From positions 1-43,644 of the forward strand of contig JAGXGS010000072.1 of NCBI GenBank assembly GCA_024636585.1: a DNA stretch of 43,644 nucleotides. The letters are read 5' to 3'. The stretch is from Thiogranum sp. (lineage in GTDB: Bacteria; Pseudomonadota; Gammaproteobacteria; DSM-19610). Positions 1 to 43,644 of the stretch are shown here, in pieces; within the stretch, counting starts at the first letter, position 1, and the number at the start of each line of letters is the position of its first letter. A program made the translations under genes and the position numbers. Under the pieces are notes generated by a model. The model was given only the letters and a program-made list of their open reading frames with translations, made no database searches and was not told the origin of the DNA.

Positions 1-1349
1 AACGGATCCTGAAAGATAATCTGAAAATCGGCACGCCGCCGTCGCAGCGCCTCGCCTTTGAGCTGCGTCAGTTCGGTACCTTCGAAGCGGACCGATCCGC
101 CGGTCGGTTGCAGTAACTGCAGGATACCTTTGCCCGCCGTAGTCTTGCCGCAACCGGACTCACCGACCAGCGCCAGCGTCTGACCGCGTGGAATCGACAG
201 ATCGATACCGTCAACGGCGCGCACCTGCCCGACGACACGTTTGAACAGCCCCTTCTGGATCGGGAAATGAATCTGCAGGGCCTTTACCTCCAGCAGTTCC
301 CGAGCCTCACCCGGTTTCGATGCACCAGGCGCATTCACTGTCTTTGCCGGTTCAGGCGCGGCTTGGGGCGGCGACAGACCGGGGTCAGCGAGATGGCAGC
401 GCACTCCGTCGCCACCAGTCTCCCCGAACCAGCCGGGTATCCGGTCACTACAGACACTCCAGGCACGGTTGCAGCGGTCAGCGAAGCGGCAACCGCTGAA
501 CGTCTGATCGAGCGCCGGCACTGTGCCGGGAATGACGGTGAGCCGCTGCTCACGTTTACTGCGTTCCGGCAATGCGGCGAACAGCATGCGGCTGTAGGGA
601 TGTTGTGGTGCGCTGAAGAATTGTTCCCGTGGCGCCTGCTCGACAATCTGTCCTGCGTACATCACCGCAACATGATCGGCCATGCCCGCGACGACACCAA
701 GATCGTGGGTTATGAGCAGTACCGCCATGCCGCGCTCCTGCTGCAGTTTTTTGATCAGCTCCAGCACCTGCGCCTGAATGGTGACATCCAGGGCAGTGGT
801 CGGTTCGTCGGCTATCAGCAGTTCCGGATCGCCGGCCAGCGCGATGGCGATCATCACCCGCTGTTTCATGCCTCCGGACAGCTGGTGAGGATATTCTCCG
901 TAACGACGATCGGCATCCGGGATACCCACTGCATCGAGCAGTTTCAGCACTTCAGCACGGGCCGGCGCGCCTGTCAGGCCCTTGTGTTGTTCGAGACCCT
1001 CGGCAATTTGCGCGCCGATGCTCATCACCGGGTTCAACGAGGTCTGCGGCTCCTGAAAAATCATTGCAATACGCCCGCCGCGCACCCTGCGCATTTCGGT
1101 CTCCGATAATGCCAGCAGCTCCTCGCCCTGCAGGCAAACGGATCCGCCTGCGACTTTCCCGGTCGGCTGTGGCAGCAGGCGCAGTAGCGCCAGCGCGGTC
1201 ATCGACTTTCCGCAGCCGGATTCACCAAGCAGCGCGAAGGTCTCGCCACGCCGAATCTGCAGACTGATACCATCGACCGGTCGCACCACGCCGCCGCTGG
1301 CGCCGATGCGAACTTTCAGGTCAGTCACTTCCAATAGTGCATCTGTCAT
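1..1349 (-). CDS. yejF: Peptide ABC transporter, dual ATP-binding protein (YejF-like), 3' end cut off by window
   Basis: Energises import of peptides through the two permeases encoded just upstream, on the cytoplasmic face of the membrane. Translating the minus strand from the ATG at 1349 gives an open frame of 449 codons that runs off the window. It holds two ABC domains in tandem. The first has Walker A GESGCGKS (residues 42-49), a Q-loop in [11 protein letters not shown], signature LSGGMKQRV and Walker [13 protein letters not shown]. After a cysteine-containing oligopeptide-type extension, the second begins near residue 350 with another GESGCGKT and stops at a second Q-loop (IFQDP). E. coli YejF is about 530 residues, so roughly 80 are missing. 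The start lies 3 bp after the yejE stop, so it is the last gene of a four-gene operon. The family is certain; the substrate, called peptide, is inferred from domain type and partners. Confidence 0.9.
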
Positions 1350-1352
1350 AAC

Positions 1353-2759
1353 TTACCGCCGCAAACGCGGATCGAAGGCATCGCGCACCACGTCCGAAAA
1401 CAGGTTGGCCGCCAGCACCAGTGTAAACATGAAAGTGAACGCCGCCAGCAGCGACCACCAGACCATCGGTTCGCGCGCCATCTCCAGGCGCGCGGTATTG
1501 ATCATGTTGCCCCAGCTCATCGTGGTCGGATCGACACCGACACCGACATAGGACAGCACCGCCTCGGCAAGCACCAGGCCACTGAAGTCGATCACCACTG
1601 CAATCAATACCAGGTGCACAAGATTGGGCAACAGGTGGCGCACCAGAATAGTGGCGCGCGATACTCCGAACGCCGTCGCAGCCTGCACATAGTCGAGTTC
1701 GCGCAGCTTCAGCGTCTCGCCGCGCAGCAATCGGCACAGGCCCGTCCAGCTGGTGATACCGAGAATCAGGCACAGGAACAGCAGGCGCAAATCAGCGCGC
1801 TCGGCCATGGTCTCGAACAACTCGGGATGATTGGCGATGTAGACCTGCATCATCAGCACGGCCGCGGCAATCAGCAACACCGCTGGAATAGAGTTCAACG
1901 TGGTATAGAGGTACTGGATGACATCGTCGACCCAGCCACGGAAATAACCTGCCATCATGCCAAGCGATACTGCGAACGGCAACATGACCAGTGTTGTCAG
2001 GGTACCGATGACCAGTCCGGTGCGAATACTTTTGATAGCCTGGTACAGCACATCCTTGCCGACTTTATCCGTGCCGAACACATGCCAGGCAGCGGAAAAA
2101 TTCGCGATCAGCAGCATTACCAGCGTCAGCACCGTCAGTGCGCCGAGCGTAGTCCGCCAGGGCAGTTCAGCGCGCCCCATCAGCATCATGCGCAACGCCG
2201 CGCTAACCGCAACATTCCGTTTCCGTGCCAGCCGCAACGCCAGCAGCAGACCGACTGCGAGCATTACGATCAGTGTCTGCAACAGCGAGATCACCAGACG
2301 CTCGACGATGTCGGCCGTCCGATCTGCCTGCGGGTCCGCCAGATGCGCGCCACCGTATTTCAGGCGTGGTGTTACGCGCATGCTTTCGCCATCCTCTCCC
2401 ACGACAGTCTCTTTGGTGTAGAGATGCGTTGCGAACGGCGCAGAATAGGTCTTTTCATCCTGATAGCGCATCGGACCCAGGAGCAGGTCCAGTACACTTA
2501 ACACATTGCCGGAATACTGCACCTCCTGCTGTGCATCCTGGCTCGGCAAGGCTTCCCTGAAATGCAGTGAATCGAGAAGGCCGGTGACGGTATAGGCGCT
2601 CAGCACGACCAGGGAGGCCATTGCCATACGACTGCGCACCACCTGCCGCCAGGGCGCACGCAAATGTTCTTTCTTGCGCGCATACACAGCAAAGATCGTC
2701 ACCACCGCAACCAGTGCGAACACCAGCGCATCGGTCCAGAGGATGACAGGCTGGATCAT
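1353..2759 (-). CDS. yejE: Peptide ABC transporter permease (YejE/DppC-like) with long N-terminal extension
   Basis: Inner-membrane permease of a binding-protein-dependent peptide importer. At 468 residues it is much longer than a usual DppC-type permease (about 300-340). The extra length is N-terminal: a first membrane segment near residues 8-26, a second near 45-63, a soluble stretch of about 90 residues, then a third segment near 155-175. The conserved transport core follows, with the cytoplasmic loop that contacts the ATPase (AATAFGVSRATILVRHLLPN) and the typical ending SWGNMI...FSDVVRDAFDPRLRR. Its ATG overlaps the stop of the upstream permease as ATGA (2756-2759), implying coupled translation. 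The permease assignment is firm. The role of the N-terminal extension is unknown. Confidence 0.88.
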   Translation of the reverse strand: MIQPVILWTDALVFALVAVVTIFAVYARKKEHLRAPWRQVVRSRMAMASLVVLSAYTVTGLLDSLHFREALPSQDAQQEVQYSGNVLSVLDLLLGPMRYQDEKTYSAPFATHLYTKETVVGEDGESMRVTPRLKYGGAHLADPQADRTADIVERLVISLLQTLIVMLAVGLLLALRLARKRNVAVSAALRMMLMGRAELPWRTTLGALTVLTLVMLLIANFSAAWHVFGTDKVGKDVLYQAIKSIRTGLVIGTLTTLVMLPFAVSLGMMAGYFRGWVDDVIQYLYTTLNSIPAVLLIAAAVLMMQVYIANHPELFETMAERADLRLLFLCLILGITSWTGLCRLLRGETLKLRELDYVQAATAFGVSRATILVRHLLPNLVHLVLIAVVIDFSGLVLAEAVLSYVGVGVDPTTMSWGNMINTARLEMAREPMVWWSLLAAFTFMFTLVLAANLFSDVVRDAFDPRLRR

Positions 2760-3733
2760 GACAGGCGAATCCTCGGATCGACCAGCGTGTATGAAACATC
2801 AGTCAACAGCAGGCCAAGGATATACAGCACCGAACCGAGGAACACCATGGCGCGCACGATGGCAAAGTCCTGGTTCTGAATGGCATCGATGGTATAGCTT
2901 CCGAGCCCCGGTATACCGAAGAAGGATTCCAGTATCAGGTTGCCCATGAACAGGGTAGGCAGCACCACCACGACACCCGTCAGGATCGGCACCATGGCGT
3001 TCTTGAGCACGTGCCTGAACAACAGGCGAGTTTCCGGCAGCCCCTTGGCACGCGCGGTGCGCACATAGTCCCTGTTGATTTCCTCGAGGAAAATAGTGCG
3101 ATACCAACGGCTGCTGGCGCCGATGCCGGCAAACACACCGATGGCGATTGGCAACAGCACAAAGCGCCAGGCGAGCCAGCCCGGTTCATACCCGGATACC
3201 GGCACCAGGTGAAACACCTTGCTGAACAGATATTGACCGCCAATGATATAGAACAGCCCGGAAATCGACATCAGGATCACGCACAGGATGACGCCGGACA
3301 GGTCCAGATAACTGCCGCGAAAAAACGCCAGTAACATCGCAAAGCTGATATAGACCATCAGTCCGATCACAAACACCGGCAACGCGATTGCCAGACTCGG
3401 CCACATGCGCTGACTGATATCCTGACCGATGTCCCGACCGCTGTCCGAGGTGCCGAAGTCGAACACGAACAGTCGCACTGACTTGTCGAAGAAAATGGTA
3501 TCGGTCACTTTCGCCGTGCCATCCGCAGCCGCATTATACAAAAGCGGCATGTCATATCCGTGTTCGACTTTCCATTTTTCCACAGCCTCCGGCGTCACGC
3601 GCTTCATGCCAAGATGCATGCGCGCCATGTCATCAGGCGTATTGACCACGAAGAACAGCGCGAAGGTAATCAGGTTCACACCGATCAGGATCGGCAATGC
3701 ATACAACGCCCGACGAATAATGTAGGCGAACAT
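2756..3733 (-). CDS. yejB: Peptide ABC transporter permease (YejB/DppB-like)
   Basis: First permease of the peptide importer, 325 residues. I start it at the ATG at 3733 (MFAYIIRRALYALPIL), which overlaps the upstream stop as TGATG. The frame is open further upstream, but that part lies inside the binding-protein gene and is not permease-like. Membrane segment 1 is at residues 8-28. A periplasmic loop of about 90 residues follows, then the transport core with the ATPase-contact loop RTARAKGLPETRLLFRHVLK and the family sequence GNLILESFFGIPGLG. It forms the channel together with the YejE-like subunit. Nothing appears truncated. Confidence 0.9.
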   Translation of the reverse strand: MFAYIIRRALYALPILIGVNLITFALFFVVNTPDDMARMHLGMKRVTPEAVEKWKVEHGYDMPLLYNAAADGTAKVTDTIFFDKSVRLFVFDFGTSDSGRDIGQDISQRMWPSLAIALPVFVIGLMVYISFAMLLAFFRGSYLDLSGVILCVILMSISGLFYIIGGQYLFSKVFHLVPVSGYEPGWLAWRFVLLPIAIGVFAGIGASSRWYRTIFLEEINRDYVRTARAKGLPETRLLFRHVLKNAMVPILTGVVVVLPTLFMGNLILESFFGIPGLGSYTIDAIQNQDFAIVRAMVFLGSVLYILGLLLTDVSYTLVDPRIRLS

Positions 3734-5952
3734 CAGCGCCTGGCCTCCAGTGCACGCTGACGCTCGTGACGTCGATACCCGATCACCGCCGGCAGCACTG
3801 CCATCACCAGCACCAGGGCCACCAGCCCCAGCGGCCAGACAACCGGCTGATTCCACCGGGTGCGCAATTCCTGCCTGAGCTGCGGATCGATACGCCGATA
3901 TTTGAGGGTGTTGTTTGCCATCAGGTTGGCCTCGGCGTTGTGATACCAGGCGTGAAAAAGGACAAACTGCTTGGGATGAAAACCGAAAACCCAGGGTGCA
4001 TCACGGCGCAGGATTTCGACCATGTCATCGATCACTCGCTGACGTTCCGATCCGTTGTCCATGTTTTTCATGCGCTCGAACAGGCGGTCATACTCGGCGT
4101 TCACATAGTTCGAGGCGTTCTCGCCATTGTCTTTAGCCTTGCTGTTGTTTCCATACAGCAGAAACAGAAAATTCTCGGGGTCCGGGTAGTCCGCATTCCA
4201 GCCCCACTGGAATATCTGCGCCGTGCCTTTGCGCATCTTGTCCTGGAAACGGTTGTAATCAGTGGCCCGGATCTGCAATTGAATGTTCAGTTTGGAGAAT
4301 TGCTTGCGCAGCCAGTTCAGGCGCGCACTGTCATCGGGGCCACCACCGGTAGTGTCGAAAAACAGCGCCAGCGGTTTGCCGGTCTCAACATCGCGACCGT
4401 CAGGATAGCCGGCCTCGGCGAGCAATCGGCGGGCCTCTTCCAGAGGTCGGCGCTCGGCACCGCGTCCGGTCCAGTCGTATACGTACGGGTTGACGCCCTC
4501 CCGTCCCTCGCGGTGACCGAAGATCTCCGGTGGCAGGGGACCCTGCGCCGGTATGCCGCGGCCGTTGGCGAAAATGGAAATATATTCCTCATAGTCGACT
4601 GCAATGGAAATTGCGCGACGCAGCAGGCGTGCGCGTTCACTGTCGCCGCCGATCACCGGATCAAGCATGTTGAAACCCATGTAAGAGATCGAGGTCGACA
4701 CGGTTGTGTTGAGCTGAATTCCCTTTGCGCGCAGTTCCGGGGTCAATGAAACATCACCGCCGCCGCCGATCTGGATCGCCTGGTCGAAGCTGTCGGAACT
4801 CACGCCCGAGACATCGTAATAACCCTGCAGGAACTTGTTCCAGGTCGGAATGCTTTCTTTTTCCAGGCTGTAAATCACCTTGTCTATCAGCGGCAGTTCG
4901 CGGCCCGCATCAGTGAGTTTGCCCGCTTCCCGGTCGCCTGGCTGGCCTTCGAGAGGAAACTGCTCGCCGTGAAAATTGGGATTGCGCTCCAGAATCATCT
5001 GGCGATTGGGATTGTTCACCGTAAGCATGTAAGGACCGGTTCCCAGCGGATACCAGTCCAGCGAGATATTCCGCTCTTTCATCCCCGGCTGTGTATAGAA
5101 ACGCTCCGCTTCCCAGGGCACGGGCGCAAAGAACGGCATTGCCAGCCAGTACACGAACTGCGGATACTTGCCCTGAATTTTTACCCGGTACCGGTACCGA
5201 TCCAGCACCTCGACGCCCGCCAGCGGATAATCCGCAAGATTCAGATACACCGGCTCGTCTGCGGATTGACTCTGCTGTTGCCGGGCATGGGCTTTCGCCA
5301 GCGTGTCCGCATAATCCTCGAGGCCGACGATGTATTCGGACATCAACCCCAGGATCGGCGAATTCAGCCGCGGATGAGCCAGCCGTTTGATCTGATATAC
5401 ATAATCGGCGGCGACCAGCTCGCGGCTGCCGGTGGCAGAGAAATCACGCAGTTCATTGATATCCTTCAGGTCGGATTCCTGCAGATCATGATAGAGGTAC
5501 TCGCCCTGTTCATTCCTTGCCAGCGCCGGATGCGGCTGGTAGCGCACACCGGGTTTGATTTCGATATCGTAGACGCTGATCGCGATGGATTCGACGGGAC
5601 TATCACCGGCCAGGCGTTTGCCTTCGGCATCGAGATAATAGGCCTGTGGCATCTGCGCAGCGGCAAGCGGCTCGAGCTGGTACGGCCGTTTGAGGAAATG
5701 GTACTGCAGGGGCGGTTCGTAGATCTGCCCGGTGAACACAACCTCATTTGAACTGTACGACTGTGCCGGGTCCAGATGGTTCGGTCGCTCGGCGAACGAA
5801 GAGTAAAGAATATTCTCCCCTGCCTGTTCGGGTGGATACGGACTGTTCCAGGGCTGGTCAGTGCACGACCCCATTACCATGAGCAACGGAAGGAATAGCA
5901 TCAATTTAATGACACCGGGGTGAAGCCTGATCAGCGTTGGGAATGCGCGCAT
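3733..5952 (-). CDS. Peptide-binding lipoprotein of ABC transporter (SBP_bac_5 family) with C-terminal membrane helix
   Basis: Extracytoplasmic substrate-binding protein that captures peptides for the permease pair downstream. It is 739 residues, longer than typical family-5 binding proteins (about 520-610). The N-terminus is a lipoprotein signal: basic start, hydrophobic run, then a VMGSC lipobox with Cys30. The body carries family features such as LDPAQSYSSNEVVF near the N-terminus and a late domain with FQWGWNADYPDPENFLFLLYGNN. Unusually, the C-terminus ends in a hydrophobic helix (about residues 701-723, WPLGLVALVLVMAVLPAV) and a basic tail, so the protein could be anchored at both ends. 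No Shine-Dalgarno sequence precedes the ATG, and a TATAAT box lies 8 bases upstream. It is the first gene of the operon and corresponds to yejA by position only. Confidence 0.87.
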   Translation of the reverse strand: MRAFPTLIRLHPGVIKLMLFLPLLMVMGSCTDQPWNSPYPPEQAGENILYSSFAERPNHLDPAQSYSSNEVVFTGQIYEPPLQYHFLKRPYQLEPLAAAQMPQAYYLDAEGKRLAGDSPVESIAISVYDIEIKPGVRYQPHPALARNEQGEYLYHDLQESDLKDINELRDFSATGSRELVAADYVYQIKRLAHPRLNSPILGLMSEYIVGLEDYADTLAKAHARQQQSQSADEPVYLNLADYPLAGVEVLDRYRYRVKIQGKYPQFVYWLAMPFFAPVPWEAERFYTQPGMKERNISLDWYPLGTGPYMLTVNNPNRQMILERNPNFHGEQFPLEGQPGDREAGKLTDAGRELPLIDKVIYSLEKESIPTWNKFLQGYYDVSGVSSDSFDQAIQIGGGGDVSLTPELRAKGIQLNTTVSTSISYMGFNMLDPVIGGDSERARLLRRAISIAVDYEEYISIFANGRGIPAQGPLPPEIFGHREGREGVNPYVYDWTGRGAERRPLEEARRLLAEAGYPDGRDVETGKPLALFFDTTGGGPDDSARLNWLRKQFSKLNIQLQIRATDYNRFQDKMRKGTAQIFQWGWNADYPDPENFLFLLYGNNSKAKDNGENASNYVNAEYDRLFERMKNMDNGSERQRVIDDMVEILRRDAPWVFGFHPKQFVLFHAWYHNAEANLMANNTLKYRRIDPQLRQELRTRWNQPVVWPLGLVALVLVMAVLPAVIGYRRHERQRALEARR

Positions 5953-5987
5953 GAGCGAGCATTATAGAGTGCGACTGCCGGCTTTCA
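5950..5987 (-). promoter_or_regulatory. Candidate promoter giving a leaderless transporter mRNA
   Basis: A perfect TATAAT reads on the minus strand at 5966-5961. The predicted start, about 7 bases downstream, falls at 5954-5952, on or next to the ATG of the binding-protein gene (5952). No good -35 hexamer is visible at 16-18 bases spacing; the best, TGTGAA, matches poorly. The absence of a Shine-Dalgarno sequence fits a leaderless start. This is inference from spacing only. Confidence 0.4.
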
Positions 5988-6060
5988 CAGGCCTTCCCGT
6001 TGGGGTATTTTTCCGGTACCGTAGCGCCATCAAACCAATAACCAGAGGTCAGATACAGCC

Positions 6061-6849
6061 ATGGGATTTCTTAGCGGCAAACGCGCGCTCATTGTCGGAC
6101 TCGCCAGTAATCGCTCCATTGCCTGGGGTATCGCCAAGGCCATGCAGCGGGAAGGCGCCGAACTGGCTTTCACCTATCAGAATGACAAGCTGCGTGACCG
6201 CGTGGAAAAACTGGCAGCGGAATGCGGCACGGAAATCACCGTGCCCTGTGACGTATCGAATGACGAGCAGATCGAAGCGGTATTCGATCATCTGGACAAC
6301 TACTGGGATCACCTCGACATCATTGTGCACTCGGTAGCTTTTGCCCCGCGTGCCGAGCTGGAAGGCGACTATCTGGAATCGGTCAGCCGCGAAGGCTTCC
6401 GCATTGCCCATGAAATCAGTTCCTACAGCTTTTCGGCACTGGCCAAAGCCGGCTGCCGGATGATGGAAGGACGCGACGGTGCAATGTTGACCCTGAGCTA
6501 TTACGGCGCCCAGAAAGCCATGCCCAATTACAATGTGATGGGCCTGGCGAAAGCGAGCCTGGAGGCGAATGTACGCTACATGGCGCAGAGCCTGGGTCCC
6601 GACGGCATCCGCGTCAATGCGGTTTCAGCCGGCCCGATCAAGACTCTGGCTGCAGCCGGAATCACCAATTTCCGCAAGATGCTTACGATGATGGAAAACA
6701 CTGCCCCGCTACGCCGCAATGTGACCATAGAGGAAGTGGGCAATACGGCCGCGTTCCTTTGCTCCGACCTGGCATCCGGCATCACTGGTGAAGTGACTTA
6801 TGTCGACGCGGGTTATAACGCTACGGGTATGCCGCCGCTGGCAGACTGA
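6061..6849 (+). CDS. fabI: Enoyl-[acyl-carrier-protein] reductase (NADH), FabI
   Basis: Reduces trans-2-enoyl-ACP in the last step of each fatty-acid elongation cycle, in the cytoplasm; FabI enzymes are the triclosan target. The 262 residues match FabI closely from end to end. The N-terminal cofactor site is [15 protein letters not shown]. The catalytic series is [19 protein letters not shown], with Tyr147, Tyr157 and Lys164 (Tyr146, Tyr156 and Lys163 in E. coli). The substrate-loop region [13 protein letters not shown] is intact. An AGAGG Shine-Dalgarno lies about 12 bases before the ATG. It is divergent from the transporter operon and ends 11 bp from the convergent symporter gene. I see no clear sigma70 promoter in the 108-bp gap upstream. 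Confidence 0.97.
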
Positions 6850-6860
6850 GCCATTCGAGG

Positions 6861-8150
6861 TCAGGCGGCTTTTTGCACCAGCACGCCCTGCTCGCCCTCG
6901 CTCTTTGCAATCAGAACTGCACCGCAGGAATCACTGAAGACATTCACTGCGGTGCGGAACATGTCCAGTATCCGGTCCACTGCGAGAATCAATCCGATCG
7001 CCTCGATCGGCAAACCGATGGTGGTAAGAATGATGGTTATCGCCACCAGGCTTGCGGCCGGTATGCCGGCGACGCCTATCGATGTCAGCAACGCTACCAT
7101 CACCACAGTGAATTGCGTTACAAAGCTCAGCTCCAGACCGTAGGCCTGAGCGATAAACATCGCGGCCACACATTCATATAAAGCTGTACCATCCATGTTG
7201 ACGGTAGCCCCCAGTGGCAACACGAAACTGGCGGTACGATTCGACACACCGGCATTATCGCGCACACACTCCATGGTCAGCGGCAGTGTTGCCGATGAGG
7301 ATGCCGTGGAAAACGCCGTCAGCAACGCCGGCAACATAGCCCGATAGTGAGCCAGCGGACTGACACCGGCAACGAACTTCAGCACCAGCGGCAATGTCAC
7401 CAGCACATGGAAGGCGAGCGCCAGCAGTACGCTCAGGGTGAAAGTTCCGAGGCTGACCACCAGTTCGTTGAGCTGCTGCGCATCCAGTCCGGCAACGGTT
7501 TTCGCTACCAGTCCGAACACCCCGAGCGGTGCGAACTTCATAATCAACAGGGTAATCTGCATCATCACGTCGTAGACGCCCTGCCAGAAGTTTCCCAGCA
7601 GGATTCCATTTTCGCGCTTGATGCGGGTCATGAAGTACCCGAACATGAGACTGAAGGAGATGATGCCCAGCATCTGCCCTTCGGCAGCCGCCATTACGAT
7701 ATTGGGCGGAAGCATGCTGGTGAAGATACCGGTGAGATCAGACGCAGAGCGGCCCTGAACTTTTTCCGCAACTTCCGCTACCGCGTCCTGATTGAGACCC
7801 AGAACCTCTCCGGCGGGCCGGCCATCGATTATTCCCGGGTTGAGCAGATTCACCAGCAGCAGACCGATCAGAATAGCCGCGAGACTGCTGGCAAGGTAGA
7901 ACAACAGCGTTTTACCGCCCAGCCGGCCCAGATTGCCGGAGCTACCGATGCCAGCCATCCCGGTAATGATGGATGACATGATCAGCGGCACAATGATCAT
8001 CTTCAGGGCATTCAGGAACAGGGTGCCGACGAAGTCATACACGGCGTATGCCTGTACACCCAGAACCGTACCTTCAGTTCCGCTCAGGCGGCCGGCGACT
8101 AACGCCACTATCAGAGCGATCAGAATCTGCCAGTGAAGCTTGAGCTTCAT
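6861..8150 (-). CDS. Cation:dicarboxylate/glutamate symporter (DAACS family, GltP/DctA-like)
   Basis: Inner-membrane secondary transporter that takes up glutamate, aspartate or C4-dicarboxylates with H+ or Na+. At 429 residues it has normal family length. It shows many hydrophobic segments, the serine-rich re-entrant loop STASSSATLP (Ser284-286) and the substrate/cation motif NMDGT (residues 318-322). GltP and DctA cannot be separated by eye, so I give no symbol. Its ATG lies 21 bp after the ppiD stop on the same strand, so it may be read from the ppiD transcript. No strong Shine-Dalgarno is visible. It converges on fabI with 11 bp between the stops and no obvious terminator. Confidence 0.9.
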   Translation of the reverse strand: MKLKLHWQILIALIVALVAGRLSGTEGTVLGVQAYAVYDFVGTLFLNALKMIIVPLIMSSIITGMAGIGSSGNLGRLGGKTLLFYLASSLAAILIGLLLVNLLNPGIIDGRPAGEVLGLNQDAVAEVAEKVQGRSASDLTGIFTSMLPPNIVMAAAEGQMLGIISFSLMFGYFMTRIKRENGILLGNFWQGVYDVMMQITLLIMKFAPLGVFGLVAKTVAGLDAQQLNELVVSLGTFTLSVLLALAFHVLVTLPLVLKFVAGVSPLAHYRAMLPALLTAFSTASSSATLPLTMECVRDNAGVSNRTASFVLPLGATVNMDGTALYECVAAMFIAQAYGLELSFVTQFTVVMVALLTSIGVAGIPAASLVAITIILTTIGLPIEAIGLILAVDRILDMFRTAVNVFSDSCGAVLIAKSEGEQGVLVQKAA

Positions 8151-8171
8151 CAGCTGTTCAGTGTCCCGCGC

Positions 8172-10085
8172 CTAGTCTTCCTGTGCGGACGGAACGTCAA
8201 CATCAGCACGCGTACGCAGGCTTTCGACCAGTGTCGTGAGGTTGCTTGCCTGGCGCAGACTCTCGTAGCCCTGAACGATCTGCCGGCGTTCTTCGGGCTG
8301 CATGTTGGCCGGATCGCCATCTGTGACGTCAGTCAACTGGATGAGCGCATAGTCACCATTCATCAACTGGATGCCATGCTCCACGTTGTCACCCGGAGCG
8401 GGTCTCGGCAAGCGGAAGGCTGCGCGCAGCACCTCCGGATTATATCCCGGCGTCGATCGTTCTACGGCTTCTGCCTGGCCTACGGTAATGTTCTCTTTTT
8501 CCTGCAGGTCCGCGATGGCCGCTCCCTGCTCCAGACGTTCCAGCAGTGCTTCGCCTGTCTCTCGCGCCTGCTGCCTGGCGCGCTCTGTTTTAAGCCGCTC
8601 TACGATTTCCTCCCGGATACTTTCGATCGGCGGCAGATGCGGAGGTTCGCGCTCTGCGACACGGACGACGACTGCGTCGCCATGCCCTGTCTCGACAGGT
8701 TCGCTGTTGTTTCCAGCCTCCAGCACATCATCGCTGAAGGCCACACTCAGCACTTCGGGATAGGCACCGATGCCTGGACCGCCCCCAGCAGTTATCCAGT
8801 CACTGGTCTGGATCTCCAGACCCAGTTCCTCTGCCGCCACATCAAGCGAACCCGGTGACTCATAACTCAGATCAGTCAATCGTTCCAGCTGCTCATAGAA
8901 CAGGTCGTCGATCCGCTGCTGCTTCAGCTGAGCCGCCAGCTCGTCGCGCATCTGCTCTAATGGAGGGAGGTCCTCGCGCTTTATCTCTGTCACCTTGATC
9001 AAGTGAAAACCGAACTGTGTACGAACCGGCTCCGACACCTCGCCCTGCTCCAGATCAAATACGGTTTTCTCGAACTCAGGGACCATGGCGCCGGCAGTGA
9101 TAAAGCCCAGGTCGCCGCCACTTTCCGCAGAGCCCGGATCGTCCGAATGTTCACTGGCCAACGCGGAAAAATCCTCGCCTTCGCGAATCCGCGCCAGCAG
9201 GGCTTCAGCTTCCTGTCTTGCCTCCTCCACCGCATCATCCCCGGCGTCGGCTGGCACCTCGATCAGAATATGGCTGGCGCGCCGCTGTTCGAGACTCTTC
9301 ATGGATTCCTGCTTCTGCTCATAAAGCGCCTGCAGTTCCTCCTCATCGACAGCCATGTCATCAACCAGCTGATCTGCTGTCAGGCGCACGTATTCAAGAC
9401 GCACGCGCTCCGGAAGCATCAATTCATCGCGGTGCCTTTCGACATAATCCTGAATCTCGGCATCAGTCACCTGTACATTTGCTTCATAAGGTTCTGCCGC
9501 AATCAGGGCATAGGAAAAATCGCGTTTCTGATACTGCAGCGCGTAGGCAAGTTCCACTTCATAAGGTGTTACAAAGCCGCTACGTGATATACCGCTCACC
9601 AGCTGATCAGCAAGCAGATCATTGCGAGTGTCGGCCTCGAAACCGGAGGGTGAAATACCTTGCTGAGCCAGCAGTCGCTGATAGCGCTCGTCGGAAAATA
9701 CGCCATTTTCCTGGAAGGCGGGAATTGCATGAATCTGCGCAGCCAGCAACTGATCGCTGATAGCCATACCTGCATTGTCAGCGCCCTGCACCAGCAATGC
9801 ACGGCTGATGAGATTATTCAACGCGCGCTGCCGTAATGCCGCTTCGCTGATCAAGTCAGGGTCGTAGTTGTCTCCCAGCATCTGCTGGAGCTGAGCCCGC
9901 TGCTGCTGATAGGCATTCTGCAACTCCCTGGGGCTGATTTCGACATCGTTCACTTTGGCGGAATACACCTGGTTCTTGTCCTGCAGGTAAGAACCAAGAC
10001 CTACCAAAGCAAAGGTGATGATGATGAGGCCGATGATAACCCAGCCAATCCAACCCATCATCTTGTCGCGTATTGCTTGCAGCAT
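8172..10085 (-). CDS. ppiD: Periplasmic folding chaperone / peptidyl-prolyl isomerase PpiD
   Basis: Inner-membrane-anchored periplasmic chaperone that meets proteins emerging from the Sec translocon. It has 637 residues: a short cytoplasmic N-terminus, one membrane helix (about 13-33), a SurA_N-like chaperone region, one parvulin domain (about 268-365, starting RRASHILIEV, with SGGDLGFI and FGFHLIKV) and a C-terminal chaperone region. Length and domain order match PpiD. The position downstream of lon and hupB is the usual proteobacterial one, here with two tRNA genes and a strong terminator in between. The ATG at 10085 is followed by MLQAIRDKMMGWIGW, a standard PpiD start. The Shine-Dalgarno (GGGG) is weak. 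Confidence 0.95.
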   Translation of the reverse strand: MLQAIRDKMMGWIGWVIIGLIIITFALVGLGSYLQDKNQVYSAKVNDVEISPRELQNAYQQQRAQLQQMLGDNYDPDLISEAALRQRALNNLISRALLVQGADNAGMAISDQLLAAQIHAIPAFQENGVFSDERYQRLLAQQGISPSGFEADTRNDLLADQLVSGISRSGFVTPYEVELAYALQYQKRDFSYALIAAEPYEANVQVTDAEIQDYVERHRDELMLPERVRLEYVRLTADQLVDDMAVDEEELQALYEQKQESMKSLEQRRASHILIEVPADAGDDAVEEARQEAEALLARIREGEDFSALASEHSDDPGSAESGGDLGFITAGAMVPEFEKTVFDLEQGEVSEPVRTQFGFHLIKVTEIKREDLPPLEQMRDELAAQLKQQRIDDLFYEQLERLTDLSYESPGSLDVAAEELGLEIQTSDWITAGGGPGIGAYPEVLSVAFSDDVLEAGNNSEPVETGHGDAVVVRVAEREPPHLPPIESIREEIVERLKTERARQQARETGEALLERLEQGAAIADLQEKENITVGQAEAVERSTPGYNPEVLRAAFRLPRPAPGDNVEHGIQLMNGDYALIQLTDVTDGDPANMQPEERRQIVQGYESLRQASNLTTLVESLRTRADVDVPSAQED

Positions 10086-10130
10086 AACAATTGCCCCATG
10101 TTCCGCTTTTTTGCGTTGCTTGCGTCTAAA

Positions 10131-10159
10131 ACAAAAAAGGGCGCCCTGACTGGGCGCCC
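10131..10159 (-). terminator. Rho-independent terminator after hupB-tRNA-Val-tRNA-Asp
   Basis: On the minus strand an 8-bp perfect stem (GGGCGCCC, loop AGTCA, GGGCGCCC) is followed directly by TTTTTTG. It lies 12 bases past the 3' end of tRNA-Asp, so it ends the hupB/tRNA transcript and separates it from ppiD. Confidence 0.9.
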
Positions 10160-10171
10160 ATTCTCTGCAGT

Positions 10172-10248
10172 TGGCGGAGTGGACGGGACTCGAACCCGCG
10201 ACCCCCGGCGTGACAGGCCGGTATTCTAACCAGCTGAACTACCACTCC
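10172..10248 (-). tRNA. tRNA-Asp (GTC)
   Basis: A 77-nt cloverleaf reads on the minus strand. The acceptor stem is GGAGTGG/CCACTCC, the D-arm is GTTCAGCTGGTTAGAAT, the anticodon loop is CTGTCAC (GTC), the T-loop is GGGTTCGAGTCCC, and 3' GCCA is encoded. It closely resembles E. coli tRNA-Asp. It sits 8 bp after tRNA-Val. Confidence 0.97.
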
Positions 10249-10256
10249 ATTAACCT

Positions 10257-10332
10257 TGGTGGGTGCTGAGGGGATCGAACCCCCGACATTCGCCTTGTAA
10301 GGGCGACGCTCTCCCAGCTGAGCTAAGCACCC
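10257..10332 (-). tRNA. tRNA-Val (TAC)
   Basis: A 76-nt cloverleaf reads on the minus strand. The acceptor stem is GGGTGCT/AGCACCC, the D-arm is TAGCTCAGCTGGGAGAGC, the anticodon loop is CTTACAA (TAC), the T-loop is GGGTTCGATCCCC, and CCA is encoded. It starts 12 bp after the hupB stop codon with no terminator between, so it is probably processed from the hupB transcript. Confidence 0.97.
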
Positions 10333-10344
10333 CGGGAAAGCGCG

Positions 10345-10617
10345 CTAGTTTACGGCATCCTTGAAGGCTTTACCAGCCTTAAAGGCAGGCGATTTTGAAG
10401 CCTTGATCTGGATCGTTTCACCGGTTTGCGGATTGCGGCCAGAGCGTGCTGCACGTTCGCGCACCTCGAATGTACCGAAGCCTACGAGCGTGACTGAGTC
10501 ACCCTTGCGCAATGATTCAGTGACTGTATCAAGCACGGCATCAACCGCGCGAGTTGCGTCCGCACGGGACAGATCAGCGGAACTGGCTACGGTATCAATT
10601 AGTTCGGATTTATTCAT
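10345..10617 (-). CDS. hupB: DNA-binding protein HU-beta
   Basis: Small nucleoid-associated protein that bends and compacts DNA as a dimer. The 90 residues match HU along the whole length: helical N-terminus [11 protein letters not shown], then [17 protein letters not shown], the DNA-gripping arm [23 protein letters not shown], and a short C-terminus. GAGGG lies about 8 bases before the ATG. It is downstream of lon but separated from it by a terminator-like hairpin, and it is followed without a terminator by tRNA-Val and tRNA-Asp. The 140 bp upstream hold several AT-rich patches but no promoter I can place with confidence. Confidence 0.97.
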
Positions 10618-10760
10618 CGAGCGCGACCCTCAATTTTTAATGTGAAAAAATGTACAGGATCCGACCTGGAGAGGGCGAATCCCGGATTAAAAGGCAAATA
10701 AACTGGAGCCCCCCTAATGTACGCCGCGTTTTATACCAAGCGCGCATCGGAGACGTCAAA

Positions 10761-10808
10761 TAAAAAGCCTGTTATCTGCGCTGCACCAAGCTGATAACGC
10801 AGACAACA
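10761..10808 (-). terminator. Rho-independent terminator after lon
   Basis: On the minus strand an 11-bp stem (TGTTGTCTGCG with CGCAGATAACA, one G-U pair) and a loop of about 17 bases are followed by GGCTTTTTATTT. It lies just past the lon stop codon at 10830. Confidence 0.75.
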
Positions 10809-10829
10809 GACCTTATTCGAGTATAGCGG

Positions 10830-13280
10830 TCAGTGTGTACGAAGCGTTTTCGCTTTCGCAGCCGGTTTGTTTTTTTCCTTCGCTTTTTCTGCGGGCTTTG
10901 GCTCGCCCTTGTCAGTCACAGTCACAGGCACAGGTACATGCAGCAGTGCGATCTCCAGAACCTGATCGATCCATTTGACCGGCCGGATGTCGAGTTTATC
11001 TTTAACGTTCTTGGGTATTTCCGTTAGATCCTTGCGGTTTTCTTCGGGAATAATAACCGTCGTGATGCCGCCGCGATGAGCCGCGAGCAGTTTTTCCTTC
11101 AGGCCACCGATCGGCAGGACTTCACCACGCAGTGTGATTTCACCTGTCATGGCGACATCTGCACGCACCGGTATCTTGGTCAGCGCCGAAACCAGCGTAG
11201 TACACATGCCCACTCCCGCACTCGGGCCATCTTTCGGTGTAGCGCCTTCCGGCACGTGTACATGGATGTCGTACTTCTGGTAAAAATCTTCGTCGATGCC
11301 CAACGCCTGGGCGCGGCTACGCACTACTGTGGTAGCAGCCTGAATAGACTCCTGCATCACATCACCCAGCTGTCCGGTATGGATGAGACGCCCTTTACCA
11401 GGAACAATGGTCGCTTCGATGCTTAACAATTCGCCGCCAACCTCCGTCCAGGCCAGGCCGGTTACCTGCCCGATCTGGTCGTGCGTTTCGGCGCGTCCAT
11501 AGCGGAAACGTTTCACACCAAGGTACTTCTCGATGTTACGTGGCGTAACAACGATTTTGGTAGCGCTCTTCTCAAGCAGCAGCTCCTTGACCACTTTACG
11601 ACAGACCTTGGCGATTTCCCGCTCCAGGTTACGTACACCCGCTTCCCGGGTATAGAAGCGTACGATATCGCGTATCGCATTCTCGCTTATGCTGATCTCA
11701 TCTTCTTTCAATCCGTTATTCGCAATCTGTTTGCTCAACAGATAACGCGATGCAATGTTGATTTTCTCATCCTCGGTATAGCCCGGAATGCGAATGACCT
11801 CCATGCGATCAAGCAACGGGCCAGGAATATTCAGAGAATTTGCCGTCGCGACAAACATGACGTCGGAAAGATCGAACTCGACTTCGAGATAGTGATCTCC
11901 AAACGTGCTGTTCTGTTCCGGATCCAGCACTTCCAGCAGTGCGGAGGAAGGATCGCCGCGGAAATCCATGGACATCTTGTCGATTTCATCAAGCAGGAAC
12001 AGCGGGTTCCTGACGCCTACCTTGGACAGATTCTGGACGATTTTGCCCGGCAGCGAACCGATATAGGTCCGGCGATGCCCACGTATTTCAGCCTCATCGC
12101 GCACACCACCCAGAGACATGCGGGTAAACTTCCGGTTGGTGGCCCGTGCAATCGAGCGCCCGAGAGAGGTCTTGCCGACGCCAGGAGGCCCAACCAGACA
12201 CAGGATCGGGCCCTTCAGTTTGCGCACCCTCTGCTGAACCGCAAGATATTCGACAATGCGTTCCTTGACCTTCTCCAGGCCGTAATGATCTTCATCCAGA
12301 ACAGTCTCAGCTCGCGCCAGATCGTGACGGATTTTGGTGCGCTTTTTCCACGGCGCACTGACCAGCCATTCAATGTAGTTACGCACGACCGTCGCTTCGG
12401 CTGACATCGGCGACATCATCTTGAGCTTATTGAGCTCTGCCTGAGCCTTGGTCTTCGCTTCCTTGCTCATACCGGCCTTGTCGATTTTTTCCTGCAGTTC
12501 CTCGACTTCATTGGGAACGTCTTCCATCTCACCCAGTTCTTTCTGGATGGCTTTCATCTGTTCATTGAGGTAGTACTCGCGCTGGCTCTTTTCCATCTGC
12601 TGCTTGACGCGGCCACGGATGCGCTTCTCGATTTGCAGAACATCTATCTCACCTTCGATGATTCCCATCAGGTGCTCCAGACGTATGCGTACATTCTCGA
12701 TTTCGAGGATGCGCTGCTTTTCGTCGAGCTTGAGCGCCATGTGCGCAGCAATGGTATCTGCGAGCCGGCTCGGTTCATCGATGCCGGAGAGTGAAGTAAG
12801 AATCTCGGGTGGCACTTTCTTGTTCAGCTTGACGTACTGATCAAACAGCGTCAGCAGAGACCGCATCAGCACTTCAACTTCGCGATCTTCTGCCGGTCCG
12901 CCATTTCCTTTCGATTCGATTTCCGCAGAAAAAAACTCGTCCATCTGCTCGAAACGCACCACACTGGCACGCTCTGAACCTTCTACCAGCACCTTTACGG
13001 TACCGTCAGGAAGCTTCAGCAACTGCAGGATTGTCGAAAGAGTTCCGATTTCATGAATGTCGGAGATCTGCGGATCATCAACCTCGGCGCTTTTCTGCGC
13101 AACCAGCAAAATTCTCTTGTCATCATCCATCGCTGATTCGAGCGCGCGAATGGATTTCTCACGACCAACAAACAGCGGAATCACCATGTGCGGGTACACG
13201 ACAACATCGCGCAGGGGCAGCACCGGCACGACCGCCTTCACATCTTTGTTTGTTTCCGGGGTGTTTTCGTTCTGCTCCAT
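10830..13280 (-). CDS. lon: ATP-dependent serine protease Lon
   Basis: Cytoplasmic AAA+ protease that degrades misfolded and regulatory proteins. It has 816 residues: N-terminal substrate domain (about 18-210), coiled-coil region, AAA+ module with Walker A GPPGVGKT (364-371) and Walker B LFLLDEID (427-434), and a C-terminal protease domain. The catalytic dyad is Ser687 in PKDGPSAG and Lys730 in GGLKEK. After the protease domain there is a short Lys/Pro/Ala-rich tail (about 791-816). AGAGG lies about 9 bases before the ATG. A sigma32-like promoter sits about 60 bp upstream. Its place between clpX and hupB is conserved in many Gammaproteobacteria. Confidence 0.98.
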
Positions 13281-13340
13281 CGAAGAATACCTCTATGTCC
13301 TGTGTCGTGCGGGTAGCATCCGCAATTTTGCCATGCTGTT

Positions 13341-13376
13341 CGGCTCTATGTGGGGACATCCATTGGACAATTCAAT
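13341..13376 (-). promoter_or_regulatory. Sigma32-like heat-shock promoter of lon
   Basis: Minus strand: ATTGAAT (13376-13370), a 14-base spacer, then CCCCACAT (13355-13348). This matches the heat-shock consensus CTTGAAA - 13 to 15 bases - CCCCATnT with two mismatches in the -35 and one in the -10. The predicted start near 13341 leaves a leader of about 60 nt before the lon ATG. lon is a known sigma32 target, which supports the reading. Confidence 0.65.
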
Positions 13377-13494
13377 GACGTTTTTGTCTCCACGCGAATG
13401 TTTTTGCAAGAACCAAGCCACTGGCGCACTTGTTCGGCTCAATCCTGAGTGCCGGAAGTGGTCGCTTTGATTATAGTGCTAATTGAGATGAGAC

Positions 13495-13540
13495 TAGAAA
13501 GGCCGGTTCCAGTGACAGTTCGTCAACTGAAACCGGCCCT
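13495..13540 (-). terminator. Probable terminator hairpin after clpX
   Basis: GGCCGGTT and AACCGGCC (13501-13508 and 13531-13538) form an 8-bp GC-rich stem, with further partial pairing inside the loop (CAGT/ACTG). On the minus strand it follows the clpX stop by 16 bases and is followed by the weak T-run TTTCT. It would leave lon mainly on its own promoter. Confidence 0.6.
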
Positions 13541-13554
13541 GTCGGATAGCGACG

Positions 13555-14835
13555 TCAGTCTGACGCTGCGCGCTGTTCGGGTTCGGGTTCGGAATCGTAC
13601 ACCAGATAAGGCGCCGTTTCGCCGGCGATGGCACGCTCGTCGATGACCACTTTCTGTACATTTTCCAGTGACGGCAATTCGTACATGGTATCGAGCAGCA
13701 CGTGCTCCATAATGGTCCTCAAACCACGCGCTCCGGTTTTGCGGGCCATAGCCTTGCGCGCGATAGCCCGCAAAGCTTCATCCCGAAACTCGATTTCCGC
13801 ACCTTCCATCTCAAACAGCTTTGCGTACTGTTTGGTCAGGGCGTTCTTGGGTTCTGTAAGTATCGACACCAATGCATCTTCATCGAGTTCTTCCAGGGTC
13901 GCGACTACCGGGAGACGACCGACAAATTCAGGTATCAACCCGAATTTGATCAAATCCTCCGGCTCCACATCATAGAGAATCTCGCCGACGTTGACGTTCT
14001 CGTCCTTGGTCTTCACTTCAGCAGAAAAGCCGATGCCGCCCTTCTCGGAACGGCTCTTGATGATTTTCTCCAATCCCGAGAAAGCGCCGCCAACGATGAA
14101 GAGGATGTTCGAAGTATTAACCTGAAGAAACTCCTGCTGCGGATGCTTGCGTCCGCCTTGCGGCGGCACTGAGGCAACTGTTCCCTCGATGAGCTTCAGC
14201 AGTGCCTGCTGAACGCCCTCGCCCGAGACATCACGAGTAATCGAAGGATTATCAGACTTCCGGGAAATCTTGTCGATTTCGTCAATATAAACAATACCGG
14301 TCTGCGCCTTCTCGACGTCGTAATCGCACTTCTGCAACAGCTTCTGAATAATGTTCTCGACATCTTCACCGACATACCCGGCTTCGGTCAGAGTCGTGGC
14401 ATCAGCGATTGTAAACGGCACATTCAGCAGGCGCGCCAGAGTTTCCGCAAGCAGCGTCTTGCCGGAACCAGTTGGACCGATAAGCAGGATATTGCTCTTC
14501 GAAAGCTCCACCTCATCCTTCTTGTGCCCGGCTTCCAACCGCTTGTAGTGGTTGTATACAGCAACAGACAGAACTTTTTTGGCGTTTACCTGGCCAATGA
14601 CATACTCGTCGAGAACTCCGTTGATTTCCTGCGGCTTCGGCAGTTTGTTACTTCCGGTCGCGGTCTTCTCCTGCATTTCTTCTCTGATGATGTCGTTGCA
14701 AAGCTCGACACATTCATCACAGATAAACACTGAAGGTCCGGCGATTAACTTGCGAACTTCGTGCTGACTTTTTCCGCAGAAAGAACAGTACAACAGCTTT
14801 CCGTCGTCGCCCTTACCGTTTCGGTCATTACTCAT
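13555..14835 (-). CDS. clpX: ATP-dependent unfoldase subunit ClpX
   Basis: AAA+ unfoldase that recognises tagged proteins and feeds them to ClpP. I start it at the ATG at 14835 ([22 protein letters not shown]); the frame runs 14 codons further upstream, but ClpX homologues begin here. The 426 residues show a zinc-binding domain with Cys17, Cys20, Cys39 and Cys42, Walker A GPTGSGKT (120-127), pore loop GYVGE (153-157), Walker B IVYIDEID (181-188) and the ClpP-docking IGF loop (268-270). It lies 183 bp after clpP; that gap holds a candidate promoter. The upstream GGGGAT is a modest ribosome site. Confidence 0.98.
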
Positions 14836-14925
14836 GCGATATCCCCGACTTGCGGTCTTTTTCCCTAACCATAACAACGGCCGATCTATGATCGCCTTAA
14901 CATTCAGGCTTTTGCGAACACACCT

Positions 14926-14961
14926 GGATACTATTCAACTACGTCGTAACCCGCGTGACAA
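14926..14961 (-). promoter_or_regulatory. Candidate sigma70 promoter for clpX
   Basis: Minus strand: TTGTCA (14961-14956), 17 bases, TTGAAT (14938-14933). The -35 matches consensus at 5 of 6 positions and the -10 at 4 of 6. It sits in the unusually wide clpP-clpX gap, leaving a leader of about 90 nt. Confidence 0.35.
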
Positions 14962-15018
14962 GTGTTTCCGGTGCTAATCAGAGGTTTTTCGGCTGAAAAT
15001 CCCTGCAGTACCTGAATG

Positions 15019-15675
15019 TCAATCGGTGGCGTTTTGCTTGGCGATTTCCTTGCGCGACACAAGAATCTGATCAATCAGACCATAGTCCTTCGACTGTTCC
15101 GCACCAAGAAAGTTGTCCCGATCGGTGTCGTGCTGAATCTTCTCCATGGGCTGCTCGGTATGGAGAGAGAGAATACTGTTGAGGCGCTCCCGTACCAGGA
15201 GGATTTCCCGGGCGTGGATATCAATGTCGGTCGCCTGCCCCTGAAAGCCTCCGAGCGGCTGATGAATCATCATCCGCGAGTGTGGCAGGCAGTAGCGCTT
15301 ACCCTTGGTGCCACCGGCCAGAAGTATGGCGCCCATGCTGGCTGCCTGACCGATACACATGGTACTGACATCTGCTTTTATAAATTGCATGGTGTCATAA
15401 ATGGCCAGACCTGCTGTCACGGAACCACCCGGGGAATTGATATACAGGTGAATATCCTTGTCAGGATTCTCCGACTCAAGAAAGAGCAGCTGCGCCACCA
15501 CCACATTGGCCATGTAGTCTTCGACCGGACCGACCACGAATATGACCCGCTCTTTGAGCAGACGGGAATAAATATCGTAGGCACGCTCGCCTCGAGCCGT
15601 CTGTTCAATCACCATGGGGACCAGGTTCAGCGCCTGAATATTTCCCGCTCCGCTCTTTGAATTGCTTTCGAACAT
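15019..15675 (-). CDS. clpP: ATP-dependent Clp protease proteolytic subunit ClpP
   Basis: Serine peptidase forming the 14-subunit barrel that degrades substrates unfolded by ClpX. It has 218 residues. The catalytic triad is Ser113 (GQAASMGA), His138 (MMIHQP) and Asp187 (DTDRDNF). The N-terminal 14-16 residues before [11 protein letters not shown] correspond to the self-cleaved propeptide seen in E. coli ClpP. The barrel-contact segment [18 protein letters not shown] is intact. AGGA lies about 8 bases before the ATG. It follows tig by 29 bp with no terminator, so tig-clpP is probably one transcript. Confidence 0.98.
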
Positions 15676-15704
15676 CAGCTTTTCCTTTGCCTGTGAAGGC
15701 CTGA

Positions 15705-16979
15705 TCAGGCCTTCATAAGCTCATCAAATGTATATGGTTTGTCTTGCACCTGAGCTTGCGACGCAATCCAGTCGACCACCGTTTCTTCCATCACCATGGT
15801 CTGAATTCCCGAGAGCATTTCCTGATTACTGTAGTACCAGTTCACTACTTCTTCCGGTTTTTCGTAAGATTGCGCCAGATCCTGGATTACCTGTCGCACC
15901 CGCTCCGAATCGATCTGCAGCTGATTGCGCTTGATGATCTCTGAAATCAGCAAGCCCAGCGATACCCGCCGCCTGGCCTGCGCCTCCAGATCATCACGGG
16001 CGACTGCTGAGTCGGCACCAGTTTCCGCTTTCTTGACCAGAGCATCCACTTCGGCGTCGATCAATGACGAGGGCACCTCAATATCCGCCTTTTGAAGCAG
16101 CGCATCGAATACCTGTTGCTTGAGACGAGACTTTATCATCGCATCGAGCTCGCGCCGCATGTTTTTTCCTACCTCTTCGCGCAACTGCTCAAGACCGCCT
16201 TCGCCGACCCCGAAAGTCCGCGCGAACTCGTCATCCAGTTCTGGCAGTACCGGTTCTGCAACGCTATTGACGCTGACGGCAAATTGCGCCTGCTTCCCTG
16301 CCATCTCCTGTGCCTGATAGTCCTCGGGAAAGGTAACATCGATAGTTTTCTGCTCACCTGCCGCGAGGCCGGTCAACTGTTCTTCAAAACCGGGAATCAT
16401 TGCTCCGCTGCCAAGCTCCAGGGGCACATTTTTCGCCGCATTGCCCTGGAATGGCTGACCATCGATGGTTCCTTCGAAATCAATTTCCAGCCTATCGCCG
16501 CTAACCGCGGCACGTTCAACCGGACTCCAGGTAGCGCGCTGCTTGCGCAACTTGCTGAACATGTTGTCGACATCTGATTCGCTGATCTCCGCTACCGGCC
16601 GTTCGATCGTGATGTCGCTCAGCTGCGGCGGCTCCACTTCCGGATAGACTTCGAACGTGGCAACGAACTCCAGCTCCTGACCCGGTTCATTGCGCGTCTG
16701 CTCGATTGTCGGCTGACCTACCGGGCGAATGTTTTCCTGCTGCAGAGCCTGTTCGTAGCTTGAGGCCATCAGCTCACCTGCCGCCTCCTGGCGCACCTGT
16801 TCTCCATAGCGCTTTTTCACGACGCTGAGAGGAACCTTGCCGGGGCGGAAGCCGTCTATACGGACCGAACGGGATAACTGCTGCAGCTTGTTTTCGACCT
16901 GGTTATCTATTTGCTCAGCGGGCAATTGTATCGTCATACGACGGCCCAATCCGCTGGTCGTTTCTACAGAGACTTGCAT
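15705..16979 (-). CDS. tig: Trigger factor (ribosome-associated chaperone)
   Basis: Binds the ribosomal exit tunnel and shields nascent chains; also a prolyl isomerase. I start it at the ATG at 16979 ([15 protein letters not shown]), 7 bases after AGAGG; ten further upstream codons are open but unlike the family. The 424 residues contain the ribosome-docking signature GFRPGKVP (43-50), a central FKBP-like isomerase domain (about 160-245, [19 protein letters not shown] onward) and a long helical C-terminal chaperone domain. tRNA-Leu lies 87 bp upstream without a terminator between them, so the two may share a transcript. clpP follows by 29 bp. Confidence 0.97.
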
Positions 16980-17066
16980 ATTGTTACCTCTACCTGAGAC
17001 CAATTTCACCTAGTCCACCTGCTGACCAGCGCTCCAGCGTGCTTCAGCCCGGGGGGATCGTTATTA

Positions 17067-17151
17067 TGGTGCGAAAGGAGAGACTCGAACTCTCACGGGT
17101 TGCCCCACAGGAACCTAAATCCAGCGCGTCTACCAGTTCCGCCACTTTCGC
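17067..17151 (-). tRNA. tRNA-Leu (TAG)
   Basis: An 85-nt class II tRNA reads on the minus strand. The acceptor stem is GCGAAAG/CTTTCGC, the anticodon loop contains TTTAGGT (TAG), the long variable arm is TTCCTGTGGGGCAACCCGTG, the T-loop is GAGTTCGAGTCTC, and CCA is encoded. It is separated from the upstream tRNA-Lys by a terminator and by a palindromic -10 region. Confidence 0.95.
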
Positions 17152-17192
17152 AATATCCGCCAACCGTATGATTCCTTGGGGATAGCGTGCAA

Positions 17193-17227
17193 GCCCTCGA
17201 TTATACGGGTTGAACAACTCGTATAAT
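17193..17227 (-). promoter_or_regulatory. Palindromic -10 / operator-like element upstream of tRNA-Leu-tig
   Basis: 17200-17227 is a 28-bp palindrome with a single mismatched pair (17208/17219): arms ATTATACG and CGTATAAT, inner arms GTTG and CAAC around AA. On the minus strand the downstream arm supplies TATAAT (17205-17200), about 49 bases before tRNA-Leu. No good -35 hexamer is visible at normal spacing. The same arm gives TATAAT on the plus strand at 17222-17227. It could be an operator, a processing hairpin or a promoter needing an activator. Confidence 0.45.
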
Positions 17228-17248
17228 CACAAGACCAGTATGGTATTA

Positions 17249-17273
17249 GAAAAAACCCGCGTATGCCGCGGGT
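17249..17273 (-). terminator. Rho-independent terminator after tRNA-Lys
   Basis: Minus strand: ACCCGCG, loop GCATA, CGCGGGT, then a T-run. It lies 5 bases after the encoded CCA of tRNA-Lys and ends the Pro-Arg-His-Lys tRNA transcript. Confidence 0.88.
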
Positions 17274-17277
17274 AAGT

Positions 17278-17353
17278 TGGTGGGCCGTGAAGGGCTCGAA
17301 CCTTCGACCAAGAGATTAAGAGTCTCCTGCTCTACCAACTGAGCTAACGGCCC
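17278..17353 (-). tRNA. tRNA-Lys (CTT)
   Basis: A 76-nt cloverleaf reads on the minus strand. The acceptor stem is GGGCCGT/ACGGCCC, the D-arm is TAGCTCAGTTGGTAGAGC, the anticodon loop is CTCTTAA (CTT), the T-loop is AGGTTCGAGCCCT, and CCA is encoded. It is the last gene of the four-tRNA unit. Confidence 0.95.
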
Positions 17354-17359
17354 GCAAAA

Positions 17360-17436
17360 TGGGGCGAGCGATGGGACTCGAACCCACGACGACCGGAATC
17401 ACAATCCGGGGCTCTACCAACTGAGCTACGCCCGCC
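17360..17436 (-). tRNA. tRNA-His (GTG)
   Basis: A 77-nt cloverleaf reads on the minus strand. The extra 5' G(-1) typical of tRNA-His is encoded opposite the discriminator C. The acceptor is GCGGGCG/CGCTCGC with one G-U pair, the anticodon loop is TTGTGAT (GTG), the T-loop is GGGTTCGAGTCCC, and CCA is encoded. Confidence 0.95.
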
Positions 17437-17480
17437 ATTAATACTGTTATCTCTGCGCCCGAATGCGCAGCCACTGCCTC

Positions 17481-17557
<77 letters not shown>

Positions 17558-17602
17558 TAAATCGCTCTCTGTCACTCGCGCATTGTCGTACTAGCAGAAT
17601 TT

Positions 17603-17679
17603 TGGTCGGGGTAGAGAGATTCGAACTCCCGACATCCTGCTCCCAAAGCAGGCGCGCTACCAGACTGCGCTATACCCCG
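17603..17679 (-). tRNA. tRNA-Pro (TGG)
   Basis: A 77-nt cloverleaf reads on the minus strand. The acceptor is CGGGGTA/TACCCCG, the D-arm is TAGCGCAGTCTGGTAGCGC, the anticodon loop is TTTGGGA (TGG), the T-loop is GAGTTCGAATCTC, and CCA is encoded. It is the first gene of the cluster, about 22 bases downstream of the predicted transcription start. Confidence 0.95.
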
Positions 17680-17701
17680 TTTTTCCCGGTTCTAAACAGG
17701 A

Positions 17702-17736
17702 CGGGCGATGATACGGCGACACTCTGCCACCGTCAA
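17702..17736 (-). promoter_or_regulatory. Sigma70 promoter of the tRNA-Pro-Arg-His-Lys cluster
   Basis: Minus strand: TTGACG (17736-17731), exactly 17 bases, TATCAT (17713-17708), followed by a GC-rich discriminator CGCCCG. Both hexamers match consensus at 5 of 6 positions. The GC-rich discriminator is typical of stable-RNA promoters under stringent control. Confidence 0.8.
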
Positions 17737-17834
17737 CGGCCGAAGTGGCTGAGTATGGCAGTTTTTATGACCGACTTGTCCACTTCTGTCGCGCATGCGA
17801 AAATCGCCCCCCTTCAATCCGACCAGACGATCTC

Positions 17835-18707
17835 ATGAGCGCCCGTATAATCGACGGCAAAGCCATCGCAAACGCCATCCGTCAGCAGATCAAGGAACAT
17901 ATTGATGGGCGACTGATAGCAGGGAAACGGCGGCCTGGTCTGGCCGTAGTGCTGGTTGGCAAAGATCCAGCATCAGAAATTTACGTCCGCAACAAACGCC
18001 TCGCCTGCGAGCAGGCCGGCCTGCTGTCCCGCTCCTATGACCTGTCAGGAGACACTTCGCAGGCGGCACTGCTGGATCTTATCGATACCCTGAACGCTGA
18101 TCCGGAAATCGACGGCATTCTCGTTCAGCTGCCTTTGCCTGACCAGATCAATGCCGAGACGATTATCGAGCGGATTCGCCCCGATAAAGACGTTGACGGA
18201 TTCCATCCATACAACGTCGGGTGCCTGGCGTTGCGTATCCCGCAGATGCGCCCCTGTACACCGCGCGGCATCATGACGCTTCTAGAATCCATCGGGGAAC
18301 ATTATTACGGCCGCGAAGCTGTCGTCATCGGCGCCTCTAACCACGTCGGCCGTCCGATGGCGCTGGAGCTGCTGCTCGCCGGCGCCACGGTAACCTGCTG
18401 CCACCGTTTCACCCGCGATCTCGAGAGCCATGTGCGCGAGGCAGAAATTCTGATAGTAGCGGCCGGCAAGCCGGGGCTGGTGCCGGGCGAATGGGTGCGT
18501 CCCGGCTCGACGGTCATTGATGTCGGCATCCATCGAACCGAGCACGGACTTATTGGCGATGTAGGATTTGAACGTGCCAGTGAGCGCGCGGCCTGGATCA
18601 CTCCGGTGCCAGGCGGAGTCGGTCCGATGACGGTAGCGACATTGCTGCAAAACACAGTATTCGCGGCCGATGCACTGCACAGCCCGGATGCCCCGGCACA
18701 GGGCTAG
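17835..18707 (+). CDS. folD: Bifunctional methylene-THF dehydrogenase / methenyl-THF cyclohydrolase FolD
   Basis: Interconverts 5,10-methylene-, methenyl- and 10-formyl-tetrahydrofolate, supplying one-carbon units for purines, Met and initiator tRNA. I chose the ATG at 17835 ([12 protein letters not shown]); the frame is open 30 codons further upstream, but that part overlaps the tRNA promoter region and is not FolD-like. The 290 residues include catalytic Tyr50 and Lys54 (YVRNK), the loop VQLPLPDQI, the dinucleotide site [10 protein letters not shown] and the C-terminal [13 protein letters not shown]. It is divergent from the tRNA cluster. The stop overlaps the stop of the convergent GGDEF-EAL gene in the palindrome CTAG (18704-18707). 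Confidence 0.97.
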
Positions 18708-21184
18708 AACTTCACCAGTTTCAGTCCCGGCTGATCACGCCCGCCAAACAGATCGTCGATAGGACGCGGGGGAGCGATGCAATGGCCCTGCCCGTAATCT
18801 ATGCCCATGTGGGTCAGGCTTTCCAGCACTTCCGGCGTTTCGACAAACTCAGCAATAGTCTGTACGCCAACAACATGACTGATTTCATTAATGGCCTGCA
18901 CCATGGCAGCATTCAATCTGTCATGCGCCATATCACGCACTAAACCACCGTCTATCTTGATATAGTCAACGCGCAGATTTTTGAGATGTCCGAACGCGCT
19001 TAGACCACTACCGAAATCGTCCAGTGCGATTTTGCAACCGAGTTTGCGCAAGCGCTGGACGGAATTGACGATCGCCCGCAGGTTGGAAATGGCGGATGCC
19101 TCGGTTATTTCAAAGCACAAGCGCGATGGCGGCAGCGCCATAGACTCCAGCTGCTCTTCCAGGAAGATGACAAATTCGGGATCCGAGAGCGATGTTCCAC
19201 TCACGTTGATAAGAAAGATCCCGTCGTCAGGGAGACTGTCGCAGCTCGCCACTCTTTGCATCACCGCCTTGACCACCCAGCTGTCAATCTCGGTCATCAG
19301 ATTATAGCGTTCGGCAGCCGGCAGAAACGCCATCGGAAGAACCTCATTGCCTGTTCGATCGCGCATTCTCAACAGCAATTCGTAATGATCGGGACGTCGT
19401 TCCGCACGGCTGCCCAGTGCAATGACTGGCTGGAAAAGCAGGTACAGGCGGTCAGTCTCGATTGCATCGATGATTTCCGAGACCCAGTCCATTTCGCCGC
19501 GTCGTTCCGCAAGTTCTTCGTCGCTCGGCCTGTACAGGTGAACGCGATTCCGTCCGCCGTCCTTGGCCGCATAGCAGGCCAGATCGGCAGCACTCAGCAA
19601 TTCAGAGGCAGAACGCGATTCCGGGCTGATCGATACCACACCGATACTGGCGCCTACTTCGAAACTGCGGTCCTGATACAGGAACCGAAATTCGCGAGCT
19701 GCAGAACGAATGTTCTCGGCAATTCGCACCGCCTGTGCGGTGCTGCAACGAGTCAGCAACACGCCGAATTCGTCGCCGCCAAGACGCGCAAGAATGTCCG
19801 CTTCGCGCACCTGGGACTGGAACAGCTCTGCAAGCTGCCTCAGCAATTCATCGCCTGCCTTGTGGCCGCAGACGTCATTTACCACTTTGAACTGGTCAAG
19901 ATCGATATAACAGAGCGCATGGTTCAAGCCATCGGTTTGTGCGGTCTCGATCAGCTTTCCGAGCTGCGATTCGAATTCACGCCGATTGAACAAGCCGGTG
20001 AGAGGGTCATGTCGCGCCTGGTGTGATAACTGCCGCGCAAGCCGATAAGCCTGACCCACATCATGAAACACCATGACGACCCCTTCAATCTCGCCGTGCT
20101 CATCCAGGATCGGTGCCGCCGTATCGGAAATGGCTACCTTTCGGCCGTCATGGCACACCAGCAGCTTGTGGCCGTTCTGGACGATCTTTTCGCCGCTTTC
20201 CAGACATTGATCGACGGGATTCGACAAACTCTTGCCGCTACTCTCATCGATGAGACGCATCATCTTACCCAGCGGAGTATTGCGGATCCTCTCGAAATCC
20301 AGACCCAGCAATTCTTCTGCAACGGGATTCATATAAGATACGCATCCAGACCGGTCTGTCGTGATCACGGCATCGCCGATCGAATGCAGTGTAACAAGTG
20401 CTTTTTCTTTTTCTTTGTAAAGCTCGTGCTCCGTGTTTCGCGCGTGCTCCAGAGCCTGGCGCAAGGCATCTTTCTGTTCATTGGAGTAATCGAGCGCCTG
20501 ATTGATAAAACGTCCCAGATAACCGAATTCATCCGGCCGTACATCATCAAAACGGGTCTTTTCGTCACCACGCGAAAACGAACAGGCGGTTGCGACCATC
20601 TGCTGGAAAGGACGGGTCAAAACCCGGTCCAGCACCCATTGCAGCGCCACGCCAAACAGCACAAACAGCCCGCCCATTCCGAGCAGCAGTCCCTTGCGTT
20701 CTTGCGCCACCTGCTTTTCTATGGCTACCAGCGACAAGGTGATGCTGACTGGCGTGCGATTGGTTGATTCCACGCCATCATTCAACCAGACACGGCGGGT
20801 ATAAGCGATTTGATCCGGCTGCTTCTCACCGGATAACAGGGTCTGTCCCTCTGTCGCGACCGCAACTGACTGAATTGCACCTGATGAGGCCGAGATGCGA
20901 TAGGCCAACGCGGACAATTCATCGAGCTTTTCAAGCTGACTCCAGGTGGGATCCTGATGCAGTTCAGACATGAAGCGATCAACTACTGCCTGCTGACGCT
21001 GCACGATGTGGTTCTCGCGTCCGTTCAGCATGATGGACACCACCAGCATGCCTATTACGATCAAGCCCCAGAACACGATGCCGGTAACGCGCAACGGTAA
21101 CGTGCCCGTCCAGCGACGGCTATTCTCCGGTGTTGGTGGCATAGCAGGGGAATCCAGGTCTAATTCTTTATTTGGGACAGGCAC
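18704..21184 (-). CDS. Membrane-bound PAS-GGDEF-EAL cyclic-di-GMP regulator
   Basis: Predicted c-di-GMP synthase/phosphodiesterase, 826 residues from a GTG start. Order: membrane helix (about 32-53), periplasmic domain of about 110 residues, second helix (165-187), HAMP-like linker, PAS (about 262-385, VISDTAAP-type core), GGDEF domain (about 390-550), EAL domain (about 565-815). The GGDEF motif (469-473) is intact and the inhibitory RxxD site is present (READ, 460-463). The EAL motif reads ELL (Glu602). The other catalytic residues seem present: NVSG, EITEA, DDFGSG, KIDG, AEFVE and the late Gln in GQG. Both activities are therefore possible. The periplasmic sensor domain is not recognised. 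The start is uncertain: an ATG 14 codons later is an alternative, and neither has a strong ribosome site. Confidence 0.9.
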
Positions 21185-21246
21185 TCGCTCTGGGCGTCTT
21201 TATCGGCACCCGGCAGCAAATCTTGATACAAGGCTACTGCATTGTC

Positions 21247-22644
21247 TCAGGCCCGGCGCCAGCGAGTGCCTTCGGCCCCGTCCTCGAGTTCTATCCCCAT
21301 GTCGATAAGCAGGGCCCGGATTCTGTCAGCTTCGGCCCAGTTCCTGGCATCGCGGGCAGCGCGTCGCTGAATGAGCAGCGCGTCGATTTCCTGATCGGTG
21401 GGCCCCTGCCCCCCGGCACCTGCCTGGCCGCGAAGATAAGTCTCCGGCTCGGCCTGCAGCAGCCCCAGCCTGCCGCCCAACGCCTCGAGTGTCGCTGCGA
21501 GCCCGCCAGCTGCGGGATCCCCCTGCTCCCGCGCACGATTCAGCGCACGCGTCAGCTCAAAGAGTACCGCCAGTGCTTCCGGCGTGTTGAAATCATCATT
21601 CATCGCATCCTGGAAACGCTGCATGTATGCATCATTATCATGCACGGTGTCTGCACCGGTTTCTTTCGACTCGCGCAGAGCCGTATAGAGTCTTTGCAGT
21701 GCGCTGCGCGCCTGCTTCAGGTTGTCATCGCTGTAATTCAGCGGACTGCCGTAATGACTGGAGAGAATGAAGTAACGAATTTCCTCGGGCTGGTACTGCT
21801 TAAGAATTTCGCGAACCGTAAAGAAGTTACCCAGGGATTTGGACATCTTCTCTTCATTGACTTCAACAAAGCCATTATGGATCCAGTAATTCACGAATGG
21901 CTCGCCGGTCGCGGCTTCGGATTGTGCAATTTCATTTTCATGATGTGGAAACTGCAAATCCAGACCGCCGCCATGAATATCGAAGTGAACACCCAGACAG
22001 TCGGTCGACATGGCCGAACATTCGATATGCCATCCCGGCCGCCCCTCACACCACGCCGATGGCCAGCTGGTTTCACCGGGTCGGGCCGCTTTCCACAACA
22101 CAAAATCCAGCGGATCGCGTTTCGCGTCGTTCACTTCGACCCTGGCGCCGGAGCGCAGGTCCTCGACACGTTTGCCCGACAGACGGCCGTAGTCCGGAAA
22201 CTGACTGACCGAATAAAAAATATCGCCATTACTTCCCTGATAGGCAAAGCCCTTGTCCATCAGACGCTGGATCATTTTCAGAATATTATCGATCGACTCA
22301 GTGGCGCGCGGTTCGAAATCCGGCCGCAAAACGCCCAGCGCATCCGCATCTTCATGCATCGCGGCGATAAACCGCTCAGTCAGTGCATTAATGCTTTCGC
22401 CATTTTCACGGGCTCTGGCGATAATCTTGTCATCGATATCGGTGATATTGCGCACATAGGTGACTTCATAGCCCAGACTGCGCAGGTGGCGGACAATGAT
22501 ATCGAACACCACCAGAACCCGTGCATGTCCGAGGTGACAGAAGTCATACACTGTCATGCCGCACACATACATCCGCACCTTGCCCGGTTCGATCGGTATA
22601 AATTCCTGTTTCTTGCGCGTCAGTGAATTATAGACTTTCAGCAT
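21247..22644 (-). CDS. cysS: Cysteinyl-tRNA synthetase
   Basis: Charges tRNA-Cys; monomeric class I synthetase. The 465 residues include the HIGH-type motif HLGH (37-40) next to the first zinc ligand Cys28 ([10 protein letters not shown]), the insert with [13 protein letters not shown] and [14 protein letters not shown] carrying the other zinc ligands, and the KMSKS motif in [16 protein letters not shown] lies about 10 bases before the ATG. It is divergent from the cyclophilin gene across 131 bp. The GGDEF-EAL gene follows 62 bp downstream on the same strand and could be read from the same message. Confidence 0.98.
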
Positions 22645-22715
22645 TCGGCCGGACTCCAGTATTCAGCATGTCAATCTCCAGCCGCACATCCGGCCATGGC
22701 GGAATATTAACAAAT

Positions 22716-22751
22716 TTGGTCACAAGCGATGAAACCGCTATTATACGCGTT
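22716..22751 (+). promoter_or_regulatory. Sigma70 promoter of the cyclophilin-lpxH unit
   Basis: TTGGTC (22716-22721), exactly 17 bases, TATTAT (22739-22744). The predicted start near 22751 gives a leader of about 25 nt with an AGGGAG ribosome site before the ATG at 22776. Confidence 0.65.
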
Positions 22752-22775
22752 CGCCAAACAGGGAGCCCTGAAAAT

Positions 22776-23372
22776 ATGCATTTCCTCAGACGGATTATTC
22801 CAGGCGTTTTGCTCTGCTTCGCATCGACTTTCGCCGGAGCAGCCGCACCAACAGCAACAGGAGATTCAATCGTGACGACTGTAAGTATGCAGACCAACAA
22901 AGGCACGATCGTGCTGGAACTGGACGCAGAAAAAGCCCCGGTTACCGTGCAAAATTTCGTTGAGTATGCCAAATCCGGATTTTATGACGGCACGATTTTT
23001 CACCGCGTGATTCCTAACTTCATGATCCAGGGCGGCGGTTTCGAGCCTGACATGAGCCAGAAGACGACACGCGAGAATATCAAGAACGAAGCCGACAATG
23101 GCCTGAAAAATGAACTCGGTACCATTGCCATGGCACGGACACCGGACCCGCATTCAGCAAGTTCGCAATTCTTTATCAATGCGAAGGACAATGACTTCCT
23201 CAATCATCGTTCAAAAACGCCGGATGGTTGGGGTTATTGCGTATTTGGAAAAGTTGTAGAAGGGCTGGACGTGGTAAAAGCCATCGAAGCGGTTCCGACA
23301 ACGACCCGAGGCGGTCACCAGGACGTTCCGGCCGAGAACGTGATAATCGAAAAAGTGACAGTCGAGGATTAA
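22776..23372 (+). CDS. Cyclophilin-type peptidyl-prolyl isomerase with signal peptide
   Basis: Catalyses cis-trans isomerisation of prolyl bonds. The chosen ATG (22776) follows an AGGGAG site and a good promoter. It begins [17 protein letters not shown], a Sec signal peptide with likely cleavage near residue 24 (FAGAAA). The cyclophilin domain starts about residue 38 ([12 protein letters not shown]) and carries the active-site strings [30 protein letters not shown] and [14 protein letters not shown]. Total 198 residues; it is predicted periplasmic. In E. coli the cyclophilin at this locus (ppiB, between cysS and lpxH) is cytoplasmic, so position suggests PpiB and the leader suggests PpiA. I give no symbol. 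An internal ATG at 22887 would give a cytoplasmic form but lacks a ribosome site. Confidence 0.93.
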
Positions 23373-23387
23373 TCCTGGAATAGCCGG

Positions 23388-23415
23388 CTGCCCGCTGCGC
23401 TCAGTGCAGGGGCAG
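23388..23415 (+). other. Intercistronic hairpin before lpxH
   Basis: CTGCCC-G-CTGC, loop GCTCAGT, GCAG-GGGCAG forms a 10-bp GC-rich stem with one bulged G. It lies between the cyclophilin stop and the lpxH GTG. No T-run follows, so it is not a standard terminator. It could stabilise the upstream message or affect access to the lpxH start, which has no Shine-Dalgarno sequence of its own. Confidence 0.5.
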
Positions 23416-23434
23416 GCGTCTTCCAGATCCTGCC

Positions 23435-24151
23435 GTGGCAATTCTCTTCATATCCGATCTACATCTGCATCCTTCCCGTCCAGCCAGTATTGAACGATTC
23501 ATTGATTTCCTGGAAACCCATGCGCGCGAAGCGCAGGCCCTGTACATTCTGGGAGACCTGTTCGAATCCTGGATTGGCGATGATGACCCGGAGCCGTCTT
23601 ATACACAGATTCGCACCGGACTCGAACGCTGTGTCAGAGCAGGTACGCCCGTCTACATTATGCATGGCAATCGCGATTTCCTGCTCGGTGCGACCTTTGC
23701 GGCTGAGACCGGATGTACTCTCATAGCGGATCCGACACGGCTTGATCTTTTCGGGACGCCGACCCTGCTGATGCATGGCGATTCCCTTTGTACCGATGAT
23801 GCGGAATATCAGAGCCTGAGGATCAGGCTACGAGATCCGGCGTGGCAGCAGCAGGCACTGGCTCTACCCGTCAGTGATCGACTGGAACTCGCTTCGGAGG
23901 CGCGCGAACTCAGCACTCTGAGCAACCAGAGCAAAGATGCCGCCATCATGGATGTGAACACGGAAGAAGTGCTACGGGTGATGAGACAATACGATGTGAA
24001 TCTGCTGATCCACGGTCATACTCATCGGCAGGCAATTCATACTCTGACCGAACAAGGTTTCTCAGCAACGCGTATCGATCTGGGCGACTGGTTTCAGACC
24101 GCAAGCGTGCTGGTTGTGGACGAGCGCGGCTGGCGAACTGAAACGCTGTAG
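23435..24151 (+). CDS. lpxH: UDP-2,3-diacylglucosamine hydrolase LpxH
   Basis: Peripheral membrane pyrophosphatase of lipid A synthesis; releases UMP from UDP-2,3-diacylglucosamine to give lipid X. The 238 residues from a GTG start align with LpxH: MAILFISDLHLHPSRP. Metal ligands of the calcineurin-like fold are in place: Asp8, His10, Asp41 (ILGDLFESW), Asn79 (HGNRD), His114 (LMHGDS), and His193/His195/His197 in HGHTH. The gene follows the cyclophilin by 62 bp, as in E. coli cysS / ppiB-lpxH. It implies a lipid-A-bearing outer membrane. No clear ribosome site precedes the GTG. Confidence 0.96.
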   Translation: MAILFISDLHLHPSRPASIERFIDFLETHAREAQALYILGDLFESWIGDDDPEPSYTQIRTGLERCVRAGTPVYIMHGNRDFLLGATFAAETGCTLIADPTRLDLFGTPTLLMHGDSLCTDDAEYQSLRIRLRDPAWQQQALALPVSDRLELASEARELSTLSNQSKDAAIMDVNTEEVLRVMRQYDVNLLIHGHTHRQAIHTLTEQGFSATRIDLGDWFQTASVLVVDERGWRTETL

Positions 24152-24172
24152 ATCATCGGCGCAGCGCCTGGC

Positions 24173-24886
24173 CTACGGGGGGCTGAAGCGACGATAATCT
24201 TCTGGCACCTCAAAAAGCGATTCCGGCATCCTGACGCCGCGTTTATACTCCAGCAACTCCCTGCTCAGGGCCCCCGCCCGCCATTCCATCAGGGGAACGC
24301 CGCGCTCGAGATGATAGTCAGTGGCAAATACATTATTTGCAAGATAGCAGGGGGTTTTAAGCCCCTCCGGGGTGTTGCCGAGCATACGCGCCTGCTGCAC
24401 TGCCAGCACCTGCTGAAATTCAGCAAGCGCCTCACGCACGTCTTCAAGCAGACCCGGTACCACGATGGCTGATCGACATGGCATTCCGTTCGCCAGCATT
24501 TCAAGTGTCAGCGCCTGGTGGCCTTCCAGATGCGGTGCATTCCTGTCGAGATTCTCCCGCACTTCTATGGACAGTGACGCAGGTGGCGGCGGCAGTTTCC
24601 CCTCGCCATCAATCTCGAGCACCGTTTTGCTCTCCGGCACCACGTTGTAAATCTGCTTCTCCTTACGATCCAGCAGCACAAAGCCTTCGCCATCGCCGCC
24701 TTCATCCGAACGCATATATTCGGGCGTGACAATGTAGCGGACCTTGAATCGTTCAGTGCCCGGTTCCTGTTCCATATACCAGACGACGGTAGCTTCCACA
24801 TCAGCGCGGGCAGCTACAGGCACAAGCAGAATCGCGAACATCGCAAACACAGGGATCAGCCATGATCCGGTCAAACGTCGTTTCAT
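24173..24886 (-). CDS. Secreted protein of unknown function
   Basis: I do not recognise this gene firmly. It encodes 237 residues with a clear Sec signal peptide (basic MKRR start, hydrophobic core, cleavage likely after VAARA, residue 28). The mature part opens DVEATVVWYMEQEPGTERFKV and contains FVLLDRKEKQIYNVVPESKT, a pattern loosely like beta-rich periplasmic DUF4412 proteins; that likeness is only by eye. Two cysteines (in GMPCRS and TPCYLA) could form a disulfide. The rest looks helical. It is the third gene of a tight operon: its ATG overlaps the DUF455 stop as ATGA (24883-24886). It converges on lpxH. Confidence 0.8.
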   Translation of the reverse strand: MKRRLTGSWLIPVFAMFAILLVPVAARADVEATVVWYMEQEPGTERFKVRYIVTPEYMRSDEGGDGEGFVLLDRKEKQIYNVVPESKTVLEIDGEGKLPPPPASLSIEVRENLDRNAPHLEGHQALTLEMLANGMPCRSAIVVPGLLEDVREALAEFQQVLAVQQARMLGNTPEGLKTPCYLANNVFATDYHLERGVPLMEWRAGALSRELLEYKRGVRMPESLFEVPEDYRRFSPP

Positions 24887-25737
24887 TTCTTTTCTCCCGC
24901 AAGCTTCTCAAGGCTTGCCATTTCACGGTCACTGAATCCGGCCTGTCGCCGCGCCTCATGATGGAAGGGTTCTTTCACCTGACCTTTCATATACTGCTTG
25001 AGCAACTCAATAAAAGTGCTATCCGGCTCCAGGTTGCGCTCACCGCATAAATAGCGATACCAGCGCGTACCGATTTCCACATGCCCTATTTCATCGCGCA
25101 GAATGATCTCCAGCACATCGACTGTTGCAGTATCGCCGACTTCACGCACCTTGCGGATTATTCCCGGCGTCACATCGAGCCCGCGCGCTTCGAGCACGCG
25201 CGGCACCAGGGCCATCCGGACCAGCGGATCATGAGCAGTTTTTACTGCCATTTCCCACAAGCCATCATGCGCATCGAGTGCCCCATAGCAGGAATCCAGC
25301 GCGCCCAGCCGGTCGCAAAGTAACATGAAATGACCGGCTTCCTCGACAGCGACTTTCGCCCAGTCTCTGTAATAAGCGAGGGGCAGCTCTCGAAACCGGT
25401 AGATTGCATCCCAGGCCAGATTGATGGCGTTGAATTCAATGTGCGCCAGCGCGTGCAGCAGAGAAATCCTGCCCCGCAGCGACCCGATCCGACGGCGCGG
25501 TAAATCGCGCGGTGCAACCAGGCGCGGTTGAGCCGGACGACCGGCTTGTCCAGGCGGCAATGGATCGGCCACTGCATGCAGATTCAGCCGATCCGATCGC
25601 ATCGCCGCCACGGCCAGCCGGGTGAGTTCGCATTTGGTGACAGGATGGCAGCATTCGAGGCACTGCAGTGCGACATCGAAAAGATTGTCGCTTCTCAAAG
25701 CGCTCGCGCCTGTCAACATTGTGCTTTTATCCGTCAT
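24883..25737 (-). CDS. DUF455 family protein, ferritin-like diiron fold
   Basis: Member of the DUF455 family, biochemical function not established. The 284 residues hold the iron-ligand spacing of ferritin-like proteins: Glu101 (HIEFNAI), Glu133-x-x-His136 (EEAGHF), Glu183 (VLEARG) and Glu216-x-x-His219 (RDEIGHV). This is the E, ExxH, E, ExxH pattern used by diiron oxidases and hydroxylases such as the tRNA hydroxylase MiaE, so redox chemistry is a reasonable inference. The N-terminus has a cysteine cluster (QCLECCHPVTKC, about residues 25-36). The ATG (25737) overlaps the glycerate kinase stop as TGATG, and its own stop overlaps the next ATG. The three genes are therefore translationally coupled. 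Confidence 0.88.
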   Translation of the reverse strand: MTDKSTMLTGASALRSDNLFDVALQCLECCHPVTKCELTRLAVAAMRSDRLNLHAVADPLPPGQAGRPAQPRLVAPRDLPRRRIGSLRGRISLLHALAHIEFNAINLAWDAIYRFRELPLAYYRDWAKVAVEEAGHFMLLCDRLGALDSCYGALDAHDGLWEMAVKTAHDPLVRMALVPRVLEARGLDVTPGIIRKVREVGDTATVDVLEIILRDEIGHVEIGTRWYRYLCGERNLEPDSTFIELLKQYMKGQVKEPFHHEARRQAGFSDREMASLEKLAGEKK

Positions 25738-26960
25738 CAGGTTTTCCAGCCGATTATGAGATCCCGAACATTGGTACCAGTTGGTCCGATCGAGATCAGA
25801 TCGCCACTCGCCTCGAGGAAACTACCCGAATCAGCATCGCGCAGGCACTCGCCTGCATCCAGGCCATGCAGAGCGCCGCGTGCCACCGTACCGCCATCCA
25901 CCAGCGCTCCGGCGTCTTCACCGGGCCCATCGCGGCCGTCGCTGGCCAGCGCCAGCATCTGCACATCGTCATGGCCAGCTATTCGTACTGCCGCTGCCAG
26001 CGCCAGATGCTGGTTACGTCCTCCGACTCCGCTCTGCTCAGGCAGCCTGACGGTCGTCTCGCCACCCCAGACGTGAACGCCTGGCGCTGCAGTCAGAAGA
26101 TATTCGCCAAGCCTGCGTCCGGCCGCTTCAGCGTCGCCAACAATCTCGGTCACATCTAACTCAACAGGCAGCTGCATTTCCCGCGCACGCCGTGCCACCG
26201 CTTCACAGGCATCAGCCAGTGTGCCGAGTATCCGGTGAGGCGGAACCGGCGCATGCCGTTGCAGCACGTCGCTGTCGTTAGTTTCTGCAAACAGCAACTG
26301 TCTCAGCCACTCGGGGTACTCGACATCAGGAAGTGCAGACGCGGGGGACGGATATAACAGGCCTGACCCTATAACGGCAGGATCATCGCCTGCCACGTCA
26401 GACAGCAACCAGGCTTCTGCAGACACCGGTGGCAGGTAAGCAAGGAGCTTTCCGCCCTTGATCCGCGACATCCTGCGCCGCACGGCATTGATCTCGCCGA
26501 TACTCATGCCACTTGCGAGCAACCAGTGATTAGCCCGCTGCAAGTCGGCAAGTTCGATTCCCGCGGCGGCCACTTCCACCATACTCGACGCGCCACCCGA
26601 GATCAGAAACAGCAGCTGTGCGGAGTGCGGCGTTGCGTCGATCCATCGCAACAGTCGGGCGCCGGCAATGAGGCTTTCTTCCGTGGGTATCGGATGCCCC
26701 CCATACACTGTCTCAAAACGCGTCGACCCCGACGCGCCGTCATAACCTTTGGCCGTTACCAGCAACGCGCGTTCAATACTGTCTCCCAGGACTTCTTCAG
26801 CACCGCCGACCATGGCCGCAGCCGCCTTCCCCAAGGCGGCGATGTGGACGGGCCCATTCGGCCTGAACTGATCGGCAGCCCGCCGGGTCAGGCTTCCGCC
26901 GTGCATGGACTCGATGCCGAACCGCGCCAGCTCCAGCAGCCGTAATCTGCTTTTATTCAC
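25737..26960 (-). CDS. Glycerate 2-kinase (DUF4147-MOFRL family)
   Basis: Predicted to phosphorylate D-glycerate to 2-phosphoglycerate, feeding glyoxylate, tartrate or serine-derived carbon into lower glycolysis. It has 407 residues from a GTG start. The N-terminal DUF4147 domain includes AALGKAAAAMVGGA, HPIPTEESL, LLFLISGGASSMV and the strongly conserved NAVRRRMSRIKGGKLL. The C-terminal MOFRL domain includes WGGETTV, GGRNQHLALA, LASDGRDGPGEDAGA and the end GPTGTNVRDL. It belongs to the GckA/TtuD type, not the unrelated GarK/GlxK type. It is the first gene of a three-gene operon with DUF455 and a secreted protein. AAGG lies rather far (about 13 bases) from the GTG. Confidence 0.92.
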   Translation of the reverse strand: MNKSRLRLLELARFGIESMHGGSLTRRAADQFRPNGPVHIAALGKAAAAMVGGAEEVLGDSIERALLVTAKGYDGASGSTRFETVYGGHPIPTEESLIAGARLLRWIDATPHSAQLLFLISGGASSMVEVAAAGIELADLQRANHWLLASGMSIGEINAVRRRMSRIKGGKLLAYLPPVSAEAWLLSDVAGDDPAVIGSGLLYPSPASALPDVEYPEWLRQLLFAETNDSDVLQRHAPVPPHRILGTLADACEAVARRAREMQLPVELDVTEIVGDAEAAGRRLGEYLLTAAPGVHVWGGETTVRLPEQSGVGGRNQHLALAAAVRIAGHDDVQMLALASDGRDGPGEDAGALVDGGTVARGALHGLDAGECLRDADSGSFLEASGDLISIGPTGTNVRDLIIGWKT

Positions 26961-27022
26961 GACAATTCACAGCCTTAGGACAAATACCCAGACGCGACAA
27001 ACCTGCGATGAAATACCGGGCT

Positions 27023-27051
27023 TTGACAGCTAACATGTGTTTGTGCATGCT
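27023..27051 (+). promoter_or_regulatory. Candidate promoter of the 114-residue orphan gene
   Basis: TTGACA (27023-27028) is a perfect -35. At 17 bases spacing lies CATGCT (27046-27051), a poor -10 at 3 of 6. The predicted start would be about 20 nt before the ATG at 27080. Confidence 0.35.
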
Positions 27052-27079
27052 GACAACCCGGCAATCGAGGGACTTCGAC

Positions 27080-27424
27080 ATGACTACCCAACCCCATGTC
27101 CTCGAAATTTATGAACCTTACGAGTACGCAGGCCAGAACCCGTTAAACGTTGAAGGCATCGCTGTTTTAGCCGGTCCGAGCCGCGAGAATTATTACCTGC
27201 TGAAAGTGGTAACGCCATTCTCGGTTGATCAGGAACTGGTCGAACATGTCCTGATCTTGCCACGATACAACGGCGACAAGATCGACCGCGCCGTCACCAG
27301 CAGTTGTACCGTCAACATAGCCCGGATACCTGCCGGGATCGATATGACCGGTAAGGCGAGCATCAGCTTTGACGATTTCCTGCGCTGGGGCGTTGGCAAG
27401 ATCAGTCCCTGCCCCGGGCACTAA
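27080..27424 (+). CDS. Hypothetical protein, 114 residues
   Basis: I do not recognise this protein. I start it at the ATG at 27080 (MTTQPHVLEIYEPYEYAG) because GAGG lies about 9 bases before it; an in-frame ATG at 27008 would add 24 unconvincing residues overlapping the promoter region. No signal peptide or membrane segment is visible. The sequence is mixed beta with hydrophobic strands (GIAVLAGP, YYLLKVVTPF, HVLILPRY) and ends FLRWGVGKISPCPGH. It is divergent from the glycerate kinase gene. Its TAA overlaps the stop of the convergent SIMPL gene (27421-27424). Plausible base composition and a ribosome site suggest a real gene. Confidence 0.65.
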   Translation: MTTQPHVLEIYEPYEYAGQNPLNVEGIAVLAGPSRENYYLLKVVTPFSVDQELVEHVLILPRYNGDKIDRAVTSSCTVNIARIPAGIDMTGKASISFDDFLRWGVGKISPCPGH

Positions 27425-28122
27425 TCGCGCAGTAGCTGAATCGCGCCGTTCGCCTGTACGGTTATGCGGCTGGTGCCGCTTTCCAGGGCCGGCTCGCTGA
27501 CGCCGGCTCGACCTGCCATTGCCATTTCCGCGCGCATCGGCCTGATGGGCTCGCGCCCTCCGGACGTTATCGTCACATCCAGCAAACGGTAATCTCCGGC
27601 ACCCAGTGCTTTGCTGATCAGCGCAGCACGTTTCTGGAAAGCCACCAGCGCCTGCTCGATCAAATCCTCTTCAACTGCATCCGCCCGTGCCGGCGATACT
27701 GAAAATTGCAGGGACTGCATCTGCAACCGGCTCTGCAACAGTCCGATCAGACGGGTGACCTGTTCCACATCAGAAGATTCCAGATACAGTTCCTGGCGGC
27801 CTCGCCAGTTGACGATCTTTTTCTCGTCATGCACTGGATAGGTCTGGTAACTTCCGCTGCTGATTTCCACAGCGCGTGCACCTTTCGCCTGCTCCAGCGC
27901 CCATGACATGGTTCGATTGATGCTGTCTGCCAGATCTGCCGGGTCCTTGTCTTCAGCGGTGACGTTGAGCACAGCCAGCACCCGGTCATTTTCCACATCC
28001 GTTGAGGTCTGCACCTGAAAGCTGGCGCGATCGCTAATCTCCGCGTCTGGCGCTACCGCCATTGCCGACGGGAGCGCAGTCACGAGGTACGCAGCCAACA
28101 TCAAACTCCAAAGCTTGTGCAT
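27421..28122 (-). CDS. Periplasmic SIMPL (DUF541) domain protein
   Basis: Secreted protein with a SIMPL/DUF541 domain, a family of periplasmic and outer-membrane-associated oligomers with no settled function. I start it at the ATG at 28122 (MHKLWSLMLAAYLV), just after a strong AGGAGAAGGAT ribosome site. The 233 residues begin with a signal peptide ending near SAMA (about residue 22). The body shows the usual pattern: DRVLAVLNVTAEDKDPADLADSINRTM, then SGSYQTYPVHDEKKIVNWRGRQEL, and a late LLDVTITSGG with repeated Met/Ala (MRAEMAMAGRA). It follows metZ by 19 bp on the same strand and may be the last gene of that transcript. Confidence 0.87.
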   Translation of the reverse strand: MHKLWSLMLAAYLVTALPSAMAVAPDAEISDRASFQVQTSTDVENDRVLAVLNVTAEDKDPADLADSINRTMSWALEQAKGARAVEISSGSYQTYPVHDEKKIVNWRGRQELYLESSDVEQVTRLIGLLQSRLQMQSLQFSVSPARADAVEEDLIEQALVAFQKRAALISKALGAGDYRLLDVTITSGGREPIRPMRAEMAMAGRAGVSEPALESGTSRITVQANGAIQLLRD

Positions 28123-28141
28123 GATATCCTTCTCCTGTTTG

Positions 28142-29329
28142 CTAAAGCCCACCCGCCAGATCTGCGATCAGATCATCGATTGTTTCCAGGCCCACGGCAA
28201 TGCGTACCAGCCCGTCGGAAATCCCTGCCTCAGATCGCTGCTCGGGTGTAAGGCGACCGTGTGTGGTGGTGGCCGGATGCGTAATCGTGGTCTTGGTGTC
28301 GCCGAGATTGGCAGTGATCGAGCATATACGGGTCGCATCGATCAGCTTCCAGGCAGCTGGCTGTCCGCCCGCAACTTCGAAGGCGATAATGCCACCGAAA
28401 CCTGACTGCTGAAGACTGGCGAGCTGGTGCTGCGGATGTGACGGCAAGCCAGGATAATAAACAGCCTTGATTTGCGGCTGTTCCTGCAGCCATTCCGCCA
28501 GCTTCTGCGCGGAAGCGCAATGCGCCTGCATGCGGATCTCCAGTGTTTCAAGACCTTTCAGAAACACCCAGGCATTGAAAGGACTCATCGTCGGCCCGCA
28601 GGTGCGCAAAAAACCATAGACACCCTGGCCCACGACGTCCTTTGAACCCACCACCGCGCCGCCGACGCAACGGCCCTGCCCGTCCAGATACTTGGTAGCC
28701 GAATGTATAACCACGTCCGCACCGAGTGCCAGAGGCCGCTGCAGCGCCGGGGTACAAAAACAGTTATCGACGACCAGCAGGCTGTCCTGGGCATGCGCCA
28801 GCTTTGCCAGCGCCGCAATATCGCCGACTTCAGTCAATGGATTAGACGGTGTTTCGACAAACAGCAGGCGGGTTTCCGGGCGTATCGCCTGCTCCCACGC
28901 GGCCAGGTCATCGAGAGCGACAAAGCTGGTCTGGATACCGAATTTCTCCAGGTAATTCGTGAACAGCAAGGTGGTGCTGCCAAAGATGCTACGCGAAGAA
29001 ACGATATGATCCCCGCTCTTTAGCAATCCCGCACAACAGGCATAGATCGCCGACATCCCCGAAGCGGTAGCCACACAACATTCGCCGCCTTCGAGCGCCG
29101 CCAGTCGTTCCTCGAATGTGCGCACCGTAGGATTTGTAAAGCGAGAATAAATATTTCCGGGCTCTGCACCGCTGAAACGCGCTGCCGCAGCCGCCGCATT
29201 TTCGAACACATAACTGGATGTCGGGAAAATCGGTTCGGCGTGCTCCGCCTCCGCAGTCCGGTGCTGACCGGCGCGCACCGCCAGAGTGGCGAAGCCGAAG
29301 CCAGGCGTTCCTGTTTGTTTTTCAGACAT
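28142..29329 (-). CDS. metZ: O-succinylhomoserine sulfhydrylase MetZ
   Basis: Pyridoxal-phosphate enzyme making homocysteine from O-succinylhomoserine and sulfide: direct sulfhydrylation, bypassing cystathionine. I start it at the ATG at 29329 (MSEKQTGTPGFGF), preceded by GGGGAGAG; the frame extends 22 codons upstream but those overlap the riboswitch terminator. The 395 residues contain YSRFTNPT, SGMSAIYA, the cofactor Asp region VVDNCFCTP and the Schiff-base Lys213 in SATKYLDGQGR. Late motifs LGDTKTTITHPATTTH and the ending SDGLVRIAVGLE are typical of the Cys/Met metabolism PLP family. MetZ rather than cystathionine gamma-synthase is supported by the purF-metZ neighbourhood known in Pseudomonas. 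Expression is predicted to be shut off by S-adenosylmethionine through the leader. Confidence 0.94.
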   Translation of the reverse strand: MSEKQTGTPGFGFATLAVRAGQHRTAEAEHAEPIFPTSSYVFENAAAAAARFSGAEPGNIYSRFTNPTVRTFEERLAALEGGECCVATASGMSAIYACCAGLLKSGDHIVSSRSIFGSTTLLFTNYLEKFGIQTSFVALDDLAAWEQAIRPETRLLFVETPSNPLTEVGDIAALAKLAHAQDSLLVVDNCFCTPALQRPLALGADVVIHSATKYLDGQGRCVGGAVVGSKDVVGQGVYGFLRTCGPTMSPFNAWVFLKGLETLEIRMQAHCASAQKLAEWLQEQPQIKAVYYPGLPSHPQHQLASLQQSGFGGIIAFEVAGGQPAAWKLIDATRICSITANLGDTKTTITHPATTTHGRLTPEQRSEAGISDGLVRIAVGLETIDDLIADLAGGL

Positions 29330-29354
29330 GCCGCTCTCCCCGGGAATCAGACAT

Positions 29355-29389
29355 AAAAAAACCCGCTTCCGGGCAACAACGAAAGCAGG
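29355..29389 (-). terminator. Attenuator terminator of the metZ leader
   Basis: Minus strand: CCTGCTTTC (29389-29381) pairs with GGAAGCGGG (29370-29362), nine pairs including two G-U, followed by seven T (29361-29355). It lies 6 bases after the SAM-II aptamer and about 25 bases before the metZ ATG. Its 5' arm overlaps an alternative antiterminator pairing. It could also act as the purF terminator. Confidence 0.85.
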
Positions 29390-29395
29390 CGCCAT

Positions 29396-29446
29396 CGCTT
29401 TAGCCGGATTTATAAAGCGCCCGCAAGCTGGATTTCAAATCGGCGC
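29396..29446 (-). promoter_or_regulatory. SAM-II riboswitch aptamer controlling metZ
   Basis: The minus-strand 51-mer has the SAM-II (metX-alpha) layout. P1 is GCGCC (29446-29442) with GGCGC (29421-29417). The 5' side of the loop carries conserved GATTT, followed by CCAGCTTGC. After P1 come TTTATAAA and the conserved GCTAAAG. GCTT (29428-29425) can pair with AAGC (29400-29397) as the pseudoknot. The order and these short conserved strings match the published SAM-II aptamers I remember (GAUUU, CUUGCA, UAAA, GCUAAA). SAM-II elements normally sit before Met genes, mainly in Alphaproteobacteria. Confidence 0.85.
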
Positions 29447-29450
29447 AACA

Positions 29451-29485
29451 GCAAAAGATTAGTCAGCCGGCGCGTCGGGTGTCAA
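29451..29485 (-). promoter_or_regulatory. Sigma70 promoter of the metZ riboswitch leader
   Basis: Minus strand: perfect TTGACA (29485-29480), 16 bases, ACTAAT (29463-29458). The -35 overlaps the purF stop codon (29484-29482). The predicted start near 29451 is about 5 bases before the aptamer, as expected for a 5'-terminal SAM-II element. Confidence 0.65.
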
Positions 29486-30993
29486 GCGCTATTGTGCAGT
29501 TCGATGACTTCGTGATCTGACATGCGTCGGTCTTCCTTGGCCAGATCACTACGCTGCCGCTCGAGGTTCTCGAGGTATTCCTCACCGACACCACCGGTCA
29601 CGTACTCGCCGGTAAATACTGAACAATCGAAATTGGTGATTTTTTTGTTGCCGCGCCGCACCGCAGCAATCAAATCCTCGAGATCCTGAAAAACAAGCCA
29701 GTCAGCACCGATTTCAGTCGCTATCTGCTCGACGGTCCGGTCGTGGGCAATCAATTCCGACTTGGTCGGCATGTCGATGCCGTAAACATTGGCGAAGCGT
29801 ACCGGCGGCGCGGCCGAGGCGAAGTAGACTTTTTTTGCTCCGGCCTCGCGCGCCATCTGGATAATTTGCCCTGAGGTCGTGCCTCGCACAATAGAGTCAT
29901 CAACCAGCATCACGTTCTTGCCGCGGAATTCCAGCTCAATCGCATTCAGCTTCTGGCGCACGGATTTCTTGCGCTGTTGCTGACCCGGCATAATGAACGT
30001 GCGGCCGATATACCGGTTCTTGATGAAACCTTCCCGGTATTTCACACCGAGATTGAAGGCGAGTTGCAGCGCTGCGGTTCGACTGGTATCCGGTATCGGT
30101 ATCACGACATCGATATCATGATCGGGCCGCTCTCTGACAATCTTCTGAGCAAGCTTTTCACCCATGCGCAGGCGCGCCTTGTACACAGATACATTATCGA
30201 TGATCGAATCCGGTCGAGCCAGGTACACATGCTCGAATATGCAGGGTGCGTACTGCGGATTCTCAGCACACTGCTGCAACACCATGCTGCCGTCATGGCG
30301 AATGAAAATCGCCTCACCGGGCTGCACATCAGCAATAAGGTCGAAGCCGAGCGAATCCAGCGCCACACTCTCCGATGCCACCATGAACTCGGTGCCCTCG
30401 GGTGTTTCCCGGCTGCCGTATACCAATGGCCGAATGCCGTGTGGGTCACGGAACGCCACGACTCCATAGCCGGTAATCATTGCCACAGCCGCATAGGCAC
30501 CGCGACAGCGCCGATGCACTCCTGCTATTGCAGTGAAGACGTCAGTCTCGTTTATTTCCAGCTTGTTGAGACGCTGCAACTCGTGGGCGAGCACGTTCAA
30601 CAGGACTTCCGAATCCGATTCAGTATTGATGTGCCGCAGATCTTCGCGGAACAGGTTGTCTTTGAGCTCTTCGGAATTAATCAGATTGCCGTTGTGCGCC
30701 AGGCTGATGCCGTAAGGAGAATTTACGTAGAACGGTTGCGCCTCAGCAGAGCTTTCGCAGCCGGCTGTCGGATAACGCACGTGCCCGATTCCCATGTTAC
30801 CGCGCAAGCGCAGCATATGGCGGGTATGGAATACGTCGCGCACCAGTCCATTGTCCTTGCGCAGATACAGCTTGCTACCCTCGCCGGTCATGATACCCGC
30901 CGCATCCTGTCCGCGATGCTGCAATACCGTCAGCGCGTCGTAAATGGACTGGTTAACCTCTCGATGGGCTACGATGCCTACAATGCCACACAC
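29482..30993 (-). CDS. purF: Amidophosphoribosyltransferase PurF
   Basis: First committed step of purine synthesis: PRPP + Gln to 5-phosphoribosylamine. I start it at a GTG (30993) so that the next residue is the nucleophilic Cys2 (CGIVGIVAH). The upstream open codons would bury that cysteine, which must be N-terminal after Met removal. GGAAGG precedes the GTG. The 503 residues comprise an N-terminal Ntn glutaminase domain ([26 protein letters not shown]) and a C-terminal phosphoribosyltransferase domain with the PRPP loop [14 protein letters not shown]. There is no propeptide before Cys2. It lies 19 bp after cvpA and before metZ, as in Pseudomonas. Confidence 0.97.
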
Positions 30994-31012
30994 AGTAACT
31001 ACCTTCCGAACA

Positions 31013-31507
31013 TCAATATTGAATATGTTGGGCAATATCGGCCGGCAGAAAACTGCGCAACCACAATGCCATGTCCTGAAAATGCTTCAACAGGGTCGAT
31101 TCGTTCCACCACGCGTCCTGCGGCAGGCCGGTCAGTCCGGCCAGCATAACCAGAACTGCAACAATTACCACGCCGCGCGCAATACCGAACAGCATGCCGA
31201 GTGCCCGATCGGTTCCGCTCAATCCGGTTTTCGATACCAGCTGGCCGGCCAGAAAATTAATCAGCCCGCCGAGCAGAACGACGCACACGAACAGCGCCGT
31301 AAATGCCACCACGGCGCGGATCGATGGCGTTTCGATCCAGCGCACCAGCCAGTCTGCCAGCTCCTGGAAAAACAGCATGGCCACCCAGAGCGCAATGATC
31401 CAGCTGGCCAGAGAAATGGCTTCCTTGACGAATCCGCGCCACAGACTGAGCAGCGCCGAAACAGCAATGATTGCCAGAATGGCAAAATCGGCCCAGATCA
31501 ACGGCAT
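31013..31507 (-). CDS. cvpA: CvpA family membrane protein
   Basis: Small inner-membrane protein of the colicin V production family, tied by gene order to purF in many proteobacteria; its molecular role is still unclear. The 164 residues show four hydrophobic segments (about 6-24, 31-47, 63-87 and 104-124), with the conserved first loop [16 protein letters not shown] and the later [23 protein letters not shown]. The start [11 protein letters not shown] is the usual CvpA N-terminus. It follows the SPOR gene by 85 bp with no clear terminator. Confidence 0.93.
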
Positions 31508-31593
31508 AACGTGAAATGTGTGGCAGCAGTCAATCCGGCATTACCGCAAAAACCAGCATTTTACTCGATCCGGGCACCGGATAGCGACTCGAA

Positions 31594-32163
31594 TTATGGA
31601 TAGGAAAGCACACGCGCATTAAGCTTGAATTTATCGTCCAGTTGCTTCTGGTTTTGTTCCGCCTCAGCGCGTTCCAGATAGGGTCCCACCCTGACCCGAT
31701 AGAAGCTCTTGCCTTCCACTCTGACCTTTTCCACCTGAGTGACAAAGTCGGCCGCGCGCAGTTTTTCTCGCAGCGCAATCGCTTTTTCCTGATCGGAAAA
31801 ACTGGCCACCTGGACCACCCAGTTACCCAGCGGACCGGGCTCTGCGGCTTGCTCCACTGACTCGGCAACCGGGGGCTCGGGCGGCGGCTCGTTGACACGC
31901 TCGGCCTCGGCTGGAGTGCTCTCAGAGCCGGAATCCGGCGGCGTATCCCCCAGAACTGACACCTGCGGCTCGTCGCGAATGCCATCTGCAGTCTGAAACG
32001 ACTCAAGCGGTTGCTCCGGACCGGCATCGAACAATTCCGGTAATGCTTCCAGTTCCGGGACCTGGTTGGGATCAGGGCCCTCCAGCAACATGGGGATAAA
32101 AATGACGCCCAGCGCTACCAGCACGACCGCCCCGACCAGCCTTTGCTTCAACAAAAATTCCAT
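31594..32163 (-). CDS. dedD: DedD-like SPOR-domain cell-division protein
   Basis: Inner-membrane protein whose periplasmic SPOR domain binds denuded septal peptidoglycan; DedD helps constriction. It has 189 residues: short cytoplasmic N-terminus MEFLLKQRLVG, one membrane helix (about 9-26), a Pro/Glu-rich disordered linker (about 28-110), and a C-terminal SPOR domain (about 113-189: WVVQVASFSDQEKAIALREKL, then FYRVRVGPYLERAEAE). Size, layout and the place between folC and cvpA match DedD. The ATG is 9 bp after the folC stop. Confidence 0.9.
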   Translation of the reverse strand: MEFLLKQRLVGAVVLVALGVIFIPMLLEGPDPNQVPELEALPELFDAGPEQPLESFQTADGIRDEPQVSVLGDTPPDSGSESTPAEAERVNEPPPEPPVAESVEQAAEPGPLGNWVVQVASFSDQEKAIALREKLRAADFVTQVEKVRVEGKSFYRVRVGPYLERAEAEQNQKQLDDKFKLNARVLSYP

Positions 32164-32172
32164 ACTTTCTCG

Positions 32173-33459
32173 CTACTCAAAGTCAGGATTCAACTGAACC
32201 CATTCAGCCAGGGTGTAGAACGATCCGCAGACCAGTATGCGATCGCCGGCCGTTACGCGCGAGCGCAGTTCCGCCAACGCATCCCTCATTTTCGCAAAAC
32301 CAGGCGGCGGGCCGGTTCCGTCAGTGACCGAGCCGATGATTTCTGCCAGCGCTGCCGCATCCAGGGCCCGCGCTAGCGGCAATCCTACTGGATACCAGTG
32401 GGCAACGGCCGGCTCGAGTGCACGTACAAAAGCCGGTACATCCTTATCCTTCATCATCCCGATCACGGCGTGTGTCACGCCTGCCAGCGGCATATGCCTG
32501 AGGGTGTCTACCAGTGCCAGCACGGCTTGCGCATTATGTGATACATCCAGCACCTGTTCCACCTTACCCGGAATTATCTGGATCCGCCCCGGCAGCTGCA
32601 TCCGCCTCAACCCGGCATCAATGGCGCTACGAGGCACGGGCAGATCTTCAGATAGCATATCGAGCACCATCAGGACGCTCGCGGCATTGGCCAGCTGATG
32701 CGCTCCCGGCAGTGCCGGCTGCGGCAGATTCCGGTACGCCTTTCGCTCACCCTGCCAGTGCCAGCCTCGGCCGTTGATCCTGATCTGGAAATCCCGACCC
32801 AGCACCCGCAGCAGCGATCCAAGACGGCTGGCTTCCTGGCCAATGCTGTCCGGCGGGTCACGGTCGCCGCACACAGCCGGTTTACCGGGGCGAAATATGC
32901 CCGCCTTCTCACGGCCGATGGATTCGCGATCCGGGCCCAGCCACTCGGTGTGATCGATGCCAATACTACTTACCAGTGACGCATCGGGATCGATTATATT
33001 AACTGCATCGAGACGCCCGCCCAGCCCTACTTCCAGCACTGCAACATCGAGGTCTGAATGACACATGATATCCAGTGCTGCGAGGGTGCCGAACTCAAAA
33101 TAAGTCAATGATATGTCATCGCGGGCACGATCGATCCGCTCGAAAGCGTCGCAAAATGCCTGATCGGAAACTGTCGCTCCGTTCAGGCGCACGCGCTCGT
33201 TATAGCGCACCAGATGGGGCGATGAATAACAGCCGACGTTATAGCCGGCGCGCAGGAGAATAGCCTCGAGCAACGCCTGGCAGGATCCCTTGCCATTGGT
33301 GCCGCCGACTGTAATGACAATGTTCGCCGGCCGCCCACATCCCAGACGATCTGCAACTGTACTGACACGCTCTAGCCCCAGATCCACTGCAGAGGGATGC
33401 AGGGTTTCCTGCCAGGACAGCCATTGCTGCAGAGAGGTGAAACGCTGCTGTTGAGCCAT
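32173..33459 (-). CDS. folC: Bifunctional folylpolyglutamate / dihydrofolate synthase FolC
   Basis: Adds Glu to dihydropteroate (making dihydrofolate) and then extends the polyglutamate tail of folates. I start it at the ATG at 33459 (MAQQQRFTSLQQWL), preceded by GAGAG; twelve further upstream codons are open but not family-like. The 428 residues include the ATP loop GTNGKGS (53-59), SSPHLVRYNERVRLNG, YFEFGTLAAL and DVAVLEVGLGGRLDAVN, then the Mur-ligase-like C-terminal domain with PGRIQIIP and DVSHNAQAV. It is 44 bp after accD. Together with folD it supplies the folate pool. Confidence 0.96.
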   Translation of the reverse strand: MAQQQRFTSLQQWLSWQETLHPSAVDLGLERVSTVADRLGCGRPANIVITVGGTNGKGSCQALLEAILLRAGYNVGCYSSPHLVRYNERVRLNGATVSDQAFCDAFERIDRARDDISLTYFEFGTLAALDIMCHSDLDVAVLEVGLGGRLDAVNIIDPDASLVSSIGIDHTEWLGPDRESIGREKAGIFRPGKPAVCGDRDPPDSIGQEASRLGSLLRVLGRDFQIRINGRGWHWQGERKAYRNLPQPALPGAHQLANAASVLMVLDMLSEDLPVPRSAIDAGLRRMQLPGRIQIIPGKVEQVLDVSHNAQAVLALVDTLRHMPLAGVTHAVIGMMKDKDVPAFVRALEPAVAHWYPVGLPLARALDAAALAEIIGSVTDGTGPPPGFAKMRDALAELRSRVTAGDRILVCGSFYTLAEWVQLNPDFE

Positions 33460-33504
33460 GCCGCTCTCAGACCAACAGCGGTCCGTTACTGGCACGCCAC
33501 GCGA

Positions 33505-34368
33505 TCAAGCAGCTGGTGTCTGGTGCGTAAGAATCGCGAGCAGTGCACCGATGCGTTCGCGCAACTCACGGCGATCGACGATCATATCAACAGCACCGTG
33601 CTCCTGCAGGAATTCGCTGCGCTGGAAACCCTCCGGCAGTGTTTCACGCACCGTCTGTTCGATTACCCGCGGGCCTGCGAACCCGATCAGCGCTTTGGGT
33701 TCTGCGATGTTGATGTCGCCCAGCATCGCCAGACTTGCCGATACACCGCCCATCGTAGGATCGGTCATCACCGAAATAAAAGGAATACCCGCTTCCGACA
33801 GGCGCGCCAGCGCGGCGCTGGTCTTGGACATCTGCATGAGTGAAAACAGCGCCTCCTGCATGCGCGCGCCGCCGCTGGCGGAAAAACACACGAGCGGGAT
33901 ACGCTGTTCCAGACAGACATTGACACCACGCACAAAGCGCTCACCAACCACCGATCCCATGGACCCCCCCATGAACCGGAATTCGAACGCTGCGGCCACC
34001 AACGGAATGGAATCAATGGCACCCCGGATCACTATCAATGCATCGGTTTCCTCGGTGCTTTTTTGCGCCAGTTTCAGCCTCTCGCTGTATTTCTTGCTAT
34101 CCCTGAATTTCAGCGGATCGCTCGGCTGCACTTCGGCACCAATTTCCTCACGCGGTTCCGCGTCCAGAAACAGGTCAAGTCGGCGGCGTGCGCCGATCCG
34201 GGCGTGGTGATCGCATTTCGGACAGACATCCTGATTGCGCTCCAGCTCGATGCGATACAGGACTGCATCACAGGATGGACATTTGCTCCACAGCCCTTCC
34301 GGGACCGTGCGCTTGCCTTTACTTTCGGTTCTGATGCGCGAGGGCATCAGCTTTTCGAACCAGCTCAT
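33505..34368 (-). CDS. accD: Acetyl-CoA carboxylase carboxyltransferase subunit beta AccD
   Basis: Beta subunit of the carboxyltransferase making malonyl-CoA, the first step of fatty-acid synthesis; works with AccA, not in this window. The 287 residues have the N-terminal zinc finger Cys30, Cys33, Cys49 and Cys52 (CPSC ... CPKC) and the crotonase-type carboxyltransferase core with [26 protein letters not shown] and [10 protein letters not shown]. The start [14 protein letters not shown] is the normal AccD N-terminus. It lies 29 bp after trpA and continues the trp transcript into accD-folC. Confidence 0.97.
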
Positions 34369-34397
34369 CGTTTATTCCCGGTTGCTCATCATGGGTT

Positions 34398-35246
34398 TCA
34401 CTGTTGATCGACCGCCGCTTTACGATCCGGTGCAGCTGCGGCAACTGCATCCATGGCAGCGCGCATCTCGGCAATGATCTGCGGTGCAATCGCGACAATT
34501 TCATCCGGCCGATCGGCGAGTTCAGCGATACGGCTGACCAGCGCACTCCCGACCACCACGGCATCGGAAAACTCGGCAATGCGAGCCGCGGTTTCCGCAT
34601 CGCGGATACCGAAACCGACTCCCACGGGCAAGCTTGTGTTGGCACGAATCCGGGCCACCTTGTCCCGCACCGACTGAACATCCAGCCGGTTGGCTCCGGT
34701 AACGCCCTTGAAAGATACATAATAGAGAAAGCCAGCCGCAAAATCCGCCATGAAACGTATGCGTTTATCATCGCTGTTGGGAGCGCTAAGAAAAATCGGA
34801 TCCACGTGGTGCGCCTTGAGTGCGTCCACCAGTTCGCGCGCTTCCTCCGGCGGCAAATCGACGGTCAGCAGGCCATCCACGCCGGCCGCTTCGGCGGCAG
34901 CGGCAAATTCCTCATAGCCCATAACCTCGATCGGGTTGAGATAGCCCATCAATACGACCGGGGTCTCCGCATCTGTTTCTCTGAATGTCCTGACCATGTC
35001 GAGCACATGCCGGAGACTGACATGATGTTTCAGGGCACGTTCGCAGGCCGCCTGGATAACCGGGCCATCGGCCATGGGGTCCGAAAACGGCACCCCGAGC
35101 TCCAGCAGATCCGCACCGGCTTCGACCAAAGCATGCAGCAGCGGCACCGTTATCGCCGGCTGCGGATCGCCCGCCGTAATGTACGGAATCAATGCCGAGC
35201 GTCCCTGTTCCCGCAGAACCTGGAAACGAGCAGCTATCCGGCTCAC
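34398..35246 (-). CDS. trpA: Tryptophan synthase alpha subunit
   Basis: Cleaves indole-3-glycerol phosphate to indole, which is channelled to TrpB. It has 282 residues from a GTG start overlapping the trpB stop as GTGA (35243-35246), so translation is coupled. The catalytic acids are exactly at the E. coli positions: Glu49 ([11 protein letters not shown]) and Asp60 (ADGP). Other TrpA strings are [33 protein letters not shown] and GVGFGIRD. The C-terminal tail is slightly long and Ala-rich. Confidence 0.97.
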
Positions 35247-36469
35247 AGGCTGATTCCTTCCAGCGCCGCCACCGTATTGATGTCCTTATCGCCACGTCCC
35301 GACAGATTAACGATCAGACTCTGATCTTTGGACAAGGTCGGAGCAAGCTGGTTTACATACGCCAGGGCATGACTCGATTCGAGCGCCGGCATAATGCCTT
35401 CCGTGCGCGTCAATGCATGAAATGCCTCCAATGCCTGGTCGTCGGTAACAGCAACATAACTGGCACGGCCACAATCTTTCAGCCACGCGTGCTCCGGGCC
35501 AACGCCCGGATAATCGAGTCCGGCGGATACCGAGTGGGTTTCGATGATCTGTCCGTCCTGATCTTCCATCAGATAGGTGCGGTTGCCATGTAATACCCCT
35601 GGCCGACCGGCGCACAAAGGCGCAGCGTGCTGGCCGGTCTCAAGACCGCGACCCGCCGCTTCGACACCGTACATAGCAACATCGCTGTCTTCCAGAAAAG
35701 GATGGAACAGCCCTATGGCATTGGATCCACCGCCGACGCAGGCTATCAGCGCATCAGGAAGGCGCCCGGTCTGTTCGAGGATTTGAGCACGAGCCTCGCG
35801 GCCAATGATCGCCTGGAAATCGCGCACCATCGCTGGATAGGGATGTGGACCAGCCACGGTACCGATAATGTAAAAGGTATCGTCTACATTTGTGACCCAA
35901 TCCCGCATCGCCTCGTTAAGCGCATCCTTCAAAGTCCTGGAACCGGATTCGACCGCTATCACCTGAGCGCCAAGCAAGCGCATGCGGAACACGTTGACCG
36001 CCTGTCGCTGGATGTCCTCTGCGCCCATGTAGACGACGCATTCCATGCCGAAACGCGCCGCCACAGTCGCGGAAGCGACGCCATGCTGACCGGCTCCGGT
36101 TTCGGCGATAATGCGCTTTTTGCCCATACGTTGTGCGAGCAGCGCCTGGCCAACCGTATTGTTGATCTTGTGAGCTCCGGTATGGTTCAGATCTTCGCGC
36201 TTCAGGTAAATCTGCGCTCCGCCGAGCTCATTGCTCCAGCGTTTGGCGTGATACAGCGGTGAAGGACGGCCAACGAAATGCGCCAGATCAGAATCAAACT
36301 CAGCCTGGAAATCAGGATCTTTGACGTATCGTTCATAGGCTTCGCGCAGCTCTTCCAGCGGCTCCATCAAGGTTTCTGCCACAAAACGTCCGCCATAAGG
36401 CCCAAAGTGTCCCCGGGCGTCCGGCAGCTCGGTCAGCGGAGCCACTTTATTCGCTTGTTTGGCTTGCAT
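35243..36469 (-). CDS. trpB: Tryptophan synthase beta subunit
   Basis: PLP enzyme joining indole and Ser into Trp. I start it at the ATG at 36469 ([20 protein letters not shown]); the frame is open for 42 codons further into trpF but does not look like TrpB there. The start lies inside the last 23 bp of trpF, so ribosomes probably reinitiate; the Shine-Dalgarno is poor (CGTGGTG). The 408 residues contain the Schiff-base Lys101 ([11 protein letters not shown]), [10 protein letters not shown], the phosphate-binding [10 protein letters not shown] and the late GRGDKD. It overlaps trpA by 4 bp. Confidence 0.97.
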
Positions 36470-37085
36470 CACCACGTTCAACTCCTCGCATAAATGCCTC
36501 AATCTTTTGCGCAGATTTAATGCCTTTGTCGGACTCAACGCCGCTGCTGACGTCAACCGCATAAGGGGCAATTTTCCGAATAGCCTGCGCCACATTATCC
36601 GGGTTGAGTCCTCCCGCGAGGATCAACGGTCTGCTATTGGCCGCAGGAACATCTGCCCAGTCAAACTTCACACCGCCACCACCGCGCGATTCCGGTTGCC
36701 AGGCATCCAGAAGATATCCTGATGCACCCGGGTATCCGGCCATGGCGACACTTGCGTCAACGCCGGGTTGCATCGCAATTGCCTTGATGTAGGGCCGGCT
36801 GAAACTCTCACAGAAAGCCGCCGTCTCGTCGCCATGAAACTGTAATAAACCGATCGGCAATGCAGCCAGCACAGTTCGCACCTGATCGACCTCCGGGTTC
36901 ACGAACAAGGCCACGATGCTGATAAAAGGCGGAAGTGCCGCAACAATTTCCCGCGCCCGGTCAACCTCGACGTACCGGGGACTTTTATCATAGAACACCA
37001 GGCCGATAGCATCAGCGCCTGCCGCAACAGCCGCAAGCCCATCTTCGCCCCGGGTGATTCCGCAGATTTTCACGCGCGTACGCAT
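36447..37085 (-). CDS. trpF: Phosphoribosylanthranilate isomerase TrpF
   Basis: Amadori isomerisation of N-(5-phosphoribosyl)anthranilate in Trp synthesis. It is a 212-residue monofunctional TIM barrel, not fused to TrpC as in enteric bacteria. Visible features are the catalytic Cys8 (VKICGITR), [25 protein letters not shown] with the second catalytic acid, and the phosphate-binding end [10 protein letters not shown] ... VDVSSGVES. It is 81 bp after truA; a candidate extended -10 promoter lies in that gap. Its 3' end overlaps trpB by 23 bp. Confidence 0.97.
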
Positions 37086-37110
37086 AACATATCGAGAGCT
37101 GATTGCAGAA

Positions 37111-37126
37111 AACGCTTATCCTAGCA
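37111..37126 (-). promoter_or_regulatory. Candidate extended -10 promoter for trpFBA-accD-folC
   Basis: Minus strand TGC-TAGGAT (37126-37118) is an extended -10 (TGn) with a 4-of-6 hexamer. There is no good -35. The start near 37111 would give a leader of about 25 nt before trpF. No trp leader peptide is visible. Confidence 0.35.
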
Positions 37127-37166
37127 GAAAGCGCCCGGTTACGGGACGGCGAGGCGCTATTCGTCG

Positions 37167-37946
37167 CTACTGGAATTCCGGAAGGGCTGCCGCCGGGGTG
37201 ATTTCATATGCCGCCGGATAACGGACGCCGACCAGATATAAACCGCCAGCCGGCGCAGTGACGCCACCCTGGGTGCGGTCACACCGGTCCAGAACCTCCT
37301 GCACCCAGGCAGGATCCCGATCGCCGCCGCCGACGGCTATCAGTACGCCGGCAATATTTCGCACCATATGATGCAAAAAGGCATTGGCTTCCACATCAAG
37401 ATAGATGAATTCACCGCGACGCATGATTTCCAGCCGGTGAATAATCCGTACCGGGCTTTTTGCCTGGCAGGCCAGCGCCCGGAACGAAGTGAAATCCCGC
37501 TGTCCGATCAACGTATCTGCGCCGGCACGCATTCGTTCCACATCCAGCGAGCCGTAGCGCCAGGTGACCCGCTGTCGCCATAAAGCGCTCGGCACGTCGC
37601 GATTGAAAATGACATACCGGTAACTCCGCGCTATCGCAGAAAAGCGTGCATGAAACTCTTCATCAACCGGCTTGATCCATAGCAGCCGGACGTCGCCGCG
37701 GAGATTGGCATTGCCACCGAGAAGCCATGAGCGGGGGCTTCGAACGGCTTCGGAATCGAAATGGATTACCTGTCCGGTGGCGTGTACGCCGGCATCAGTG
37801 CGACCGGCACAGCACACCGTCACTGGATGATTAGCCACCCTGGACAATGCGGCTTCGACCGCAGCCTGCACCGACGGCGCATGAGGCTGCCGCTGCCAGC
37901 CGGAAAAATCAGCCCCATCATATTCAACTCCACAGGCAAAGCGCAT
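37167..37946 (-). CDS. truA: tRNA pseudouridine38-40 synthase TruA
   Basis: Forms pseudouridine at positions 38-40 of tRNA anticodon arms. The 259 residues carry the catalytic Asp51 in AGRTDAGVHATGQV and the family strings VEYDGADFSGWQRQ, RSYRYVIFNR, GQRDFTSFRA, NAFLHHMVRNIAG and the ending APAGGLYLVGVRYP. It sits between fimV and trpF, as in Pseudomonas. A strong hairpin terminator separates it from fimV, so it should have its own promoter in 37947-38025, where I could not place one. Confidence 0.97.
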   Translation of the reverse strand: MRFACGVEYDGADFSGWQRQPHAPSVQAAVEAALSRVANHPVTVCCAGRTDAGVHATGQVIHFDSEAVRSPRSWLLGGNANLRGDVRLLWIKPVDEEFHARFSAIARSYRYVIFNRDVPSALWRQRVTWRYGSLDVERMRAGADTLIGQRDFTSFRALACQAKSPVRIIHRLEIMRRGEFIYLDVEANAFLHHMVRNIAGVLIAVGGGDRDPAWVQEVLDRCDRTQGGVTAPAGGLYLVGVRYPAAYEITPAAALPEFQ

Positions 37947-38025
37947 TCAGAATCAGCCGGTCTCGTTATTGCGGTCACTCGTCAACTTCGCGCCCAGTAT
38001 ACCTGCACCGTGAGAAATACCGGCG

Positions 38026-38060
38026 CAAAAAAATCCCCGCATTCGCGGGGATATCTTTTT
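38026..38060. terminator. Bidirectional terminator hairpin between fimV and truA
   Basis: ATCCCCGC, loop ATTC, GCGGGGAT (38033-38052) is a perfect 8-bp stem. On the minus strand it is followed by seven T, ending the fimV transcript 24 bases after its stop. On the plus strand it is followed by CTTTTTT, although no plus-strand gene is nearby. Confidence 0.88.
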
Positions 38061-38075
38061 TGCTGAGCGTAGCTG

Positions 38076-40535
38076 TCAGGTCATTTGTTCCATGATGCCT
38101 TTAGCCTCATTTACCTGGTCGTCACTGCCTTCTTCCAGAACCTCGTCGAGGATGCTCCGGGCTCCATCAGGGTCACCCATGTCGATGTAGGCACGCGCCA
38201 GATCCAGCTTCGTGGACACCTCGTCCAGATCGGTGAGTTCACCGTCGCCATCGCCGTCGCTTTCCATTTCATCCGTAACACCGAAATCCATTCCGTCCAG
38301 ATCAAAGTCCAGCGCGTTGTCTTTCTCCGCAGGATCGGATTCTACTCCGTCCATATCAATGTGCAGGTCAGCCGGCGGTTCGGCCGCATCGAACTCCAGA
38401 CTGTCCGACTCGCTCTCTTCAGAGCCTGGCGCCGCACCATAGGAAAGGTCGATATTAAAGTCCAGACCCATATCTTCGGGATCTGCCCCGGCCTTGGGGC
38501 TGACGTCAGATTCAGGCTCGGCGAGGGCATCGAAATCAGCGGGTTCGGCCGAAAATCCTGTGTCGTCCTGCACTGCACTGGCTGCGCCCGCGCCATCCCG
38601 GTACATCGGATTTTCCGGACTCAGTTCGCGCCCCATTTCGGACACCTTTTCCCAGAACGAATCCTCGGCTCCAGTCGAGCGACCGAGCAAGGTCTGGGCG
38701 TGCGCATCAAAATCAGCCTGATTTTTTGCAGCGAGAAATACTTCCAGTAACTTGAGGTTCAGATCTTCATCGTCCGGCGTACTGGCCAAAGCCTCGCTGA
38801 CAAGATCCTCCGCCTGCTGGAACCGTCCATAGGCGAGGTACACATCTGCTTCGGCCAACGGATCCGCTTCGCCACCCTGCTTGATCGAGCCCATATCACT
38901 GACTGCAAATTCCGACAGCAGAGAGGTTTCACTGGAGTCGCTGGCATGTCTCGCTGTCGTGGCTGCCGTATCCATCTCTGCATCCTGCGCACCCCGGGAA
39001 GCCTGGAGGATACTCTCTTCGAAGCCGTCTTCTTCAGTGCGCTTCCTGCGCAGCCCGACGAATGCCAGCAGCGCAACCAGTACACCGCCCGCTCCCAACC
39101 ACACCGGCTTCGCAAGGATCTGATCTACCAGGCCAGACAGTGCACCTGTTTCCGGCGCAACGGGTTCGGCAGCGATCGTCTCTTGAACCGGCTGCACTTC
39201 CGCCTCGGGTTCAGCCGCGGCCTGTTGCTGCGGAGCCACCTCAGCCATGTCGTCCTGCATCGCAGTCTCGGCAACAACAGCCTCGGAGGGTTCGATAACA
39301 CCGCCCGCAGGGGTATCAACAGCAGTTATTTCCTCTGCATTGGTGACATCAGCAGCACCCGCTTCGACCATCTGGTCTTCCACTGCCACTTCGGTTGCAC
39401 CGGCAACCTCGGCCTGCATCTGCGCCAACTGATCGTCCTTCAGCTGCAACAGGCGCTGCATGTTCTGGATCTGTTCTTCCAGGACGGTCACACGACCGGA
39501 CATTTCTTCACCCTGGCGACGTTCCGCCTCCAGCGCCTCATTCGCCATCATCAAGTCGCGCTGCAGCGTATTTACGTCACCGGCATTTTCGGCGCTGCCA
39601 TCGCCGGCACCTGACTCGGAAAGGTCGGGAGCGACCAGCTGCAATTGCACTTCAGCAGGCGCTTCTGCGCCAGCCGTGGTCGGTGTTGTCTCTGCCGGCT
39701 CGCCAGATGCTTCGGATATATCCGCAGATTGCTCGACCCGGATACCTTCCTGGGCCTGGCGCCAGGCCTGATATTGCCTGCGCGTTTCCTGTAGCGCCTG
39801 CGCCCGACTGATGGAGGTCAGATCTTCACGGTTCGGCACCCGCAGAATATAACCGGCTTTCATGTTATTGATATTGTTGTCGTAAAAAGCATCGGGATTG
39901 TTGCGCAGCAGACCGAGCATGGTTTGTTCCATGCTTACGCCAGTGTCCGGCCGAACGGCATCGGCAACCTTCCACAGCGTATCATTCCGTTGGGTACGGT
40001 ATTCGCCGGGCGCGACCGCTGCCGCAGGCATTTGCGCTGTATGCTGAACACGAGGAAGTGTTGAAGCCGCCGTCGTGGGTGCGGCCGCTCCAGACACCCG
40101 CGCTGCCGGAACCAGTGGTGCCGGCACTGCTGCTGGCATCATCACCGGCGGGTCCACCAGAATAGTGTATTCCCGCAGCAACTTGCCTTTGCTCCAGGAG
40201 AGTTCCAGCAGGAAATCCAGGAACGGCTCGCGAACCACGTCACGACTGGTGATTCGTACCACCGGTTTGCCGGCAGCATTCTCGTTGAGAGCGAAATTAA
40301 GTTTGGTAAGGAACAGCGGCCGGTCGATGCCGGCATTTTCGAAAGCCTGCGGTGAAGCGATCGTAATTTTTAGCTCATTGAGCTCCGCTGGCGTGGCCGA
40401 AACCAGCTCTACTTCTGCCAGCAACGGTTGATTCAATGCTGATCGCAGCTCGATGTTCCCGAGCCCCAAAGCCGCCACTTGCTGGCTGGCCATAACGCCC
40501 AGCACTGCCATTGCCAGAGCCGATTTCCTGAACAT
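38076..40535 (-). CDS. fimV: FimV-type pole-organising peptidoglycan-binding protein
   Basis: Polar hub protein needed in Pseudomonas for type IV pilus assembly and chemosensory/cAMP signalling. It has 819 residues: signal peptide (MFRKSALAMAVLGVMASQQVAA), a FimV N-terminal domain (LGNIELRSALNQPLLAEVEL, REPFLDFLLELSW), a LysM-type domain (about 178-236, GEYRTQRNDTLWKVAD to AGYILRVP), a coiled coil (about 322-366), a Glu/Ala/Val-rich linker, one membrane helix (about 470-488, WLGAGGVLVALLAFVGL), a long acidic cytoplasmic region and TPR-like repeats. The end is DLARAYIDMGDPDGARSILDEVLEEG, the conserved FimV C-terminal domain. AAGGGG precedes the ATG. It is a single gene 106 bp after asd. Confidence 0.93.
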   Translation of the reverse strand: MFRKSALAMAVLGVMASQQVAALGLGNIELRSALNQPLLAEVELVSATPAELNELKITIASPQAFENAGIDRPLFLTKLNFALNENAAGKPVVRITSRDVVREPFLDFLLELSWSKGKLLREYTILVDPPVMMPAAVPAPLVPAARVSGAAAPTTAASTLPRVQHTAQMPAAAVAPGEYRTQRNDTLWKVADAVRPDTGVSMEQTMLGLLRNNPDAFYDNNINNMKAGYILRVPNREDLTSISRAQALQETRRQYQAWRQAQEGIRVEQSADISEASGEPAETTPTTAGAEAPAEVQLQLVAPDLSESGAGDGSAENAGDVNTLQRDLMMANEALEAERRQGEEMSGRVTVLEEQIQNMQRLLQLKDDQLAQMQAEVAGATEVAVEDQMVEAGAADVTNAEEITAVDTPAGGVIEPSEAVVAETAMQDDMAEVAPQQQAAAEPEAEVQPVQETIAAEPVAPETGALSGLVDQILAKPVWLGAGGVLVALLAFVGLRRKRTEEDGFEESILQASRGAQDAEMDTAATTARHASDSSETSLLSEFAVSDMGSIKQGGEADPLAEADVYLAYGRFQQAEDLVSEALASTPDDEDLNLKLLEVFLAAKNQADFDAHAQTLLGRSTGAEDSFWEKVSEMGRELSPENPMYRDGAGAASAVQDDTGFSAEPADFDALAEPESDVSPKAGADPEDMGLDFNIDLSYGAAPGSEESESDSLEFDAAEPPADLHIDMDGVESDPAEKDNALDFDLDGMDFGVTDEMESDGDGDGELTDLDEVSTKLDLARAYIDMGDPDGARSILDEVLEEGSDDQVNEAKGIMEQMT

Positions 40536-40641
40536 AATGTCCCCTTTTCCCTCGTCCGCGTATCAAGGCGAACCCGGTCGTACTCCCGACCGGATCGTTT
40601 CCATCACCTGGCAGCCCGCAAAATCCATCCGCGAGAGTACC

Positions 40642-41664
40642 TCAAAGATGGTTTTTTACCAATAATTCAGCAATCTGAATACTGTTCAGGGCTGCCCCTT
40701 TGCGCACATTATCGGCGACCACCCACAAATCTAAACCTCGCGGATGAGAGATATCTTCACGTATCCGGCCGACGTAAACAGGGTCATGATTTACCGCCTC
40801 TGTGACGGCTGTCGGATAGCCTCCGTCGCGGCGTTCGTCAAGCACTACGACGCCCGGCGCTTTGGACAGCAACTTGCGGCATTCAGTGTCGGTCATCTTT
40901 TCCCGCGTTTCTATATGGAGGGCTTCCGAATGGCCGAAGAATACCGGCACACGAACCGCCGTCGGATTTACCAGAATCGACTCATCGCCCATGATCTTAT
41001 GTGTTTCCCAGACCATTTTCATTTCTTCCTTGGTATATCCATTGGCCTGGAAGACATCGATGTGGGGCAACACGTTGAAGGCGATTTGTCTGGGATATAC
41101 CTCTGGTTTTACTTTTACGCCATTCAGAAGGCTGGCCGTTTGCCCCGCCAGTTCTTCAATTGCTTCCTTGCCGGTGCCGGAAACCGCCTGATAGGTGCAG
41201 ACATTGATCCGCTCGATGCCGACGGCATCATGAATCGGCTTCAGGGCTACCAGCATCTGAATGGTCGAGCAATTGGGGTTGGCAATAATGCCGCAATTTT
41301 TATAAGCGGCTATTTTCTCAGGATTCACCTCCGGGACAACCAGCGGAATATCGTCGTCGTAACGAAATTGCGACGTATTATCGATGACGACACAGCCAGC
41401 CGCGGCCGCTTTTGGCGCATAAACTTCCGAGATCGAAGCGCCTGCGGAAAACAAACCGATCTGCACCTGGGAAAAGTCGAAATCGGCCAGGTTCTGCACA
41501 GTAAGGTACGTATCACCAAACCGGACCCGGTTACCAGCGGAACGTTCACTGGCCAGCGCGTAGACTTTTCCGACCGGGAATTTCCGTTCTGCCAGAATTT
41601 CCAGCATTACCTCGCCAACGGCACCGGTAGCGCCCACTACGGCCACATCAAATGTACGACTCAT
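40642..41664 (-). CDS. asd: Aspartate-semialdehyde dehydrogenase
   Basis: NADPH-dependent reduction of aspartyl-4-phosphate, the branch to Lys, diaminopimelate, Thr and Met. I start it at the ATG at 41664 (MSRTFDVAVVGATGAVG), preceded by AGGAG at ideal spacing; 18 upstream codons are open but unsupported. The 340 residues include the dinucleotide site GATGAVG, the catalytic Cys132 in ANPNCSTIQ, the active-site string AVSGTGKEAI and the catalytic His region VRVPVFFGHSEAL. It sits 88 bp after leuB, as in Pseudomonas, and feeds homoserine to the metZ route encoded in this window. Confidence 0.97.
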   Translation of the reverse strand: MSRTFDVAVVGATGAVGEVMLEILAERKFPVGKVYALASERSAGNRVRFGDTYLTVQNLADFDFSQVQIGLFSAGASISEVYAPKAAAAGCVVIDNTSQFRYDDDIPLVVPEVNPEKIAAYKNCGIIANPNCSTIQMLVALKPIHDAVGIERINVCTYQAVSGTGKEAIEELAGQTASLLNGVKVKPEVYPRQIAFNVLPHIDVFQANGYTKEEMKMVWETHKIMGDESILVNPTAVRVPVFFGHSEALHIETREKMTDTECRKLLSKAPGVVVLDERRDGGYPTAVTEAVNHDPVYVGRIREDISHPRGLDLWVVADNVRKGAALNSIQIAELLVKNHL

Positions 41665-41752
41665 GAATACTCCTGAAACTGAAAAAAGCTGAAATCTGTC
41701 ATCTTCCGCGCATGACACGCGGACGCTATTGCACTTTCGGAAAGGCTGACCG

Positions 41753-42826
41753 TCACATGATTGCAGCCACGACAGCGTCGCCCATCCCGGCGGTGGTCAC
41801 AGCCGTTTGGCCGGCGGTCGCAATGTCCGCCGTGCGCAGCCCCTGATCGAGGACATTGCTCACTGCCGCCGCGATACGATCGGCATCATCCGCCAGCCCG
41901 AAGCTGTAGCGTAACATCATGCCCACCGAAAGAATGGTCGCCAATGGATTGGCAATGCTCTTGCCGGCAATATCGGGAGCCGAACCGTGGATCGGCTCAT
42001 ACATCCCTTTGGCATTGGCATCAAGCGACGCTGATGGCAACATGCCGATCGACCCGGTCAGCATCGCCGCGGCATCAGAAAGAATGTCGCCAAACATGTT
42101 GGTGGTGACGATGACATCGAACTGCTTCGGCGCGCGCACCAGCTGCATAGCCGCATTATCAACATACATATGGCTCAGTTCGACGTCCGGATAATCGCGA
42201 CCCACTTCCTTGACTACGGTACGCCATAGTTCAGTGACCTCCAGGACGTTCGCCTTGTCTACCGAACATAACTTGCGTCCGCGCTTGCGCGCGATCTCGA
42301 ACGCCGATCGCGCGATCCGTTCGATTTCCGATTCCCGATAAACCAGCGTGTTGAAGCCTTCCCGTTCACCGTTCTCGAGGATGCGAACACCGCGCGGCTG
42401 ACCAAAATAAATACCGCCGGTCAGCTCCCGCACAATCATCATGTCCAGGCCGGAAACCACTTCCGGCCTGAGAGTCGAGGCTCCAGCCAGCTGCGGATAA
42501 AGGATTGCCGGACGCAGGTTCGAGAACAGCCCGAGCTCTGCACGCAAACCCAGCAGCCCCTGTTCGGGCCGTAATGGACGGTCAAGGGATTCATACTGCG
42601 GACCGCCGACGGCGCCGAGCAGTATCGCATCGGCCGCGCGCGCCTGGGCCAGCGTTTCCGCCGGCAATGGCTGCCCGCTTGCGTCGTACGCAGCACCGCC
42701 CACCAACCCGTATTCCAGCTCAAGATCCAGGCCATCGGCGATCAGGCGATTCAGAACCTTGACCGCTTCGGCCACTATTTCAGGGCCGATGCCGTCACCC
42801 GGTAAAATCAGGATTCTTTTTGTCAT
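41753..42826 (-). CDS. leuB: 3-isopropylmalate dehydrogenase
   Basis: Oxidative decarboxylation of 3-isopropylmalate in Leu synthesis. Two ATGs are possible, at 42832 and 42826. I prefer the second because AAGG lies 9 bases before it but only 3 before the first. The 357 residues show [22 protein letters not shown], the substrate-binding [26 protein letters not shown], the metal and NAD region [25 protein letters not shown] and the NAD-contact [14 protein letters not shown]. It starts 23 bp after leuD, within the leuCDB operon. Confidence 0.97.
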
Positions 42827-42849
42827 GGTCATTAACCTTATTCAATTCA

Positions 42850-43488
42850 TCAATCGAACAGCCACGGCGCCTGCTGTTTTCGTTGTGCTTCGTAGCTGTG
42901 TATTTCGTCGGCATGCTGGAGCGTCAGACCGATATCGTCGAGCCCGTTCAGCAAACAGTATTTACGAAATTCATCCACTTCAAAGTTCACTACCTGACCA
43001 TCCGGCCTGGTGATTGCCTGCTGCTCGAGATTCACGACCAGCCGGTAACCGGGAGTTGCCTGGACCTGCTGAAACAGCTCATCCACCGCCGCGGCATCGA
43101 GGGCGATCGGCAATACACCGTTTTTGAAACAGTTGTTGAAAAATATATCCGCAAAGCTCGACGCAATCACAACCCGAAAGCCGGCGTCTTCAAGCGCCCA
43201 CACCGCATGTTCGCGCGACGACCCGCAACCGAAATTTTCCCGCGCCAGGAGAATCTGCGCTCCCTGATAACGCGGCTGGTTCAACACGAAATCACTGTTG
43301 ATCCTGCGCTTGCTGTGATCCTCGCCCGGCTCGCCCGGCTCAAGATACCGCCAGTCGTCAAACAGGTTAGGTCCGAATCCGCTGCGCTTCACCGACTTCA
43401 GATATTGTTTGGGAATGATCGCGTCGGTATCGACATTGGACCGGTCCAGTGGCAACACCAGCCCATCCAGCACTGAAACTTTTTCCAT
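42850..43488 (-). CDS. leuD: 3-isopropylmalate dehydratase small subunit
   Basis: Small subunit of isopropylmalate isomerase, partner of LeuC. The 212 residues match Leu[20 protein letters not shown], the GCGSSREHA substrate loop, [16 protein letters not shown] and an ending with DDIGLTLQH. It lies 12 bp after leuC and 23 bp before leuB. Confidence 0.97.
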
Positions 43489-43500
43489 CTTTCTGCCCCG

Positions 43501-43644
43501 TTACCCTAACGTTCTTATGTCCACGAAATGCCCGGCGATCGCGGCCGCAGCCGCCATCGCCGGACTCACCAGGTGCGTGCGCCCTCCGGCTCCCTGCCGT
43601 CCTTCGAAGTTACGGTTGGACGTCGAGGCGCAACGTTCGCCGGG
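43501..43644 (-). CDS. leuC: 3-isopropylmalate dehydratase large subunit, C-terminal fragment
   Basis: Only the last 47 codons and the TAA stop (43503-43501) lie in the window. Translated on the minus strand they read [20 protein letters not shown] and then [20 protein letters not shown], the highly conserved end of LeuC (aconitase family). The cut is at the window edge, not a biological truncation. It is the first gene of leuC-leuD-leuB. Confidence 0.95.

What the first reader, a model, noticed from the sequence alone, without database searches (positions are those of the whole stretch)
29355..29485. Complete SAM-II riboswitch with visible antiterminator/terminator switch before metZ
All parts can be read on the minus strand: promoter TTGACA-16-ACTAAT, then an aptamer with P1 GCGCC/GGCGC, conserved GATTT, CTTGC, TATAAA and GCTAAAG, and a terminator 6 bases later. 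The aptamer's P1 3' strand extended as GCGGGCGC (29424-29417) is complementary over 8 bases (one G-U) to GCGCCTGC (29392-29385). The last five bases of that element are the 5' arm of the terminator. This predicts that SAM holds P1, frees the terminator and turns metZ off. SAM-II is mainly known from Alphaproteobacteria and often described as acting on translation; transcriptional attenuation in a gammaproteobacterium is less usual.
Basis: partly seen in the sequence, partly recalled or inferred. Interest (0 to 1): 0.75.

Follow-up and report, generated by a model that had tools for sequence, protein, structure and literature searches.

The report
SAM-II riboswitch with terminator before metZ
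The RNA leader of a methionine-synthesis gene in a Thiogranum-like bacterium looks like a known kind of SAM sensor that probably stops transcription when SAM is plentiful; it belongs to a widespread gammaproteobacterial group that the standard RNA-database cut-off often misses.

Summary
Rfam's SAM-II model (RF00521) matches window 29456-29379 (-) end to end, but at 30.2 bits, under its gathering score of 36; it is the genome's best match (next 14.8 bits). Relatives carry the case. In 74 pattern-picked aptamers P1, which the pattern did not require, pairs in all 74, with changes on both sides in 3 cells. A model built from them hits 183 of 369 class genomes; RF00521 over its cut-off hits 30 of 369. 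Of 110 such loci, 95 precede metZ, metK, metF, metN or aspartokinase.

A terminator follows in 133 of 179 distinct leaders. SAM-triggered termination of metZ (OFF) is the likely mechanism: inferred, not shown. The predicted common competitor is the pseudoknot strand GCUAAAGC against the terminator arm: 102 of 133 leaders, shuffles 169 of 1330; P1 version 5 of 133, shuffles 97 of 1330. "Transcriptional SAM-II is unusual" contradicts published work. New member of a known kind.

The parts
29482..31035 (-). purF (amidophosphoribosyltransferase), upstream gene; its stop codon overlaps the -35 box
   Evidence: ORF; TIGR01134 532.7 bits, cut-off 350
29458..29485 (-). promoter-like TTGACA-16-ACTAAT (10 of 12)
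   Evidence: sequence; such pairs (9/12 or more) in 143 of 179 leaders, 62 of 895 shuffles
29396..29446 (-). SAM-II aptamer: P1 29446-29442/29421-29417; pseudoknot P2 29430-29423 with 29404-29396; likely pair G29422-C29406
   Evidence: RF00521 30.2 bits over 29456-29379; own model R1 73.3 bits, trained in part on this sequence; pair counts over 74 relatives
29417..29424 (-).
29385..29392 (-). GCGCCTGC, partner of GCGGGCGC; its last six bases lie in the terminator 5' arm
   Evidence: full partner in 5 of 14 close leaders
29361..29390 (-). intrinsic terminator hairpin, 11 pairs; T run 29361-29355 follows
   Evidence: terminators in 133 of 179 related leaders
29334..29341 (-). GGGGAGAG, likely ribosome-binding site of metZ
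   Evidence: sequence
28142..29329 (-). metZ, O-succinylhomoserine sulfhydrylase, regulated gene
   Evidence: NF006003 693.5 bits, cut-off 522; TIGR01325 600.1 bits, cut-off 510

Best explanation
The leader between purF and metZ carries a SAM-II riboswitch acting by transcription attenuation. Transcription starts a few bases before P1. With little SAM, aptamer strands pair with the 5' arm of the downstream terminator hairpin and RNA polymerase reads into metZ. With SAM bound, P1 and the P2 pseudoknot (CAGCUUGC with GCUAAAGCG) lock those strands, the terminator forms and metZ transcription stops. In most relatives the predicted competing strand is the pseudoknot's 3' strand (GCUAAAGC with GCUUUAGC in the arm). 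In this window the arm reads GCUUUCG and the spacer carries GCGCC, so the P1 strand (GCGGGCGC) is an additional and, in short transcripts, stronger predicted competitor. Shown here: sequence elements, conservation, model matches, predicted folds. Inferred: SAM binding, termination, OFF direction, and which competitor acts in the cell.
For: RF00521 end to end, best match of the genome; R1 73.3 bits; all 16 same-genus genomes searched have an RF00521 match at E<=0.1; P1, not required by my pattern, paired in all 74 aligned aptamers, with changes on both sides in 3 cells, and col 31/49 G-C 69, A-U 4, other 1; promoter, terminator and arm motifs conserved; CCYGC in the arm in 117 of 133 against 4 of 37 other terminators, GCTTTnG 95 of 133 against 1 of 37; pseudoknot strand to arm pairing 102 of 133 against 169 of 1330 shuffles; methionine and SAM genes downstream; S. 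meliloti metZ precedent.
Against: Below the Rfam gathering score. Some relatives with the aptamer have no terminator by my scan (46 of 179), and one of the closest MetZ relatives (L037, 85%) has no aptamer match. No measurement of SAM binding or termination exists for this RNA.
Confidence: 0.88

Rival explanations
1. One reading: the P1 3' strand (GCGGGCGC with GCGCCTGC) is the antiterminator, so closing P1 alone is the switch.
For: Present and 8 bp long here; best fold of transcripts ending 29385 to 29373; duplex energy -18.3 with the arm against a mean of -10.8 over 133 leaders.
Against: Full partner in 5 of 14 close leaders, and only 3 of those 5 reach more than 3 expected pairs (4.86, 3.77, 7.01; the others 0.02, 0.06). 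Over 133 leaders it is no commoner than in shuffles: 5 of 133 against 97 of 1330.
Confidence: 0.3
2. Translational control: SAM binding masks the ribosome-binding site rather than ending transcription.
For: Some SAM-II RNAs act on translation (metA in S. meliloti; metX crystal RNA).
Against: The likely RBS (29341-29334) lies beyond the terminator and outside the aptamer; terminators recur in 133 of 179 related leaders.
Confidence: 0.06
3. A decayed or ligand-changed SAM-II relative that no longer senses SAM.
For: 30.2 bits against a cut-off of 36; a close MetZ relative has no aptamer match, so loss occurs (L037).
Against: GATTT, TTGC, AAAT and GCTAAA are intact; 73.3 bits with R1; most same-lineage aptamers also score under 36 with RF00521, which fits a model biased to Alphaproteobacteria.
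Confidence: 0.04

Closest known systems
SAM-II riboswitch (Rfam RF00521, SAM_alpha; metA element, Corbino 2005, PMC1273637)
   Same: One stem P1 plus pseudoknot P2, conserved core, near-consensus promoter a few bases before P1, terminator before a methionine gene (section 11 and passages read)
   Different: Scores below the gathering cut-off; P1 nearly fixed as GCGCC/GGCGC in this lineage; terminator arm complementary to both the P1 and the P2 3' strands
SAM-II before metZ of Sinorhizobium meliloti (Scheuer 2022, PMC9373788)
   Same: Same class, same kind of gene; predicted SAM-dependent termination, leader RNA of about 100 nt (abstract and passages)
   Different: Alphaproteobacterium; its proposed fold is in a supplement I did not see
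metXZ element of Betaproteobacteria (Leyn 2014, PMC4239095)
   Same: Pseudoknot plus terminator/antiterminator before metXW or metZ (passages); R1 hits lie before MetX genes in L260 and L263
SAM-V riboswitch (Huang and Lilley 2018, PMC6061858)
   Same: Similar pseudoknot and SAM site (passages)
   Different: Translational; not among the RNA-family matches here up to E 10

Membership tests
SAM-II riboswitch (RF00521) | Covariance-model match at or above the gathering score | tested here: not met
   30.2 bits, cut-off 36, although full length and E 2.4e-5. I treat this as a database threshold, not a biological feature: R1 finds 183 of 369 class genomes, RF00521 over cut-off 30 of 369
SAM-II riboswitch (RF00521) | P1 stem | tested here: met
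   GCGCC/GGCGC here; 5 of 5 pairs standard in all 74 relatives, changes on both sides in 3 cells
SAM-II riboswitch (RF00521) | P2 pseudoknot between P1 loop and 3' tail | tested here: met
   C29430-G29396, G29428-C29397, C29427-G29398, U29426-A29399, U29425-A29400, G29424-C29403, C29423-G29404 from the sequence; 92.6% of cells paired over 74 rows. Four of the nine pairs lie in motifs my search pattern required and so are no evidence; C23-G59, not required, is invariant
SAM-II riboswitch (RF00521) | Conserved core (GAUUU, UUGC, AAAU, GCUAAA) | tested here: met
   All present in the window. The equivalent SAM-V triple and its near-identity with SAM-II are from passages of PMC6061858; residue-by-residue mapping not done
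SAM-II riboswitch (RF00521) | Upstream of methionine or SAM genes | tested here: met
   metZ here; metZ 77, metK 10, metF 5, aspartokinase 2, metN 1 of 110 class loci (labels checked)
SAM-II riboswitch (RF00521) | Binds SAM and discriminates against SAH | not testable with these tools
   needs in-line probing or calorimetry
Transcription-attenuating riboswitch | Terminator and a mutually exclusive alternative pairing | tested here: met
   terminator and competing pairings in predicted folds; action in the cell not tested
SAM-V riboswitch | Model match | tested here: not met
   not among the 10 RNA-family matches up to E 10

The most novel reading that the evidence does not exclude
The window is one member of a large gammaproteobacterial SAM-II lineage that the Rfam cut-off mostly misses (R1 183 of 369 class genomes, RF00521 over cut-off 30 of 369). 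The lineage controls metZ, metK, metF, metN, aspartokinase and, in single loci, metE and metX, with a nearly fixed P1 and a terminator arm (CCYGCUUUAGC) complementary to both the P1 and the P2 3' strands. The separately published betaproteobacterial metXZ element may be the same RNA.
Probability: 0.7. Interest if true: 0.45.

Novelty: new member of a known kind. Interest (0 to 1): 0.32.

Why it matters
It is a solid example of a known switch outside its textbook lineage and shows how a cut-off can hide most members in another group. A 2014 survey with Rfam profiles found SAM_alpha only in Rhizobiales and Rhodobacterales (PMC4239095, passages), whereas half of the class genomes sampled here match a re-seeded model. 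The window's own genome has no MetJ match (83% complete), so such a switch may carry methionine control there. Close leaders with and without the extra GCGCC are natural tests of which aptamer strand throws the switch.

Tried and rejected
Other Rfam matches of the region (BcKCsr2, anti-hemB, PyrR and others) are far below their cut-offs and were taken as chance. ATG 29395 as the metZ start: rejected, no SD seen and it lies before the terminator; the spot reads GATGGC or GACGGC in close leaders. Covariation between the base before GCTAAA and the terminator arm: 56 pairs against 46.9 expected, p 0.018, but two of three control registers gave p 0.003 and 0.028, so no claim. P1-strand antiterminator as the family-wide switch: not supported. 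A narrower definition of the arm gives the pseudoknot-strand pairing in 54% of 133 instead of 77% (against 47). Tandem SAM-II pairs looked new, but 44 are in print, some with mixed platforms (PMC9481103, passages).

Limits. Aptamers for the alignment were picked by a pattern that required GATTT[AG], TTGC and GCTAAA, so invariance of those letters is by construction. Of 195 pattern matches 179 distinct platforms were kept; at least one (L221, + strand) is a chance match. R1 was trained on loci of at least 14 of the 183 genomes it hits (counted). The census of 110 loci used listed, high-scoring hits; 30 loci from 40 lower-scoring genomes gave metZ 13, metN 5, metK 1, unassigned 11. Null terminators number only 37, from flanks of the 80 metZ loci. 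Related leaders are not independent, so p-values are optimistic. Papers were searched in one open-licence library only.

Full report
What is there. On the minus strand between purF (29482-31035) and metZ (28142-29329) lies a leader with a promoter-like pair, a SAM-II aptamer, an intrinsic terminator and a separate ribosome-binding site. The gathering-threshold Rfam scan lists only seven tRNAs in the window; with an E-value threshold RF00521 aligns end to end at 30.2 bits, cut-off 36, E 2.4e-5. In the whole genome it is the best match at E 6.8e-5; the next has 14.8 bits.

Is it SAM-II? Fifty-six genomes (the window's own, 16 of the same genus, 3 of the same family, 36 more of the class) were searched with RF00521: 33 of 56 match at E<=0.1, including all 16 of the same genus, but only 2 of 56 pass the cut-off. 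In that search 3 of 14 unrelated control genomes also ring at this loose threshold, none over the cut-off. I took 80 named metZ relatives and further loci from relatives, picked aptamers by a pattern and aligned 74 distinct ones. The pattern required GATTT, TTGC and GCTAAA, so only the rest is evidence. P1 forms standard pairs in every cell (5 pairs, 74 rows), with changes on both sides in 3 cells; the pair between the last loop base and the base two before GCTAAA is G-C in 69, A-U in 4, other in 1. Overall 95.3% of cells pair against 32-44% when partners are slid by 1-3 columns; 7 cells change on both sides (shuffled mean 1.4), and the covariation score exceeds all 500 shuffles, but the number of pairs with such a change (3) is reached by 43 of 500 shuffles and the number of further pair types by 195 of 500. 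Covariation is thin because most columns hardly vary. The 31/49 pair may be the one predicted by mutual information in Barrick and Breaker 2007 (PMC2258182, passages).

How common. A model from these rows (R1) finds matches at E<=0.001 in 183 of 369 class genomes; RF00521 finds 118 of 369 at that E-value and 30 of 369 over its cut-off (0 of 14 control genomes). At least 14 of the 183 supplied training rows. Of the 80 metZ loci 48 have an R1 match at E<=0.01, all 48 on the metZ strand; of the 32 without, L081 and L106 hold fewer than 50 upstream bases. L037, one of the closest MetZ relatives (85%), is among the 32. Of 110 loci fetched from listed class hits, tblastn assigns metZ 77, metK 10, metF 5, aspartokinase 2, metN 1, a MoxR-like ATPase 2, an unknown family 3, other 10. 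Reference labels were checked with NCBIfam: metK and metF reach their cut-offs; MetN and aspartate kinase are best families below cut-off; among the 'other', L219 is MetE-like, L216 homocysteine-methyltransferase-like and L238 CysB-like, all below cut-off. Thirty loci from 40 lower-scoring genomes gave metZ 13, metN 5, metK 1, unassigned 11; of these 11, L260 and L263 are MetX over cut-off and L255 is MetE-like. L265 (MetX) and L268 (MetE) were read by eye only.

Where from. The organism is therefore most likely of the genus Thiogranum; this is inference.

The expression platform. Of 179 distinct leaders 133 have a terminator by my scan. Its 5' arm contains CCYGC in 117 of 133 against 4 of 37 terminators elsewhere in the metZ loci, and GCTTTnG in 95 of 133 against 1 of 37 with equal windows. 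CCYGC fits the P1 3' strand (GCGGG) but also the terminator's own 3' arm; GCTTTAG fits the pseudoknot 3' strand (GCTAAAGC). Folding each leader up to the end of the terminator loop, P1 3' strand to arm reaches 4 or more expected pairs in 5 of 133 and pseudoknot 3' strand to arm in 102 of 133; in 12 of 133 neither reaches 3. With shuffled platforms the figures are 97 and 169 of 1330. A narrower arm definition gives 54% for the pseudoknot strand. As bare duplexes both strands bind the arms better than null arms (P1 -10.84 against -8.94, p 1.5e-4; P2 -5.68 against -4.64, p 4.7e-4), and the P1 strand binds more strongly than the P2 strand; it loses in the folds because P1 itself forms. Equilibrium folding without the pseudoknot cannot settle which acts during transcription.

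The window in particular. As the terminator 3' arm emerges, a fold with P1 and a hairpin from the AAGCGA region into the arm takes over. For the full leader from 29446 the best fold (-31.8) is a third structure, with forced terminator at -28.4 and forced P1 antiterminator at -27.3; from 29456 the best fold (-36.0) contains the full terminator. Among 14 close metZ leaders with terminators 5 have the full GCGCCTGC partner, with 4.86, 0.02, 3.77, 0.06 and 7.01 expected pairs.

Against the literature. SAM-II with terminators is standard: Corbino 2005 (PMC1273637; section 11 and passages; a figure legend lists Coxiella burnetii, so a gammaproteobacterial member was known), Barrick and Breaker 2007 (passages; sporadic in Gammaproteobacteria), Huang and Lilley 2018 (passages; most SAM-II transcriptional), Scheuer 2022 (abstract and passages). 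Leyn 2014 found SAM_alpha only in Rhizobiales and Rhodobacterales and described a separate metXZ element in Betaproteobacteria (passages). R1 hits before MetX genes suggest that element may be SAM-II; not proven here. My searches listed no paper on SAM-II before metK in Gammaproteobacteria that I recognised; that speaks only for those searches and that library.

Verdict. Real, well conserved, most probably functional; an ordinary member of a known class, in a lineage where the database cut-off under-reports it.

Noticed in passing
L251 (-) 7589-7757, L252 (+) 948-1116: Tandem SAM-II matches before an operon with, in L252, a MoxR-like ATPase (AAA_5, bpMoxR), a DUF2201/VWA_CoxE protein and a frame with S-adenosylmethionine synthetase domains. 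The second aptamer has no terminator by my scan; a CUCCCC/GGGGAAGGAG stem seen by eye could mask the ribosome site.
   Followed up: partly
L208-L212, L249, L250 (genome G264): One genome has 10 R1 matches; the five loci fetched each hold a tandem pair, before genes of unknown family or an HD-hydrolase-like protein (by eye), not methionine genes.
   Followed up: partly
L120, L213/L248, L217/L253, L230, L247: Further tandem SAM-II pairs, making 8 genomes in all with the two items above. Tandem SAM-II is in print: 44 cases, some with mixed platforms (PMC9481103, passages).
   Followed up: partly
L010, L022, L032, L117, L137, L139 and others: SAM-II before metK (SAM synthetase) in the window's genus and wider class (18; 10 of 110; L022 over the TIGR01034 cut-off). 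The window genome's own metK locus (L167) shows no R1 match.
   Followed up: partly
L037 upstream of metZ: A close MetZ relative (85%) has no R1 match; a GGCTGGCTGCTTTCG remnant of the terminator-arm type seems to remain by eye, suggesting loss of the switch.
   Followed up: no
window 29395-29393: An ATG in frame with metZ directly after the aptamer opens a 417-aa ORF through the terminator; a similar upstream in-frame ATG is seen in L013, L127 and L130. It could mislead gene calling.
   Followed up: no
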